This document shows, piece by piece, positions 1 through 64,000 of a stretch of 64,000 nt of DNA. A program made the position numbers and the translations under genes. The stretch comes from Hansfordia pulvinata (Eukaryota > Ascomycota > Sordariomycetes > Xylariales). The notes under the pieces were generated by a model. It searched no databases and was not told the origin of the DNA. It worked only from the letters and a program-made list of their open reading frames with translations. Numbering within the stretch: the first letter of the stretch is position 1; each line of letters starts with the position of its first letter. The stretch spans positions 1,179,501-1,243,500 of the forward strand of contig BJKQ01000011.1 in NCBI GenBank assembly GCA_006538405.1, written 5' to 3'.

Positions 1-132
1 GTCCCCGCGCACGTCTTCTGGATCCGCGAGTTCCCCAAGACGGCCAGCGGCAAGGTGCAGAAGTTCAAGCTGCGGGAGATGGCGCGCGAGCTCGTTGCCG
101 CTGCTGCTGCGCAGGAGAGATCCGCCAAGTGA
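1..132 (+). CDS. AMP-binding acyl-CoA synthetase, C-terminal end (partial)
   Basis: The window opens inside an open frame that ends in TGA at 130-132 and gives the last 43 residues of a protein. The stretch [16 protein letters not shown] is the C-terminal A10-type motif of the adenylate-forming (ANL) superfamily. Its lysine in the TASGKVQK segment is the conserved residue that contacts AMP and the carboxylate during adenylation. The alanine-rich tail [11 protein letters not shown] follows directly. The family activates a carboxylic acid, usually a fatty acid, to an acyl-AMP and then an acyl-CoA. The substrate and location cannot be told from this fragment, and no peroxisomal SKL-type tail is seen. 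The start and nearly all of the gene lie upstream of the window. Confidence 0.88.
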
Positions 133-825
133 GTTCGAGACGCGGACGCGGGAGCAAGCAAGGGCTTCAAAGATGATCTGGAGATTTGGCGAGCTGCTTT
201 TACTTGGCCGCCGTCGAACGCTTCTCGGCTTGGCTTGATAGAAGCTAAGTAGTCCATGGCGATTTGGCCTGTGCGCACGGGGGATCTCATGCGTGGTCTG
301 GCTCTGTATATATCTCGCCGCATGTGCTAGTTGTTGATTCAGCCCAGCTTCCCAGTTCCCAAAAAAAACACCAGGAGGTCAACAAGGACGCGCAGCACCT
401 ACAGCGTGGCCGCCCTGTCAGGCGTCTTACTAGATACCAGTAGCATCGTAGAGACCGCGTTGCAAATGCTGAAGAATAGAGTAGCAAAAGGTGAAGTGCA
501 GCGACGTGTTCCCCAGATAGAGTCACTTTTGAATGGGCGTTAGGCAAGTAAAGGTTGTGCAAGGGACCGCTCACACGGATCCCCCTGGGAATACCCTCGG
601 CATCAATATCTGGTATCAAAATGCTGACCGCTTATGTACATCCCAGGATTGCTAGCCCTGGTTGCAATCTTGCTCGACGGCGGTTCCCCAAGCGATCTCC
701 CTGAACTCCCGACTCCCCTGTGTATCCACTATAACCAAAAGACCCGCCATTACCGACTGTTATATTCAAGGCCTGGGCGGCAAGGCTTGCGCCTCGAACT
801 TCATTGGGACGCAAGTGAAGAGATC
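133..825. other. Intergenic, convergent 3' flanks
   Basis: This is the space between the ends of two converging genes and should hold both 3' UTRs. An A-run lies at about 361-368. No gene is recognised. Confidence 0.5.
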
Positions 826-2348
826 CTAGTTGGGCTTCCCGTGCGACGACCGGGCCTCCGGGGCACAGGTCCAGGAACACCCTCTTCTGAGGAACGGGAC
901 GACACGTTCCGTTCTGTTTCCCTCCATACTCGAGCTGGCGATGTTGTGCCACTCGATCCATTGCGCGGTGGGCATGACCACTGTTCTCCTGCAGACGGCG
1001 CAGCTCACGTGGCCGTCGTCGGCGTTGCGCTCCGCCCGCGAGGCGACCTGGTCAAAGGCGTCCAGGACCTGCGGCGCGGCGACGGGCTCTATGTAAGCCG
1101 CCAGCTCCCGAAGACGGCCGCCTTGCGAGCAGGCCTTGAGCGCCAGCTCGAAGAGGGAGAGAGCCCGGCGGCCCGCGAGCTCCGTAGGTTCCGGGTCTGG
1201 GTTGGAACTTGGTGACGTGGCGGCCCACAGATCATACTTGCCATCCTGCTCAAGTTGTCTGGGCTTCAAGTGGAATTTGGACCGCACGACGCCGCGGCTG
1301 TCGCTGAATTGCACTGATGAGCGTGCATAGTACACTGCTTCCAGACATGGCAGAGCAACCCTGTCGCTCAGGTCGACATCGGGACAATCTGGCTGGGCTG
1401 CACTGCCCTCTAGCCAGGCTGGCTCCCAAAAAGGGTTCGGACGGATCTTGAGGTCCGTCAGCTTCCCTCCATTGCCCATCAGGTTCAGCAACTCTCCCGG
1501 CAGGTAAGAGAGTTGGTTCAGGGAGAGATTCAGGGACGTGAGATTGCGCAGGCCGCCAATTGTTGACGGAACATGCGTGATCTGCGTGTTGCGGAGGCTG
1601 AGCACGCTGAGGTGCTCAAGCTGGAAGATGGCGCCAGGGGCGCGGGCAAGCGGGTTAGCTGCCAGGAAAAGCTGAAGAGCCGGCTCCTTGTGTTCAAAGG
1701 GGACGTCCTCGGCTACGGTGGGAATGCAGACCAGCTCGTCGAGTTGAGCTACCGTGGCGTCGGATAGTTCTTCCAAGCCCATGCCCCTGCGGATCCGGAT
1801 TAGCAAGCGCGAGAGCACGATGCGGCTGTGGCATGGTGTGGATGCGGCACTCACGAAAGATCGACAACCTCATTGCCCTCATCAATGCAGTTCTGTATCT
1901 TGTCACGAGCATCCTCCTCGGGCCCCGATATGGTTGGCTGAGAAGGGAGTTGCGGCGCTTCCCGCTTGGTAGTAAACTGGGGAAGGTCGTCCAGAATATC
2001 GTCGGAAGAGTCACTGCCCATCCAGACACCGCTGTCAAAGTGACGCTCAAAGGTGCGTTCGGATTTCTCAGGCAGGGTCCTGTCTTCACTGAAGGTCGAA
2101 TCGGAGGAGGCCAGGTTCTGCTGGTACCAGGACCCTACGTAGCGCTTTTTCTTGTGTCGTTTGCCATGTATGTAGTTGTCGACATTCGGGTCGTCGTCGC
2201 TGGAGAACACGGCCGGGTCGCTGGAATTGGAAAAGAGCTGTGCCTCGGTCAGAGTATCGCCATGGAATCGCTTGCGGCGGTTGAGGGTCTGTGTGCCAGC
2301 ATTCCAGGTCACAGCCGGGATCGGGGGCAAATTGGGCTCCTCCGCCAT
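826..2348 (-). CDS. Leucine-rich-repeat protein with C-terminal paired-Cys motif
   Basis: There are two exons: 2348-1855 and 1786-826. The intron (1854-1787, 68 nt) starts GTGAGT, carries a TGCTAAT branch site and ends CAG; joining gives 484 residues. The start is the ATG at 2348, with ACC before it and G after it. Residues 1-165 are acidic, serine-rich and probably disordered. From about 200 to 270 there are LRRs of the plant/SHOC2-like type, with segments such as LSVLSLRNTQITHVP and LTSLNLSLNQLSYLP. Near the C-terminus CAVC (about 427-430) and CSWTC (about 468-472) could form a metal-binding knuckle. LRRs normally mediate protein contacts. The architecture suggests an adaptor or regulatory protein, but I do not recognise a named orthologue. 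The unusual feature is the combination of few LRRs with a CxxC...CxxxC pair. Confidence 0.8.
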
Positions 2349-3462
2349 GGTTGCTTGTGTATCGCGATGAACAGAGCTCTCGAGCACGGCAGCGTAGAAG
2401 TTGTCAAGCGCGCAAGAGTACGGGCGGCGCCTCGCGTTACGCGTCGTGTCGTGTCGGCGGGTGGTCGCGTGACGAGGAAACACAACGACTGCTGTGTGTC
2501 CCACGAGCCGCGGACTGCACAGAATCCTGGGATGAGGCCTGGCGATGGAATGAAAATCTAGTGGGAGCCTTGCAAGCCAAGAGTCGGCAAATCTGGAACT
2601 GCAAGAGGCTATTCGGAAAGTGCTGGCAGACGGGCGTGGAGATAGATATACACACAATTGGCGAGGCAGAGGGGGCTTAGTGGGTGCAGTGCACGTAGAG
2701 AGTGGGAGGAGCACCTTGGCCGCGACGCGTTGACGACCCTGACGCCCCACATTGACGAAAGGCCCCACGCATGGCCCAGTGGCCGGGCGTGTCGGGGGTA
2801 TGACGCGCCCCAAAGATGCCGCCCTAAGCACCCGCAACCTTAGGCCGCACTCCAGGGCTGGAGCTACGGAGGCACGCAGGCACGGACCTGGGGGCACAGA
2901 GGCTGAGAGGTGAGAGGCACCGAGGGTGGGAGGACAGGGTGCACTCCACTATGAAGGCGAGAGTCCCCCCACCTGCCGAGATCGGCAGCCGTGCGTTCTT
3001 CGTTACCAACACAACACGCCTCAGACATGGAGCATCGCAGGGTCCAGCTTCAAGGGCCCAAATTGCTCGTACGTTCTTCATAGCAGCCGGTGGGTATGCT
3101 CGCATGCAGTGAAGCATCCTTTTACCGCGCCATGGTATCTTCGAACGACCCAACACCTACCAGAACACTAGCCAAGCCTCGAAATGCCCGAAAGCCAGCT
3201 TTTTCAACGCTGGCGAATAATTCTTCAAGGCGCGAGACACGCCCGAAACGAGGTCGTTCGCGTCGCTCTGGCAAATGGTGGACCCGTTCCGTGTTGACAC
3301 GCATTCATCATGCTCGTTGCTTGTGTCGCTTCACTTCTGCGGCATTGGATACCAACAGGTGCGTCGCAAATGTCATCATCCCTCATTCTGTGGGCAGCGC
3401 AGACAACTGGCCATAGGCTGGCGTTCTGCTGTGCTCGCCGTGGACATTATTTGCCAGCAAAT
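2349..3462. other. Intergenic: LRR gene promoter and PLP2 3' flank
   Basis: About 1.1 kb separates the LRR gene start from the PLP2 stop. An open frame continues upstream from the LRR start, but its composition is not protein-like. I see no gene or clear promoter box here. Confidence 0.5.
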
Positions 3463-4296
3463 CTAGTCCCAATCCTCGTCATCGTCGTCGCTTTCGGCTG
3501 TCGCATGCTTCAGGTTGCCGCTTTTGATCCCCTTGCTCATCGCCGCCTCTTCCTTGGCATCTTCGGCGTCTCTCTTCCTCTTGACTACCCTCATGTCCTT
3601 TTCTCCAACAGCACCAACTTCGACCAGTAAGTCGTCAATGTGCATCATGTTCGTGCGAACACCGCCCATTGTCACTAGCGACACCACCTGCTTGGCAATG
3701 TCTCCATTCTTGTAGATGAGTATCGTCGGGCAGTTGCGCTCCGGGTAGCCCTCGATGGCTTTGTCGGCGCGCATCTCGCAGAACTTGATGTCGCCGTACT
3801 CCTGCGCGGCCTGCCGCCAGAGCTCCGTAAGGACCCTCGACTCGACATTGGTGCCCAACGAAGATGTGAGGTTCACCAGCACGGGCGCTTTGTTGGATGC
3901 CTCCGTCACCTCCCGGGAGTATTCCGGCTTGGTTATGGGGTACACTGAGCCGTGGATCGCCTTTTTCGTCAGACTGTTGAGCTCCTGCATGCGCTTTTGT
4001 CGGTACTGTTCCAGAAACTCTTCGTCTTCGTCGTCTTCTAGCTCGTCTAGCTCATCCAGCTCTTTCCCTTCCAATCGGTTCTCGTGCGCGATTCGTCGGC
4101 CTTCTAACAGGGCTTCCTCGATCATCGGTGTCGGAGACGGGGGCTTCTCGGGGATGACTCCCTGCTTACGCAAAATGTCATTCCTAGATGCGCGAGTTAG
4201 CCAAGTTCATTTGCGCGCTCAAAAGTCAACGTACCATTCCGTGTCGGCATTTGGGTCGTCTATAGGGACAGCGATGCGCTGGTCCATGGGATTCAT
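3463..4296 (-). CDS. PLP2: Phosducin-like protein 2 (PhLP2/PLP2 type), CCT co-chaperone
   Basis: There are two exons: 4296-4235 and 4183-3463. The intron is 51 nt (GTACGT, GCTAAC branch, CTAG end) and the product has 260 residues. The joined N-terminus reads EWNDILRKQGVIPEKPP, the hallmark start of PhLP2-class proteins and the reason for choosing this junction. An acidic helical stretch with a run of E and D residues (about 55-75) is followed by a thioredoxin-like domain that lacks a CxxC pair, with segments like PVLVNLTSS and NCPTILIYKNGD. The tail is acidic (DDDDEDWD). The family works in the cytosol with the chaperonin CCT/TRiC in folding actin, tubulin and cell-cycle proteins, and is essential in yeast. 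The gene is divergent from RPS27. Confidence 0.93.
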
Positions 4297-5598
4297 CTTG
4301 GCCGTCTTTGGCGGGGTATTGGGGCGCAAATGGTCCTCAGCAAGCTTGAACACTGTCGAGATGCGCCTGCAGATCAAGTGGAAGAGTGCGGTAGTCGAAA
4401 GTCTCTGATTTAACGAGGCGAGAAGCTTTGTACTCAACTTGTTGTCGTGGGTGGCAGCTGATATTCATGTCCTATGTGGAAGATCGAACCGCGGGCTGAG
4501 CATGCGCCAGGCTGCTGTATTCATCTCGAGAATGCGGGTTGGCAGGTCTGATAAGGGGCTTATCGGACTTGCCCCTCATCTACCGAGCGTCCAGTAGGTA
4601 AGGTATGTACCTTGCTTTACCGGACGCGACGTTCTCGTACCAGCAATGATGAATTACGAATGAGTACATGTCTCTAGGTAATAAGGTAGGTAGTATGTGC
4701 CCCCCCCCCCCCTCTTGAGGACGGCTTCCGCTCTCGCCCTCGCAGGCAGCTTGTTTCCGGGTCCAAGCGCGCGGTGCCTGAAGCGGGGAATATATGCACA
4801 TATTGATTGAGAACCCGTGGGAGAGCGAGGCTGCACGACGGCCGGTATCATTAACTGCCAAATTCGTCAAGATCAAGCCGGCGAAGGGATGCTCTGAGCA
4901 TGCCATACTTATTAGATACGACGCGTTTGAAGGGCAGCGGCAATAATCCGCCTCAATACACCCGCAGTCCAAACGACAGCTGGGCGAGTCCTCGAACAAG
5001 AGTTGGATTTGGTGCAACTGTTGGCTTCACTGCGTGCCGCCAGATCTGGAGCCACATCAGCCTCCTAGGCTGTTCCTGGGGTCTGGAAACTTCGTGGATG
5101 GATGCAGCCCATGCACGTTTGCCCGCGTGCCAGCATGCCCCAACCGGAGGTTGTACTCCCGGCCAAAGCGCCCGTCCACCGACAGCGTACGGAGCCCACG
5201 TCCGAGGGACCTGGAGGTGCCCTCCGGGCCCCAGAGATGATTCACCAGCCCCACTGAAAAGCATCTCGGCACGCACCTGTTGGTCCGTCTAGCCAGGTAG
5301 CCCTAGCGCTAGTCCTCTTCTGGGCACATCCAGGTGCAGCCATTACGTCCACGTTCCAGCAATTTCTAGATTTTACCGAGCTTTTGCCATTTTGGCGGCG
5401 GTGGCCGTGCCGTGGCCGCCCCCGGAAATTTGCAAGAAACTTTTCCCACCACACGAGTCCTGCACACTCCCTCCTTCCCCTCTTAATTGACCCAAGCCCT
5501 CGCGCAAATCTGCCCTTCAACACCCATCAGATTTTCGTCAGTCGACAGCACGTTCATCTCGACGACCGATCAAGACTCACCAACCACAGTCAGACAAG
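4297..5598. promoter_or_regulatory. Shared divergent promoter region, PLP2 and RPS27
   Basis: The 1.3 kb lies between the starts of PLP2 (minus) and RPS27 (plus). It contains a C-homopolymer at about 4701-4712 and a pyrimidine-rich stretch before the RPS27 start (about 5440-5530), as is usual for highly expressed fungal genes. No coding region is recognised. Confidence 0.5.
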
Positions 5599-6308
5599 AT
5601 GGTAAGTCAAGCCGCGATTTCCCATTGCGCCGCCGTTGCCGCCGCCGCCGCCTGCCTGCCGCTCCGCCATTTCGCACAGCCTACCGATTCCGTCAAACGA
5701 GGGGGACACTACGAAGGTGGATTTATATACGGGTCAACAACCGAGTCATCGCCAAACAACAACAACTATATCATCAACAATTATTTCCGGATGCTCAGGC
5801 GCACAACGAATAACCAGGGAGCAATTTGTTGCTACGACTTCTGATTTGCGACAATTGTACTTGCGCATGTGACCACAAATAATGATGGAAATCCTTCGAC
5901 CACGGGATGGCGGCACCAGCGGCACGGCATCGCATGCTCACATTACTCAACCACACGTTTGATCAACGCATATTTGATTCTAACTACCTCCCTCCAGGTT
6001 CTCGCCCAGGATCTCCTCAACCCCAGCCCGGCTGCCGAGGCTAAGAAGCACAAGCTCAAGGTATGTCACAGCTTCGCTCTGACGATCCCTTCAACTGTTT
6101 CCATGCTGACGGAAGATCTCGATAGACCCTTGTGCCTTCTCCCCGCTCTTTCTTCATGGACGTCAAGTGCCCCGGCTGCTTCACCATCACCACCGTCTTC
6201 TCTCACGCCCAGACCGTCGTCATCTGCCAGGGATGCACCACCGTCCTGTGCCAGCCTACCGGTGGTAAGGCCAGACTCACTGAGGGCTGCTCTTTCCGGA
6301 GAAAGTAG
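5599..6308 (+). CDS. RPS27: 40S ribosomal protein S27 (eS27)
   Basis: There are three exons: 5599-5601, 5998-6060 and 6126-6308. The first exon is only the ATG, followed at once by GTAAGT. Intron 1 is 396 nt with a CTAAC branch near 5980 and ends CCAG; intron 2 is 65 nt with a GCTGAC branch and ends ATAG. The 82-residue product has the length usual for eS27. It begins [20 protein letters not shown] and holds the C4 zinc finger CPGC (37-40) and CQGC (56-59). It ends in the conserved basic sequence SFRRK. The protein is part of the small ribosomal subunit head/platform. The long first intron after the initiator codon is a common position for regulation of ribosomal protein genes. Confidence 0.97.
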
Positions 6309-9300
6309 AGGTTGAGCGCCTTTCTATTTTCTTCGTCTTGGGCATCGATTACGACATGATGGTACGGCTCGGATATCTGCAAAGCACTCTCACGGGAGCA
6401 CGGGGCGCATAGAGGAAAACAGGGCACAACCAGCCCTACTACGATCATCTACGACTCTCAACCCGCAGATAGACGACGGATACCAAAAAAGATCCTCTCA
6501 ATACAAAAAAGGGGCGTTTTGGGGTCCTGATATCTTGCATCACATCTTTCCTGCGATTTGTTACTCTTCTCGGTTTTCTCTCCCGCCTTGTGTATCACAC
6601 GACGTCAATTCTCGTTATTCAAAGGCATTGGAACGCAGCGCGGATGGTACACTGCTTGCTTCATGGGTGGACGGCTGGAAATGGCTTTCCGCATGAGCAT
6701 CTGACCGGGCCCGGGCATCCTCCCTCCGTGGATAACGGGATGGGTCTACCGGGCTGCCGGATGTGAGGACGTGGAACGCTGATTGAGGCTCGCTAGCGAC
6801 TCGAGCACAATGGTCGAGACATCACTGTGCCAAGCGAATTCAGAGAGTTCCACGAAATGCCCTTCTGCTGTGAATTGCCCTGACTTCGTGCTCACTGCGT
6901 AGAACTACATCCCCGCACTCCGCACATGATACCCAGTAAGACGGATGTTGAATTGTGAAATGGTGTTGTCCTCTGCCCAGCAGCTGTCTGAGACTTCACC
7001 AACCTTCTTGTTGACTGCTCGAGATTTCTACGGCTCAGCCAGCTCGCCGTCAAAGGAAGCATGTGGCCACGGTGAGCTATGCTCGGGCGGTCAAGCCCAG
7101 TCCAGGTGGAGTGCGTCTGTCATCTCTACTGCCGGCGAAGACCGCGGTCAGGCTTCAACACGGCCGTGCGTCTCGGGCACGTCACGCATTGTCCGCCCGG
7201 AGGGCGCTTCCGACCCCGCGCCCCCGTGCCTCGTCCTCGCGAGCGGTCGGGGTCCTCCTGGGCGCCTGTCATGGTGCCCAGGTGCCCAGCTCACGAGTAC
7301 TCGTACCGTCCTGCGAGCGCGCCAGTCCGCGCGGCACACGCCGGCTCCTGTACATGTGCGGGCTACGCAGAAGTAAAGGGCAGGCTCGGACAGGCAATCG
7401 CGCACGTGCAGGAAAGGGCAGTCAAGACTGGGAGTTTCTCTACGTGCGACCCGTTCCCTACTCCCGACACTTTTGGGGGCACTTTGTCGTCGACCAGACC
7501 GGGCGCTACTACGAGCTGTGAGGCAAGGTGTGTTGGGCACGGATTATTCCTCGTCAGAACGACGTGAATACTCCCCTCAGCGGGCGCTGGCTAGTTTTGT
7601 TGCCCCCACCCCCCCCGCGCGCTTCAGCCGTGCGCATCCGAACCCGCACCCGCATCAGCTCGCCGCTTCAGTCAGGGAGCAACCGGAGCAACGCTGCATG
7701 AACTGGGTCGAGATTGGTTCGGATCGGCATGTGGCGGGCGTTGCACTCGGCTATTGTGGCGTCACAGTTGAAGGCGAGGAGGAAGGGTATGAGATGAATC
7801 AGTAAAGAAGAAGAATGCATCAGTGGCAGACTAGAGGCGAAAGGTCGTGCAGGCGGTGGCGGAAGGATGCCGTTTGCGCGAATGTCTGGATATCCTTGCG
7901 GTAGATACAGGCTATGCGACGGAGCGAGGCGGGGCGAGCGAGGGCGAGTGTCCTGCTTGCCCCGGGCGGACACAACGCATGATTCTGACTTAGGTAAGCC
8001 GCTTTGTTTCGAGCCGGCGGAGGAGTCTTATTCATGAAGCGAGGTTGGCGAAGTCAAGAGGCGAAGCGGGAAGCCGGGCTCGGTGACTGGCGAACGGGGT
8101 CCTGCGCGGATACTCAGAAATAAGTTCATCTTGGCGCGAGGGGACGATGACCGGCTTGCATTGATGGGCTTGGGTCATCAGCTTCCGAGGCTGGATTTCT
8201 TTGATAGCCAACGGCCCCAGGCGAGATCAACTAACGTGTCAGTCTTTTCGTTCGTGAGCCAAGGACGGCGGTGGACCTCTCCGGGCATGCCTCACACGGC
8301 ATCAAGTTGCCATGGTTTTGCCCCTGTCAGTCCTTCGGATCGCTTCGTGCAAGAATCATCAGTCTCTGAGTTCTGCCGATCTGGGCGCTGAGGCAGATCG
8401 GTCGCCCATATTGCTTCACGTAGACAGATTTCCGGCGATAAGAAGGCAGTGAGGATATTGCAAATAACGGCCGTGATCGGCAATGAGGATCCTCGTCCGT
8501 GGAAGGATCCCGGCAACTGACGGAAGTGGCAGCAGAGCGGGCGGCCGGCTATATTTGTATAGCCAGGCGTTGCGTGAGAGCCACAGTGAGAGTCGATTCT
8601 GCTTGATCTGGTGGACAGGGCGACCGTTGACAGCGCAGCAGGTGACCAGAAGACGGGCCATCTGGCGGCGAAGAGGCGAAAAGGCCATCCGGCGGGAAGG
8701 GCATGCTGGGGCCGGAGCGACGGTTGTGGATGGAACAGGATCCATATCCAATGAGTGCGGGCTAAAATTAGAGCCTGGCGACCGGGCGCTGTAGGGCGAT
8801 TTGGCCACTGGAACGGGGCCTTGAGGGGGGTCTACAGAGCCTGTGCGCAGGGAAGGCAGGGGTCCCGGGGCCCACTACCATACGACAAGCCTCCCACAGC
8901 GCCCACAGGCACCCGGCATCCAGAGCTGTACGTCCGGTCGGCCCCACTTGCAACGAGCCCGTGAGAGCCAATACGAGTAATAAGCACCGATCGGTTGTAG
9001 TAACCATTCCATGCCGACGGCGCCCCGCTGACAAGAAGGGACAGCAAATGCAGGATCGTGGGCTTTCCCGGCTGGCTGCCCGCGGATTGAGCCCGTTGCA
9101 GCAGGGGTCATCAGGTTGCCGCGATTGGTTTTTTGTTCTCAGGCAAACATTTTTCAGAATTGAAAACAAGGGTTTCGAATGTAGGCACGGCGATGCGTTG
9201 AGGCCGTCCTTGCGGCCATGTGGTGGAAAACAGTCGGAGGGGGGTAGAGCAGAATCTCGATGCTTGCTGCCGGCTGCGTCAGAGTCTTCTGGGCGGGCCT

Positions 9301-10410
9301 TGACAATGACGCGAAAAAGCAGGGACCCGGAGCAGAGAAATATCAATTTACGCGTCTGCGGCGCGTCTGATAGCCCCGCTCTTTACCGCGTCGCCAGCGA
9401 ATCATGCCGGCCCGTCTGGACGATTACCGCATGCAGATGGTTGAGGTCCCTGGAAGAAAGGTACGTACCCTCGATACCCGCACACGACCGGGCCAATGGT
9501 CGTGCAGTTTTTGCCAAAGGCGGGGCGATGGGCGTTCCAGGTCGAGTGGTTCCTGGGGCAATTGCTGCAACAGGGCAGGTGTGGCCGTCTCGTGCACAGG
9601 GCTGGTCACGCCGTAGGTCTCACCCCAGAATCCGTCCCCGTGCTCCCATCTCACCTCCCCCCTCAAGCCTCTCTTCCCCTCCAGCTCCAGCTCCAGCTCC
9701 CGGCCCATCCTTCATTGCCTGTCGCCCATCACAAGCACGTGTGTCCGCATCACGCCCGCACTCCTCTGCACCACCAATCATTCCAAATTTCCCGTCCTGT
9801 TGTACAACGATCAAGTTAGGCCCGCGCTCATCCCCTTGTCGCACAGCTGGCGAAGCCTCATCCCGACGCTGCGATAGCCTCATCCACCATCGCCGCAGCG
9901 AGACTCAATTCAGCTTCACTCGGCCATCGCCAACTGTATCGAGACTCATCAAACTTGGTCGCCTGGTCTGCGCCTCTTTGGTCGTCGCATCGCCTGTGCT
10001 TCGCTCTTCTTCGTACGCCGCGTATTGCGCATATCGCATATTGCATCCCGCATTTGCCATCTCCGCCAACTCTGCGCCCTCTTCGGCTTGTTTACTTCCC
10101 CCACGGCAGGAGCTTCAGGCTTCTCTTTATTTTCGTCTCCTCATCCCTTGCCGGAGGACGGTGGCGTTGTGCTGTTGGGCCCGTCATAGCCGTCCTGTTC
10201 TTCCAGAAACCCTTTTTTCGTCCTCACTCGCCACTACCCGAATCCTTCCAGAAGCATCCTTCGTGCGCGTATCCATCAAACCGCTCACCAAACCCATCTC
10301 GGCTGTGCCTCCGGATCGTCTGCTGCTCTGCCGGCAGTCAGTTATCTTTTTTTCCTGCCTCGGCGCACGCATAGAAAGACCTCTCTTCCCCCTCATCTCG
10401 GCCGGTCATC
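6309..10410. other. 4.1 kb without a recognisable gene
   Basis: The stretch runs from the RPS27 stop to the start of the RNR-inhibitor gene. Overlapping open frames at 6945-7570 and 8961-10457 reflect GC-rich sequence: their translations have no domain, and they overlap on several frames and both strands. From about 9640 to 10400 the plus strand is CT-rich, which fits a long 5' UTR/promoter of the downstream gene. I see no RNA gene. Confidence 0.45.
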
Positions 10411-11339
10411 ATGTCAGCTCCCCGCACCAAACGCCAGTTTGCCGGCGCTGCTACTGACCCCGCCCAGCGTCACATCACCTCCTTCTTCAACGCTGCCTCA
10501 TCTCGGTCTTCGGGCGTCGCAGCTTCATCCCCGCCGGCGTCTTCATCGCCCTCTCCCTCTCCGCTGTTGCCGCCTACTGTCCAATCCAACCTGCTCTCGG
10601 TGGGCATGCGAGTTCGCAAATCCGTGCCTGAAGGATACAAGACCGGAAGCTACAGCGCATTCGCCCTCTGGGACGACAACTCAAAACCTTCTTCTTCAAA
10701 CTACGCCATGGGTCCCGTTCCTCCTGAGGCTCGCGCGCGTGCCAACGCCTTTTCCTCGCCCAAGGAGCTTCTGCCCTTCTGTGGCATCAACAGCGTCGGT
10801 GGTCTCGGCACCCAACCCAGCCACCCCGTTCGTTCAGGTTGGCTCTCCGCCTCTTCTGGTTCCGGCGTGAGCCCGACCGGTGCCACTTGCAACCCCATGA
10901 TCAACATTGACGACTCGGCTCTTGACACCTACGAAGATGATCTCCCCGGTCTGACGAGCAGTCAAGAATCGATCGGCAGTGTTGACTCCAATGCTCCCAT
11001 GACATCTAGAGCGGCCCGCAAGCGGTACTTCACCGAGGACGCTGACGATGTGCCGGAAATGCCAAACCGCCTGACCACCCCAGCCATGCCATTTGGCGCC
11101 GACGATGACCTGATCAGCCCGCGAAGCCTGGTTCCAAGTGGCGGCGGCTGGGGCGGCAATGGCCGCATCATGGCCATTCCGCGGAACAGAAAACCCGCGG
11201 CTCTCTGACCACCATCCCTCATGAGACTGCCGCCCACGGCGCTTCCAAGGAGAACGTCATGGTCGTCGACAGCGACTTTGAAGAGGCCGACTTTCTGGAC
11301 TCGTCCCACAACTGGGAGGTGGAGATGAGCGATCTCTGA
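10411..11339 (+). CDS. Ribonucleotide reductase inhibitor (Spd1/Dif1-like), frame break near C-terminus
   Basis: The N-terminus KRQFAGAATDPAQRHITSFF is the conserved block of the fungal RNR-inhibitor family (Spd1/Dif1). These small disordered proteins restrain ribonucleotide reductase or its localisation and are removed in S phase or after DNA damage. A second conserved block follows, GMRVRKSVPEGYKTG (about residues 65-80). The first frame stops at 11206-11208. The -1 frame continues in coding style as KENVMVVDSDFEEADFLD... and ends EVEMSDL at 11337-11339. The acidic DFEEADFL block belongs to the family, so the real protein should be about 309 residues with one base missing between roughly 11184 and 11208. 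An intron from 11131 to 11189 would also restore the frame, but it lacks a good donor and branch site. No -1 slippery heptamer is present. Confidence 0.82.
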
Positions 11340-12043
11340 ACCGCCCCAAAGCATCACGAAAACGCAGGCTGGAGAGATAGCCTTTAATTTGCTACGACAC
11401 GGCATATTGCACTGAGGATCGACTGGAAAGAGGAACGAAATGGGTGTATGACGAATTGTGCTATATGCATGGCGCACTCAGTAGCGGGGGCCTACACACG
11501 AGACGACGACGATCGTCATGGATCAAAATGGTTCGGAATATGGGATAAAGTACGAGAACGCTCCACGGTCATGATTCCAATCTCTCAGACCGGAGCTGGA
11601 TGCTGGTGTCAGGGGCCGTCACCATCCATCGACCTTGGATTTGTTTTTCCTTTGTCACGGACTCTTGATTTTCTCACCCAGGCCATCGGCCTATAGATGA
11701 TACCTCTTGCATTTTCGGCGCGCTGGGAGTTCTGGTTTTACTTTTCATTCATCACATATTCCCAACGCACCCACAAACAATTTTCGATGGGTCGCGCTCG
11801 AGGCGTGTGGCAGCTGAGGAGGACTCGGCTTGGCCACTGCCTATTTATACACTACTTGTCATAGATTGTCACAGCACTGTGCCAGGTTGGATGGACTATG
11901 AACGTCTGCATAGAAACAAATGAATCCATGCTATCATGATTTCGAAGCTGTGCGATTGTGATGTCTCCCAAGTGCCATTCCAGTACAGAGTCTTTTAAGG
12001 AACCCACGTAAATACCCTCGCCGGCCAGTACTGACGATTCTGT
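11340..12043. other. Intergenic, convergent 3' flanks
   Basis: About 0.7 kb separates the RNR-inhibitor gene from the 3' end of the NLR gene. It probably holds both 3' UTRs. Nothing else is recognised. Confidence 0.5.
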
Positions 12044-15000
12044 TCAATCACTAATTTCAGGTACCATGGCCGAACTTGGGAGTCTATCTGGCTCGAATCG
12101 GAAAATGAGAACGTTCCCAGACCTTGTCCCGATTGCAAGGATTGTCCCCTTCACTGCCGCGACGGTGGGCCTCGCACTCGCCGGCAACCACAGCAACGAC
12201 TGGCCATTCCATGTAACCCAGCATTCATCTGGACTGATGCGAATGCCCGAACGGCTCTCGCTGTGCACACCTGCTCGGGAATCCATGGACCAGCGATGTT
12301 CTTCCTGATGCCGGATAGCCAACATAAACAGTTCAACATCCTCATGAAGAGACAAGTGGTCCGAGGACACGGAAGCGGCGACATCTTCATCGCTCATGTC
12401 GTTCCCGTACATCTCAACGAGGTCGCCCGTTGTCGTCGACCAAACCCGCACGGTAGCACCATTCCACACCAACGCCACTAGGGAGCTCTTGGGTGAGAAT
12501 GTAACAGTAAAATCGTATTTTCTCTCCACATAATCCCGGACTATGGGGTGTAAACAGCCTGTCACCGCCGACCAAAGCTCAACATAGCCATCGTCCCTTA
12601 CCGTCGCCACCAAAGTGTTATCGGGCGAGAACGCAACAGCGTGCGCCCGCCCTTCGTGGCTTCTGAGCGTGTGCTGGCAATGCCCTGTAAGCGCTGACCA
12701 AAGCCGGATGGTATAGTCGTTAGACGCCGATGCCACCAAAGTGTTGTCATGCGAGAACGCAACAGCGCACACCCGCTCTTTGTGACCTTGAAGCGTATGC
12801 TGACAATGGCCCGTCACCGTTGGCCAAAGCTGGATGGTCCGGCCAGACGCCGACGCCACCAGAGTGTTATCGGGCGCGAACGCGATTGCATGTACGCGAT
12901 GCTGATGAATGTCCAGCTTGTGATTATAGCGGCGCCTGGATGTAGAGCAGAGGCGTACACTGCTTTGATCTCTCAAACCCAACCAACACGGCGTGGACGC
13001 AACGAGAGCGCCGTCGGACGAAAACGTAATGATGCCCATTTGATCCCAGTTGTTCGTCAGCGTCTGCTCGCAACGGCCTGTTGATACTGACCACAGCTGA
13101 ATTGTGCCGGACCTTGATGCCGCCATCACTAGGCCATCGGGCAAGAATTTGACTGCAACTATTTCAGGGTCATGTTCCTCGATCGTTAACAAACATTCAC
13201 CCGTTGCCATCGACCAGAGCATTATGATGCCACTGTGCGACACCGAGGCCGACACCAACAAGGCACCGTCAAGCGAGAAGTCGATCACGCTGAATAAGTC
13301 ATGGCCACCAAAATTATATTGGCAGCAGCCCGTGGATGTGGACCATATTCGGAGAGACCTGTCGCGTGATGCTGACGCGAGTAAGACGCCATCGGGAGAG
13401 AACTTGATGACGTAAATTCTGTTTGTATGACCGTGTAGCGTCTTGTCACAGTTGCCTGATTGTGTCGAGCAAAGCTGTATGCTGTGGCGTAAGTCTGAAG
13501 CTATGGTGGTGCTATCGGGCGAAAACGCGACAACGAACGGATCAGCTCTCGAGGTGGTGACAATGCGTGTGGAGGAACCCGTCGACAACTGCCAAACTCT
13601 GATTGCGCCCTCTCCTTGCGAAGCAATCATGGCTCCGTTGGGCGAGAACCGGGTAGTGTATGTAATGTCTGTACCATTGTCGTTCTCAAGTATCTGCTTG
13701 CACTGCCCTGTCGAGGTAGACCAGAGGCGAATGGTGTTGTCAGATAATGCAGTTGCTATGAAAGCCCCGTCCGGTGAGAACGCAAGGTCCCAAATATCGT
13801 TGTCGTGGCATTCTAGTGTCTGTTCACAGCGCCCTGTTGGAACTGACCAGATCCAGACAACGCCTTCACTGGCTGAAGCCAATAGGGCACTGTCAGGCGA
13901 GAATGCGAGGCCGCTCACAGAACCTGGTAGGCCCTCGATCACATACTTGACATGAGGCCACTCGCTATCGATTTCGGGATACACGCTTATCCAGCTTGGC
14001 CTTTTCGAGTTGAACATCTGTCGAATCTGGCATTGGGTAGGGGCAAAGCAGAGGGCCGAGGCATACACCTGCAAGGGGGCCGTATCGATAGTCTTCGCAT
14101 TGTGTTCCAAGAATCGTATGGCGCCATTGAGTAGGTGCTCTAACTCCTCGCACGACCCGGGCTTTACATCTGATTAGAGAAGTTTTGAAAATGGCTGATC
14201 TGGATTCCTAACTTGCCTGTAGAATCGTTCGTAAGCGCCGGACTGCGTCAAATGTTTCGAATGCTCTGCCCAGGAGCGCCATAGCTTCTACCCAGTGGAG
14301 CAAGTGTGACTTGATGAAGCTGTGGGAGTCGTCACCGTCGTGTAGGCTGAACTTCGCATGTTGAAGATGATGTGTCCAATATATGCAAGCGTATTGGAGC
14401 TCTTGAGGCAGTGCATGCTCAATGGCCTGCGGCGAGACGGTATCGCGCTTTCTACCTGGCCATTGCATTCTGGCGATATCTGGCTTCAATCTTGTCATGA
14501 CCACAAGACACCGCAGTGCCAGGATTCGATGTGTTTGTTGCTCGTCGACCCAGAACGGGCTCCCACGCCGCTCAGGGGCGATGAGAAAATCTCGAAAGGA
14601 CAGGTGGAAGATTCTGATGGGGTCATAGAGGTTTTGCGGGACGAGTATGACAGAGTGCAGGGGATTTAACCTTATAGTTATGTCGCCGGGTTTCTTGTCC
14701 AAGAGTTGTGCCAAAGCGCCGATGGATATAGGCCGAGCCAGCAAGATGATGGACCCAACTATGGACTGAAATTGAGCAAGAAGAGTTTTGGTATCGATCA
14801 CTGGTCGCCCTTCAATTTGATTGTTGAGAATGGGCATGTAGGTTGCCTGCAGTCGGTCGCCGTGATCGGCGATTCCTTGGGAGAGAAATGCCTGCAGTTT
14901 GTCATCTGGCCTGCCAGTTATGGTGTCTTCCAGGAAGCGACAGACAGTGGCGGCAAAAATGAATAGAGGTATTGCCATGTTCACGAGACAGTCGAAATCT

Positions 15001-15980
15001 TCTTGCTTGGGCCATCTTGAAGGGATTTGCAGGGCTTGCATCTCCAATATGTTGAAGTCTTGGCGAATTTTTTCAAGCCTCACGCGTAAGACGGCGTCAA
15101 TATCGCGCTTAATGACGGACTCCGGAACTTCGTGGAGGACAAAATTGGGGATATCGCCTATTTTTTCGCCCATTTTTTTGAAGCCTAAACGGATCGGGAG
15201 CTCTGGTCTACTAGTGACAAAGAACCGAATCCTGGACGGCCGAGTCGCGTTGGACTGAGAGAAGAGTTCAATCAAGAGATCCATGTCCTTCTCGTTGTCA
15301 CACTCGTCAAGAGCGTCCACCACAACGACCAGCGGCTTTTGGCGAGACGCTAGGGTGGGACTGGAGACCGGGTCCACGATCAGTTTGCCAAACTGCTCGT
15401 GAATTGCTTTTGTGGCAATGGAAGCGTTGGCAGCAACGGCTGACCGAATCACCGATTCAAGTGCCGGCTGTCGATCCCTAATCTGTGCTGCAATAGTAAC
15501 GCAGAACTTCGAGGCGTTGCCACGATCGCCGTCACCTCGCTTGAAGAAGAAGCTTGCACCGAGGTGTCCGTCATGGTTTAGAGCGTGTGCCACGGTCCTG
15601 GAGATGGTCGACTTGCCCGTCCCGGCCATGCCGCTCAGCCAGTAGACGGGTTTGGTGTCGGGACTGCGAGCCCAGGACTTGATCTCCTGCAAGACTTCTT
15701 TCCGTGTACCGTCGTGGCATCGATCATTGTGTTCTTCCGCGTGAGAGTCGTGGGCGGCACCCTCCACAGGCTTGAGATGCTGTTGTCCATAGTAGTTGTT
15801 GGTGACAGATCCTATCATGGTCAGCTTTGGGGGGCCTTGAAAGGATCAGCTAGGCAGAGACGGCATACCTGTGATGTTTGACTGGTTAACGTTGCCTGCC
15901 ACTACGCCATGTCCTGCATCGATAGCGCCGTGGTATGTTGTGTTGGTTGACCGTGACGCTGGATTCCCATCACGATTCAT
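12044..15980 (-). CDS. NACHT-WD40 NOD-like receptor with N-terminal amyloid-type motif
   Basis: There are three exons: 15980-15869, 15811-14217 and 14161-12044. Intron 1 is 57 nt. Intron 2 is best read as a GC-AG intron (CAG/GCAAGT ... GTAAAG, 55 nt). The product is about 1274 residues, with no frame break. It has only a short N-terminal motif (about 12-48: YHGAIDAGHGVVAG then NITGS) in place of an effector domain. A NACHT NTPase follows, with Walker A GMAGTGKST (98-106) and Walker B VVVVDALDECD (199-209). About twelve WD40 repeats span roughly 640-1160. They are mostly diverged, but three consecutive repeats share near-identical cores (TGHCQHTL). Fungal STAND proteins of this type sense a cue through the repeats, oligomerise through NACHT and template partner proteins through the motif. 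The gene is divergent from a SesB-like gene carrying the same motif. The sensed ligand is unknown. Confidence 0.92.
15869..15980 (-). other. Exon 1 of the NLR: amyloid-type signalling motif
   Basis: This 112-nt exon encodes 37 residues plus the first base of a Gly codon and consists of little but the motif: YHGAIDAGHGVVAG, then NVNQSNIT-G. The pattern x-A-x-H-G-V-V-x-G followed by N-I-x-G-S recurs in the PNP protein and, in part, in the SesB-like hydrolase of this cluster. The low-charge, Gly/Asn/Val-rich character resembles the sigma class of fungal amyloid signalling motifs. Confidence 0.8.
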
Positions 15981-16295
15981 GATGGCGGGATGACCGGAAT
16001 GCGAGAGGCAATGTCCAAGAGAGAAAAATGCGACGTAGGAGAGCGGACTTGGCCAGATACTTATATTCCAGCTCCGCCCGAGTGTTTGGCAAGGCTGCGG
16101 TGGGGGCACGGCCTCAGACGCCGCACAGAGCAGCAACGTGATTCGGCAACATGAGTTGCGTGGCTTCGCAGCCCTTGGCCGATCTGTGCGGGGTAAGTCG
16201 CCTTTAAGTAGCACCCCTTTACGTCTTGCTCAGGTTGATTCTGCTCGAGTTTTCATGATATATCAACATTGAACCGAACCGATCGCATCTCCACC
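15981..16295. promoter_or_regulatory. Bidirectional promoter of NLR and SesB-like genes
   Basis: Only 315 bp separate the two divergent start codons (15980 minus, 16296 plus), so the sensor and one effector probably share control elements. I do not see a clear TATA box. Confidence 0.6.
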
Positions 16296-17446
16296 ATGGT
16301 CGGCCTTGGGTTGAGCGACCCTTTTGTGGACATTGAGGAGGCGAAGGTCGAGTGAGTGATCTGCCCGTTCTTCTGTCTGATACGCTCGACCCTGAAGATT
16401 TGTAGCATCGTCTTTGTTCACGGACTCGGGGGCGACCGAGACCGGACATGGACGTTGCAGCAGGAAGGCGACGACATCTTCTGGCCGAGAGCTGTGCTCC
16501 CCAAAGCCTGCCCGACTGCCAGAATCTTCTCTTTCGGATTCAGCGCAAAGTTCAAGGACTTCTTCCCATCCGGGGAAGGCGCGGCCAAAGCTATCGACAA
16601 CCACTCGGCTACGCTGTTGAAGGAAGTTGCGGCTTTTCAGGAAGGAACGGAAACGGTGATTCCCCCACCTGAGACGTGATGCCTTGCCCCTTATCATGCC
16701 TCTGCTGACAAGCGGCGGTGTTTCTCAGTCGCACCTGCCGGTCATTTTCATCGCCCACAGCCTGGGCGGTCTCCTCTGCGCCAACGCGTTATCGATGCAA
16801 CCGGGCGCCGACGCCGACTGCGATGATCTCATAGACCGGACAGAAGGGCCGTCTTCCTCGGGACCCCGTTCGAGGGCCCTCAAAGGACGCGTGGGCAGTC
16901 CGGGCGTCGAAGTTCCTTGAGCTGGTCGACAGTCCCGCAGATGAAGACGGTGGAAGCCTCGAAGAGCGGTGGAAGAAACGGATGGGCATCGACCAGGCCT
17001 TCAAGAAGGTTCTCCAGGAAAGGGACCTGCTACAGGACAAGCGGCCAATCCAGAGAGCCTGCTTTTTCGAGGACCGCCCGGTCAAAAAGGGGAGCGGGGA
17101 GATCGGGGTGGTCGTACCTCAGAATTCCACTCGTCTGCCCGGGTCCGATCACATAAAGATCGACAAGAACCACCTCAACATCTGCAGATTCGACTCGAGA
17201 GACAGTCCGGGGTTCAAGAGCATATCGCGCGTCCTGTGCAAGTGGATCAAGGGCCTCGATCAACCTCGGCCAGGCGCGGGCAGCGGCAATGCTGTCACCT
17301 TCGGGGACGTCAACTATTACGACCAAGTCAATGCTCAAGGAGGTGTGGTCGTGGGCATGGCACATGGAGCCTCGCCTAATGCGGTCAACATTACGGGGAC
17401 CCAGACGAACGTAACTCGTCCCGAGGATAACAATAATGCATCGTGA
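16296..17446 (+). CDS. sesB: SesB-like alpha/beta hydrolase with C-terminal amyloid-type motif (two frame breaks)
   Basis: There are three exons: 16296-16351, 16406-16655 and 16729-17446, with introns of 54 and 73 nt. The oxyanion-side segment VDIVFVHGLGGD spans the first junction. The nucleophile elbow AHSLGG has Ser at about 113, and the family's FLGTPFEG segment follows. A candidate catalytic His lies in the SDHIKIDKNHLNI region. The C-terminus (289-332) carries the motif VNAQGGVVVG ... NITGT shared with the NLR and PNP genes. The reading frame slips -1 at the GGG of 16846-16848 and again at the CCC of 16877-16879; adding one base at each gives 341 residues. SesB-type proteins are lipase-like hydrolases proposed as cell-death effectors that are activated by an NLR through prion-like templating. 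The fold and cluster position are clear; the activity and substrate are inferred. Confidence 0.88.
17285..17416 (+). other. C-terminal amyloid-type motif of the SesB-like protein
   Basis: The segment holds GNAVTFGD, VNAQGGVVVG and NAVNITGTQTN, about residues 289-332. It follows the hydrolase fold directly and has no charge-rich linker. It matches the N-terminal exons of the NLR and PNP genes at A-x-x-G-V-V-V-G and N-I-T-G-[ST]-x-T-N. Confidence 0.75.
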
Positions 17447-17643
17447 GTGAGGCCACGCTAAAAACTGACAGAACTATCACGGCCACACGCCGACGCTCCC
17501 AGGCCGCCATGGCGACAGGAGTGGCGGCTGGTCTGGTAATTGAGTGTCTAATAGGTGAAGATGTAACGTTTGCTGGACACTGTAAGACCTGGCTACGATT
17601 TGCCAATAAAGCAAGTGACAAATAAAATCATGATCTACCGGCC

Positions 17644-19085
17644 TCAACCCGCCGGCTCGTCAGTGTGCATGTACTTGAAAAGGAGGCCCTTGGCCGCGGA
17701 GGCGGCGGCCGCGGCGGCGTAGTCCTGCCAGTCCTTGTGCTTGTGGCAGTCGGCGTAGTCGCAGACGCCCTTGACGACGACCACGGCCGGCAGCTCCTCC
17801 CACACGCCGGCGCCCTCCATCTCGAACCCGATCGCCCCAAAGTCGCGCGCCAGCTGGTCGCGGTGGCTGGCCGACCGCAGCACCCGGTTGGCCGAGGCCA
17901 TCGTCCCGACGTGGACGGCCGGCAACGGGGGCGCTTCCCCCTCTTCTCTCCCCCCGGCGGCGGCGCCCGCTGCCGCTGCAGGAACCCGGCCTCGCACCCG
18001 ATCTTGCGGCACGGCATGCGCATGGCCGCCTCGCAGACCACGTCGGCCGGGCCCGAGGCGTCCCCGCAGAGCGGGCACGGCGGGTCGGCGCGGTGGTGCT
18101 TGTGGGGGTAGGAGGCGCGGTACAGCTGGTCGCTGCTCGCGCCCGGGTAGTCGTACCTCCCGCCCTCGGACGCGGCCGCCTTGTCCTGGATCTCGCGCAG
18201 CGTGCACCGCACCCGGTCCCGCAGCGCGGCACGCCCGCGGCGCGTCTGCAGGGCGTCCAGCAGCCCGGCGACGTCGTGGCCCGGCCTCCTCAGCGTGTCC
18301 TCCGGCCGGGTGGACGCCGCGAAGCCGCCGGCGAGCTGGCGCCCAAAGTCGTACTGGACGACCTGCCTGCTGACGACGACGTCGCCGAGGAAGATGTCCC
18401 GGGCCGCGACTCCCCTGCCACTGCTGCTGCCGCTGGCCCGGGGCTCATCGGCGTCGTCGGCGTCCACGGCGACGGGCAGCCCGCCGCAGACGCCGACCAG
18501 CAGCGCCAGCCGCAGGCCCGGGAAGCTCGCGCGCAAGGAGGCGGCGGCGCTCGCGGACCGCGTGCTGCCCATCCGCGACAGCTGCGTCTGCACCACGTTG
18601 TGGCCCGCCGCCCGGCCCAGCGTGTAGTAGTTGTGGTCCCCCGCCGCCCGGCCGTGCAGCGGGGAGGAGGGGTCCTCGGCGTCGAACACGCGGTCGAGGG
18701 CGAGGTCGACGGCGTCGAACTCGAGCGGCAGCGCGCAGATGATGGCGACCTTGAAGTCCCGCCGGCTGCGGGGCTCGTCGCCGTCGCCGTCGCGCTCGGG
18801 GGCTCGCCCCAGGGAGCTGGGCGGGTGGCGCTGCGGCGGGTGGTGGTAATTGGTCTGGGAGCCTTTACTCAGTCAGTCAGTCAGTCAGTCATTCTGTCAG
18901 ACAGCCAGAGAAGTGAGACGGTCTTGATCGGATGCATGCAGAGACGCAGCGGGGCGGCGCCGGGCCGTACCGATGATGTTCGCGTTGGTGGCTTGGCCCA
19001 CCACGACGCCGTGGTTTGCGGTGATGGCGCCGTGGAACGTCACGTTGCCGGGCCTAGGGGCCGGGTCGCCGCTGCCGGTCCCCAT
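17644..19085 (-). CDS. PNP/UDP-type phosphorylase-fold effector with N-terminal amyloid-type motif (one frame break)
   Basis: There are two exons: 19085-18971 and 18862-17644. The intron is 108 nt (GTACGG ... GTAAAG). Exon 1 is the motif: PGNVTFHGAITANHGVVVG then NIIG. Exon 2 begins S-Q-T-N and after a proline-rich linker enters the nucleoside phosphorylase fold: KVAIICALPLEFDAV, a glycine-rich LALLVGVCGGLPV, then HVGTMASANRV, GFEMEGAGVWEELP and GVCDYAD. The frame slips -1 at a G5 run (plus-strand C run 17937-17941); one added G gives 444 residues. Stand-alone or NLR-fused PNP folds are common in fungal innate-immunity-like proteins, and relatives elsewhere cleave nucleotides. Here the motif suggests activation by the neighbouring NLR. 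The gene is strikingly GC-rich compared with the NLR and converges on the SesB-like gene (197 bp apart). Confidence 0.87.
18869..18890. repeat. TCAG tetranucleotide microsatellite
   Basis: About five and a half TCAG copies lie near the 3' end of the PNP intron, just before the acceptor. Confidence 0.85.
18971..19085 (-). other. Exon 1 of the PNP gene: amyloid-type signalling motif
   Basis: The exon has 38 codons plus one base. FHGAITANHGVVVG lines up with YHGAIDAGHGVVAG of the NLR, and NIIG/S lines up with NITG/S, where the slash is the exon border. Both borders fall after the first base of the Gly codon (phase 1). Confidence 0.8.
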
Positions 19086-19640
19086 GGCGGGTGTACACGG
19101 GGTAAAGAGCTAGGTAGGTTCTTCTGTGGGATCAAGAAACGTGCGAAGTCGCTGCGAAGTGAACATCTTGACGGCCATTGCCCGCGTGCATACCTGTGTT
19201 ACCGTCCCAGCCTGCCTGGACCCCGCCTTCGGCAAGGCTGCGGCTCGCAGCTCTTCCGTCTGACCTGAGTGGGCACCAATGGGAGTCCGACCGGGAGACT
19301 CTCCCTTCTTCAACATCAATACCACCCATTTGCTTCTCTTATTGCTGTCCACTTACTAGGTTCGGCGTGAACCTTTCAATTTTACCTACTTACCTACCTT
19401 ACGTACCTACATGTATGTAAGCCTACCTACCTACATCCTAACATGGATGGATACGTGTATTTTCCAGCGCCATGGAAGGTAGGTACATACATATAGGATG
19501 TAGGTAGGTATGTAGCTGCCTCGCACGACGTGCCCTAAATACTTCCTGGATAGCATCTACCTGGCCCAACTCGTCTCGCCCAACTGGTCTTTCCCTCTTT
19601 TCCTGCAGTCATGTGCCAGGCAAACAGTTTTCGAGATAGA
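19086..19640. other. Intergenic with TACC/GGTA clusters
   Basis: This is the promoter side of the PNP gene and the 3' flank of the next gene. Degenerate TACC copies lie at about 19380-19440 and their complement (GTAGGTA) at 19478-19513, so the two blocks could pair as an imperfect inverted repeat. Confidence 0.6.
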
Positions 19641-20221
19641 CTATGCCTCGGCATCGACTTCCAGGTCTCTTGCTTTCCAATCGTGCCAAAACCTATGGTG
19701 GCTACGGCTGGCCCCCGATGTGGCCGGCGCGGTGCACACCCCTTCGTCGTCGTCGTCGTGGTCCGTTTGGCAGAACCAGCCGGGGCCGCACTCCTCCCGG
19801 CAATCATCGCGATCAGGGTCGCAACCCACGTCGCCGTCCTCGCACTCATCCGCAGAGGAGGAACCGCCGCCGTACGAGCCGTGATCTCCGCCTCCCCTGG
19901 AGCCTCCGCTGCCGCGGCCTCCGCCGTCGCCGCCGTCGCCGCTGCCGTGGCCGCTGCCGTGGCCGCCGCCCTCGGGAGACCGCACGAAGATCGAGCGCGA
20001 TATCATGCCCTGTTTCATACATGTCCAGCGTTAGCTATCAGGATTCCGACGAGGCTCCTGGGTGGATGAGGGGGTAGTCGGGGGCAGAGCCAGTAACAGC
20101 GTGCTGCCGACATGGGAGATGATCAGGGGCTTACCTTGGAATGCATGTTTCTGCTGACACTGCGGCCTGTCACTGCAGCTGAGGCAGCGGCGAGGAGGGA
20201 GAGAACAACGACGACCTTCAT
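19641..20221 (-). CDS. Small secreted Gly-rich, Cys-containing protein
   Basis: There are two exons: 20221-20135 (29 codons) and 20009-19641. The 125-nt intron starts GTAAGC, has a GCTAAC branch and ends ACAG; the product has 151 residues. The N-terminus MKVVVVLSLLAAASAAVTG is a clear signal peptide. A glycine/serine-rich, low-complexity middle (about 40-75) is followed by six cysteines (ADEC, GDVGC, RDDC, REEC, GWFC, GVC), enough for three disulfides. Acidic runs sit between them. The size, signal peptide and even cysteine count fit an apoplastic effector or cell-wall protein. I know no named family for it. Confidence 0.78.
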
Positions 20222-21952
20222 GGTGATGATTCTGCGATGGATCGGTACCGGCTTTATTCGTTACGTTTTTTTTTTTGTTTCTTTGTGGACGGAGTGTTTA
20301 GGCTACGTTGAACTAAGCGTTCGGAGCTTAAGTGCAGTTGGCAAGTAAGTGCAGTTGGCAAGAAAGAAAGAGTTGTTGTCGAGGAAGTTGAAGGGTGACT
20401 CTTTGGCCGTCGAAGCCGGGCATATTTAGATGTATTTGGACTCCGGAGTCCGGAGTTCGGACAACGAAGAGTTCCAGGATCTGCTTGTCACAGGTCTCTT
20501 TTCCGGAGGCGTTCTTTCGTATGATCTAGATCAGGTATATTTGGAAACATCTCGGTATATTTGGGGAAAAAAACTCGGCCGAGGACCCCTCCCCCTCGAG
20601 GCTGCCAACTAGTGATTTTTTGAGTGTTGCCCCGATCGTTTCTAGCAAAACGAGAATTTGCCTTCCACCTCAAAGTGTATAAACCCCATTTTTGTTCACG
20701 ACTCGGACATGCACTTGGGGCAGAGGCAAAGCTGGAACGCTATGGCGAATCTAGATCTATTGTTCGGCTCGTCGGGCCATCGGGTGCCGCCTTTACCGCT
20801 AATGTGATGAGATTCAGAGTACTGGACGGTAGAGCTAAAAATTTGTACGTGTCCGCCCACTTATTATTTCTATTGTCTGTATACCAGGCGGGATTTGGTA
20901 TTCTAAAAAAAAAAACAGAGTGACACGGTCGTTGAGATAGATCGCGCGGGCGAAGCCAACAACAATGTCCACGTGAACTCTGCAGAAACTCATTGAGTCA
21001 TTGCTTTCCGTCCGGAACTGTGTTAGCATTAAGAGTGCCAAACAGATCACTGTAAAGCTGAGATCTCTAGCCATGAGACGAAAGCTGCAGCAGGTTCTCG
21101 TTGTGCGGATTCTGACGACTGCTGGCGCTTGAAAAGTGTGACTGAATTGCAGGGGCAGAAGGGATCCCGCCGACGGTTACTAGAAGTCTAGAACTTCCGC
21201 GTATTTTTGTCTCTACATGGCCCTAACCTGTACCTGGTGACGGAAAGTAATGAGGCGTCTGAATCCGGAAGTCTACCGCCCGCGCATATTTGCCCCTACG
21301 AGTAGTTAGCCTGGAAGCTGGAAGATCATAATCCGCCCAGAAAAGCATGATGCATCGCAAGATGAGCAATGAAGACTAGGTATTAGTAAAAAATAACCCC
21401 CCTAGGATCATTAGCACCTGGGCCCGCAGCATCTATTACGTGGCAAACCACTAACTTGGAAATCGGTGTAATGGTTCCGGCCCATATAGGCAAATGCTCT
21501 GGTAAATACAACCAGACCGCTCTGTCATGCAGGCAAAAGATACGAGATTGGCACTTCCTAAGTGCTCAATCTTCATGCCAGGACGAGGGCCAGACCCGTG
21601 ACAGTCGGATCCGCCGCCCGCGTCGCCCCAGATCTTTGCGGAGCGCATTTCGCAAGTCTCCAGCTCGGTCCAGGACTCCAGCACCACTATGTGAGTCACT
21701 ATTTTTATCAGCTTGTCATGAACATTCTCGCATATTGGTACCCAGACGCACGCATTCGCAGGAGACCTGCCAAGCCAACGCACAGTCAGCAGAAGTGATG
21801 GTATATAAGGACTGTTATATAATGCCACCAGGGTGCAAGCTGGTGTGGCGTATAGCATATCAAGGCTTTGAGCCGCGTCATAATACCCTGGCTCAGGCTC
21901 ACGCTGCCGGCATCGTCTCTTGGTCACCTTGGGTCGGTCTGCCACTGAGAAC
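20222..21952. other. Intergenic, 1.7 kb
   Basis: No gene is recognised. Two direct GCAGTTGGCAAG copies lie at about 20334-20361. A TATATAA box lies at 21802-21808, 145 bp before the next start codon. The stretch from about 20880 to 21430 is visibly less GC-rich than its surroundings. Confidence 0.5.
21802..21808 (+). promoter_or_regulatory. TATA box candidate
   Basis: TATATAA lies 145 bp upstream of the ATG at 21953, a spacing suitable for a fungal core promoter. Confidence 0.5.
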
Positions 21953-23450
21953 ATGAAGATGAACAAGGCCGCATTGTGGCCGGGGTGGCTCGCTTTGTTT
22001 ATTACTGTGGTGTGCGGCACCAGGGATCCCGCCACGGGAGACGCCAAGGGAAAGATTGGGTTTGAAATCGAGTCGCATTCGCCTTTCCTGATCAACAGGC
22101 ATGTGACCATGGATGAGAAGCTCAAACTGAAGGGCCATCGGATCGTGGGCCACGCAGACCCAGACGGTAAATGGTTCCTCGGAGTCGACAGCACGCCACC
22201 GTACGGACCGATCCTGGACTTCGAATACGATCTTCTGGTCCCTCTGGAAGGGGGCCAAGTGGCCGACGCTGCTAAGAGCTTGATTGAAGACATGGTGAGA
22301 GCCCTTCTACTTGGGGGAGAAGATACCCCAGCCATCCGAGATTAACAGGTTGACCCAGGCCGAGATCGATCGTCAAGACACGTTCGAGATTGAGGGGTCC
22401 CCGAAGAACCCCTGGAAAAAGTGGTTCAAGAGGAGGCGATGGCCCTGGGGCGCCCAAGCCACCGTCCCCATGCCGCTGGCCGCGATCCAGGAGTACATGA
22501 GGAGAACGACCCAGGGGCGCCAAGGTGCTCTGATCACGCCGTTTCCGCATTACAGAAGGAACTACCTGTTCGTCACGAGACGATGGTTCCACCGCAGCAG
22601 CTTCTTCCAGAAGCTCGCGGGCGGCCGGGAACCGGACTGGTGGGTCACCGACGACGTGCTCGGCTTCCTCTCCGTCGCGCTCGCCGTGGCCAAGGGCGCG
22701 CAGCGCATGAGGGGCTGGGACCACGAGCTGGGCGTCAAGTCGCTGATGGCCATCATGCCCCGGAACGACTGGGTCACGGTATACCAGCAGGTCCAGGCGA
22801 GGTTCCCCGCCGCCGAGCTGTGGGACGTCATGAGCCACCTCGCCTGCTACAAGAACAGCGGCATCGCAAAGCAAGACGTGGCGATCGACGAGCGCTACTG
22901 CACCGGCAATCTGGACGACCCGCGGCCGACGGACGCGTTTGGGAAACAATCCTGGGAGCTGCTCGCGGACGTGCGTGGTGGCCGGGTCGAGGGGCCCCTG
23001 AGCGAGGAGCAGAAAGGAAGGGTGGAGAAGGAGTTCGACTACCTGCTTAAAGACTTCAAGTTCGAAGTCCCCGAGGACTTGGACAAGGAAACCCAAGCAG
23101 ACGTGGAGGCTGTGATCCGCGCGGCGGCAGAAGACGTGATACGACAGGTCACGGAGCTCCGCTCCCTCGATGTGAAGTCGTGGATAGACAGCATAGACAG
23201 TGGCATCGAGAGGAGGAAGCGCGATAGAGAGGACAAAACGCCGGATCTGCTGACTCTATTCGACAAGGAAAACTCCGATGGGCAGGTAGGCGCGTGGGGC
23301 ACGAGACTGGAGCATGGCATGAAAGAGGAGGGCCCGAAGTTCACGGTCTGGGAGTTCAGGGACTTGGGCCATCACTCAACTCATCTCATACTTCCCAAGC
23401 TGATCAGGATCGAGAAATCGATCGTAGATCTGCACAAAAGATACACTTAG
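21953..23450 (+). CDS. Unrecognised secreted protein, about 490 residues
   Basis: The start MKMNKAALWPGWLALFITVVCG is a signal peptide; another ATG two codons on (21959) is also possible. GFEIESHSPFLINR follows, then, after a frame change, a long open region with DDVLGFLSVALAVAKGA, SLMAIMPRNDWVTVY and a charged helical C-terminal third (about 350-460). The frame moves +1 between about 22295 and 22331. There are two readings: a 37-nt GTGAGA...CCAG intron (486 residues), very short for this genome, or loss of two G at the G5 run 22313-22317 (499 residues). Only one cysteine remains after the signal. The gene lies among secreted-protein genes and next to a duplicated broken one. I do not recognise the family. 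Confidence 0.7.
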
Positions 23451-23589
23451 ATTACAGTCAAGAAGAGATTACCCCTTGCCTGCCGGGTTCTCGGAAGGTA
23501 GGCCCTCTTTAATAGTGGTATCACCCTAGTCGCCATTGATTCTTCCGTGGTTCGAGGCCCTCACCCCGAGCCCTAGTCCCGTGAGCCTC

Positions 23590-24590
23590 GCCATGCATGT
23601 CCAATCGCTTGCCCATACCGCTCGCCAGCCACCCGCGTAGGGCGACCGCAACCGGGAGCGCCGAGCCAATCGCCGACGGAGCTTGTCCCAGTCGCCGACA
23701 AGGCTTACCTCGGGGAACCAAGGGCGCCGGGGGGGCGATTCGTTGCCCCTGCTCAGATCCCGTTTGCGGCGGCCGTCTCCTGGCCCGTACGCCGGCGGCA
23801 CCTTGGGACATTCGCCCCCGACTCTGTAGCTATTATGTTCATTATTCAAGAGAGCGCAAGCATCGCTCCCTTCAGATTCCTGTGCACACATCCCTCTCCA
23901 GGTCTCCAGACAGCTTCCCGGGATACGCCGTGCTTCGGCCAACTGTCAACGCGGACATTCTCCCCAGCCGTCGTCGCCCGATTGGTCATGAAAACCGGGA
24001 ACCGCGATCACTCTCTCCACGAGGAGCACCCCCTGGAGGCGGGCGAGTCGGACTGCCGCAACCTCAAGTGGCCCTGGAGCAGCAACCTCGGCTACGAGTA
24101 CGGCGCCGTCTTCGTTGAGGAACCGGGCTGAACCTGCACGGTGTACTTCTTCTTGGGCGAGGAGTGCAAAGGTCCGCATCGCTTGGGGTCGTCGGCACTC
24201 AATCCGAATATGGCTGGCAAGATCGGGGGGGACAAGACAAAAGAGGGCGTTCAGAACCTCCGCCCCCTCCGGGCGGACTCACGAGAGGGGGAGTATAAGT
24301 TCAAGGGCAAGAGCCAGGCATTTAAATCTTACTGCCGCAAGTAATTGATGAGGCACTACGGGGAAAGAGCAGCATGAAGGCCTTCTAGACTCTAGTAAAA
24401 GGCAAATGTCTAAGAGATAGAAGCCATAGAAGACCCTCACTCTTGATGTGTAGATTGTGCTTACGCACTCAAGGAAGTTGGCTTGATTTAACCTGAAAAA
24501 AACAACAAGAAAAAGCTTTGAAATAAGCTAAAAAAGAAGAGAAAGAACATAACAAGACGGGGGATTCGCCGGCTGTCACGTTGAAGGAGA
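23590..24590. repeat. Duplicated secreted-protein unit, copy 1
   Basis: Compared by eye with copy 2, several blocks are shared in order: GCCGACAAG then GGCGCCGGGGGGCG, CCCGTAC, a block with ATTATGTTCATT, TCTCCAG, GGGATACGC, the coding part and a downstream AGAAGAGAAA block followed by ATTCGCCGG. The borders are approximate. Confidence 0.7.
23988..24344 (+). pseudogene. Small secreted Cys protein, broken copy 1
   Basis: An open frame runs from the ATG at 23988, is cut by TGA at 24129-24131 and continues in the same frame to TAA at 24342-24344. After the stop it reads TCTVYFFLGEECKGP and ends FKSYCRK. Copy 2 has GWTCTVYFFSDADCTGP and FKSDCRQ at the same places, so the stop replaces the Trp of GW-TC (TGG to TGA). 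The signal-peptide part seen in copy 2 is absent, and the nearest ATG gives MKTGNRDHSL, which is not a signal. Both a missing front and an internal stop argue for a dead gene. The encoded family (CTVYFF...C.GP...C) is not one I can name. Confidence 0.72.
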
Positions 24591-25386
24591 TTCCCTTACT
24601 CATCGAATCCTTAAGAACCAGACCTCCTTTAGAAGAATATTTTTTTAACTCGCTGTTCATTCGTGAAATCGCATGAGCAGAGCATTGACATGTCCAGTCT
24701 CTTGCCTGTACGAAGCGTCCCTCGTTTCTCGCCACCTTGACCGAGAAGCGGCTCGCATCACACCGAAGAGAAGGGGGGTGGCCCCGTAAGTAAAAGAGAG
24801 CAACGACGAAGACGCGGAGTGTAGGCGTAAGCACGGATTGGTCTCGCACGGCAGCGATGGAGAACCGTCGTCTTGGCTCTTGTTGTCCGTGCCGAGGAGG
24901 GTGGCCGGCCACCCGTCGGGGGTGTTTGCGCCCGTGGCCCACGAAGCCAGTCGCCGACAAGAGCTTTGTTTCGGGGATCGAAGAGGCGCCGGGGGGCGGA
25001 TTTGTTGCCCCCCGTTCTCGGCGCCCGGCCGCGGCGGTCATCTTTTGACCCGTACTCCCGTGACACCTTAGGACACTCGCCCCCCTCCTCCTCTCCCCGG
25101 TAGCCCTCGCGCCACTGTCCTACTTGCGGTACTCGCAGATCAGATCGGACGATGTTATTAGACAGAGCCGACGAGCCGACTCGGGAGCTATCATGTTCAT
25201 TTTTTAGAGAAGTGAGAGCATCGCTCTGCCCTGTACACGTTTCCTCCCCCCGGATCTCCAGATAAACCTACCAGCCGGGATACGCGCTGCCTTGGTAAAT
25301 TGTGGACATTGATATTTTATCGCTCTTCTTCGCCAGCTCGCTCGCCAGCCAAGATCGAGCGCACACCATCCGACCCCTCCATCGAC
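24345..25386. other. Spacer between the duplicated units
   Basis: This holds the downstream flank of copy 1, AT-richer at about 24480-24660, and then, from about 24900, the upstream flank of copy 2. No gene is recognised. Confidence 0.5.
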
Positions 25387-26140
25387 ATGAAGCTCTCTCT
25401 CCTCACTTTCGGCATCGCCGCGCCCGCCGCCTGCTAGGCCGCCCGCGGCATCGTCGCCGAGCCCGCCGGCCACGGCGTTCAGCGCCGGGGCGGGGAGGCC
25501 GTCGTCGGCAAGCTGACACTAGGGAAGGTAGGGGGCAATCCAGAAGACCAAACCTATGAGGTCAGAGGTCGCGAAGAGCACGACCTGGAGGAGGGCGAGA
25601 TGGGCTGCCGCCGCACTCGAGGCCGCTACAGCGGCTATCCTTATGAGCTCGGCGCCGCCCGTGTCGTGCAAGAGGGCTGGACGTGCACGGTGTACTTCTT
25701 CTCGGACGCCGATTGCACAGGCCCGTATCGTGGATTGAGATGGCGCATGAATAGTAACGTGGTCGGCACACTCGAGGGGTCGTTGAAGAAGGGGGGAAAG
25801 GCGTCCCAAGGCGGGAAATGGCCTCTCAAGGGCCATGCAGAGGGATTCAAGTCTGATTGCCGCCAATGACCACCTGGGTAAGGAGGCCGTCCTTACGTAC
25901 GATCAGAATCGGGCTTCTTTCATGGGTAATGAGAATAAAAAGGTTTTAAATAATAAATAAGCCATGTCGAATATTGAAGTGAGAACGCATTAGATTAAAG
26001 TCATATTAATGCTAGATACATGGAGGGAAAGGCCCAATATATAGACAAATGGTAGGGAGCGTCCCAGCCCCCTCTACTTCCAACAAGCCAAAAGAGAAGA
26101 GAAAACATACAAGACCGGGGATATCGCCGGTCGTCGTCAG
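24900..26140. repeat. Duplicated secreted-protein unit, copy 2
   Basis: This is the direct-repeat partner of 23590-24590, with the same order of upstream, coding and downstream blocks. The copies have diverged at many sites, so the duplication is not recent. The borders are approximate. Confidence 0.7.
25387..25869 (+). pseudogene. Small secreted Cys protein, broken copy 2 (stop in signal peptide)
   Basis: One frame runs from ATG 25387 to TGA 25867-25869 (160 codons), interrupted only by TAG at codon 17 (25435-25437). MKLSLLTFGIAAPAAC before the stop and AARGIVAEPAG after it make a normal signal peptide if the stop was once CAG. A C-to-T change at CpA is the kind favoured by repeat-induced point mutation, which acts on duplicated DNA. 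The rest is intact: GWTCTVYFFSDADCTGP, a basic Gly/Lys-rich part and the final FKSDCRQ. Recoding, a downstream start (ATG at 25600, no signal) or a base-call error are the alternatives to a dead gene. Confidence 0.75.
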
Positions 26141-27058
26141 CCCGTCATCGAAATGCCTCCGTTCGCACCGCGCTTCACTCGTCCATACCTACCTACTCTC
26201 CCGGCCCTCCTTTTGCCTGCTTGGCCCCGGCCGGCGGTCGCCCACCTCGCCCGGTGCCTACCTGGAGGCCCGGCTGCGGTCGCTGCCTCGTCTCAGCCCG
26301 CCCCGCCATCGAGAACTCCAGAGAGAGAGAGAGAGAGAGAAGTGCAGATCTGGAGACCCCTCGTCGCCCCGCGAACGGGCGAACGCTATCAATACCAACG
26401 GAGATGTGCTAGATGTAACCAAACCTCGCCGGTGAGCCATGTTGTCACTCGTTGCGCCGTTCTGTTGTTGTCATCTCCGCGCCTTGGCTTAGCGTCACGT
26501 CGATCCTCGGGCATGTTGCGATTGCGGACTAAGGGACGCGGCCTGTCCTCCTTGGAGGACCTGGCGTCTACTCGTAGTGTCGTGGTACGAGGATCGGACT
26601 ATTCTGCAAAGACGGACGAGGCTCCCGAGTAGCATGAGTAAAAGCAGAGTGTGCAACCCCCGATGGATGCGGACAAGACTCTGCCGGGCTCGGGGATGTC
26701 GATCCTTGGGCGTCGCCCACTGCTCGCTGGCTGGCGAGACTCAAGACTCGAGGTAAGTAGGTAGACTTCGGAGTATACTCGCGCGGCTGACGGACACTTT
26801 TCGGGCGTTGATCCCGTGAGGGTCTGTCTCCTTGTAAGAGTCTGTCTCCTCGTAAGGCTGATCTGGGGCTTGGGTTTAACCATCGGTGTGGCAGAAGAAT
26901 GTTGTATAAGTATAAACACTCTGGTCTTTGGTGAATGCTCTGGTGTTTGATCCGCACTCAGTGTCAGTCTCTTCCACTCACCGAGTCTAACAGATCGACG
27001 AGCCAGTATCTCTAAAAGTTTGCGCTCACTCTCTTCCCTTGGCTTCACCACACAGTCC

Positions 27059-27135
<77 letters not shown>

Positions 27136-27155
27136 ATATCATCTCTCTCTTCAAC
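25870..27155. other. Intergenic with microsatellites
   Basis: AT-richer DNA at 25930-26050 is followed by a short GA run (about 26321-26340). The direct pair of near-identical blocks at about 26812-26833 and 26835-26856 (AGTCTGTCTCCT) is a local duplication. No gene is recognised. The last 90 bp are the CT-rich leader of the next gene. Confidence 0.5.
27065..27128. repeat. (CT)n microsatellite in a 5' leader
   Basis: An uninterrupted CT dinucleotide run of about 64 bp ends 27 bp before the ATG at 27156. Confidence 0.95.
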
Positions 27156-27262
27156 ATGAAGCTGGACTCGGCCGCAGTCTGGGCGTTCGCGACCGCGCTC
27201 CTCGCCGAGACCGGCGCACTGGCGGCGCGGGCCCCGCGCGGCACCCGGACGACCGGCTCGTC

Positions 27263-27294
<32 letters not shown>

Positions 27295-27863
27295 TGGCGA
27301 TGCGCTCGGGCGTGCCCTTCGCCTTCAGTGTGGCAACCTGGGAGGGCGCGTTCCCGGACCTGTCCAGTTCAGCGGGGTGCATGATGGCGCAGACCATCTC
27401 GCCGTCGGGCCCCGAGCGCGAGTGGACGCCGCAGCAACCCGGGGGTGGGGAGGCGTCGTGCTACCCGCTGTCCCCCTCGCCCGACCCGTCGGTCGTCAGG
27501 TGCCGCCAGTTCGACGGCGACACGGGGGACTGCGACGCCGACTTTGCGGTCGGCTCGGCCTTTGGTACGTTTTGTGGTGTTTGCGTTGCTTTCGAGTTTC
27601 TCGTCTTCTCCCCCTGGCCCCCTTTTTACTCTGTTTTCTTTTTGTCTTTCTCTTTTCCTCTTTTTCTCCACCCGCAATGGCGACTCGCGCTGGCTCCATG
27701 CTGACCAGACGGGGGATCTTCAGTCACGGAGAACTGCAAGATGCACTACGAGGCGGATTGCAGCGACGACGGCACCAACGGGACCGTCGAGTCGGAGGAG
27801 CACCCTTTCCGGTGTGCCAACGCGGACGACGGCACGACCTTTGCGGCCTTCTCGTGCGCATAG
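27156..27863 (+). CDS. Small secreted cysteine-rich protein (8 Cys)
   Basis: There are two exons: 27156-27564 and 27724-27863. The intron is 159 nt (GTACGT, GCTGACC branch, TTCAG) and the product has 182 residues. The signal peptide is MKLDSAAVWAFATALLAETG. After it comes a linker with nine consecutive prolines, then a domain with eight cysteines: four in exon 1 (AGCMM, ASCYP, VRCRQ, GDCDA) and four in exon 2 (ENCKM, ADCSD, FRCAN, FSCA). The last cysteine is the second residue from the C-terminus. The size, signal and four possible disulfides fit a secreted effector-like protein. No named family is recognised. Confidence 0.8.
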
Positions 27864-29380
27864 ATGGACGGCGTGACACTGGGACACTGGGACATTCATG
27901 GCGGGACGGGTCTCGCTTATAAGGGAGGAGAGAAGCTTGTCAGCATTCTAGTTTCAACACAAGTGATCATTACCTACCTCTACGAGTTGCAGTCATCAGC
28001 GCGGGTATGTAGACACGCGACCATCCGCGACAAGGCGTCTCTTCTTAGCGCCAGAGTCCTTATCTTTCTGGGCCTCTGTGTAGTACGTGCGCGGTGACGA
28101 TGCTGCGTGACCACCTCGAGATGGCCCGGCCTCGACTTGCAAGCTGCAAGTCGAGTGGCACTTCTCGTCACATACGAGCACGGGGACGAACCCGTGGCCG
28201 TCGCGGTGCCGCATCGCCTTGCCCTTCACCGTGTCCCTCTTCTCGGCCGGTTCGCTTGCCGGATCCCGCATTCTCCACCCTGCCCATGACGCCGTGCAAG
28301 CCATGTGTGTTGGACCAGAGTGCTCGTATCGTGGAAACGCCGGACCGGATCCCAACCCGCCCGGGCAGGCCAGCGACGAATCCGCACCTATAGTCAGGTG
28401 GCCGAAGCGAAGCCAGTGCCGACGCGCTCTAGCGCCACGCGACCGGCCACCTGCAGACCCGGTGAGCAGTATAATAAGTAAGAAGCAGAGGAAGGGGGGC
28501 CGGCGACTGCTGGGCCTGATCGATGTATGTTATTAATGGACCAGAATGGCGGGCTCTACCCGTACCTTGGGGATGTGGGCCATTCCGCTCTGCCGCGCCG
28601 TGGCTCCGACTACGAGTAATAATAGTCCCCGAAAAGTCGCCCCAGTGCCCCCCCCTCTCCCGTGATCGCCGACCTCCATTAGCCGCCGCCGTAGGGCACC
28701 GATGGCGTTTGTCTCGATCCTGTGCCTGGCGGGACAGCAGCGCCCCTAACTTAGTGCAGCAAGGAGTGGCGAATGATTCCATATCAGGGCCAGCGTCTGT
28801 GCCCCCATTCGCATTCATTGGCAGCAGACACACCATGTCTAGAATCCCGTGAGAGCAGGCCCCGTCTCGTTCTTGCCAAGGCAGAGCCAGGAAAGGAACT
28901 AGACGATATTGTCTCAAAGAGAGGGGGGGGGGGGGGGGTTATGAGGTTGGTTGGTGAAAGATTCCAGCCACGCCGAGCGAGGACCCAGACTCAACATCAA
29001 CATAGGATCCACGTGGGCTCTGACGGACGGGCCGCCACCGAACCGGGGCGTCGGGAAGCTTGAGAAGCGCATGCGAATCCACCAGGACGGACCGGGCGCC
29101 CCCAAGAGCTGGCGGATCCCAGAATGAATGGCCTAAGCCGGGCTTTTTTTAAACACTCGACCGACGCCAGCAGCCGACGGAGCGAGGCGAGGCCGACACG
29201 ACGAGGCGAGGCCGGCGTTGAGTGAGTCCGGTGGGCGGGCTGGTTCGTTGACTACTTGACTATCCTCTTATATCCCCGTCCAGAGCCCGGCTGTGACTTT
29301 GATCGATCGTCCAGGCTCTTTCTTTTCTCACTTCTGATAAGCAATTTCCAGCTCTTCTCTTCCTGTTGTGACGGGCCATG

Positions 29381-29415
<35 letters not shown>

Positions 29416-29500
29416 CATTCGCCATTTCGAATCTCCTGCGTGACAAAAGACACCATCCCCCCCCGCCGCCACCAAAATCTCGTCATAAAGAGTTGTCACC
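27864..29500. other. Intergenic, 1.6 kb
   Basis: No gene is recognised. It contains a G16 run at 28923-28938 and a T-run (about 29144-29150). Confidence 0.5.
29382..29415. repeat. (AGC)n microsatellite
   Basis: About eleven AGC units end roughly 85 bp before the mannosyltransferase start, probably in its leader. Confidence 0.9.
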
Positions 29501-31135
29501 ATGCTTAAGCTGCGCGCGCCGAGCCCCTTCCGCAGGCACGGCGCCGCCTCGCGGTCCGCCTTGTTGAGGGAGGTAGTGTGCGCCCTGGCGATGGCCTGCG
29601 CCGTCGTCCTGCTCCTGCGCCCTTACTCCGTCGGCGTGTGGAACGAGCACAGGGGCGCGCAGGCGACGCGGCACTTCGCGGCGAACCTGAGCCTCGACGA
29701 CTTGACGCCGACGGCCTGGGGCCAGCAGGGCGCCCAGGTCGCCAAGCTCGCCGACTGGGGCCGGCACCTCCAGGCGCATCCGGAGCTCAACCGGTCCGAC
29801 TTCACGGCCGCCCTGCTGCGGCCCTACGGCTTCCTCCGCGGCGGCGCGCTGGACAGGGTGCCCACGCCCTGGACCACCAGCGACGGTGACGACACCAAGC
29901 CGACGACGGGGACGAAGACGAAGACGAAGACGGGGACGAAGACGAAGACGAAGACCGGGATCGTGATGAGCGTGGGGTCGGGCAACTTCCGGCTGGCGGC
30001 GCACCAGATCTCCGGGCTGCGCAACGTGCTGCGGTCGGAGCTGCCGATCGAGGTGGCGTACGCGGGGGACGAGGACCTGCGGCCGGGCGAGCGGGCCTTC
30101 CTCGGGTCCCTGGGCTCCGGGATCGGCTTCATCGACCTGCTCGACGTCTTCCCGCACGCCCGCGGCGACCTGGCCGGCAGCGGCTGGGCGTCCAAGCCGT
30201 TCGCCCTGCTGGCCGCCAGCCACCCGCGGACGCTGCTCGTCGACGCCGACGCCGTCTTCCTGCGGCGGCCCGACGGCGTGTTTGGTGATGATGGCGAGGG
30301 CGAGGGCGAGGGTGACGATGACGATGACGATGAAGACGACGACGACGGCGTTAAAGGGATCCCGGCGCTGCGCGAGACGGGCACCTACTTCTACCACGAC
30401 CGGGCGTGCCCGCCGGGCAACGAGCAGAAGCAGGACTTCATCCAGGGGCAGCTGGACAGCATCGGGCGCAACGCGTCGCGGCACCTCGCCGACAGCGGCA
30501 GCCTGTTCTGGGCGCGCAAGTCGTACTACGAGGCCGACAGCGGCGTCGTCATCATGGACAAGTCGCGCGTCGGCGTCTTCCTGTCCCTCGTCTTCGCCGC
30601 CTTCCTCAACACGCGGCCCGTCCGCGTCACCGAGCCCGCTAAGCTGCTCCACGGCGACAAGGAGACCTTCTTCATCGCCTCCGAGCTCTCCTCCTCCCCC
30701 TTCTCCTTCTCCCCCTGGTACGCCGGCAGCATCGGCGCCGCCGCCATCGCCACCACCACCACCACCACTCAGGCTGAAGACGGGGCGGAGGAGGAGGAGG
30801 AGGAGGAGGAGGAGAAGAAAGAGATAAAAGAGCAGGTCATCTGCGGCAAGCACATGCTGCACATGGACGCCTCGGGGCGCCACCCCTTCTGGTTCAACGG
30901 CGGCATCTACGAGGACAAGGACCACCCGGAGCAGGGCTTCGCCAACATGACGCACTACTGGGTCCAGGAGGCCGGCGCGGGCACGACCCCCGACTGGTCG
31001 TGGGCGTCGGGCAACCGCGCCTGCGTCAAGGAGAGGAACCGCGGGATGACGCCGCTGTCCGAGTCGGACCGGGCCGTCCTCCGCGCCACGATGGACGAGG
31101 CGAGGCGGGTGGACAGTCGGCTTGGGTATGCGTAG
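29501..31135 (+). CDS. Alpha-1,3-mannosyltransferase, MNN1/GT71 type
   Basis: The gene is a single exon of 544 residues. It has type II membrane topology: a short basic N-terminus, one membrane segment (about 24-42, VVCALAMACAVVLLL) and a lumenal catalytic domain. FLRRPDGVF and the metal-binding DxD in LLVDADAVFL (D248, D250) are family landmarks. So is the FYHDR segment with the downstream EADSGVVIMDK. GDKETFF and the late NGGIYEDKD also fit. The family adds alpha-1,3-mannose to N- and O-glycans in the Golgi. The insertions are unusual: a Lys/Thr repeat before the catalytic part (about 132-150), a Gly/Glu/Asp run after the DxD (about 267-285) and a poly-Glu run at about 430. All are encoded by simple repeats and probably form flexible loops. 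No frame break is seen. Confidence 0.9.
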   Translation: MLKLRAPSPFRRHGAASRSALLREVVCALAMACAVVLLLRPYSVGVWNEHRGAQATRHFAANLSLDDLTPTAWGQQGAQVAKLADWGRHLQAHPELNRSDFTAALLRPYGFLRGGALDRVPTPWTTSDGDDTKPTTGTKTKTKTGTKTKTKTGIVMSVGSGNFRLAAHQISGLRNVLRSELPIEVAYAGDEDLRPGERAFLGSLGSGIGFIDLLDVFPHARGDLAGSGWASKPFALLAASHPRTLLVDADAVFLRRPDGVFGDDGEGEGEGDDDDDDEDDDDGVKGIPALRETGTYFYHDRACPPGNEQKQDFIQGQLDSIGRNASRHLADSGSLFWARKSYYEADSGVVIMDKSRVGVFLSLVFAAFLNTRPVRVTEPAKLLHGDKETFFIASELSSSPFSFSPWYAGSIGAAAIATTTTTTQAEDGAEEEEEEEEEKKEIKEQVICGKHMLHMDASGRHPFWFNGGIYEDKDHPEQGFANMTHYWVQEAGAGTTPDWSWASGNRACVKERNRGMTPLSESDRAVLRATMDEARRVDSRLGYA

Positions 31136-31314
31136 ATGCCTCTCCTGTCTCTTTTTTCTTCTTGTTTATTTTTCTTTTTCTTCATATTATATTAGAGAAC
31201 CATATCATGGCGCGTTGGACACATCTCGAAGACATTTAAGCACTTGAATTCATCCCGCATTCCCCGCGTGTACTATACTCTCGTGGCCTTCCTCCTCCCT
31301 GATAGCTACCTTAC

Positions 31315-32525
31315 CTACGATCGGTGACAATCGATATCAGGCAGCCACCGGCAGCCCCTGACCGTCCCGCGTGCCCGCGCCCTTCTCCCCCTTCCCCTCC
31401 CCATCCCCTCCGCCGCCGCCCCCGCAGCCTTCGTCTCCGCCCAGATCCTCCTGGCCACCTCGACGTAGCTGCCGCGGGTGACGTCGGCGAGGAACCCGGG
31501 GGCCCGGGCCTCCCATCCCAGCTCCTCGCGGGCCTTGCGGCTCGACACGCGGACGTCGAGCATCGCGGTCCCCGCCAGCAGCGGGCCCAGCGTCTCGAGG
31601 GCCTCGGGCATCGTCTCGATGGCGCGCACCGGCATCATCGTGTTCTTCTCCTTCTTTTCAGGGCCGTCGTCCCCTTCGCTGCTGCTGACGCTGACGCTGC
31701 TGAGAACCTCCGCGATGGCCTCGCACATGTCCCGCAGCCCGACGTGATCCTTGTGGTTGCCCGCGTTGTAGATCTGCCCGCCCCTCCCCTTCTCCACGGC
31801 GGCCAGGAACGCCGCGGCGCAGTCGTCCACGTGCAGCGTCGTCACCCGGTTGCGCGCCGCGGCCGCCGGGTACGCCGACTCGCCCAGCTCGGCGGCCCGG
31901 CGCATCCGCAGGGTGAGGAAGCCCTCGATCCCGCGCCCGTACACGTACGGCGCCAGGCGCACCACGATGCCGCGGATTTTACCACTACCGCCGACGTCAC
32001 TGTCGTCGTTGTTATGCTTGCGGAGCAGGTTGCGCTCCGCCTCGAGGCGCAGGCTCATCAAGCCCCCGCCCTCCTCCCCTTCCTCTAGCACGGGCGACTC
32101 CTCGTCCGTCTCTTGCCCCGCGGGTCCGACGCCACGAAAGCCGTCCCGCTCGCCGCCACCAACGGCTTGTCCGTGCCCCGGACCCCGCGGCACAGGGCGT
32201 CCACGCCCGCCACGTCCCGCGCCACCGTCCGCGCCGCCCCCTCCGCCGAGAAGTCGCTGTGGTCCCACGCCAGGTGCACCACCGCGTCCGCCGCCTCCGC
32301 CTGCGCCCGGAGGACCTCCAGGCTGTCCATGTCCCCGCGGACGGGCGTCGCGCCCAAACCCCGCAGGTTCTCGTCGCCGGGGACCCCGCGCGACAAGCCC
32401 ACGACGGAGTGGCCCCGGGACACCGCGAGCGAGGTCACCGCCCGCCCGACGTTGCCCGTCGCCCCCGTCACGAAGATGCGCAGCTTCTGCCCGCTGGCCA
32501 GCTTGTTGGCGACGTGGGAAGACAT
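31315..32525 (-). CDS. NAD-dependent epimerase/dehydratase (atypical SDR), one frame break
   Basis: The start is ATG 32525. The N-terminal Rossmann motif is FVTGATGNVGRAV (about 18-30, GxxGxxG), followed by GDMDS and VVHLAWDHS. The frame slips -1 at about 32107-32116, near GRGK/ETDEESPV; one added base joins both parts into 403 residues. The second part has the active-site-region sequence SLRLEAERNLL in the place of the usual YxxxK segment. VRLAPYVYGRGIEG and TTLHVDDCAAAFLAAVE follow, as in extended SDRs that act on nucleotide sugars or related substrates. The catalytic Tyr is not obvious, so the protein may be an atypical SDR with a binding or altered role. The last residues (GRGRGRRARARG) are basic and low-complexity. 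Confidence 0.82.
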
Positions 32526-34235
32526 GGTGTGGAATCAAGAGAGGGTAGTTTGTTTGTTTGTTTGTTTAAGAATCTCTGTCGAGTTTCCAAGGGAACGGAG
32601 GAAGAGTGGTCGTCGATGGGTGTAAGTGAGAGAGAAAGAGAATCTTGTGGTCTGTATCTCAAGTTGTGTTGTGTTGTGCTCCATCATGTCTCTGTTCATG
32701 CCAGGACCGCTGCTCTTTATCTATCCTTCAACTCTTGTAACCAGTCGCGGAGAAGCCCCTGCATCTACTCCTACTGGCTTCCGTCGCACGATGATCGCTC
32801 TCAGCCTCAGGAGTTAATGTTAAAGCCATTAATGTATTCTTCGCGTTCCTCTGCGTCATGACCTGGGGGGGTGAGTTACACACAACCCCCGGACGCCGTG
32901 ATAGTAGCAAAAACATTGGCGGAGTTCTCTTCGTGAAGCCATGAGTGGGCTGCCGAGGTAGCACCCGGCTCGGCCCCTCTCTAAAGCCGTGGCAGTATCA
33001 AGCTCACAATGTCTTGTGTCTTGATAAAGTTATGTCTCCGTGACGACTCTCATCGTTGCGCGGTGGCGTCCCAATGCGGCAATCCCTTAACGCCGCCCTC
33101 GGCCTTTCCTCAGCGCCGAGCTCTCAAACGCGACCGAACGCGGCGGCGTCTACCGGGCGATTCTGCGCGTTTTACCCAGACTGGGCAAGTCCCTAACTCC
33201 GTCTGACAGAGCCCAGTCGCTGACCGTGTGTATTGTCCCGACTCGCCGGCCGTCTGGTTCTGTTCTCAGCAGGGGGACCCCCGGACGTCAAGACCCGGCG
33301 TCACCCATTCTTCCGCCCCGGACCTTTCTCGAAGCGCGAACTTCTCGCTCCCCCGAGCTGGTGGCGATCAGCTCGGGATTAAGTCAAGAAAACATCGCCC
33401 GGCCCGCGCAGTCAGTCCCTCAGGGCTCGCCGCGTCTCGCCTCGCCTCCGGTGCCCGTCCGATGCCTTCGCCCGCCACCCACAGGGGGGGAGCAGGGATG
33501 ACTTCGACCGCCGCCGGGCAGTATCGCAAAGACCAACCCTGTCTGCCTGCAGCATGCCGTCATGGCTACGGCCGTACATTAGCTGTCGTCGCGTATTTCC
33601 GGCCCCCCTGGTACAGGAGTGAATCAGGCTCGGCTGCGCGAGCCTGTTATTCGGTGCCGGCGCTTTCTATCAAGCTGTATCATATTCGCTTACGTGATCG
33701 TGAGACTGCATTTGTTTATCTAAACTTATACACTCTGTAAAGCAGGCTACATCTGCGAGAACGGCACCTGATGAAAGTGGGCCAGTGGCACAACATCTGA
33801 CTGGAATAAGGCAGCCATCGCCACCCTTCTGATAAACATCGTCAATTGTACTGACACTTCCTCGATAACATAATCGCTTCTACCACAGAAGCCCCCCACG
33901 GCGATGGGGTGAATTCAGGTTGGCCAGGCCCTTAACCTCGTCCTGCCACCTCCGCCCGTTCTTCCATGCGGTTCAGGCCCGGCCCGCCGGTCCGCACACT
34001 GGCTCAAAGGGTGCCGGGAACGATCGACCGAAATAACGGCCTGCGTGAACCTTGGGGAACAGCTAGCGGAGCTCAGTCTGCCCCACCGGAGCTTGGAGCC
34101 TGCTTGACGTGCAGCTCTTCGCCGGCCTCGTCGCCTCTGATCTCCCCGAGGGTCGCGGCTCACGGGGCTGCCGAAAATGCCGGCCGCTTGTCGTGCCCAG
34201 GCTCCTGGCGAGCGCGGCCGTAGTATCCGAGCAGC
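32526..34235. other. Intergenic, 1.7 kb
   Basis: A TTTG run lies at 32550-32567. No gene is supported: open frames at 33226-33740 have no recognisable domain and overlap each other. Confidence 0.5.
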
Positions 34236-36474
34236 CTAAGCCAGTCCCTGCTGTCGCAGACTCTTTCGCTTCCCGCGCCCGTCCCTGCAGGATCGGCACG
34301 AGGAGACCGCGCAGGCCCTGAAGTCCGGGAACAGGCCGTGCCGCGCGACGGCCTCGACGACGTCGGCGCACGCCCGGGCCCTGGGCTCCGACTGGCGGGC
34401 CAGCTCGTAGGGGGGCCTCAGGACGCAGCAGCGGTGGACCTCGGGCATGTAGAGGCGGACCATGAGGCGCTCCCAGTCGTGCTGGTCCCGCTCGCTGGCA
34501 AAGCAGGGAACGGGGGTGAAGTGGCACTTGTGCTGCAGCCACGTCTCCTCGAGCGTCCGGCGCGCGTTGTACCAGTACTCCTCGGCCAGCTTCCGGGCCC
34601 TCTCCCGCCCGCTCCGATCCTGCGGCGCGTCCTCCTTCGCGCCCCCCCTCGCCGCCCTGCCCGGGGCCATCGGCGGGGGAGCCTTGTAGGGCGGCAGGCC
34701 GTACAGCCGGTCGTCGTGGCAGGCCGAGTTGTGCGTCGCCTGCCTCGACAGCCTCATCCTCTCCCGCACATCGCCCCAGCCCTCCCAGCCGCCCTCCACC
34801 CCGCCCCCCTGGTACGGCCCGCCGCGGTAGCCGCACTCGCGCGGCCACTCGTCCTCGCGCACGACCAGCGTGGGGCCCTCGGGCGCCTCCCCCTCGGCGC
34901 GCAGCATCGCGCGGACGCGGTCGCCGTCCGCCGCGCCGTACTGGATGCTCTCGTTGGCGAGCCCGACCGACCGCAGGCGCGGGAACGCCGTCATGTTGAG
35001 GAACGCCTCCTCGCACGACTCCGGGCTGGGCCTGTCCAGCGCTCGCAGGTTGGGGCTCTTCCACGCCGTGTCGGCGAGCGTGAGCACGACGCGCTCGACC
35101 GCGTCGAAGAGCCCGCCGTCGGCCCCTCTCGGCATGATGCGCCTGACCGTGCTCAGTCTCTTCTCCAGCTTACCCCCGGCGGCCGGTACTCGGCGACCAG
35201 CAGCGTGCTGCGCTCCCCGTCGAACCACGTCCCGAAGAAGACGCCCGGCTGCGGCTCCAGAAGATACAGGCGCCCCGTCCGCGTGGCCACGCCCCTGGCC
35301 TCCCTGCACGTCACCGCCATGGCCGGCCGTCGGATCGTCCCAACCACAAGCACCTCATGCCTCCTCTGATCCGGGGCATCCACTGCCTCCCCTGCCGCCG
35401 AGTTCGGGCCGCCTCGGCGCCGCGGAACCGGAGCACGAGCACCTCGTGCGGCAGCGCCGCCTCCCAGATCAGCAGGCGGAGGTCCAGGGGCAGCCGGCGG
35501 AACACGGCGAACCGACCGGGCCCCGGGCGCGATGACACCGCGCCGACCTCGCTCCCGAACGCCTCGGCCGCGACGCCCAGGGCTTCCGTCTGCTCTCGGA
35601 GCCCCCGCGCGCCCGCCGCCAGCGCCCGCCCGCACCCCGCCACCTGCGCCGCCAGCCGCGCCTCCGCGCACGACGCGGCGACAAGCTTGCGCAGCGCGCG
35701 CTGCGACGACCTCTCCAGCGCGAAAAAGCCCGCCCTCGCGTCGTCGCCGTCGCCGAGCCCGCCCTGCAGCATCTTCTTAACGTGCTTGCGCTGCGGTCCA
35801 AGCCTGCGCAAAAGGTGGTACAGGTGACTCTCCGCGACGGCCAGGTGCTCGTCCATCTCCGCTGAGAGCTGGTGATGACTCGGCTCCCTGCCCCAAGCCT
35901 TCTCCTCTTCTCGCCCCTCTTTCGACCCCTTTTCAGCCTCGTTTTCCCGATGCTGTTGACCCTCCGTCATTCTCTTCTTGATTTGTTGCTGGCTCTCGTA
36001 TCCAGGATCACTGTTGTCACCTGCGCCCGTTTTCGGTGTCGTCGTCGTCACCGTCGTCGTGTTGACCAAGGCCGGCATTTTGGCCAACGCCTCCCGCGCC
36101 GAAGTGATCGTGTGGCGGTTGACCTCCGCCTCGCGGCACATGGCGTCGAACCACACCAGGTCTGGCCGCCGCCGGGCCGCCGCCGCCCCGGCCTCATTTC
36201 CCGGGACCTGGTAGTGCGGTGGCAGGCTGCGCGCCCCCCCTCCTCCTCTCTCCCTGTCGCTTTCGAGTGCGCGGTACGGCTTGCCGCGCAGCCTGCCCGT
36301 CAAAGACCTCTTTTGGTGGTGGCTTCTCTGGCGGCGCTGCTGTTGTCGCTGCTTTGCTCTGACTCCGTCCTCGTGATCGGCCATCCCGTCGCCTACATAC
36401 GCCGTCTGGTACGATGACCCGGCCCTCGAGTCGGCGGGCCACGCCGCTTGCTGATTTGCCGATGGCAGGCCCAT
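34236..36474 (-). CDS. 2EXR-domain protein (two frame breaks)
   Basis: The start is ATG 36474. The N-terminal half (1-320) is charged and disordered, with Gln/Arg-rich and Thr-rich stretches. The 2EXR domain begins at about 322 with FAVFRRLPLDLRLLIWEAAL. It then needs two -1 corrections. The first is at about 35355-35366, after which the sequence reads HEVLVVGTIRRPAMAVTCREAR and FFGTWFDGERSTLL. The second is at a G5 run (plus-strand C run 35173-35177), after which it reads GGKLEKRLSTVRRIM. With both bases added the protein is 746 residues and open to the stop at 34236. 2EXR is a fungus-specific domain of unknown function, often in large lineage-specific families. The CREARGVATRTGRLYLL segment is the usual second half of the domain. 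GTAAGC at the second break could mimic a splice donor, but coding continues at once. Confidence 0.78.
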
Positions 36475-39400
36475 CTTGCTGACAACGATATAGAGTCTGG
36501 TTGTGGAGGGAAGTTATGTAGGCAGCTAGAGGAGGCCGATGTCTGCTGAGCGTTTGTAGGCATGCAGCAGTCAACCCGCTTTGTCTCTTGTTGAAAATTT
36601 CATCCATGGTGGTTTTCTTTGAGGCGATGGCTTTCATAGCTATATATAATAAATGGGGCGCAGGAGGGGAGACGGTCTGCGCTCTTTGTTTGGCAGCAGC
36701 GTCAGCTACCCGACACGATGTTGTGCCAAGGAGTCGGATGGGGGGTTGCTACAATATGGTTCATGTCGCACAAAGCTTTCGGGAAACCAATCTGTTGGTT
36801 CCTGCTGGCAGAATAGCCGCCGGCTTGACACGACTTGTGGGCGGATCGCAAGGCCGTCACACTCTGCTGCCCCCTTGAGAGTGCCTTGCTTCGGTCTTCA
36901 TCGACAGCACTGCAGAGATTGCCCAATCCCGGCCAACCGCCGATCTATCCAAGCCTCGCCAGCCTAAAAGCGCATTCCCAAATGTTAGTCAGGTCATCAA
37001 AGATGTGCGGCTTCTGTTTGTCATGGCATTGACCTACCACACGGCAGCCAGGTCTTGTCTAAAATAGAACACGACCGGATTGTTCGAACATCCTTGTCGT
37101 GGAACTGTTAGTGCTCTGCAGTTCGTGAACAGAGGCTCCTAATTCAGATGCCCTGGTTGGGGAATGGGGGCCAACACAGCAATGACCTGCAAACTGCATG
37201 CGGCATTGGCTGATCTTCAGTCGCAAACATCGGGAGGCCAAGGCAGGCTCTTGGCTCCAACTTGAGAGTTCAGAGCATCTCTACATCCTTGCCCTAGGCG
37301 TGAGAGCTGGACGAATAAGGCGCCGTCGCCGACCGCGCGCCTAGACGTCCCCAAAAGCTGCTTCGCTCATTCATCGTGTGTCTATTTGATCCGGACCGCA
37401 TGATAAAGGAGCCAAACGTGCCGGGTATACGACTTTCTCATTCTTCGCTTGAAATAAGGGTCATCTCGACCTCCTGTCATCCGCATATGTGACTGTTGAG
37501 CCATGGACGTCGATTTGTGGAAGGGATAGCGTATGTGAGCTAGGTCAGCTCTGCGCAAGGAGGGCCCATGCATGCTGACCATAATTCGATTTGACCAATG
37601 TCGAGTTGCCGCAAATATTGAACAGGCCTTCGGAACACTGGATCGCGGCCAGTCAGCCAGCATATCATATCCGGCGCCATGCTGACTGGGAGAATTCGAA
37701 ATCCGGCAAGATGGTTTATCGGCACATCGGCGCGCCCACGAGATCCACGTCTGATGAGCCGCATTGCCGCTCATACAATGCCGAACGAGAAAGCCCTGCG
37801 TGAAAGGTTCCGAGCAGCGAAGCGTAGTTGGGCCTTCCGATTGACGCGGTGGGTGTGATGGCAAGTATGTGTCGATAAGTGATGTCGTATTTGAGACCAG
37901 GAGCTTTGGCACATGCATCTCACGCCCGACAGCTCCGCCTGCCCACTTGTGGCAAGCTTTACGCAATTCAAGGCAGCTGTTGCGTCGAGCCAGGACGATT
38001 GCTCCGCCCAGGTCGCCACATGAGAAGCCCAATCAGGCCAGCTCCGACTAGCGCCCCCCCATGTTTCGGCTCACGGGAATGCAGAACACGGGCATGCTTG
38101 GTGGCCGTCAGCTGCTTCAATGTGGCAAATTGTCATGACACACGACGATGGAGTCAAGCGATGGAGTCAAGTGAGCCCGAAGCAGAACGCGAAGGGCAGC
38201 CTCCATCACATCCCGCAGCCCTCCTGAGCCCGCGCGAGTCTAGCGAGCATGGGTGCAGCCCGCGTGACTCGGCGAGGACAAGAGACCAAGACACGGCGAT
38301 CCGCACGGCTGGACAAGCACGTGAATGTGCCGGGCAAGCAGAGGTGGTGGGCAGGCACGACGTGACGAGGCAGAGCGGCAGTAATGGGGGGCGCCCCCGA
38401 GATCGGGGCATTCGGGGGACCTGGCCGTCCTTGGGCTGTATCCGTAGGGAAAAGCCAAGCCCCAGTACTGGGAGCTCCCCCCGGACACGCAGTGGGTCAC
38501 TGTGGCACCCGGCCAACCTGGAGGATCCATCCCGGCCTGGTCAGGTGTCTGGCCTTTCCGGGGATAGCACAGCGTCTAACCGGGACCTGGATGGTTATCG
38601 TCAGGCTGACGCGGACTCGTAAGGTACGAGCGGGCGTTCGATCGAGGCCAGAAAGGTGCCGAGGGGGCGCTGTCGTTGCTGATGAATCGCCTGGGCTTCA
38701 TCGTTATCGTCCACGAGCTAATCCGAGCACGAACAAGCGAGCGGGTGAATGTGAGCGAGGAGAGAAGCGCGTGGGCGCGTGGTCGAGGGGGTTGCGTGCG
38801 TTTGCGTGCTTATCGGTCTGCATTGAGCAGGCAGTCAGGGTCCAGAGGCCGCGCGACCGAGTCAAGCATGCGAGAGTGTCGATCCCCTGGGGCGGAGCCA
38901 GGCCAGTGGGCAGGTGGTTCGCCGTGATCGCCCGCGGTGCCGTGTGGGCTGCAGCGGCCGCGGGAGAGGGTCGTGAGGGTGGAGGATGAGACGGCGTACG
39001 AGTAGGTGATGGATGGACGAACGGATTCGCCCATCGTTTGGTGCCATTGCCGATAGTGGTGGCCAAGTTCAATCAATGGCCGGGTGTGCTCAAAGCCGCT
39101 CACACTGCTACGGAGTGCAGCTGCGTAACCTAACACCTGCCGGGTGTCGAATCGGCGACCAAGCTCCAGCTGTTGATGTCCTGCTCTCGATCAGTCCGGA
39201 TCACCTGAGCTGAGCTGATACATGATGTATCTCCCTCGTACCTGCTGCGAGCAGTCCGGCCCCTTTGCGCAGGTACTCGACCGAGCTGGAGGTGCAAGTA
39301 CCCGCCGCGATTGCGCGATAAGCCTGTGGCTGACGTAGAGGATTCCCTTTCCTGGTCTCAGCTTGCCGATTGCGTCGGTGGCAAACGGCTCGATTATCTG

Positions 39401-40794
39401 CGGGTACCTACGTATCTACCTCTCCCTAAGCTGCATGTGGAAATGGATGAAGCATGGAACAGACCTCACCGGATCTGTAGGGGACGTCGTGGGTAGCTGG
39501 TACTACTCAACCTACCTCTACATGTGGCTCGCCTACTGCGTAGATACGAGTGCCTCCTCGCGAGCTGAAGGAAGCCCCGAGACCGTCTCCTCATCTCCCC
39601 CGCCAGCTCCTCAAGTGGAGGGATCCTTGGCTGTGCCTGGACAACCGGGAGGACCCCAGCCAGACAGCCCTGCCCGGCCAATATGCATTGGTCTTGCAGA
39701 GGCAAACACGCAAAAGTCTGTCGATGCACGAGTTGGATAAGCTTTTGTGTACATGATTCAGGATGGACAGCTGTGAGCTGAGCCACATGCAGTCAAGAAG
39801 CCCGAGGGGCAACAGGCCTCGGATTGCTGTCTGGAGGTACTGCATGAAGGTGTTGCCGATTCAGGACCCGCGGGTGCAGAAGCAGATACTCGTACTCGCG
39901 GTATTACTGTGCAGCTTCGGGCAAGTACCGATACGATTGGGATCTAGTACCAAGGCTACCGGGACCAATGCGCCCCGTGAGTTCGAAGTGGAGGTGGAGA
40001 CCGGGCCTGGCGGCCCTATGGGAGGGAGCACAGCCCGCCGCAGCAGTCTGGATGGAGGTCGCCCGAGGTCGCGAGACAACCTTGGACCAGCCAAGGACCC
40101 GCCGTCTAGTCCGCTTTCGGCTTATCTCCTCCCCAAGCCTCACGCACCCCGATGAGCAATGGGTCACACGCCCAGGCGAGAGTCCCGGCACGACAGCCCG
40201 CCCCGCAAGCCCGCCCTGCCAAAGCCCCCGGCCACTGTCAGTGGTGCCTGGTGGCGACTGCTTCAGGGCTGGACGGATGAGCTCTGGGGGACTTGCGAGG
40301 TACCCTGTACCCGGACGAGCCGGTCGATGCACCCCATACTGCCGAGTACAGCCTACCGACCAATCCGTCCTGGTCTGTTGCGCGTACCGGCGCGTACGGA
40401 TACAAGTCACTTCAACACTCAGTGGTAACTGCTGCCGCTTGGCATCTGCCGTCGTCACTGTCTCGGCCAACGCTGCCTGCCTGCCTGCAGCCTGCAAGGT
40501 GCGAGGTGCGAGGCAAAGGCGCCATTACTTCATAACAGCTCCGAGCTCCCCTTCCTCAACCTCTCCTCCCTTCTCTCTTTCCATCCCATCCTCCCCAATC
40601 ACCCATCACCACAATCATCGTCTTTACCCCGAAGCATCATTAACTTGAGTGCTCGGGTCTTTTCTTTAATTCATATTGCATCGAGTCTCCGGCAGACTCG
40701 CCTCCATCCATCCCGCTAGCCCGACAGCGTCGCCGGCCCCATCTACACCCCCCGCTGAACACGACTGCCTGTTCTCACCACCTCATCCGCCACC
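36475..40794. other. Intergenic, 4.3 kb
   Basis: No gene is supported. A TATATATA block at 36641-36650 lies about 170 bp upstream of the 2EXR start and reads as TATATA on the minus strand too. The last 250 bp before 40795 are CT-rich and fit the leader of the protease gene. Open frames at 37382-38032 (minus) and 39904-40648 (both strands) show no domain. Confidence 0.5.
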
Positions 40795-42369
40795 ATGAGA
40801 GGCATCTTCGCTCTGTCTCTGGCCTACGCGGCCGCTGCGGCTCCCTCTTTCAGCCACGAGACCATCCACGGAGGCGCCGCCCCTCTTCTCTCCGCTACCG
40901 GCGTCGAGGAGGTCCCCAACTCGTACATTGTCAAGTTCAAGAAGCATGTCGACGATAGCAGCGCTTCCAACCACCACATGTGGGTCCAGGGCGTTCACAG
41001 CAGCCGCGAGGGTGACCGCCTCGACCTGAAGAAGCGAGGCCTCTTCTCTGGCTCCGAGACCGTCTTCCGCGGCCTCGGCCACACCTACAAGATCGGCGGC
41101 GAATTCCTCGGCTACGCCGGCCACTTCGATGACTTGACCGTCGAGGAGGTCCGTCGCCACCCCGACGTCGAGTACATTGAGCGCGACAGCATTGTGCACC
41201 ACATGGTCTCGACCGACTCGGAGCTCGAGAAGAATGCTCCCTGGGGTCTCGCTCGTGTCTCCCACCGCGACTCGCTGTCGTTCGGCACCTACAACAAGTA
41301 CCTGTACGCCGCCGAGGGTGGCGAGGGTGTTGACGCCTACGTCATTGACACTGGCACCAACACCGGCCACGTCGACTTCGAGGGTCGTGCTCACTGGGGC
41401 AAGACCATCCCCTCGGGCGACGAGGACGAGGATGGCAACGGCCACGGTACCCACTGCTCCGGCACTGTCGCCGGCAAGAAGTACGGTGTTGCCAAGAAGG
41501 CCAACGTCTACGCCGTCAAGGTCCTCCGCTCTAACGGCTCCGGTACCATGTCGGACGTCATGAAGGGTGTCGAGTGGGCTGCTGAGGCTCACCAGGACCA
41601 GGTCTCCGCCGCCAAGGCCGGTAAGCGCAAGGGCTTCAAGGGCTCCACTGCCAACATGTCTCTGGGCGGTGGCAAGTCCCCCTCGCTGGACGCCGCTGTC
41701 AACGCCGCCGTCGATGCCGGTCTCCACTTTGCCGTCGCCGCCGGCAACGACAACGCCGATGCTTGCAACTACTCCCCCGCTGCCGCTAACAAGGCCGTCA
41801 CCGTTGGTGCCTCAGCTCTGGACGACAGCCGCGCCTACTTCTCCAACTACGGCAAGTGTGTCGACATCTTCGGCCCCGGTCTGAGCATCCAGTCCACCTG
41901 GATCGGCAGCAACACCGCCGTTAACACCATCTCTGGCACTTCCATGGCCTCCCCTCACCTTTGCGGCCTCCTGACCTACTTCTTGTCTCTGCAGCCCAGC
42001 AAGGAGTCTGAGTACGGCATGGCCGCCATCACCCCTGCCAAGCTCAAGGAGAACCTGATCAGCATTGCCACCAAGAACACTCTGTCCGACATCCCCAAGG
42101 ACACCCCCAACTTGTTGGCCTTCAACGGTGGCGGCTCTTCCAACTACTCGGAGATTGTCAGCCAGGGTAGCTGGACTGCCAAGTCTGCCAAGGCCCAGCC
42201 CGTCACCATCGAGGAGCTTGAGCAGGCCATTCAGGATGACTTCAACGTCGTCTCTGGCCAGGTCACCAAGGGTGCCTCTTCTCTGGCTCAGAAGGCCGAG
42301 AAACTCTCCCACCTGATTGACGAGGCGCTCGAGGAGCTCGAGGAGTCGATTGAGGAGATTCGTGCTTAA
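40795..42369 (+). CDS. PRB1: Vacuolar serine protease B (cerevisin type, subtilase S8)
   Basis: The gene is a single exon of 524 residues. The signal peptide is MRGIFALSLAYAAAAAP. The I9 inhibitor propeptide spans about 42-140 (NSYIVKFKKHV to VEYIERDSIV). The mature part starts near APWGLARVSHRD. The catalytic triad is Asp185 in YVIDTGTN, His217 in GHGTHCSG and Ser383 in GTSMASPH; the oxyanion Asn is in AAGNDN. The C-terminal 70 residues form a Lys/Glu-rich helix, as in other fungal PrB homologues. The enzyme is a vacuolar endopeptidase for bulk protein turnover, autophagy and activation of other hydrolases. Homologues are known as Pep2/PepC and as Pen ch 18-type allergens. The coding sequence is the most codon-biased of the window, which suggests high expression. 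Confidence 0.96.
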   Translation: MRGIFALSLAYAAAAAPSFSHETIHGGAAPLLSATGVEEVPNSYIVKFKKHVDDSSASNHHMWVQGVHSSREGDRLDLKKRGLFSGSETVFRGLGHTYKIGGEFLGYAGHFDDLTVEEVRRHPDVEYIERDSIVHHMVSTDSELEKNAPWGLARVSHRDSLSFGTYNKYLYAAEGGEGVDAYVIDTGTNTGHVDFEGRAHWGKTIPSGDEDEDGNGHGTHCSGTVAGKKYGVAKKANVYAVKVLRSNGSGTMSDVMKGVEWAAEAHQDQVSAAKAGKRKGFKGSTANMSLGGGKSPSLDAAVNAAVDAGLHFAVAAGNDNADACNYSPAAANKAVTVGASALDDSRAYFSNYGKCVDIFGPGLSIQSTWIGSNTAVNTISGTSMASPHLCGLLTYFLSLQPSKESEYGMAAITPAKLKENLISIATKNTLSDIPKDTPNLLAFNGGGSSNYSEIVSQGSWTAKSAKAQPVTIEELEQAIQDDFNVVSGQVTKGASSLAQKAEKLSHLIDEALEELEESIEEIRA

Positions 42370-43151
42370 ATGTCATGATTGTCTGTTTCATGGTAAACTA
42401 GACCAGCTTATCAGATCATACACACCAGAGATTGAGACTATCAGCGTCAGAGGATATAGGCCGTGGACATTTCCGACTTTCCGTGTGACCGCGTTGCTTT
42501 GGGTATTCGGTTTCGCTTTTCCGCAAGCACTTTGTAGGGATATGAGGGCGTATTATATTTCATAGACCTGTCTGATAGCATTAATCAATGGCATCTTGAA
42601 ATCGAAACAGGCGGTGATATTAATGTTGTGCATGGGCTTGTTTTATGTGTCGGCCTTAGAACGATTATCATCTCATTGAAAGGCTAATTAAGAGCCCAGT
42701 AGCGGTACGTATCAGTGACCGAGATGGGTAGGCATCTTTGTGGGCGTCGCTGTCGCAAGTGGACGAGTCGCCAGTGATTGATACGAGGAGTGGTGCTTTC
42801 CTTTTGTTCAACCGCTAACATCAATGGTGCCGGAAGTCGCGATGAAGAGGTTGTGTTGTGGTCCCACCACAAACCACCCACCGCTTGGCCAAATGTTCTC
42901 CGGTCAGCCTCTGACCAGACGGCGTTAACCTCAATTGTACATGATTTCCGTCGGACCCCAGCAATACATCACCTTGATACCCAGCTCGTCTTTTTGGTTA
43001 ACCCGACGCACGCAAGACTTCGAGCACTCTGTGCTGCTGTTCTTGGCCCTCAGCCCGCCCAGAATCTTTACACGCAAGTCCGGTCTCCTGCCCGAAACGA
43101 TCCAGAACCGGGGCTCTGCAGCTGCTCCGGCAGCATTCCTCGCCCACAAAG
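42370..43151. other. Intergenic, 0.8 kb
   Basis: This is the 3' flank of the protease and the leader of the next gene; 42560-42690 is AT-richer. No gene is recognised. Confidence 0.5.
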
Positions 43152-46100
43152 ATGCAACATCGGGGAAGCTTCAAGGCCTCTCCTGGTGTTGGTCGCCGCA
43201 AGTCGAACTCATCTGTCAGCACTGTTCAACTCGACCACATTCTGCCCGCCACCGCAGAGCGCGATGCTCATGCCGCTGCCAACCAAGCCTTTGCCGCGGC
43301 TCGTGATCGTCTCGCAGCCAGCTCCAAAAACCCGCCCTGGCCCCGGCCCAGCGAAGATGACCCAAGATCACTGGGGTGTCCCGGAGCTGTGCCAGACCCA
43401 GAGCCCGGCCTGCCTTCTATTACTCGTCGCCAGAGTATTCGGTTCACGAAGCTCAAATCCTCAGGCCGATCAAGCGTTACTCCCGCCCCCGAGACCCCGA
43501 CCCCGACAAGAAATGCAGGTTCTTTCAGACGCAAGGCTCCAGTGGGTGACCATTGCCACTCGGCAGCAAGTGCGTCCGCCTCTGGCATGGTGTCGGCAGT
43601 CAAAGGCACGGCTGGGGACTACATCAATGCCCTCATCGCTAGTGACGAGTACTACACGCCGGAAGATAACATTGCTTCAGCGCCCTCTTCTTATCGTCGT
43701 CTTCGCAAATCAAGATCCATGCTTGCCAAGCCGAGCCGGAACAACGGCCTCCAGGGAGTCGGGACGTCGAATACATTTACCCACCTATCAACATCGCGTG
43801 GTGATCAGGCGTTGCTGCCAAACAAGGAGAATGCGCCTCCACACTTGCTCAAAGCGCCCAAGTCCATGAGCTTTCTGAGGAATCGACGTGAAAATACTTC
43901 TTCGTCACTACAGCGAAGGGCCAATACGATGTTTTCCTCGGAAGAAAGCGCGAGTTTCCAATGCGACGTGCTTGACGAGCCGTTTCCGCGTACAAAAAGG
44001 CCAAGGGAGTTGTGCCTAGACAAGCCCTTCAGGAAGAGTCTCAGAGACGTCAGCAATTTCTCAAACACAGGCTCTGCCACGGCCAACAACAAGAGTTTGA
44101 GGAGAACAGCCCGCAAAGTGTCTTTGAGCGTCAAGCACAAACTGAGGAGCATCTTCAGCATGAGTAGATCAGATGAAGAGAACCCAGAGATCCCGCCGCA
44201 GCATGTCGAGTCCCGGAGAACACACGCTGCGGAGGTGGGGGCGCACAGCGTTTGCGGCCACGAAAATATTCGATTCAGTCAGTCGGCAGACGAAGGAGCA
44301 CTGTCGCGAGTTACTTCAGGAGTACCTTCGCTCCACGCAGTCCCATCATATCAACAGCTGCGCTCACGCAAAGGGAGCGTTGAGAGCCTGAGGAGCGAGC
44401 GCAAAGCTTCTGACGAAAAGTCCCGGGTGACGAGCTGGTCCAACTCGGATGCAGGCACTTCGGTAAACAGCTGTTGGGAGCCCCAAAGACTTTCCGTCAT
44501 TAAAGAGAATGGCATGCATGTTTCTTCTTCGTCATTTAGAAATCCAGTCGCCACCAATTTCACCAGCCCTCCCAGCGGGAGTCAGGTGGTTCTGCAGCCA
44601 TCACCGCCATCCAATCCCGCCCAGGTCGATAGTCAGCGGATATACTCAGCCCTGTTGAAGAGGATGGATGTGTCACAGCAGGAAGACCCAGCTCAAGGTC
44701 ACGGACAGCGGGGCCGAACGGCGAATCAGGTTCATGGGCTCGGCATGATCCCTTCACGTAGCAGCTCTCGCAACTCCAGGACTCAAGCTGCCGATATCCC
44801 TGCCACTATCCGTCGTGTCACTGCTGAGGATAATCCAGATCATATCACCTTCACACAAAGAAGGGCCAATGATGAGTCTGCAATCGGAATAGATGCTGGC
44901 GGAGGTCAGAACCAACTGCCCTGGAACAGAGGTGGACTGCATACCTCGAGGAGTACATCGTCGATAGACAGTATCAAACTGCCTCGCGAATCAAGCTGCC
45001 AAAGCCTCTCATCTCCTTGCCGCAACAATGCCAGCCCCTCCCGCGCTCGGTCTACCCGCAGCTCTGCCTTCTTCGGAAGCCCGACTTCTCATCTTTTTCG
45101 GACCAAGAGTCCGTATCGTCGCACCCTCCAGAGCACCATGAAGGAAGCAGCGGATGATCGACAGACCAAATCGCCAGAGTTCAACCCTTGGGACAAGACT
45201 TTTGACCAAATACATCTCTCCCCGTCCAGTGACTATAGCTCGGATGAAGATGAGAGATTGAACTGCACCGAGAGTATCTACTCGTCGAGAACGGAAGAAG
45301 CCAGACCATCGTCACTGAGCACTGTGGCTCTCTTGGAAATTTTCCCGAATCCACCTTGCACTAGTCGAAAGGCGGGGGCCTCGCCGGCTCCTCTCGGAAG
45401 CGTTGACAAACCGCCGTTACCCTCAAAAGAACGTGTTTCTTCGGGCGCAAGCTCCTTTGAGTGGAAGACTTGGTTGTCGGTCAACGTCTCCAAAATTGAC
45501 TCGCCACCGAAAACAAGAGGGCACAATATTGACAAAGCGCTGCCTCCTGTGCCGTTGCCAACATGCCACGTAAGAGAGGCTGCACAGATCACAGACGAAG
45601 AAGAGGATCAGTATAGCGTCGACGTCTATCAGCCAACGCGTCCCGGAACAGCCCAGTCGTTCGCGACTCACACTGCCACCAGCCCTTCCTACATGCCACA
45701 GTCAGACAGAGACTTCTCCCCGAGTACTGCCTCTGTCACCCGGAATCTGCAGCACTGGTTGCCGGAGAGGTGTCCCAGTGAGATTTTCTTCCGGGGAATG
45801 CCGACAATACCAGACATGGAAACAGGGCAGCGGGACCAATGGCTGGCATTGGCAGGCACGCAAACCACTGCCGGTAGCCCGGCACCAACAGAGCCACTCC
45901 AGGCCGTGCATTCTCAAAACGAGCTGCGGGGCATCCAGCGACCCGAGCGAAAGACCCCGACCGCCAGACTCGTTCGGCGCAAGACACAGAACCCGAATCA
46001 GGAAGGGGGATTGGGAAGTCCCGGGATCTCAGCAGCGGTGGATAGGCAGTTTGGCGCCGCAGAAGCCGTGGAGAGACTCTGCATCACGCCGGAGGTCAGG

Positions 46101-46289
46101 AAGAGCGAGAATGTCAGTCCGCTAATGTGCTACAGCGAAGCGGCTGCCCAGCGTCAAGGGCGTATCCAGTCTGGGGCTGAAGCAAAGACCTTGACGCCGT
46201 CGGTGGGTAGTGTCAAGGCTCATCATACCCCTCGTGGCAGCAGCCGCAAGGGTCTAGCGGACGGAGGTGATCGGAAAGTATTCCTATAG
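43152..46289 (+). CDS. Large disordered Ser/Arg-rich protein, hypothetical
   Basis: The gene is a single exon of 1045 residues starting MQHRGSFKASPGVGRRKSNS. The product is rich in Ser, Arg, Pro and Thr along its whole length, with no membrane segment and no fold I recognise. Helix-prone Ala-rich DAHAAANQAFAAARDRL (about 38-54) and SLRRTARKVSLSVKHKLRSIFS (about 310-335) are the most regular parts. Many RRxS and SP/TP sites suggest a phosphorylated scaffold. A KEN box (NKENAP, about 220) followed by other basic motifs could make it a cell-cycle degradation target. The codon use and uninterrupted length support a real gene; the function is unknown. Confidence 0.85.
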   Translation: MQHRGSFKASPGVGRRKSNSSVSTVQLDHILPATAERDAHAAANQAFAAARDRLAASSKNPPWPRPSEDDPRSLGCPGAVPDPEPGLPSITRRQSIRFTKLKSSGRSSVTPAPETPTPTRNAGSFRRKAPVGDHCHSAASASASGMVSAVKGTAGDYINALIASDEYYTPEDNIASAPSSYRRLRKSRSMLAKPSRNNGLQGVGTSNTFTHLSTSRGDQALLPNKENAPPHLLKAPKSMSFLRNRRENTSSSLQRRANTMFSSEESASFQCDVLDEPFPRTKRPRELCLDKPFRKSLRDVSNFSNTGSATANNKSLRRTARKVSLSVKHKLRSIFSMSRSDEENPEIPPQHVESRRTHAAEVGAHSVCGHENIRFSQSADEGALSRVTSGVPSLHAVPSYQQLRSRKGSVESLRSERKASDEKSRVTSWSNSDAGTSVNSCWEPQRLSVIKENGMHVSSSSFRNPVATNFTSPPSGSQVVLQPSPPSNPAQVDSQRIYSALLKRMDVSQQEDPAQGHGQRGRTANQVHGLGMIPSRSSSRNSRTQAADIPATIRRVTAEDNPDHITFTQRRANDESAIGIDAGGGQNQLPWNRGGLHTSRSTSSIDSIKLPRESSCQSLSSPCRNNASPSRARSTRSSAFFGSPTSHLFRTKSPYRRTLQSTMKEAADDRQTKSPEFNPWDKTFDQIHLSPSSDYSSDEDERLNCTESIYSSRTEEARPSSLSTVALLEIFPNPPCTSRKAGASPAPLGSVDKPPLPSKERVSSGASSFEWKTWLSVNVSKIDSPPKTRGHNIDKALPPVPLPTCHVREAAQITDEEEDQYSVDVYQPTRPGTAQSFATHTATSPSYMPQSDRDFSPSTASVTRNLQHWLPERCPSEIFFRGMPTIPDMETGQRDQWLALAGTQTTAGSPAPTEPLQAVHSQNELRGIQRPERKTPTARLVRRKTQNPNQEGGLGSPGISAAVDRQFGAAEAVERLCITPEVRKSENVSPLMCYSEAAAQRQGRIQSGAEAKTLTPSVGSVKAHHTPRGSSRKGLADGGDRKVFL

Positions 46290-49120
46290 CGCTGGCGAGG
46301 GACAAGACAAGAGGGGTGGGAGGTCAGACGGAGGCTCCAGGGCTTTCTAGCAGATTCTAGGTCTGAAGGATTACACGTTTCAGAGGAATAAGGAGCGCGG
46401 GCTGTGCGTTGTTCAGACAGCCTGGCCGCCAGGGCCGTGAAGTTGTAGAAAGACACTCGCATAGATACACAGACTTCGATCCGGTATAACGCAAAAGCTC
46501 TCGTTACTATGCTTTGGGGTGTGGCCCCATGAGATCTCGGCAGCTTGGAACATTTGTGGTGCCGGGAGACGACTTGGATGCCGCCAATATGTGCAATGAC
46601 GTGAGTTTACGCACAGCCAAGCCTCATGACACGATGGATGCGATGATCAGAGGGACGGGCCCCAAGACTGGGGATACGGGCGCGGAATCAGCCGCCATAA
46701 GGAACACGGCCGTGGCTTTGGGACAATGCATGCATCTAGGAACGACCAGGCTGGGGACCAAGGGCAGCGGCCACTTGATACTCGTATGTCGTGTTGAAAC
46801 TGTGCCCTGACGGCAGAAGCATGACTAAGCGATGCGTTGACTCGGAATCCAAGGTAGTCAGGAGCTGCAACGGCGGAGAGAGCCAGCCTCGCCTCCCGGA
46901 GCTCGGGGAGGAGAGTCCTGAGACATCCGAGGCTGCCAGGGGCCGGGCTATCCATTAGTCAACTGACCACCTCAAAAGTGCTCGCAGGCAGTCCTCACCC
47001 TTGCCCTTTGGCCGGCTCAGGATCGGGGAGGGGGGAAGGGGTTCCTCGTCTAACAAGACGGGGCGTGCTCGTTTCTGTGGGCTGTGGGTGCGGTGGGAAG
47101 GATTCGCGGATCTTCGCGAGCGATGTGTTTGTTGTTGTTGTCGTTGTTTTTCTTCTTCTTCTTAATCCTGCTTCACCCTTCATACCCCCTGCAGGAGATC
47201 TGGTGTAGTTGCGAAGATGCGAAGCTGTGTACACACACTACGAAACGGCAATGGCATCTCGATGGACGGAGACTCGGTTGTGGGAATTTTGGAAACGGGA
47301 GATTGAGGGGCTTTGTGCCGGACAGGCTTCGTTCCGTTCTGGGCTCTTTCTTCCTGCGGAGATGGTCGCGGAAGATGCCGCCGCCGCATCGCTGGTCTTG
47401 GTCTCCTTCTGTCTCTCCGCCAAATACCTCATTTTCTGTCTTCCACCTCCGGCTGGGGTTTTGAGAATCCGAGGCCCCCGGAGAGGCTCGACCTGGAGAA
47501 ATGGGCACCCGGGCAGGCGGCCAGGCAGACGTCATCTACGAAACCAGGACGCTGTGAAGCTGTGTCACTTGGCAGAAACCGCACCGGTAGCAGACACCAC
47601 ATTGCCGTCTAAAGGGAGGGACAATGAGGAGGGCGGGGGCCTTCGTCTCAGCGTAGGGACAGTAAGGTTGTCGACTCGTGAGCACCGATGGCCCTTGTGG
47701 TGTTTTCTTTTTTTTTTTCTTTTCTTCTCGTCGCCCATCCCGCCGTTTGCAATCGACGACGATGATCCAGCTTCCTCTCTCTCCAGAAAGACCTTCTAAG
47801 CGGCACGTGGGGGGAATTCCCAGCAGCTGGTCGTGTGGGAGGGAACAGGGGCCGAGCACGAGCAGAGGCAGCAGCCTGGCCGACTTGTGTGAGAGACGGA
47901 TGTGGTGCGGCCCCCCCGCCCGTGTCTGGTGTCAGCCTGGACGTTGCACCCAAGTGCGAGCTCCCTGCTATCTAGGAACCTAAGGTATTCTTGTTACTTT
48001 CCCGGAAAGGGGAGGGGGGGGTGGGCGCTGGCAGCTCTTGCTACGACGCAGCACACAGCACCCATCTCGTACAGCACACACACACGCGCGCGCTGCTCAC
48101 CTCCCTTGCCTTCGCGTGTGACGAGGGGAGTTGAAGGGAATCAGAGAGAGAGAGGCCACGGGAACAGCTTACCCCGGCGACGCTACTTTCTCACCCGCGA
48201 GGCGCGACATAGGGCGAGGGGGCAAGGGGGGGGGGATCTTGATCCATCGCCGGTGCTCTCTTGTCTTCTTCTGATGGTGCAGGTTGTGCTGAATCTGGCC
48301 AGCGTGTCGAGCGTAGGGGTGACAGCTCGGCGTGGTTTCTGTCTGCTCTCAGCGGCGACGCTGGGAGTTGCCGCGGCCGAGTGGCATCGCGGCTGAGGGG
48401 CGGCTCTGCAGGCTGGCGGGCGTGCCAGGTTATTCCTCTCTGCTCGCCCGGGATCGTGAGAACGGGTGCCTCGGGTGGGTGGGAGGACAGGTCGCCGCCC
48501 TCAACGCTGGAAAAGGGCCAGACAGGCCCCTCTCCTGTGCTGCTAGTTCGTTAGGACAGAACCGGCTCAGCTCGCCGCTTCGACTGCCTGGCAGGATAGG
48601 GCACCGGGGGAAGTAGGATAGAGAGCAGCAAGCTGTCAATACCCAAGCCGCCGAGCACGAGGGGGTGATCGGGCGGGACAGGAGCGAAATCCAGCCTCCA
48701 ACCCTTCCCCCACCCTCTCTTCAGCTGCCTCCTTCCAGTGACGCCCATGTCTGTGCGAGATGTGCGTGAGTATTTTCGTTCCGCCCGGGACCGAGCGAAA
48801 GCACACCACCACCCTCCCCTCCACTCCCAGCTCTCCGAGAGAGCGAGGATCGCGGCGGGGGGCCGGCCGGTATGATCGGCGCCGCTAAGCCGGGTACTCG
48901 CACATTGGCGGGGACTCACCTCACGAGCACATGCAGACCGGCGTTGGGGACTGGTGATCGTTGACGTTCTTTACCTGTTTGTTTCCACCTTGTTTTTTTC
49001 TTTCTTTTTCTTCTCTTCTTTCTATTCTCGATGCCGTGCTCCTCTTTCCCCACAATGGTGCTTCTTCTCGCTTATGTGTTGGGGTCTGTTACCAGTACGC
49101 GAATCCTTCGCTCGTCGCTT

Positions 49121-49152
<32 letters not shown>

Positions 49153-49153
49153 C
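49121..49153. repeat. (CGCA)n microsatellite
   Basis: About eight CGCA units in perfect tandem. Confidence 0.9.
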
Positions 49154-49384
49154 CACGAACCTGCTTTGAGGGGCCGTGTGTGTGCGTGTGTGTGTAAGGG
49201 GAGGAGGGAGAGCACGTGAGAGACTGCGGGCGGCTTGCGAGCGTGTTTATACGAAGGCGAGAGAGAGTATCAGAAAGGGAAAACGCTTTGCTTGGTGCGA
49301 CTACGGGGCCTTGTTCTACAGGTCGATGGAGAGGGCGTGGATGACTAAGGAGAGGCGTAGAGGCTCGGAGAAGGTTGGGGGTCT

Positions 49385-49397
49385 TTCTTCTTCTTCC

Positions 49398-49429
<32 letters not shown>

Positions 49430-49438
49430 TTCTTCTTC
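49385..49438. repeat. (TTC)n microsatellite, imperfect
   Basis: About eighteen TTC units, interrupted by CTC variants. Confidence 0.9.
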
Positions 49439-51454
49439 GTGCCGCAACGCGCAGACCGAGGATGAGGTGAGCAAAGGGGGCGGCGGCGGCTGATGGTCCC
49501 TCTTCTTTCATTCTTTCTTTTGCCTCCTCCGCCTCGGCAGGCGGCAGTTGCCAGTAGCCGCTGAAGAGGAGGGGCGAGAGGCCGGCACTGGCATTGGCAT
49601 AGACATTGGGGGTGGCGGTGGCGAAGACTCTGTTTCGACGTGTGCCGCTGTGGTTCCCTCTTCTACGAGGCAGTTGGGTGGCCAGCTGCGTGAGGCATGC
49701 GATGGACAGCATAGCATGGCTGGTCACTCACTCTGTAGTTGCCGTGTCATCATCGTCTTTCCCTTTCCCCCTGAAGCACCCTGCCTATAAACCTAGGTAC
49801 TACAGGTAGGTAGCTATCATGTGGCTGGCCCCCCCGCCTCCCACTTTCGATCCAGGCTGGCGGCCTGCGCAATCTCGCTCTCGTGACGAGGTCTACGAGT
49901 GTCAAGATATCAGAATGGCATGGCGGGATGTGCCAGCTCAGGCTGCAGTCGCCTGGCGGATCGGGCAGATACGTAAAGTCTGTTTGGCAGAGCTCTGCTT
50001 ACGGGACGGGGATCTGGTCACGCATGCGGCGGGAGAGGTCGACTCGACTCTGCGGGCCGACACTACGATGATCGGCCACTCGTCTGCTATGCTGCAGAGA
50101 TCCCGGCTGCCGTGGTGGAGATCTAAGGGCTGCCTTATTATTAGTTGCAGCTCACTAGGTTAGGTACTCTTACAAGTAGTACACACATGGTCGGATGCTG
50201 GCGTGCACCAACGGCGCGGAATGTGTCTTGGTTCGAGGCGCTAAAGGCCCCGAATCCAGGGCCCAACTCCATGCTCGTCAGTTCAGCAGCGGGGAAGAGC
50301 GGCTGGCTGTCCATCTACTCGTATCTAATAAGCGGCCCCGGAGGAGGACTACTCCGGCCGGTGGAGTCTGAACAACCGGACCCGGACCCGAACCCGGACG
50401 TGGACCCAGAGAGACAGAGTGTCGTGTCGAGTACCTACCTTACATACCTACATACTCGGTACTCGTACTTGATTGGAATAATCGGTAGTAACCTGTAGGG
50501 GTACAGAGAAAGACAGAGGAGGGCCGATGAGAGTCTACGGCACTGGGCAGCCTGCCTGCCTGCCTGCCTACGGCCGTAAAACACACGCACATACAGAGAC
50601 GCAGAGCGCGCAGAACCAGGCACAAGCAGCCGTCGAGGTCGGGAAACAGGTAGGCACCTTACCTGTAGGTGGGTACGAGTAGGTAGACAGAACAGGGCCG
50701 GCAAAGACGACGACCGACTCTGCTGATCACGAGAGGTATGTATCGCAACCAGCAAGCAAGTGAGGTGGTGAGTATCCGTATCCGTTGAGTACCTGGCCTG
50801 TGATGAATGACCAGGTGTTTCTACTCGTACCTCATGTACATATTTACCTGGTGTACATAGCGTCATGATTCACAGGCTTTAAGCTCCGCTGTCCGTCCCC
50901 CGCTCAAAAGAGCGACGGGCGCATTCGAAGGATTCGGGCGTGGTTGCCAGGCACGCACGCCCTGCACTATCGCCCACTCGGGCTCACGCAAGCGATTCTC
51001 TCATCTCAGGTACCGAGCACCCACCAATCCACACCACATACGAGTAGGTACATGTAGGGTAGGGTTTGGATCCGAACCCAGCCAGGCCGAGGTCTTCTTA
51101 ACTACCTAGGTACCTTAGGTAGGTCAGGTACGAGTACCTAATGAAGAGTGATTACGGTACCTACTACTCTTAAGGTGTATCTGTGCCTGGCTGATGACTG
51201 GCTGACTGGCTGGGCCGCCCCAGACCATCGTCGGGTTGGGTTTGTTTGCCGTGCGACGTGCGGGAGGGATGCTTGACCGTAAGAGAAAGTAGTGCCCCCC
51301 CCTTTCAGGATGGATGATTGATTGGGCCATGGGTTATTGATACAAAGCACTCGCATACGATACGGCCAGGCAGCAGCAACACTCAACAGGCCACCGAGAT
51401 GCCTTCCCCCCCTCTGTCTGTGTCTTTAAACCGAATTCATCTCACGACCGTCTG

Positions 51455-51484
51455 GTTATTATTATTATTATTATTATTATTATT
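51455..51484. repeat. (TTA)n microsatellite
   Basis: About ten TTA units in tandem. Confidence 0.9.
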
Positions 51485-51693
51485 GTTACCTTTATTTGCG
51501 TCTGTCTGCCGTCGCGAAGTTACCAGACGAGAGGGACGGAGAACGGGAGCAGGAGAAGAAGGGCAAGCTTGGCCTTCGCCCCATCCCGCAAGCCCACGTG
51601 CGGGCAGACAAGGCTCTCCCCTCTCCCTTCTCTGATTCCAAGTCATATAATAATCTCGGACCTTGCCGTCGTTGCTGTGGGGGTTAAAGAGCT

Positions 51694-51721
51694 GCGCCCG
51701 CCCGCCCGCCCGCCCGCCCGC
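51694..51721. repeat. (CCCG)n microsatellite
   Basis: About six CCCG units in tandem. Confidence 0.85.
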
Positions 51722-52180
51722 ACAGGCCAGGGGAAGGTCATGCAATCGCGGCTACGAGTACTGCGAGTTTATTCGGACGACTACGGGGTCCTTGTAATTG
51801 TAAAAGACAGGGCTGCCAGGCTGATGATGATGATGATGTTGCGGAAGGGCTGATGCGAAGAAGCGAGAGAAGGGGACTGGACCAGACTGGGCCGGGCTGC
51901 GAGGACGAACGAACCAGACCCGGAACCCCCCCCCCCTTGCAAAGTCCGCCTCCCGTGCCTGACAGGGTTCAACCCGCCCCCCTCCCCGGCCGTGCTTATA
52001 TTATTATAGACACAGGAGCCGCAACCCTGCAGCGCTAATTACAGCATGCGCGAGACGCACGTGCGGGTTTTGACCACTGCTTTGGGGCGGGGGATGGGCT
52101 ACTCAGTTACTGATGAGTGCGTGCTGTGCAGGGCAGGTCTTATACTCTCGCAAGAACGGCAATAAAAGAGAAAAAAAGAG

Positions 52181-52240
52181 AGAGAGGGCGAGAGAGAGAG
52201 GGCGAGAGAGAAAAGAAAAGAAAAGAAAAGAAAAGGGCAG
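52181..52240. repeat. Purine-rich GA and AAAAG repeats
   Basis: A GAGA-rich stretch is followed by five AAAAG units at about 52211-52236. Confidence 0.8.
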
Positions 52241-53139
52241 CGAGAATCGACGACACCGACGGGTGCCTGAAAGACCCGGCTCGTATTTCTCGTGGCGAAG
52301 GGATGGCGTCGCAGGAAGGCCGCCTTCTTTGGCGGAAGCAGGCCTCGGTAAGCCCAGAATGCACCACTGCGACGACCAGACCGGCAGATGGCTACAAGTA
52401 TGTGGTTACAAGTATGATAATTCTCCGTATTCGGTCGGAGAGAGAGAGAAAGAAGGAGATGGAGGGTGGAGAGTGGAGGGTGGAGAGGGGGCCGGCCGGC
52501 CGGCGGAAGCGGCCCCCAAAACCAAAGGAGGATCGCAAGCTAATGTAAATAAGCTACAAAAGTAAGTTGGTTAGTCGCTGGGGCCCGGGCCCGCGACACC
52601 ACCACTGGCTCGTTGGACCCTCTGAAGGACGGGCCCCGGTCAAGCAGACGGATCGCGGCGGCCTGGTTTCTGCTCTGCTTCGCGGTGCCAGCAAGCGAGG
52701 CATCCACAAGCCAGCCTGCTTACCTGCAGATGCTACTCGTGCGAGTACTTTATACTGTACTATACTCGTGTGGGCGGCCGCGGTAGTACTGCTCCCACTC
52801 ATCGCACCAGAACTGGCTGTCATCTCGCTCGTCTTGCGACTACTCGTGTGTTTGTGTGTGTGTGCGCGTGCTTACATGTAGGTTCGCAGGCAGGCAGACA
52901 GACAGACGGACAGACAGACATACAGGCATGGACAACCAGCACGGGGATCCCTCATGTGCGAGTAATGCCAGCCATCAATTCGGTCCAGGCTGGAGAACAG
53001 CACAGCGCCGCCAAGGGCCCCGTTGCATGATAATAGTCGTAAGATCGTGCTCTGCAAGGCTGTCCGCCCGTCTGCCTGTCTGTCTGTGCCCCGGCCAGCC
53101 AAGGATCGTCACCAGTCTCGCACTGGGGAGGACGAGGAA

Positions 53140-53157
53140 GGGGGGGGGGGGGGGGGG
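53140..53157. repeat. G18 homopolymer
   Basis: Eighteen consecutive G on the plus strand. The true length may differ, given the homopolymer errors inferred elsewhere. Confidence 0.85.
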
Positions 53158-53515
53158 AGGAGCAGTCGAGGCCGGCCCAGATTCACCTCGGAAGCCCAGG
53201 ATCCCATCTCGATAGGCACAGGCACAGGCACAGGGGGGAGGGACATGCTCGAAGTCGTAAGCGGCACGGGAGGGACACACAAAACACACACACACACACA
53301 CACAGAGATACACACACAAGACTGTACAGTCACAGTCACCTGCATCCGCGCGATTGGAAAGCCTGTGGCAGACCGACGACACGGCTGGCGTTGGTGGGGG
53401 AGCGTGGGAGGAGTCTCTGGAACAAGTTCCACGCCATACTCTTCTGAACTATAGCCTCTCCTTGGTGCCATGCGATGCGAGCCGAGCACTGGAAGGCACC
53501 GGTGGGATCGGCGCC

Positions 53516-53516
53516 G

Positions 53517-53549
<33 letters not shown>
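53516..53549. repeat. (GCGTCT)n hexanucleotide repeat
   Basis: About five GCGTCT units, with relatives continuing on the left. Confidence 0.85.
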
Positions 53550-53551
<2 letters not shown>

Positions 53552-54325
53552 AGGACACTGGTGGACTGACGACTGATGACTATACTCGCCCGCCCGCTGC
53601 TCGTACTCGTGCTAGTTGGTGATACGAGTGGTGAGACTGACCGACCGGGTTGGGTGGAGGCTCGACTAGGCACGACTACTCCGTAGGCACGGATACTCGT
53701 ACTCGACCGGGGGGCGTAAAAGTGGGAGGGCTGAGGGATCGCCAAGTCGATACTAAAGAGTAGAGAGCGAGAGAGTAGACAGAGACACAGAGATCCCTGC
53801 CCACGCGACGTTGCCAGATCCTGGCCTGCCATGCCATTGATACCTCCCTCTTCTTTCTTCTGCTCTTCTTTATTAAATCTCATCCGTTCGCCCCCTCCCC
53901 TTTCCCCTTCGGAAAACACCCCCCTGCCCCATTATCCATTGCGCACCGACGCACCTCTTGACGCCCTCACCCATCACGCGCGCATACATTACACGCCTAT
54001 ACGCACAGGACACCACTCACTGCCAAAATCACACGGGAGCCCCTAGCACAGCACCAACCATGACATTGGCGATCTGAGGCAACGGCCAAGAAAAGACCGC
54101 ACACACACGCGCACACAGCCGAGAGCAGATCCAGAATACATAATAAAGTAAAATAAAAAGAGCAAGAGACGAAAGAGCGCGGGAAGAAGAAGGGGAACCA
54201 AAAAAAGAAAGACTCCAGGGAAACGCGACGACGACGAGGACGACGATAACGACAAACACGGGGAGGCAACGGGAACTCTCTTTTTTTCGCGGGCGAGAAG
54301 AAAGAAGACGTCCATTTTCCACCAC

Positions 54326-54489
54326 ACAGACACAGACACAGACACAGACACAGACACAGACACAGACACAGACACAGACACAGACACAGACACAGACACA
54401 GACACAGACACAGACACAGACACAGACACAGACACAGACACAGACACAGACACAGACACAGACACAGACACAGACACAGACACAGACAC
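54326..54489. repeat. (ACAGAC)n hexanucleotide array
   Basis: About 27 nearly perfect hexamers occupy some 160 bp and end 12 bp before the ATG at 54501. They must lie in the leader or core promoter of that gene. All six frames are open here, which creates artificial VSVS and CVCV proteins on the minus strand. Confidence 0.95.
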
Positions 54490-54500
54490 ACGCACACAAA

Positions 54501-55696
54501 ATGAGCTGGCTCAACACGCGCGAGAGCGGCTCCGGCGGCGACTGGGCCTACTCGGACGAGCGGTCCAAGGAGGGCGGGCTCGAGGTCGTCCAGCAGCAGC
54601 AGCAGCAGCAACAGCAAAACGCGGCGGGGGGGCGCCACCGCAGCAGCTCGTCCTCCACGAGGCGCACGACCCCGTCCTCTACTTCGACGCCGCCGGCACC
54701 CCGATCCACCCGACGACAGCCAACAACGGCAGCAACAACATCGCCGCCGGCGGCCTGAACCACAGCAACAGCGTCGGCAGCGACCACCACGGCTACCGGT
54801 CGCCCCCGGGGGCCGGCGGCGAGGCGTACTACGACCACAGCGGGGCAGGAGCGGGGGGCATCCCGCCGGGCATGGCCATCACGACGCCCGCGGCGTCGGT
54901 CCCGCGGTACAGCGAGCCCGGGGTCGGGGCCGGCTACTTCGGCGGCGGCGGAGCCGGCGGAGGCGGAGGCTATCCGGCGGACAAGGCCATGTCGCTCCCG
55001 GACCGGGCGGCGGCGCGCCGCAAGCCCAATGTCCTGGGCCTGTCGCCCTTCTTCTTCTGGGTCATGGTCCTCGTCATCTTCGTCATCGTCGCCATCGGCC
55101 TGGCCGTCGGGCTGTCGCTCGGCCTGAACAACAACAGCCGCAACGGCGCCGACGTGGCCGCGGCCGCCTCCCCCAGCAGCAGCAGCGACCCGTCGTCATC
55201 ATCATCGTCAGGAACGCCGACGTCCTCGTCCTCCTCGCCCTCCTCGTCCTCCCAGCCCGCCAACGGGCCCGTCCCCTCGGACGGCGGCTGCCCCGCCATC
55301 AACAGCAAGAAGTACACGCCCTACGCGGTGGACGGGCAGGCCATCCCGCTGGGCGACTCCTCCAAGGGCGGCTCGTCCGAGCCCCAGGAGTTCCAGCAGC
55401 AGTGCTACACCAACTGGGTCGCCAACGGCACCGACCACACCCACGACATCATGCGCATCTTCATGCCCACCCTCGAGAACTGCATGATGGCCTGCGCCGA
55501 GTACAACTACGGCTACCGCAACGCCCTCCGCTCGGGAGCGGGGGTCGGCGGCGGCTACTGCGTCGCCGTCAGCATCGCCAAGGAGGAGGCCGGCTTCTGC
55601 TACCTCAAGAACGCCACCGTCGCCAACGACACCATGGGCAGGCCCGGCTCCTGGTCCAGCGGCGTCCTGCTGACCGACCTCACCGGCAAGTCCTAA
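54501..55696 (+). CDS. Single-pass membrane protein with Apple/PAN-like ectodomain (one frame break)
   Basis: The start is ATG 54501 (MSWLNTRESGSGGDWAYSDE). A run of nine Gln is followed by a G7 tract at 54626-54632, where the frame slips -1. With one G added the text continues APPQQLVLHEAHDPVLYFDA and the protein has 398 residues. The cytosolic half (1-183) is Gly/Tyr/Ser-rich. One membrane segment lies at about 184-209 (VMVLVIFVIVAIGLAVGL). A Ser-rich stalk leads to an outer domain with six cysteines (GGCPA, QQCYTN, ENCMMAC, GYCVA, GFCYL). TLENCMMACAEYN followed by CVAVS and CYLKN is the pattern of fungal Apple/PAN-like modules. N-glycosylation sites NGT and NAT are present. The layout suggests a cell-surface sensor or wall-contact protein. 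The ligand is unknown. Confidence 0.82.
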
Positions 55697-55957
55697 TAGA
55701 TTGAGCGAGCGTGGGACGAGAGGAAAGGGGGGCGCACACGGGTCGTGTCGGGCTCTGGGTTTTCCTGGGCTGTATTATCTCTTTTTACTTCTCCACCTAT
55801 TGATTTTTTTTTTTTTTCATTTCCCATCAGTCTACCCTTTTCGACTCGCGTTTCTCATTACGAGTCTGGCCATCTTGGCCTCTCTCCTCCCACAATCAAC
55901 CTTGGATAGGAAGGCTGGCTGGGCTGGCTCGGGGAAAACGATGAGGGACACCACGCA

Positions 55958-56000
<43 letters not shown>

Positions 56001-56377
56001 TACTAGGTCTGCTGGATTCCCACTGCAAACGAGCGACGACGAGTATTATCCGAGCGGCGGCGCAAACGGTCGGGCGCTTTTCAGGGCAGGGAATTCGGTT
56101 CTAATCCCATACACTAGCACACTCAGCCCCATACTTCGGAATTTAATCTATTTGCCTCTTGAATGAAAAGACAAGACGCATTAAGCATCACCTTCATCGG
56201 GACCGAGGAGTAAGGTCCCCGGTCCTATGTGCGTACCCAATGTCTCAATTCTGAAGCGCGCAGTGAGGAGTGTAGTGGTTCGAGACGAGACGAGACGAGG
56301 CCAGCGAGCCCGACGAGTCAGTCGTTCCACATACTCCCCGCACCCTCCTCCCCGCGATGCTGTGTCGTGTCGCCGAC
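55697..56377. other. Intergenic, convergent 3' flanks
   Basis: This includes a T-run at 55806-55818 and the AC repeat listed next. No gene is recognised. Confidence 0.5.
55959..55994. repeat. (AC)n microsatellite
   Basis: About eighteen AC units in tandem. Confidence 0.92.
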
Positions 56378-58532
56378 TCAGGCCCTGCAGAGCTGGTTGC
56401 CTACTTCCACCCACCGGTCGTTGCCGACGCACGGCTGGCACCACAAGACGTCGTCCGGGTCCACGTCGCGCTTGATCCGGACCAGCCGCTCGTAGTTCTC
56501 ACCCCAGAAGATGTGCTGCCAGTCCGGCGTGGCGGGGTTGTCCTGCGCGGGGGGGGCGGCCGAGTCAGTTCCGTCTGCGATTTCCGCCTCCCCCATCTAG
56601 CCGGGGACGATCTGTCGTGTTTTCTCTCCATCATCGCCAGAAATAAAGAGAAGAAGACTCACCTCGTTCAGGTAGGAGCCCATGCCGGGCGAGATGGCTC
56701 GCAGCGGGTCGGCGGCAGCGTTGGCCCTCGCGAGCGCTTGCTCTCGGCCTCGAGGTCGTTCGAGGCAAACGGCACAGCAGTGACTATTCCCCAAGGAAAA
56801 ATGGCTCACAAGTCAGCAAGCACAACTTCTGCGGACATTGAAGGGACGGTATAAACACAGGAGAACTCACCAGAGTGCACTATGGCCTTGCGCCACGCCG
56901 GCAGCACCGCGCTGCTGCCCCCGCGGGGCTCGGCCTCCCGCACCCCCTTGCCGGCCACTAGGTACGCCGTGCACGGGAACTCGCCGCCCGCCCCGAAGGC
57001 CTTGTACGCCTCTGCGAGTCTCCCGGGATCCGTGGAGGACAGCGCTTCAGTGTCCAGCAACCGCGACGCGATGTAGCCGTCCGCGCCCGCGGATCCCTTG
57101 TCGAAGCCATAGCCCTCAAACCAGTCCGCGAAGGACGAGTGGGTGGTCGTGTTGAGTTTGGCGAAGTAGCCCGGGAACGCCTTGTTGACGTGCTCGAAGA
57201 TGGGCGACCATGCGTCCCGCGCCCCACGCTCGTCCTGCGTGTCGACCATCATGAAGGTGCCCAAGAACCCGGAAATAGTGACGTTCTTGCCCTCGACGGG
57301 GACGGTGATGTTCTTCATGATCTGGCCGTAGCCCGACACGCGCTTCGAGTCCAGGCCGGGCATCTGCGAGACGATGTAGGCTATGGCGTCCCAGAAGACC
57401 GGGCTGTCGACGTCGGTTGTCCCGATAGACACGTCACTTGCGATCAGCTGTGGCGACTTGACGGTTGACATAGTGACCGAGGTCATGACCCCAAAAGTCG
57501 AACCGCCGCCCTAGGTGAAGGGCCACGTTAGCCAGGGAGCGCACAGGTGATACAAGATCAAACCATCACGGCGCCGGAGAAGACAAGACTTACACCTCTC
57601 ATGGCCCAGAATAGATCTTGGTTCTGGCACTCGTTGACAGTGAGGATGTCGCCCTTGGGCGTGACCATCTCCATCTCCAGCACATGGTCCGCCGCCAACC
57701 CGTAGTGAGGCGCCAGAATCGAATGCCCGCCGCCGGTGACGTAACCGCCGACGCTGACCGTCTTGGAGTTGCCGCCTACGACGGTCTGCCCGAGCTTGTC
57801 AAGTGCTAGGTAGATATCCTCCATCTGCGTGCCGCCGCCTACGGTGACAGCACTGCCCTCGATATTGAACGAGCATCCCTTGGGCTGGAAGTTGTTGACA
57901 GGCTTGATGCTGCGGAGGTGATGCACCCAGAGCGACAAAGATCCCGGAGACACCGACCTCCCTTGGAAATCGTGGCCGCTGCTCTTCACATTCAGTCGCA
58001 CGTTTTTCTCTCGGGCTGCGCAACTCCATGATTAGCTGGCACTAGCTTTATGACACGGTACCCCTGGGGCCACATCGTGTGGCAAGAACGACAGAAACTC
58101 ACCAAAGTCAACGCCCTTCTTCACGTCCGCCGTCGAAGTCGCGTTGATGACATACGCGGGGTAGCCCTGGTCGCTGCAGGGAGCATTCTTGTCCGGCAGG
58201 CAAGTATCGTTGGCATATTGGTTCCACATGACAGACACGGGGTCGGCCTGGTGGAAGTCATAGGTCGTCCAGCCTGCCGTTACGCTCGCGCACCGGGAAG
58301 CGTCGTAGGCTGGATGGTCGGGGTGGCACACGGCCCCAGGGGTCGCGGGCCGGAAGAGCTTACCGCTGTCAAGCTGGCCGTCAAGCTGCTTCCAGACGGC
58401 ATCCGACGGCCAGGTGGGTGAGCCTGGATGCGCTTTGCAGTGGCGACCAGCCCCGCTGCTAGGAGCGGCGAGGCCCTGGCGCAGAAGACATAGTACAACA
58501 AGGGAAGAAAAAGATTGACTTAGCCCCAGCAT
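56378..58532 (-). CDS. Secreted FAD-linked oxidase, BBE type (one frame break)
   Basis: There are five exons: 58532-58103, 58015-57594, 57510-56871, 56783-56663 and 56542-56378, with introns of 87, 83, 87 and 120 nt. With one base restored near 56733-56737 ([19 protein letters not shown]) the product has 592 residues. The signal peptide is [20 protein letters not shown]. The PCMH FAD domain follows with [12 protein letters not shown], where His158 is the expected covalent flavin site, then [19 protein letters not shown] and [16 protein letters not shown]. The C-terminal BBE segment has [25 protein letters not shown] and DVLWC. A Cys-rich insert sits near the N-terminus. The family (isoamyl-alcohol-oxidase/6-hydroxynicotine-oxidase-like) oxidises alcohols, sugars or alkaloid-type substrates outside the cell. 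No biosynthetic cluster surrounds it, so the substrate is open. Confidence 0.92.
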
Positions 58533-61388
58533 TGTGACGAGCAGTCGAAGCTGAAGATCCTGCTGCTGTGGCGTCGATAATGGTGGCGATGATGGGGATT
58601 GGAATTCGTAAACCAAGTCGCTTGCCTTTCACGTCACCTTCAATGCAAGACGTCAAAGCCTCTTTATAACGCGGGGCACATTGCAAGATATCCCACAAAT
58701 GGGGGCTTCGGGCGCGAAGACACCGTATCTGTGACTGTCGCAAGGCAGCATCGACGCCAAGATGGCCAGCTTGGACGACTGGGATGCCTCGTAAGCTGTT
58801 GGCTTGGGAGAGATAGGTGCCACCCGGGCCAGACGATCGTTCGAGGGGCATACTCAAGCGGAGGCTATGCGGCCGGATTCCTCGGCTTCAGGCCTCATTT
58901 CCCACAAAACCACGCGAATTGAACTCTTTCAGGTATTCGAGCCCACAAGGCTGAGCAGACTCTCGAGCTGCAAGTGCGCCAGGGGCAGAACTCATGGCAG
59001 GGGGCGGAGATTGACGTAGGTGCCGTGGCCATCGCGGTCACCGCATTGGACACTCGTGCTCGAACACCGTATTCCTCGCTTTACATGGATGTGGCAGGCG
59101 TAGCAGGGTCAGCTGAATGGTCTAAACGCCAATTGAGTTAGTGACGATCACCAAGCTGCTGGACCGTCAGCGCGGACCCGACGTTTCCCCGTTGTGTCCG
59201 CCTATCCTGTCACCTGTATACTCGGCTGCGCCACGTAAGAGGGTTGCCCACTTGGGTCAATCCCGCGAGGCAGCCCGCTCACCCTGTCCAGGGCGCGCTA
59301 ACTCAGGGTATAGATCGTCGCTGTCCTCGGGATGCGGTGCGGCCATGGGCGTCATTCTTGGCCCCCCACTATCCGCTGGCCTCGGAAAGCGACGCTGTCA
59401 GGCTGGAAGAGAATCCTTCTACTTTATCTTAGACCGCTGCAGCGGTGGTTATCTTTGTGAATAACAGATTTTTCTCAGAATACCCCTGAGAGTGTGTCTC
59501 AAGAATCTTTTCAACTGGGCGTAGGCCGCTGGGTGATGACAACCAGGTCATGATTGCAAAAGTAGATTCTGGTCTCTGCATGGCGGCATCCCCAATGCCG
59601 ACTTGAGACAGATAATGTTGACCATCGAGTCGATACGCTCAAAGTCTGAGGCCGCTTGAGGTGGTCCAGGGGATTTAGAGTGGATCGAGGGTTCAGTGAC
59701 TGGGACTGGCACAGCTGGGGCTTGTCCTGACAAAGATGGCACTGGCAGCACGCGTGGGGGCAGTGGTTCGGCTCCTCGATGGGAAGCGCGATGTTGCGCA
59801 GAAGACCATACTGGCCTTTGTTGCGCAGAAGACCATACTGGCCTTTGTTGCGCAGAAGACCATACTGGCCTTTGTTGCGCAGAAGACCATACTGGCCTTC
59901 AGAAATTTGACGCGGAGTCACGCGCAAGTTCAAAATTCGTGACTCGATCGATGCATTTGTGCAGACAAGCGAAGCGAACACACGAGACCTAAAGGCGGGG
60001 GGGGAGGGGGTGTGGGAGTATGGCATTTGGGCCAATAAACCTGTCGGGGCGAACGCCTAGAAAGATATGAGACTCGGGCGTGACGCCTCTTTCGAGTCAA
60101 GAGTGCCTCCAATTCAAATCAAAGAGCACTCCGTGTGCGTTCGAAGCCGGACTGGCCGAGATGCTGAGGGAAGAACCGTGCTTGTGATCATGAGTGTTAC
60201 GCCGGACTCGAACATCGCGAATGCCGGCTTCTTTCGCCTAAACGCTGATTTGATCTATGGGTTTCTGGTTCATGATGACTGTGATTGCGATTTGTCGCAC
60301 GGCGTATTGATCTCGATAGCGGAACGCCCGCGAAAAACACGATAGCGGCAGGAACTCGCAGGGCCACTGTCCGGAGGGTGCAGTGTTCTGCCATACTCGT
60401 AAGCCTCTTTGACTGGAGACAGCCTTGCTGACATGATTTGCTAGGTGACGATCTTGGCCGGACGGCGCATGGGCTGGTTTGCCGTCAACAGTATGACCTT
60501 GCTGCAAGCCATTCTAGCCATGCCATAATAGCAGTCTACGCCGTCAAGGAAACATGGCATCCAGCGAGAAATGCGCAGCCTCCGATACAGAAGTTGGAGT
60601 GCCGGGCATGCCCAGCACAGGAGGCTGGGGTGGAACGGGAGTGGGTTGGCGAGCGAGGCGATGTGGAGACAACTGTTCGGTATGTGGTTGATCTGTGCGA
60701 CGGTCGGAATGCAAGATGCTCTGGTAGTGGCTAAAGAAGCTTTACATCTTCAAGTGTCTTCCACGTCGTCAATGTGCCTGTCTTGCCTTTCTGATGACTT
60801 GCAGGCAGTCGCAACGTGACAGCCCCTGGAGTGCGCCTGCCATGGGAAGGGAGCCCATGCCGCATCGGGTCTGGGTCGGTGGTATTAGCCCAGAATTTAA
60901 ACTGAGAACGGCAGCAGCTCAGTCGTATCAGCAGACTCTGACACGCCTGGCGGTCCAGGTCGAGGAAAGAACGGGGATGACCCACGGGGGGTTCAGACGG
61001 AATCACCAGGTCTGGGCGGAGACGGCCCTCGAGCCCCTGTTCCTTAGCGCGGAGCCCCCTGCATGGGCACGGCAGCGCGCTGAAGGGTCCAGCGGGCCAT
61101 CGCTCAGGGCCATGTGCGCACGACGCGGGCGCTCAATGGAACGTGAGGACGTGATCCAATGTGATGCATCCAGGTTTACCATTTGCATCGTCCTATCCCA
61201 GAACGACCCTGCCGACTTGCCGCCGCGACCTGTCGACTTGCACCGCTCCAGCCAGCCCATAGATCAGCCCGGATCACTGCCGCCTCTCCCTGGGGCATGG
61301 GCGTCGTCACCCGCCGCTCCGGCCCGTCCCTCGCATGACAATCCCACCAATTGATCGCCGCCGCACCGAGTCACAAGCCGCCGCCGCC
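58533..61388. other. Intergenic, 2.9 kb
   Basis: This is the divergent promoter space between the FAD oxidase and the phosphodiesterase. It holds the 27-bp minisatellite. A long minus-strand frame through that repeat (59511-60035) has no domain and is not accepted as a gene. Confidence 0.5.
59793..59900. repeat. 27-bp minisatellite, four copies
   Basis: Four consecutive 27-bp units begin GTTGCGCAGAAGACC; only the last base of the last unit differs. The unit length is a multiple of three, so an open frame survives across it (GQYGLLRNK on the minus strand). There are no spacers, so it is not a CRISPR-like array. Confidence 0.95.
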
Positions 61389-63782
61389 ATGGCTCCAAAC
61401 CCGCCGGGCACCGCCGCCGACCGCAGCGATTCGTTCCTCTCCCCCGTGGCCTACGATGACGACGCATCCTCTCTCCACAGCCGCAGCGACCAGGACACCG
61501 ACAGCGAGGATGACGAGATCCTCGCCGCCGCCCGCAACAGCCGTGAGCTGCGCGCCCGCGACCGCATGGTTCTCATGGACGAGGACGAAGTCGACAAGCT
61601 CGTCGCCGACTCGCGAGCCCGCGAACGCCGCCGCAGCAGCGCCCATCGCCGTGGCAGCAACCTCGCTCTGCCCAACCCCATCTCCCTCTTTCGCCGCCCC
61701 GGCAGCCCGCGCCGCCCCGACACGGCCCGTAGCGAGAGCGCCATTTCCGATGACGACCTTCACCACTCCGCCGACCCCAAGAGGTCCCAGCGCCGTGACA
61801 GGCGCCGGGCGCGCCGTGACCGGCTTATGAAGGAGGCCCAACACGGCGAGGATGGCGCGCTGATGTACGAGATGGAGGGTGGTCGCATGGTTGACGGCAG
61901 CTCCACCGGCGACAGCAGCGACAGGGAGGACAGCGACGAGCTTGACCGCCGCCGCCTCATCCAGGTGTCTGGCGACGAGAAGGACAAGCGGAAAGCCTGG
62001 CGTAGGAAGGCCTACATCGCTGTGACCGCCGCCGTTGGCCTCGCCTTTCTGTCCCTCCTGGCGTGGAAGCTCCTGAAAGGGAGATCATCCCAATCCGCGC
62101 GCATCTCCACCGAGTTGGTTAGCAATGGCACGGCCCTCTTTGCGCCCACCACCCTTATCATCAGCCTCGATGGGTTCCGCGCCGACTTTCTGGACTGGGG
62201 GCTCACCCCACGTTTGAGCGCCTTTGTGAAGGAAGGTGTCTCGCCCCTGTACATGACGCCCTCCTTTCCCTCTGTGACGTTCCCGGTGAGTTGACCTCGA
62301 CTCCGAATCATGCAAACCTCCGGCCTGTTTCGCGTGGGCTGACTGAAGTGCAGAATCATTACACCATCGCCACCGGGCTGTATCCAGAGGCCCATGGTGT
62401 TGTTGGAAACACTTTCTGGGACCCGGCTCTCGAGGCTGAGTTCTACTACACAGACCCTGAAAAGAGTCTTGACCCGAAATGGTGGGGCGGGGAGCCATTC
62501 TGGGTGACCGCGGAGAAGCAAGGCCTGCGAAGTGCGATTCACATGTGGCCTGGAAGCGAAGCCCACATTCTCGGCACGGAACCCAGTTTCCTTGACAAAT
62601 TCAACGGCAAGGAAAAGCTTCACAAAAAGACGGCAAGAATCCTCGAGTTTCTCGACAAGCCCGGCTTCGAGGACCCCAACGCGAATGTCGAGGACACAAG
62701 GCCTCAAGTCATTGCGGCCTACGTGCCCAATGTCGATGCCTCGGGTCACAAGAATGGCCCCAACAGCACCGAGACGAAAGCCGCCATCAGCGCCGTCGAT
62801 ACCATGCTCGATGGGATATTTACAGGACTTGAGACCCGCAACTTGACCGACATTGTCAACGTCATTATAGTGTCAGACCACGGCATGGCCACCACCGACG
62901 TCAGCCGTATGCTCCAGGTCGACGACTTGATAGATATTGAGAAGGTGGATCACCTCGACGGCTGGCCGCTTGTTGGAGTGCGCCCTAAGGACCCCAAAGA
63001 CGTGCCTCTGCTGCACGCCCAAGCTCTCGAAAACACCAAGGACAATCCGAACGTCGAGATCTACCTGAAGGACAAGGACATGCCTGAGAGGTATCACTTT
63101 TCCAACAATGACCGCATAGCGCCGCTCTGGATAGTGCCCAAGACTGGTTGGGCCATCGTGCCCAAAAGCGAGTTTGACATCCAAGACGCCCGGGCAAACA
63201 AGAAACAGTATCACCCTCGCGGTCTGCATGGCTACGATCATGAACACCCCTTAATGCGGGCCATCTTTATCGCACGGGGCCCTGCGTTTCCACACCAGCC
63301 ACATAGCAAGGTTGAAGCATTCCGTAAGTTCAAGTTTCCAGGGTTTGTCAAGAAGTCGAAACTGACTCTCAGCAGAAAACATCAATGTGTACAACATACT
63401 CTGCGATTCTGTCGGTATGGATGCCGTCCCTAATAATGGAACACTACGACTGCCCTTCAAAACAATTGGGCTGCACGACTCTGGGCCTGCGTCTGTCGAA
63501 GAGACGCCATCCGAGTCATCAAACACGGCTGCAAGTCCCAGTGCAGCGTCGACGCCGCAGGCTTCTGATCCCTCTGCGCCGCTGGGTGTGGATCCGGTCG
63601 ACCACGTCCAGGATAGACCTTCACCATCCAAGGGCGAGAAGCACGAATCCAAGGATAAGTGGTGGTCTAAGATCAAAGACGGCTTCAAATGGGTCGAGAC
63701 TAAAGTGAGCGAGTTGGCGGACAAGATGAAGAACATTGCAACGTCCAAGACAGGGTCGAACGTGAAAGACGACTCGCAATGA
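61389..63782 (+). CDS. Type II membrane nucleotide pyrophosphatase/phosphodiesterase (ENPP type)
   Basis: There are three exons: 61389-62285, 62354-63323 and 63376-63782, with introns of 68 and 52 nt. The start chosen is the ATG in GCCGCCATGG; an in-frame ATG at 61335 adds 18 residues. The product is about 757 residues. A long charged cytosolic part (1-205) precedes one membrane segment (about 208-229). The catalytic domain opens with TLIISLDGFRADFLDWG (metal site) and PSVTFPNH, where Thr297 is the expected nucleophile. VGNTFWDP, NVDASGHKNGP, IIVSDHGM and HGYDHEHPLMRAIFIARGP complete the two-zinc centre. A Ser/Pro and Lys-rich tail follows (about 670-757). Yeast Npp1/Npp2 are the nearest known relatives: they hydrolyse extracellular nucleotides and contribute to phosphate supply. 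All motifs are intact. Confidence 0.94.
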
Positions 63783-64000
63783 CGCGGATCCCCGTCTGCC
63801 TGTTTCGCTATTTTCATATTTCATGTCATTTTTTGTATAACACGGGGCGGCTTGAGAATGCTGCCAGGGCACTCGGGATATGGTCCGCGTTCGATGGCGT
63901 TCCGGCATCTTCTATTTGTTGAATTACTACATCACATCAGTGTACGGAGCGCAGTATCTGGTTCTAGATCACCGGGGTCAGCAATACAAAGCAGCTGACC
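63783..64000. other. 3' flank of the phosphodiesterase gene
   Basis: This is AT-richer sequence (about 63800-63840) that fits a 3' UTR. Nothing else is seen before the window ends. Confidence 0.5.

Follow-up and report, generated by a model that had tools for sequence, protein, structure and literature searches.

Do three neighbouring genes of the ascomycete Hansfordia pulvinata, encoding an NLR, a SesB-like alpha/beta hydrolase and a PNP-fold protein, share one amyloid-type motif, and does this motif wire two effectors to a single sensor in a cell-death module, as the initial annotation of the locus proposed? The genes lie in a stretch of 64,000 nt (the window) on contig BJKQ01000011.1 of assembly GCA_006538405.1, positions 1,179,501-1,243,500 of the forward strand, and the genome searched for related loci comprises 46.8 Mb. 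Below, C11 denotes the window cluster and C5, C7, C10, C15 and C19 denote other loci. The cluster consists of the NLR gene (minus strand, 12044-15980), the SesB-like hydrolase gene (plus strand, 16296-17446) and the PNP-fold gene (minus strand, 17644-19085). The limits first assigned to it are right, since the NLR stop codon ends at 12044 and the start codon of PNP lies at 19085. In the gene models, the divergent start codons of NLR and SesB are separated by 315 bp (15981-16295), presumably a common promoter region, and the divergent NLR-SesB order is found again on C15 and C7. The motif is N-terminal in the NLR and PNP proteins and C-terminal in SesB.

The NLR gene (exons 15980-15869, 15811-14217 and 14161-12044) encodes 1,274 aa comprising a motif exon, a NACHT-type domain and WD40 repeats. 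Its spliced frame is open throughout, with no frame change in 3.8 kb of coding sequence. Pfam matches include PF24883 at 113 bits and PF00400 in eight stretches, and the best 25 of the 63 families matching the whole protein are all of the WD40/propeller or NACHT type. The first 46 residues match nothing in Pfam beyond chance (VP4_2, E 0.44), in agreement with the proposal that this NLR has only the motif in place of an effector domain. The motif starts in exon 1 (15867-15950, minus strand) and resumes as S-V-T-N-N-Y-Y-G past intron 1, a phase-1, GT-AG intron of 57 nt (15812-15868); a profile built from SesB tails of other fungi matches both sides of this intron. Its alignment position and phase equal those in the PNP gene and in the NLR genes of C15 and C7, all four N-terminal-motif genes thus having a phase-1 intron at one common position. 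Intron 2 is a GC-AG intron of 55 nt (14162-14216).

The hydrolase gene (exons 16296-16351, 16406-16655 and 16729-17446) changes frame twice, between about 16840 and 16890. Its first piece matches Pfam Abhydrolase_6 at 24.4 bits, just below the 26.3 cut-off, the nucleophile motif A-H-S-L-G-G is present, and its pieces show a 36-60% match to the C15 SesB and 34-41% to a homolog, P0002. In the AF2 model of P0002 the hydrolase part is mostly confident up to residue 290, and the tail has low confidence (block means 43-60) and is presumably disordered. Using this model, Foldseek returned alpha/beta-hydrolase enzymes as top matches at E about 1e-7, with TM-scores of only 0.26-0.56 among the best 50. 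The nucleophile motif, the sequence matches and the predicted fold of P0002 assign the window gene, itself frame-broken, to the SesB-like hydrolases. Its C-terminal motif lies at 17288-17416 on the plus strand.

The PNP_UDP-fold gene (exon 1 19085-18971, exon 2 from 18862) changes frame once, between about 17976 and 17910. The first piece matches PF01048 at 23.6 bits (E 3.9e-5), 1.5 bits below the 25.1 cut-off; the second piece has no PF01048 match, and the gene is absent from the 12 PF01048 matches in the genome. Aligned with the intact C19 PNP of the same genome, one piece is 34% identical and the other, in a different frame, 58% over 77 residues. Both proteins carry C-D-Y-A-D and F-E-M-E-G-A-G, which contains the F-E-M-E/D that we take to be active-site residues of PNP_UDP_1 (PF01048). 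Among PDB sequences, the PNP piece had a single match, at chance level. The N-terminal motif (18969-19055, minus strand) resumes as S-Q-T-N-Y past a phase-1 intron of 108 nt (18863-18970), and an upstream start exon is needed because no ATG precedes the PNP domain in exon 2. An N-terminal, NLR-type motif with the same phase-1 intron fits an origin in which a PNP gene captured a 5' end of the NLR type.

Are the three motifs related by descent? A six-frame search of the 64 kb window found the pattern A-x-x-G-V-V-x-G followed by N-I-x-G exactly three times (17333 plus, 19019 minus and 15917 minus); in 200 versions of the window whose 3-base words had been shuffled inside 999-base blocks it never occurred. 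SesB encodes the [ST] after N-I-x-G directly, and in NLR and PNP it lies past an intron, so that the pattern stands in all three genes as originally described. Pairwise motif scores were 119 for NLR-PNP, 79 for PNP-SesB and 50 for NLR-SesB, reached by 0, 0 and 6 of 2,000 shuffles, respectively, a likeness beyond that of shuffled sequence. An independent profile, whose 27 input sequences were all SesB tails from fungi other than this one, with none from the window, scored 37.4 bits for SesB, 32.0 for spliced PNP and 22.8 for spliced NLR, the best of 5,000 shuffles reaching 12.7, 10.7 and 14.0. With this profile, parts of the three genes rank 1-4 among 1,984 window segments (E 1.4e-9, 5.5e-6, 0.016 and 0.18), the fourth being the NLR motif part past the intron. 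By these sequence comparisons, the motifs of NLR, SesB and PNP are homologous.

Searches of the genome with the three window motifs or the external tails matched only the cluster genes and two further SesB tails, on C15 and C7, whose genes both sit beside divergent NLRs, a NACHT plus WD40-like protein on C15 and a NACHT plus ankyrin protein on C7. The PNP motif matched, besides itself, the NLR motif alone (E 9e-4). In the C15 and C7 pairs the motif is clear on the SesB side and weaker on the NLR side. The C7 and C15 NLR motifs scored 2.8 and -0.2 bits in the profile test, not above shuffles; the C7 NLR motif matched only itself in the genome, and its pair score with the C7 SesB was reached by 70 of 2,000 shuffles. 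The C15 NLR and SesB have S-A-D-R-G in common. The C11 NLR motif is nearer to the C7 NLR (score 67) than to the C11 SesB (score 50); motif co-evolution inside clusters, as reported for sigma, is seen only in part in these sequences, within-cluster closeness being not uniform. Other PNP, SesB and NACHT loci (39 loci, one with the window NLR; 5,220 segments) and a second locus set (7 loci overlapping the window cluster excluded; 7,416 segments) gave no further convincing motif, and introns may hide some motifs at these loci.

In other fungi, the tail motif occurs in 35 of 120 SesB homologs among the matches listed, and by sequence it is a conserved C-terminal SesB tail in many fungi, Lindgomyces ingoldianus and Aspergillus nanangensis among them. 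Among 317 candidates from an external search with NLR residues 1-100, one, P0001, reached E ≤ 0.01; the motif was not matched in it and, judged from its sequence, it matches only the NLR part adjoining NACHT. A similar search with PNP residues 1-60 gave four candidates, none of which reached E ≤ 10. Outside the H. pulvinata genome, the motif was thus observed on SesB proteins only.

The initial annotation proposed a profile comparison with known motifs, and in this comparison the Pfam models of sigma, PP, HET-s and RHIM gave no match. With E allowed up to 10, no Pfam amyloid-motif model matched a tail among the 26 (out of 27) that were scanned, the HMMER filters used dropping many weak matches, and the published patterns for PUASM, sigma A, sigma B, PP, the RHIM/PP core and GDQN occur in none of the 42 aligned motif sequences. 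Sigma was rejected because PF17106 has no match, GxGxQF and GGTQN occur in 0/42 sequences, and sigma tails align with the motif profile over 5 chance columns, not a meaningful alignment. PP/RHIM was rejected for want of a PF17046 or RHIM model match and of G-phi-Q-phi-G (0/42); hhalign of the motif to one PP tail gave a probability of 1.3% for an alignment spanning 17 columns about the core. At the position of the central PP glutamine, 38 of 41 ungapped aligned sequences have V/I/L/M/F, two have Q and one has A. HET-s/HRAM, with its 21-residue repeats, was set aside as its family model PF11558 has no match, and the first PUASM type, FxGxGxQxxGxGxF, occurs in 0/42 sequences. For PUASM 2 (PF01048_015), four pairs are reported in the text available of PMC9815663, the pattern being in a supplementary figure. 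PF17046, named 'Ses_B', is a misnamed PP model according to the portion consulted of PMC12261475; it has one match in the genome, on C5, below cut-off. Weak matches were also seen of DUF3659 to one tail (E 0.0036, below its cut-off) and of PAF-AH_p_II to two tails (best E 0.0035). SesB tails of two further classes, A4 and A5, gave no meaningful alignment with the motif.

As in fungal NLR-associated amyloid clusters, a short motif forms the N-terminus of the NLR, and the same motif lies on effectors encoded by adjacent genes. The cluster is therefore probably a fungal NLR/effector signalling system, in which a NACHT-WD40 sensor and two enzymes are joined by one motif through putative amyloid and cell-death steps. 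Ligand binding would cause the WD40-NACHT protein to oligomerise and its N-terminal motifs to cluster, and the clustered motifs would nucleate a cross-beta, amyloid-type assembly. This assembly would template the motifs of SesB, a candidate lipase/esterase, and of PNP, a candidate nucleoside or ATP N-glycosidase, and the resulting membrane/lipid damage and nucleotide loss would lead to cell death. A fuller reading is put forward tentatively: an undescribed amyloid motif family, 'GVVxG', would be widespread on SesB proteins of filamentous ascomycetes and here drive two unlike enzymes, the PNP having been made by fusion of a sensor-type motif exon to an enzyme N-terminus. Within it, the family may be defined by the core G-[VI]-[VI]-x-G with conserved flanking arms G-D-V-x-F and R-I-x-G-S...Y-x-G, a definition offered with some reserve, and N-terminal tagging could, with equal caution, be a second route to new amyloid-wired effectors. 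'GVVxG' is possibly a distant RHIM/PP relative, with V in place of the central Q.

In the assembly the effector genes are not intact: the frames of SesB and PNP are broken and that of the NLR is whole. The two frame changes in SesB and the one in PNP could reflect either dead effectors in this genome or assembly errors, and inspection by eye found no usable intron in their place that would leave the conserved domain whole. It may well be, with a chance somewhat short of even, that the cluster is decaying, both effectors being pseudogenes in this strain and the module no longer working here. Three breaks in the effectors, when the 3.8 kb that code for the NLR have none, would fit, as would the C7 SesB, which seemingly lacks part of its hydrolase domain and has a frame change before its tail. 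However, all three changes adjoin short G/C runs, where assemblies also err, the frames are open on either side with the motifs intact, the frame of the C15 SesB runs on across its exons, no break is seen in three other SesB matches (C10, C19 and C7:318239), and the window has stop-free frames of 536 and 1,095 codons elsewhere (candidate genes). Thus the proposed dual-effector module stands as to the motif on all three genes and the adjacent candidate effectors, and falls short in the two broken frames, which the annotation had missed along with the second NLR intron while reading the common motif correctly. As both effector frames are broken, the module has here either decayed recently or been mis-assembled at the breaks, and what the cluster sequence records is its ancestral wiring.

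It is unlikely that the motif is a non-amyloid homotypic element, such as a small beta-arch/beta-helix oligomerisation tag, recruiting effectors stoichiometrically to the oligomerised NLR. The lack of matches to Pfam amyloid models and to the six published patterns agrees with such an element, but the length, position and G/N richness of the motif fit published amyloid signalling motifs as far as these are described in the available accounts, as do the low-confidence modelled tail and the adjacent NLR and effector genes. Still less probably, the PNP is a by-product rather than an NLR effector, an NLR-type 5' end fused to PNP that, if active, would be a competitor or regulator capping the sensor motif. 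Its motif is N-terminal, against the C-terminal position given for effectors in the accounts available, its exon and intron are NLR-like, and codon composition is very different (GC3 0.98 vs 0.60); yet PNP is established as a fungal NLR effector domain in the same partial accounts, at three loci in the genome a PNP match lies ahead of a NACHT match, and a SesB-PNP tandem is present on C19. Chance likeness between Gly/Asn/Val-rich segments has a negligible probability, for although the GVVxG DNA pattern, taken by itself, is frequent across the genome (1,918 forward, 1,849 reverse; 2,148 and 2,120 for the reversed-pattern control), so that the extended motif carries the signal, the shuffle, independent-profile and genome-wide tests contradict it, and the 0/2,000 shuffles refute it for NLR-PNP and PNP-SesB.

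If 'GVVxG' is an amyloid signalling motif, a group of SesB-type proteins from many fungi would find its place in NLR-controlled cell death, and the fungal catalogue, which in the literature available holds HRAM, PP, sigma, PUASM and GDQN, would gain one. The core could be used to test the need for the RHIM/PP glutamine in amyloid signalling, and the N-terminally tagged PNP suggests that exon capture can connect a sensor already in place with a new effector. Motif exons are easily lost from gene models because tail and 5' motif exons sit behind introns, which may explain why the family is perhaps absent from print.

The dual-effector idea itself is already published. The view that a known system joins its NLR to a single effector is contradicted by triads in the available text of PMC5485727 and PMC3321046: PNT1 with HELLP and SBP, and HET-eN with SESA and SESB, each have one NLR, two effectors and one motif (PMC5485727), and sesA/sesB/STAND and Goodbye-HeLo/sesB/STAND triads are also described (PMC3321046). 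PNT1/HELLP/SBP of Chaetomium globosum likewise has one putative lipase among its effectors and a short motif, PP; where the window cluster has PNP, it has a HeLo-like pore former, and PP conserves the central Q of G-phi-Q-phi-G, where the window family mostly has V/I/L/M/F. HET-eN/SESA/SESB of Nectria haematococca, a sigma system, likewise clusters an NLR, a SesB and a second effector, and a 5' intron had hidden the motif of its NLR gene (PMC3321046); sigma consists of GxGxQFNxx and GGTQNINT repeats, which the window motif lacks. NWD2/HET-S of Podospora anserina, as far as described, also has a NACHT-WD NLR free of an effector domain, an N-terminal motif and an adjacent effector gene, but its motif is of the HET-s type and it has one HeLo effector only, whereas the window cluster has two. 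UDP-phosphorylase/STAND pairs that bear a sigma-type extension have been on record since 2012; these pairs (Aspergillus oryzae) and the PUASM pairs likewise join a PNP_UDP effector to an adjacent NLR by a common motif. In them the effector motif is C-terminal in the descriptions available, and in the window PNP it is N-terminal, with a SesB partner besides. As far as found in print, three features are apparently new: the motif family (PUASM 2 being known by description only), the combination of SesB and PNP on one motif, and a PNP that seems, from its gene structure, to be tagged N-terminally via an NLR-type first exon with the same-phase intron.

The cluster lies on contig C11 of the 46.8-Mb Hansfordia pulvinata genome. 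Its NACHT-WD40 sensor, here called the NLR, is read on the minus strand from 15980 down to 12044 in three exons with 1,274 open codons, and its second intron (14162-14216, minus strand) is of the GC-AG type. Among the best 25 of 63 Pfam families, a NACHT-type domain and WD40 repeats were assigned to it, while its first 46 residues had no Pfam match above chance. The starts of the NLR and of the SesB-like alpha/beta hydrolase gene (16296 to 17446, plus strand) are 315 bp apart; the hydrolase gene is convergent with the PNP-fold gene (19085 to 17644, minus strand). Within the WD40 part of the NLR (12601-12838, minus strand), two 112-nt stretches, 126 nt apart, are 79% identical, a slight hint that repeats have been exchanged within the sensor.

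The initial annotation proposed that these genes share one motif, A-x-x-G-V-V-x-G followed by N-I-x-G-S/T, and their likeness does exceed chance. The window contains three copies of the common pattern, against none in 200 shuffled windows. Among 21 motif pairs put through a pairwise shuffle test, the score of NLR-PNP (119) and that of PNP-SesB (79) were each reached by 0 of 2,000 shuffles, and that of NLR-SesB (50) by 6 of 2,000. The strongest test is an external profile, built from sequences outside the window, namely the tails of 27 SesB proteins from other fungi, selected by pattern among 45 (P0002-P0046). Scored over 1,984 stop-free window segments, this profile ranked the window SesB tail first (34.5 bits, E 1.4e-9), the PNP first exon second (23.0 bits, E 5.5e-6), the NLR first exon third (11.9 bits, E 0.016) and the start of NLR exon 2 fourth (8.5 bits, E 0.18), the last match being T-M-I-G-S-V-T-N-N-Y-Y-G at the far end of the NLR motif. 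After splicing, SesB, PNP and NLR scored 37.4, 32.0 and 22.8 bits; the highest scores among 5,000 shuffles of each were 12.7, 10.7 and 14.0 bits.

The motif tail was found on 35 of the 120 SesB homologs listed (681 at E 0.001), comprising the 27 profile members and 8 held out (16-50 bits), with P0033 (3.6 bits) left out of the count. Sources include Lindgomyces, Neocucurbitaria, Aspergillus, Penicillium, Pseudogymnoascus, Phyllosticta, Xylariaceae, Podospora, Bombardia and Fusarium. Searches of limited reach found the motif on no NLR or PNP protein outside the H. pulvinata genome. Four homolog models (P0008, P0009, P0034, P0042) end right before the expected tail, as if the tail exon had been missed in annotation; in the H. 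pulvinata SesB on contig C15, the tail sits behind an intron. Two other conserved SesB tails, around S-G-G-G-A-I-F-M-G-N-V-x-A-G-R-D-F (P0047, P0055, P0063, P0093, P0097) and F-N-G-P-I-S-G-x-N-V-I-x-G-x-Q-V-T-G-G-T-x-N-F-N (P0057, P0059, P0062, P0065, P0066, P0102), could not be aligned with the window motif and are possible further signalling motifs.

The genome was searched at E up to 10, with scoring limited to the best candidates. The PNP motif probe matched only itself and the window NLR, the window SesB probe itself and two other SesB tails, the C15 SesB tail probe itself and the window SesB, and the C7 NLR probe only itself; of two external tail probes, one matched the SesB tails of C7 and of the window and nothing else, the other the C7 tail alone. 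Both other SesB genes, one on C15 (1066663 down to about 1065540) and one on C7 (near 340200), adjoin a divergent NLR, with NACHT and WD40-like repeats on C15 and NACHT and ankyrin repeats on C7. The first exons of these NLRs carry related, weaker motifs, which scored inside the shuffle range of the external profile (2.8 bits for C7, -0.2 for C15). The C7 NLR matched the window NLR and the PNP at scores each reached by 0 of 2,000 shuffles; the score of each NLR with its adjoining SesB was reached by 70 of 2,000 on C7 and 2 of 2,000 on C15. Elsewhere, a PNP match is followed by a NACHT match on one strand within ~1.2 kb at L013/L064 (C13), L015/L068 (C4) and L021/L065 (C20), and a SesB match by a NACHT match, likewise on the same strand within ~1.2 kb, at L049/L059 (C4); these loci are likely all-in-one NLRs alongside the split architecture.

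Each of the four genes whose motif is N-terminal (the PNP and three NLRs) has a phase-1 intron, 55-108 nt long, at the same motif position, directly preceding an S/N-x-T/N-N-Y/N stretch. Because this position matches the NLRs and PNP exon 2 has no ATG upstream of the PNP domain, the 5' end of the window PNP is taken to be NLR-type. GC3 is 0.98 in PNP exon 2 (18000-18862, minus strand) versus 0.60 in exon 2 of the adjacent NLR, a strong difference in codon use that makes a recent copy of the window NLR's 5' end unlikely and hints at a different origin or history. A second SesB-PNP association lies on contig C19 (L052:6993-9195), where a SesB-like gene directly precedes the intact frame of a PNP relative on the same strand, neither with the motif.

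Both effector frames in the window are broken. The SesB gene has the nucleophile motif A-H-S-L-G-G and, 3' of it, two frame changes (~16840 to ~16890); the PNP has one (~17976 to ~17910), and all adjoin short G/C runs. No break is seen in the window NLR, the SesB of C15, three further SesB matches or the window's long stop-free frames, while the C7 SesB is damaged as well. The breaks may reflect assembly error or else recent decay.

For the external homolog P0002, model confidence is mostly good across the hydrolase part as far as residue 290, with dips at 71-90 and 161-190, and low in the tail (block means 43-60). Its nearest solved folds are alpha/beta-hydrolase enzymes (thioesterases, formamidase, monoglyceride lipase) with modest TM-scores. 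Among 41 ungapped sequences, the motif core reads G in 41, V or I in 38, V or I in 35, M, A or T in 33 and G in 34. Since RHIM and PP have the core G-(I,V)-Q-(I,V)-G in common (PMC7885112), distant kinship with V replacing Q is possible, but a Q core with a hydrophobic fourth residue occurs in 0 of 42 motif sequences, and hhalign gave 1.3% probability against PP. The middle residue is Q only in P0023 and P0028.

In the text passages compared (PMC3321046, PMC5485727, PMC9815663, PMC12261475, PMC7885112, PMC10197012, PMC12881547, PMC12258605), no description of the window motif and no precedent for SesB and PNP on one motif or for an N-terminally tagged effector were found. The statement that known systems pair one NLR with one effector is not supported, as NLRs with two motif-linked effectors are already published (PMC3321046, PMC5485727). 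The compared passages also describe UDP-phosphorylase/NLR pairs, as well as SesB-type proteins whose motif is PP or sigma. Bacterial PNP_UDP domains are reported as immune ATP nucleosidases, and fungal ones as frequent in NLRs (PMC10197012, PMC12881547); the PF01048_015 (PUASM 2) motif could be the window motif.
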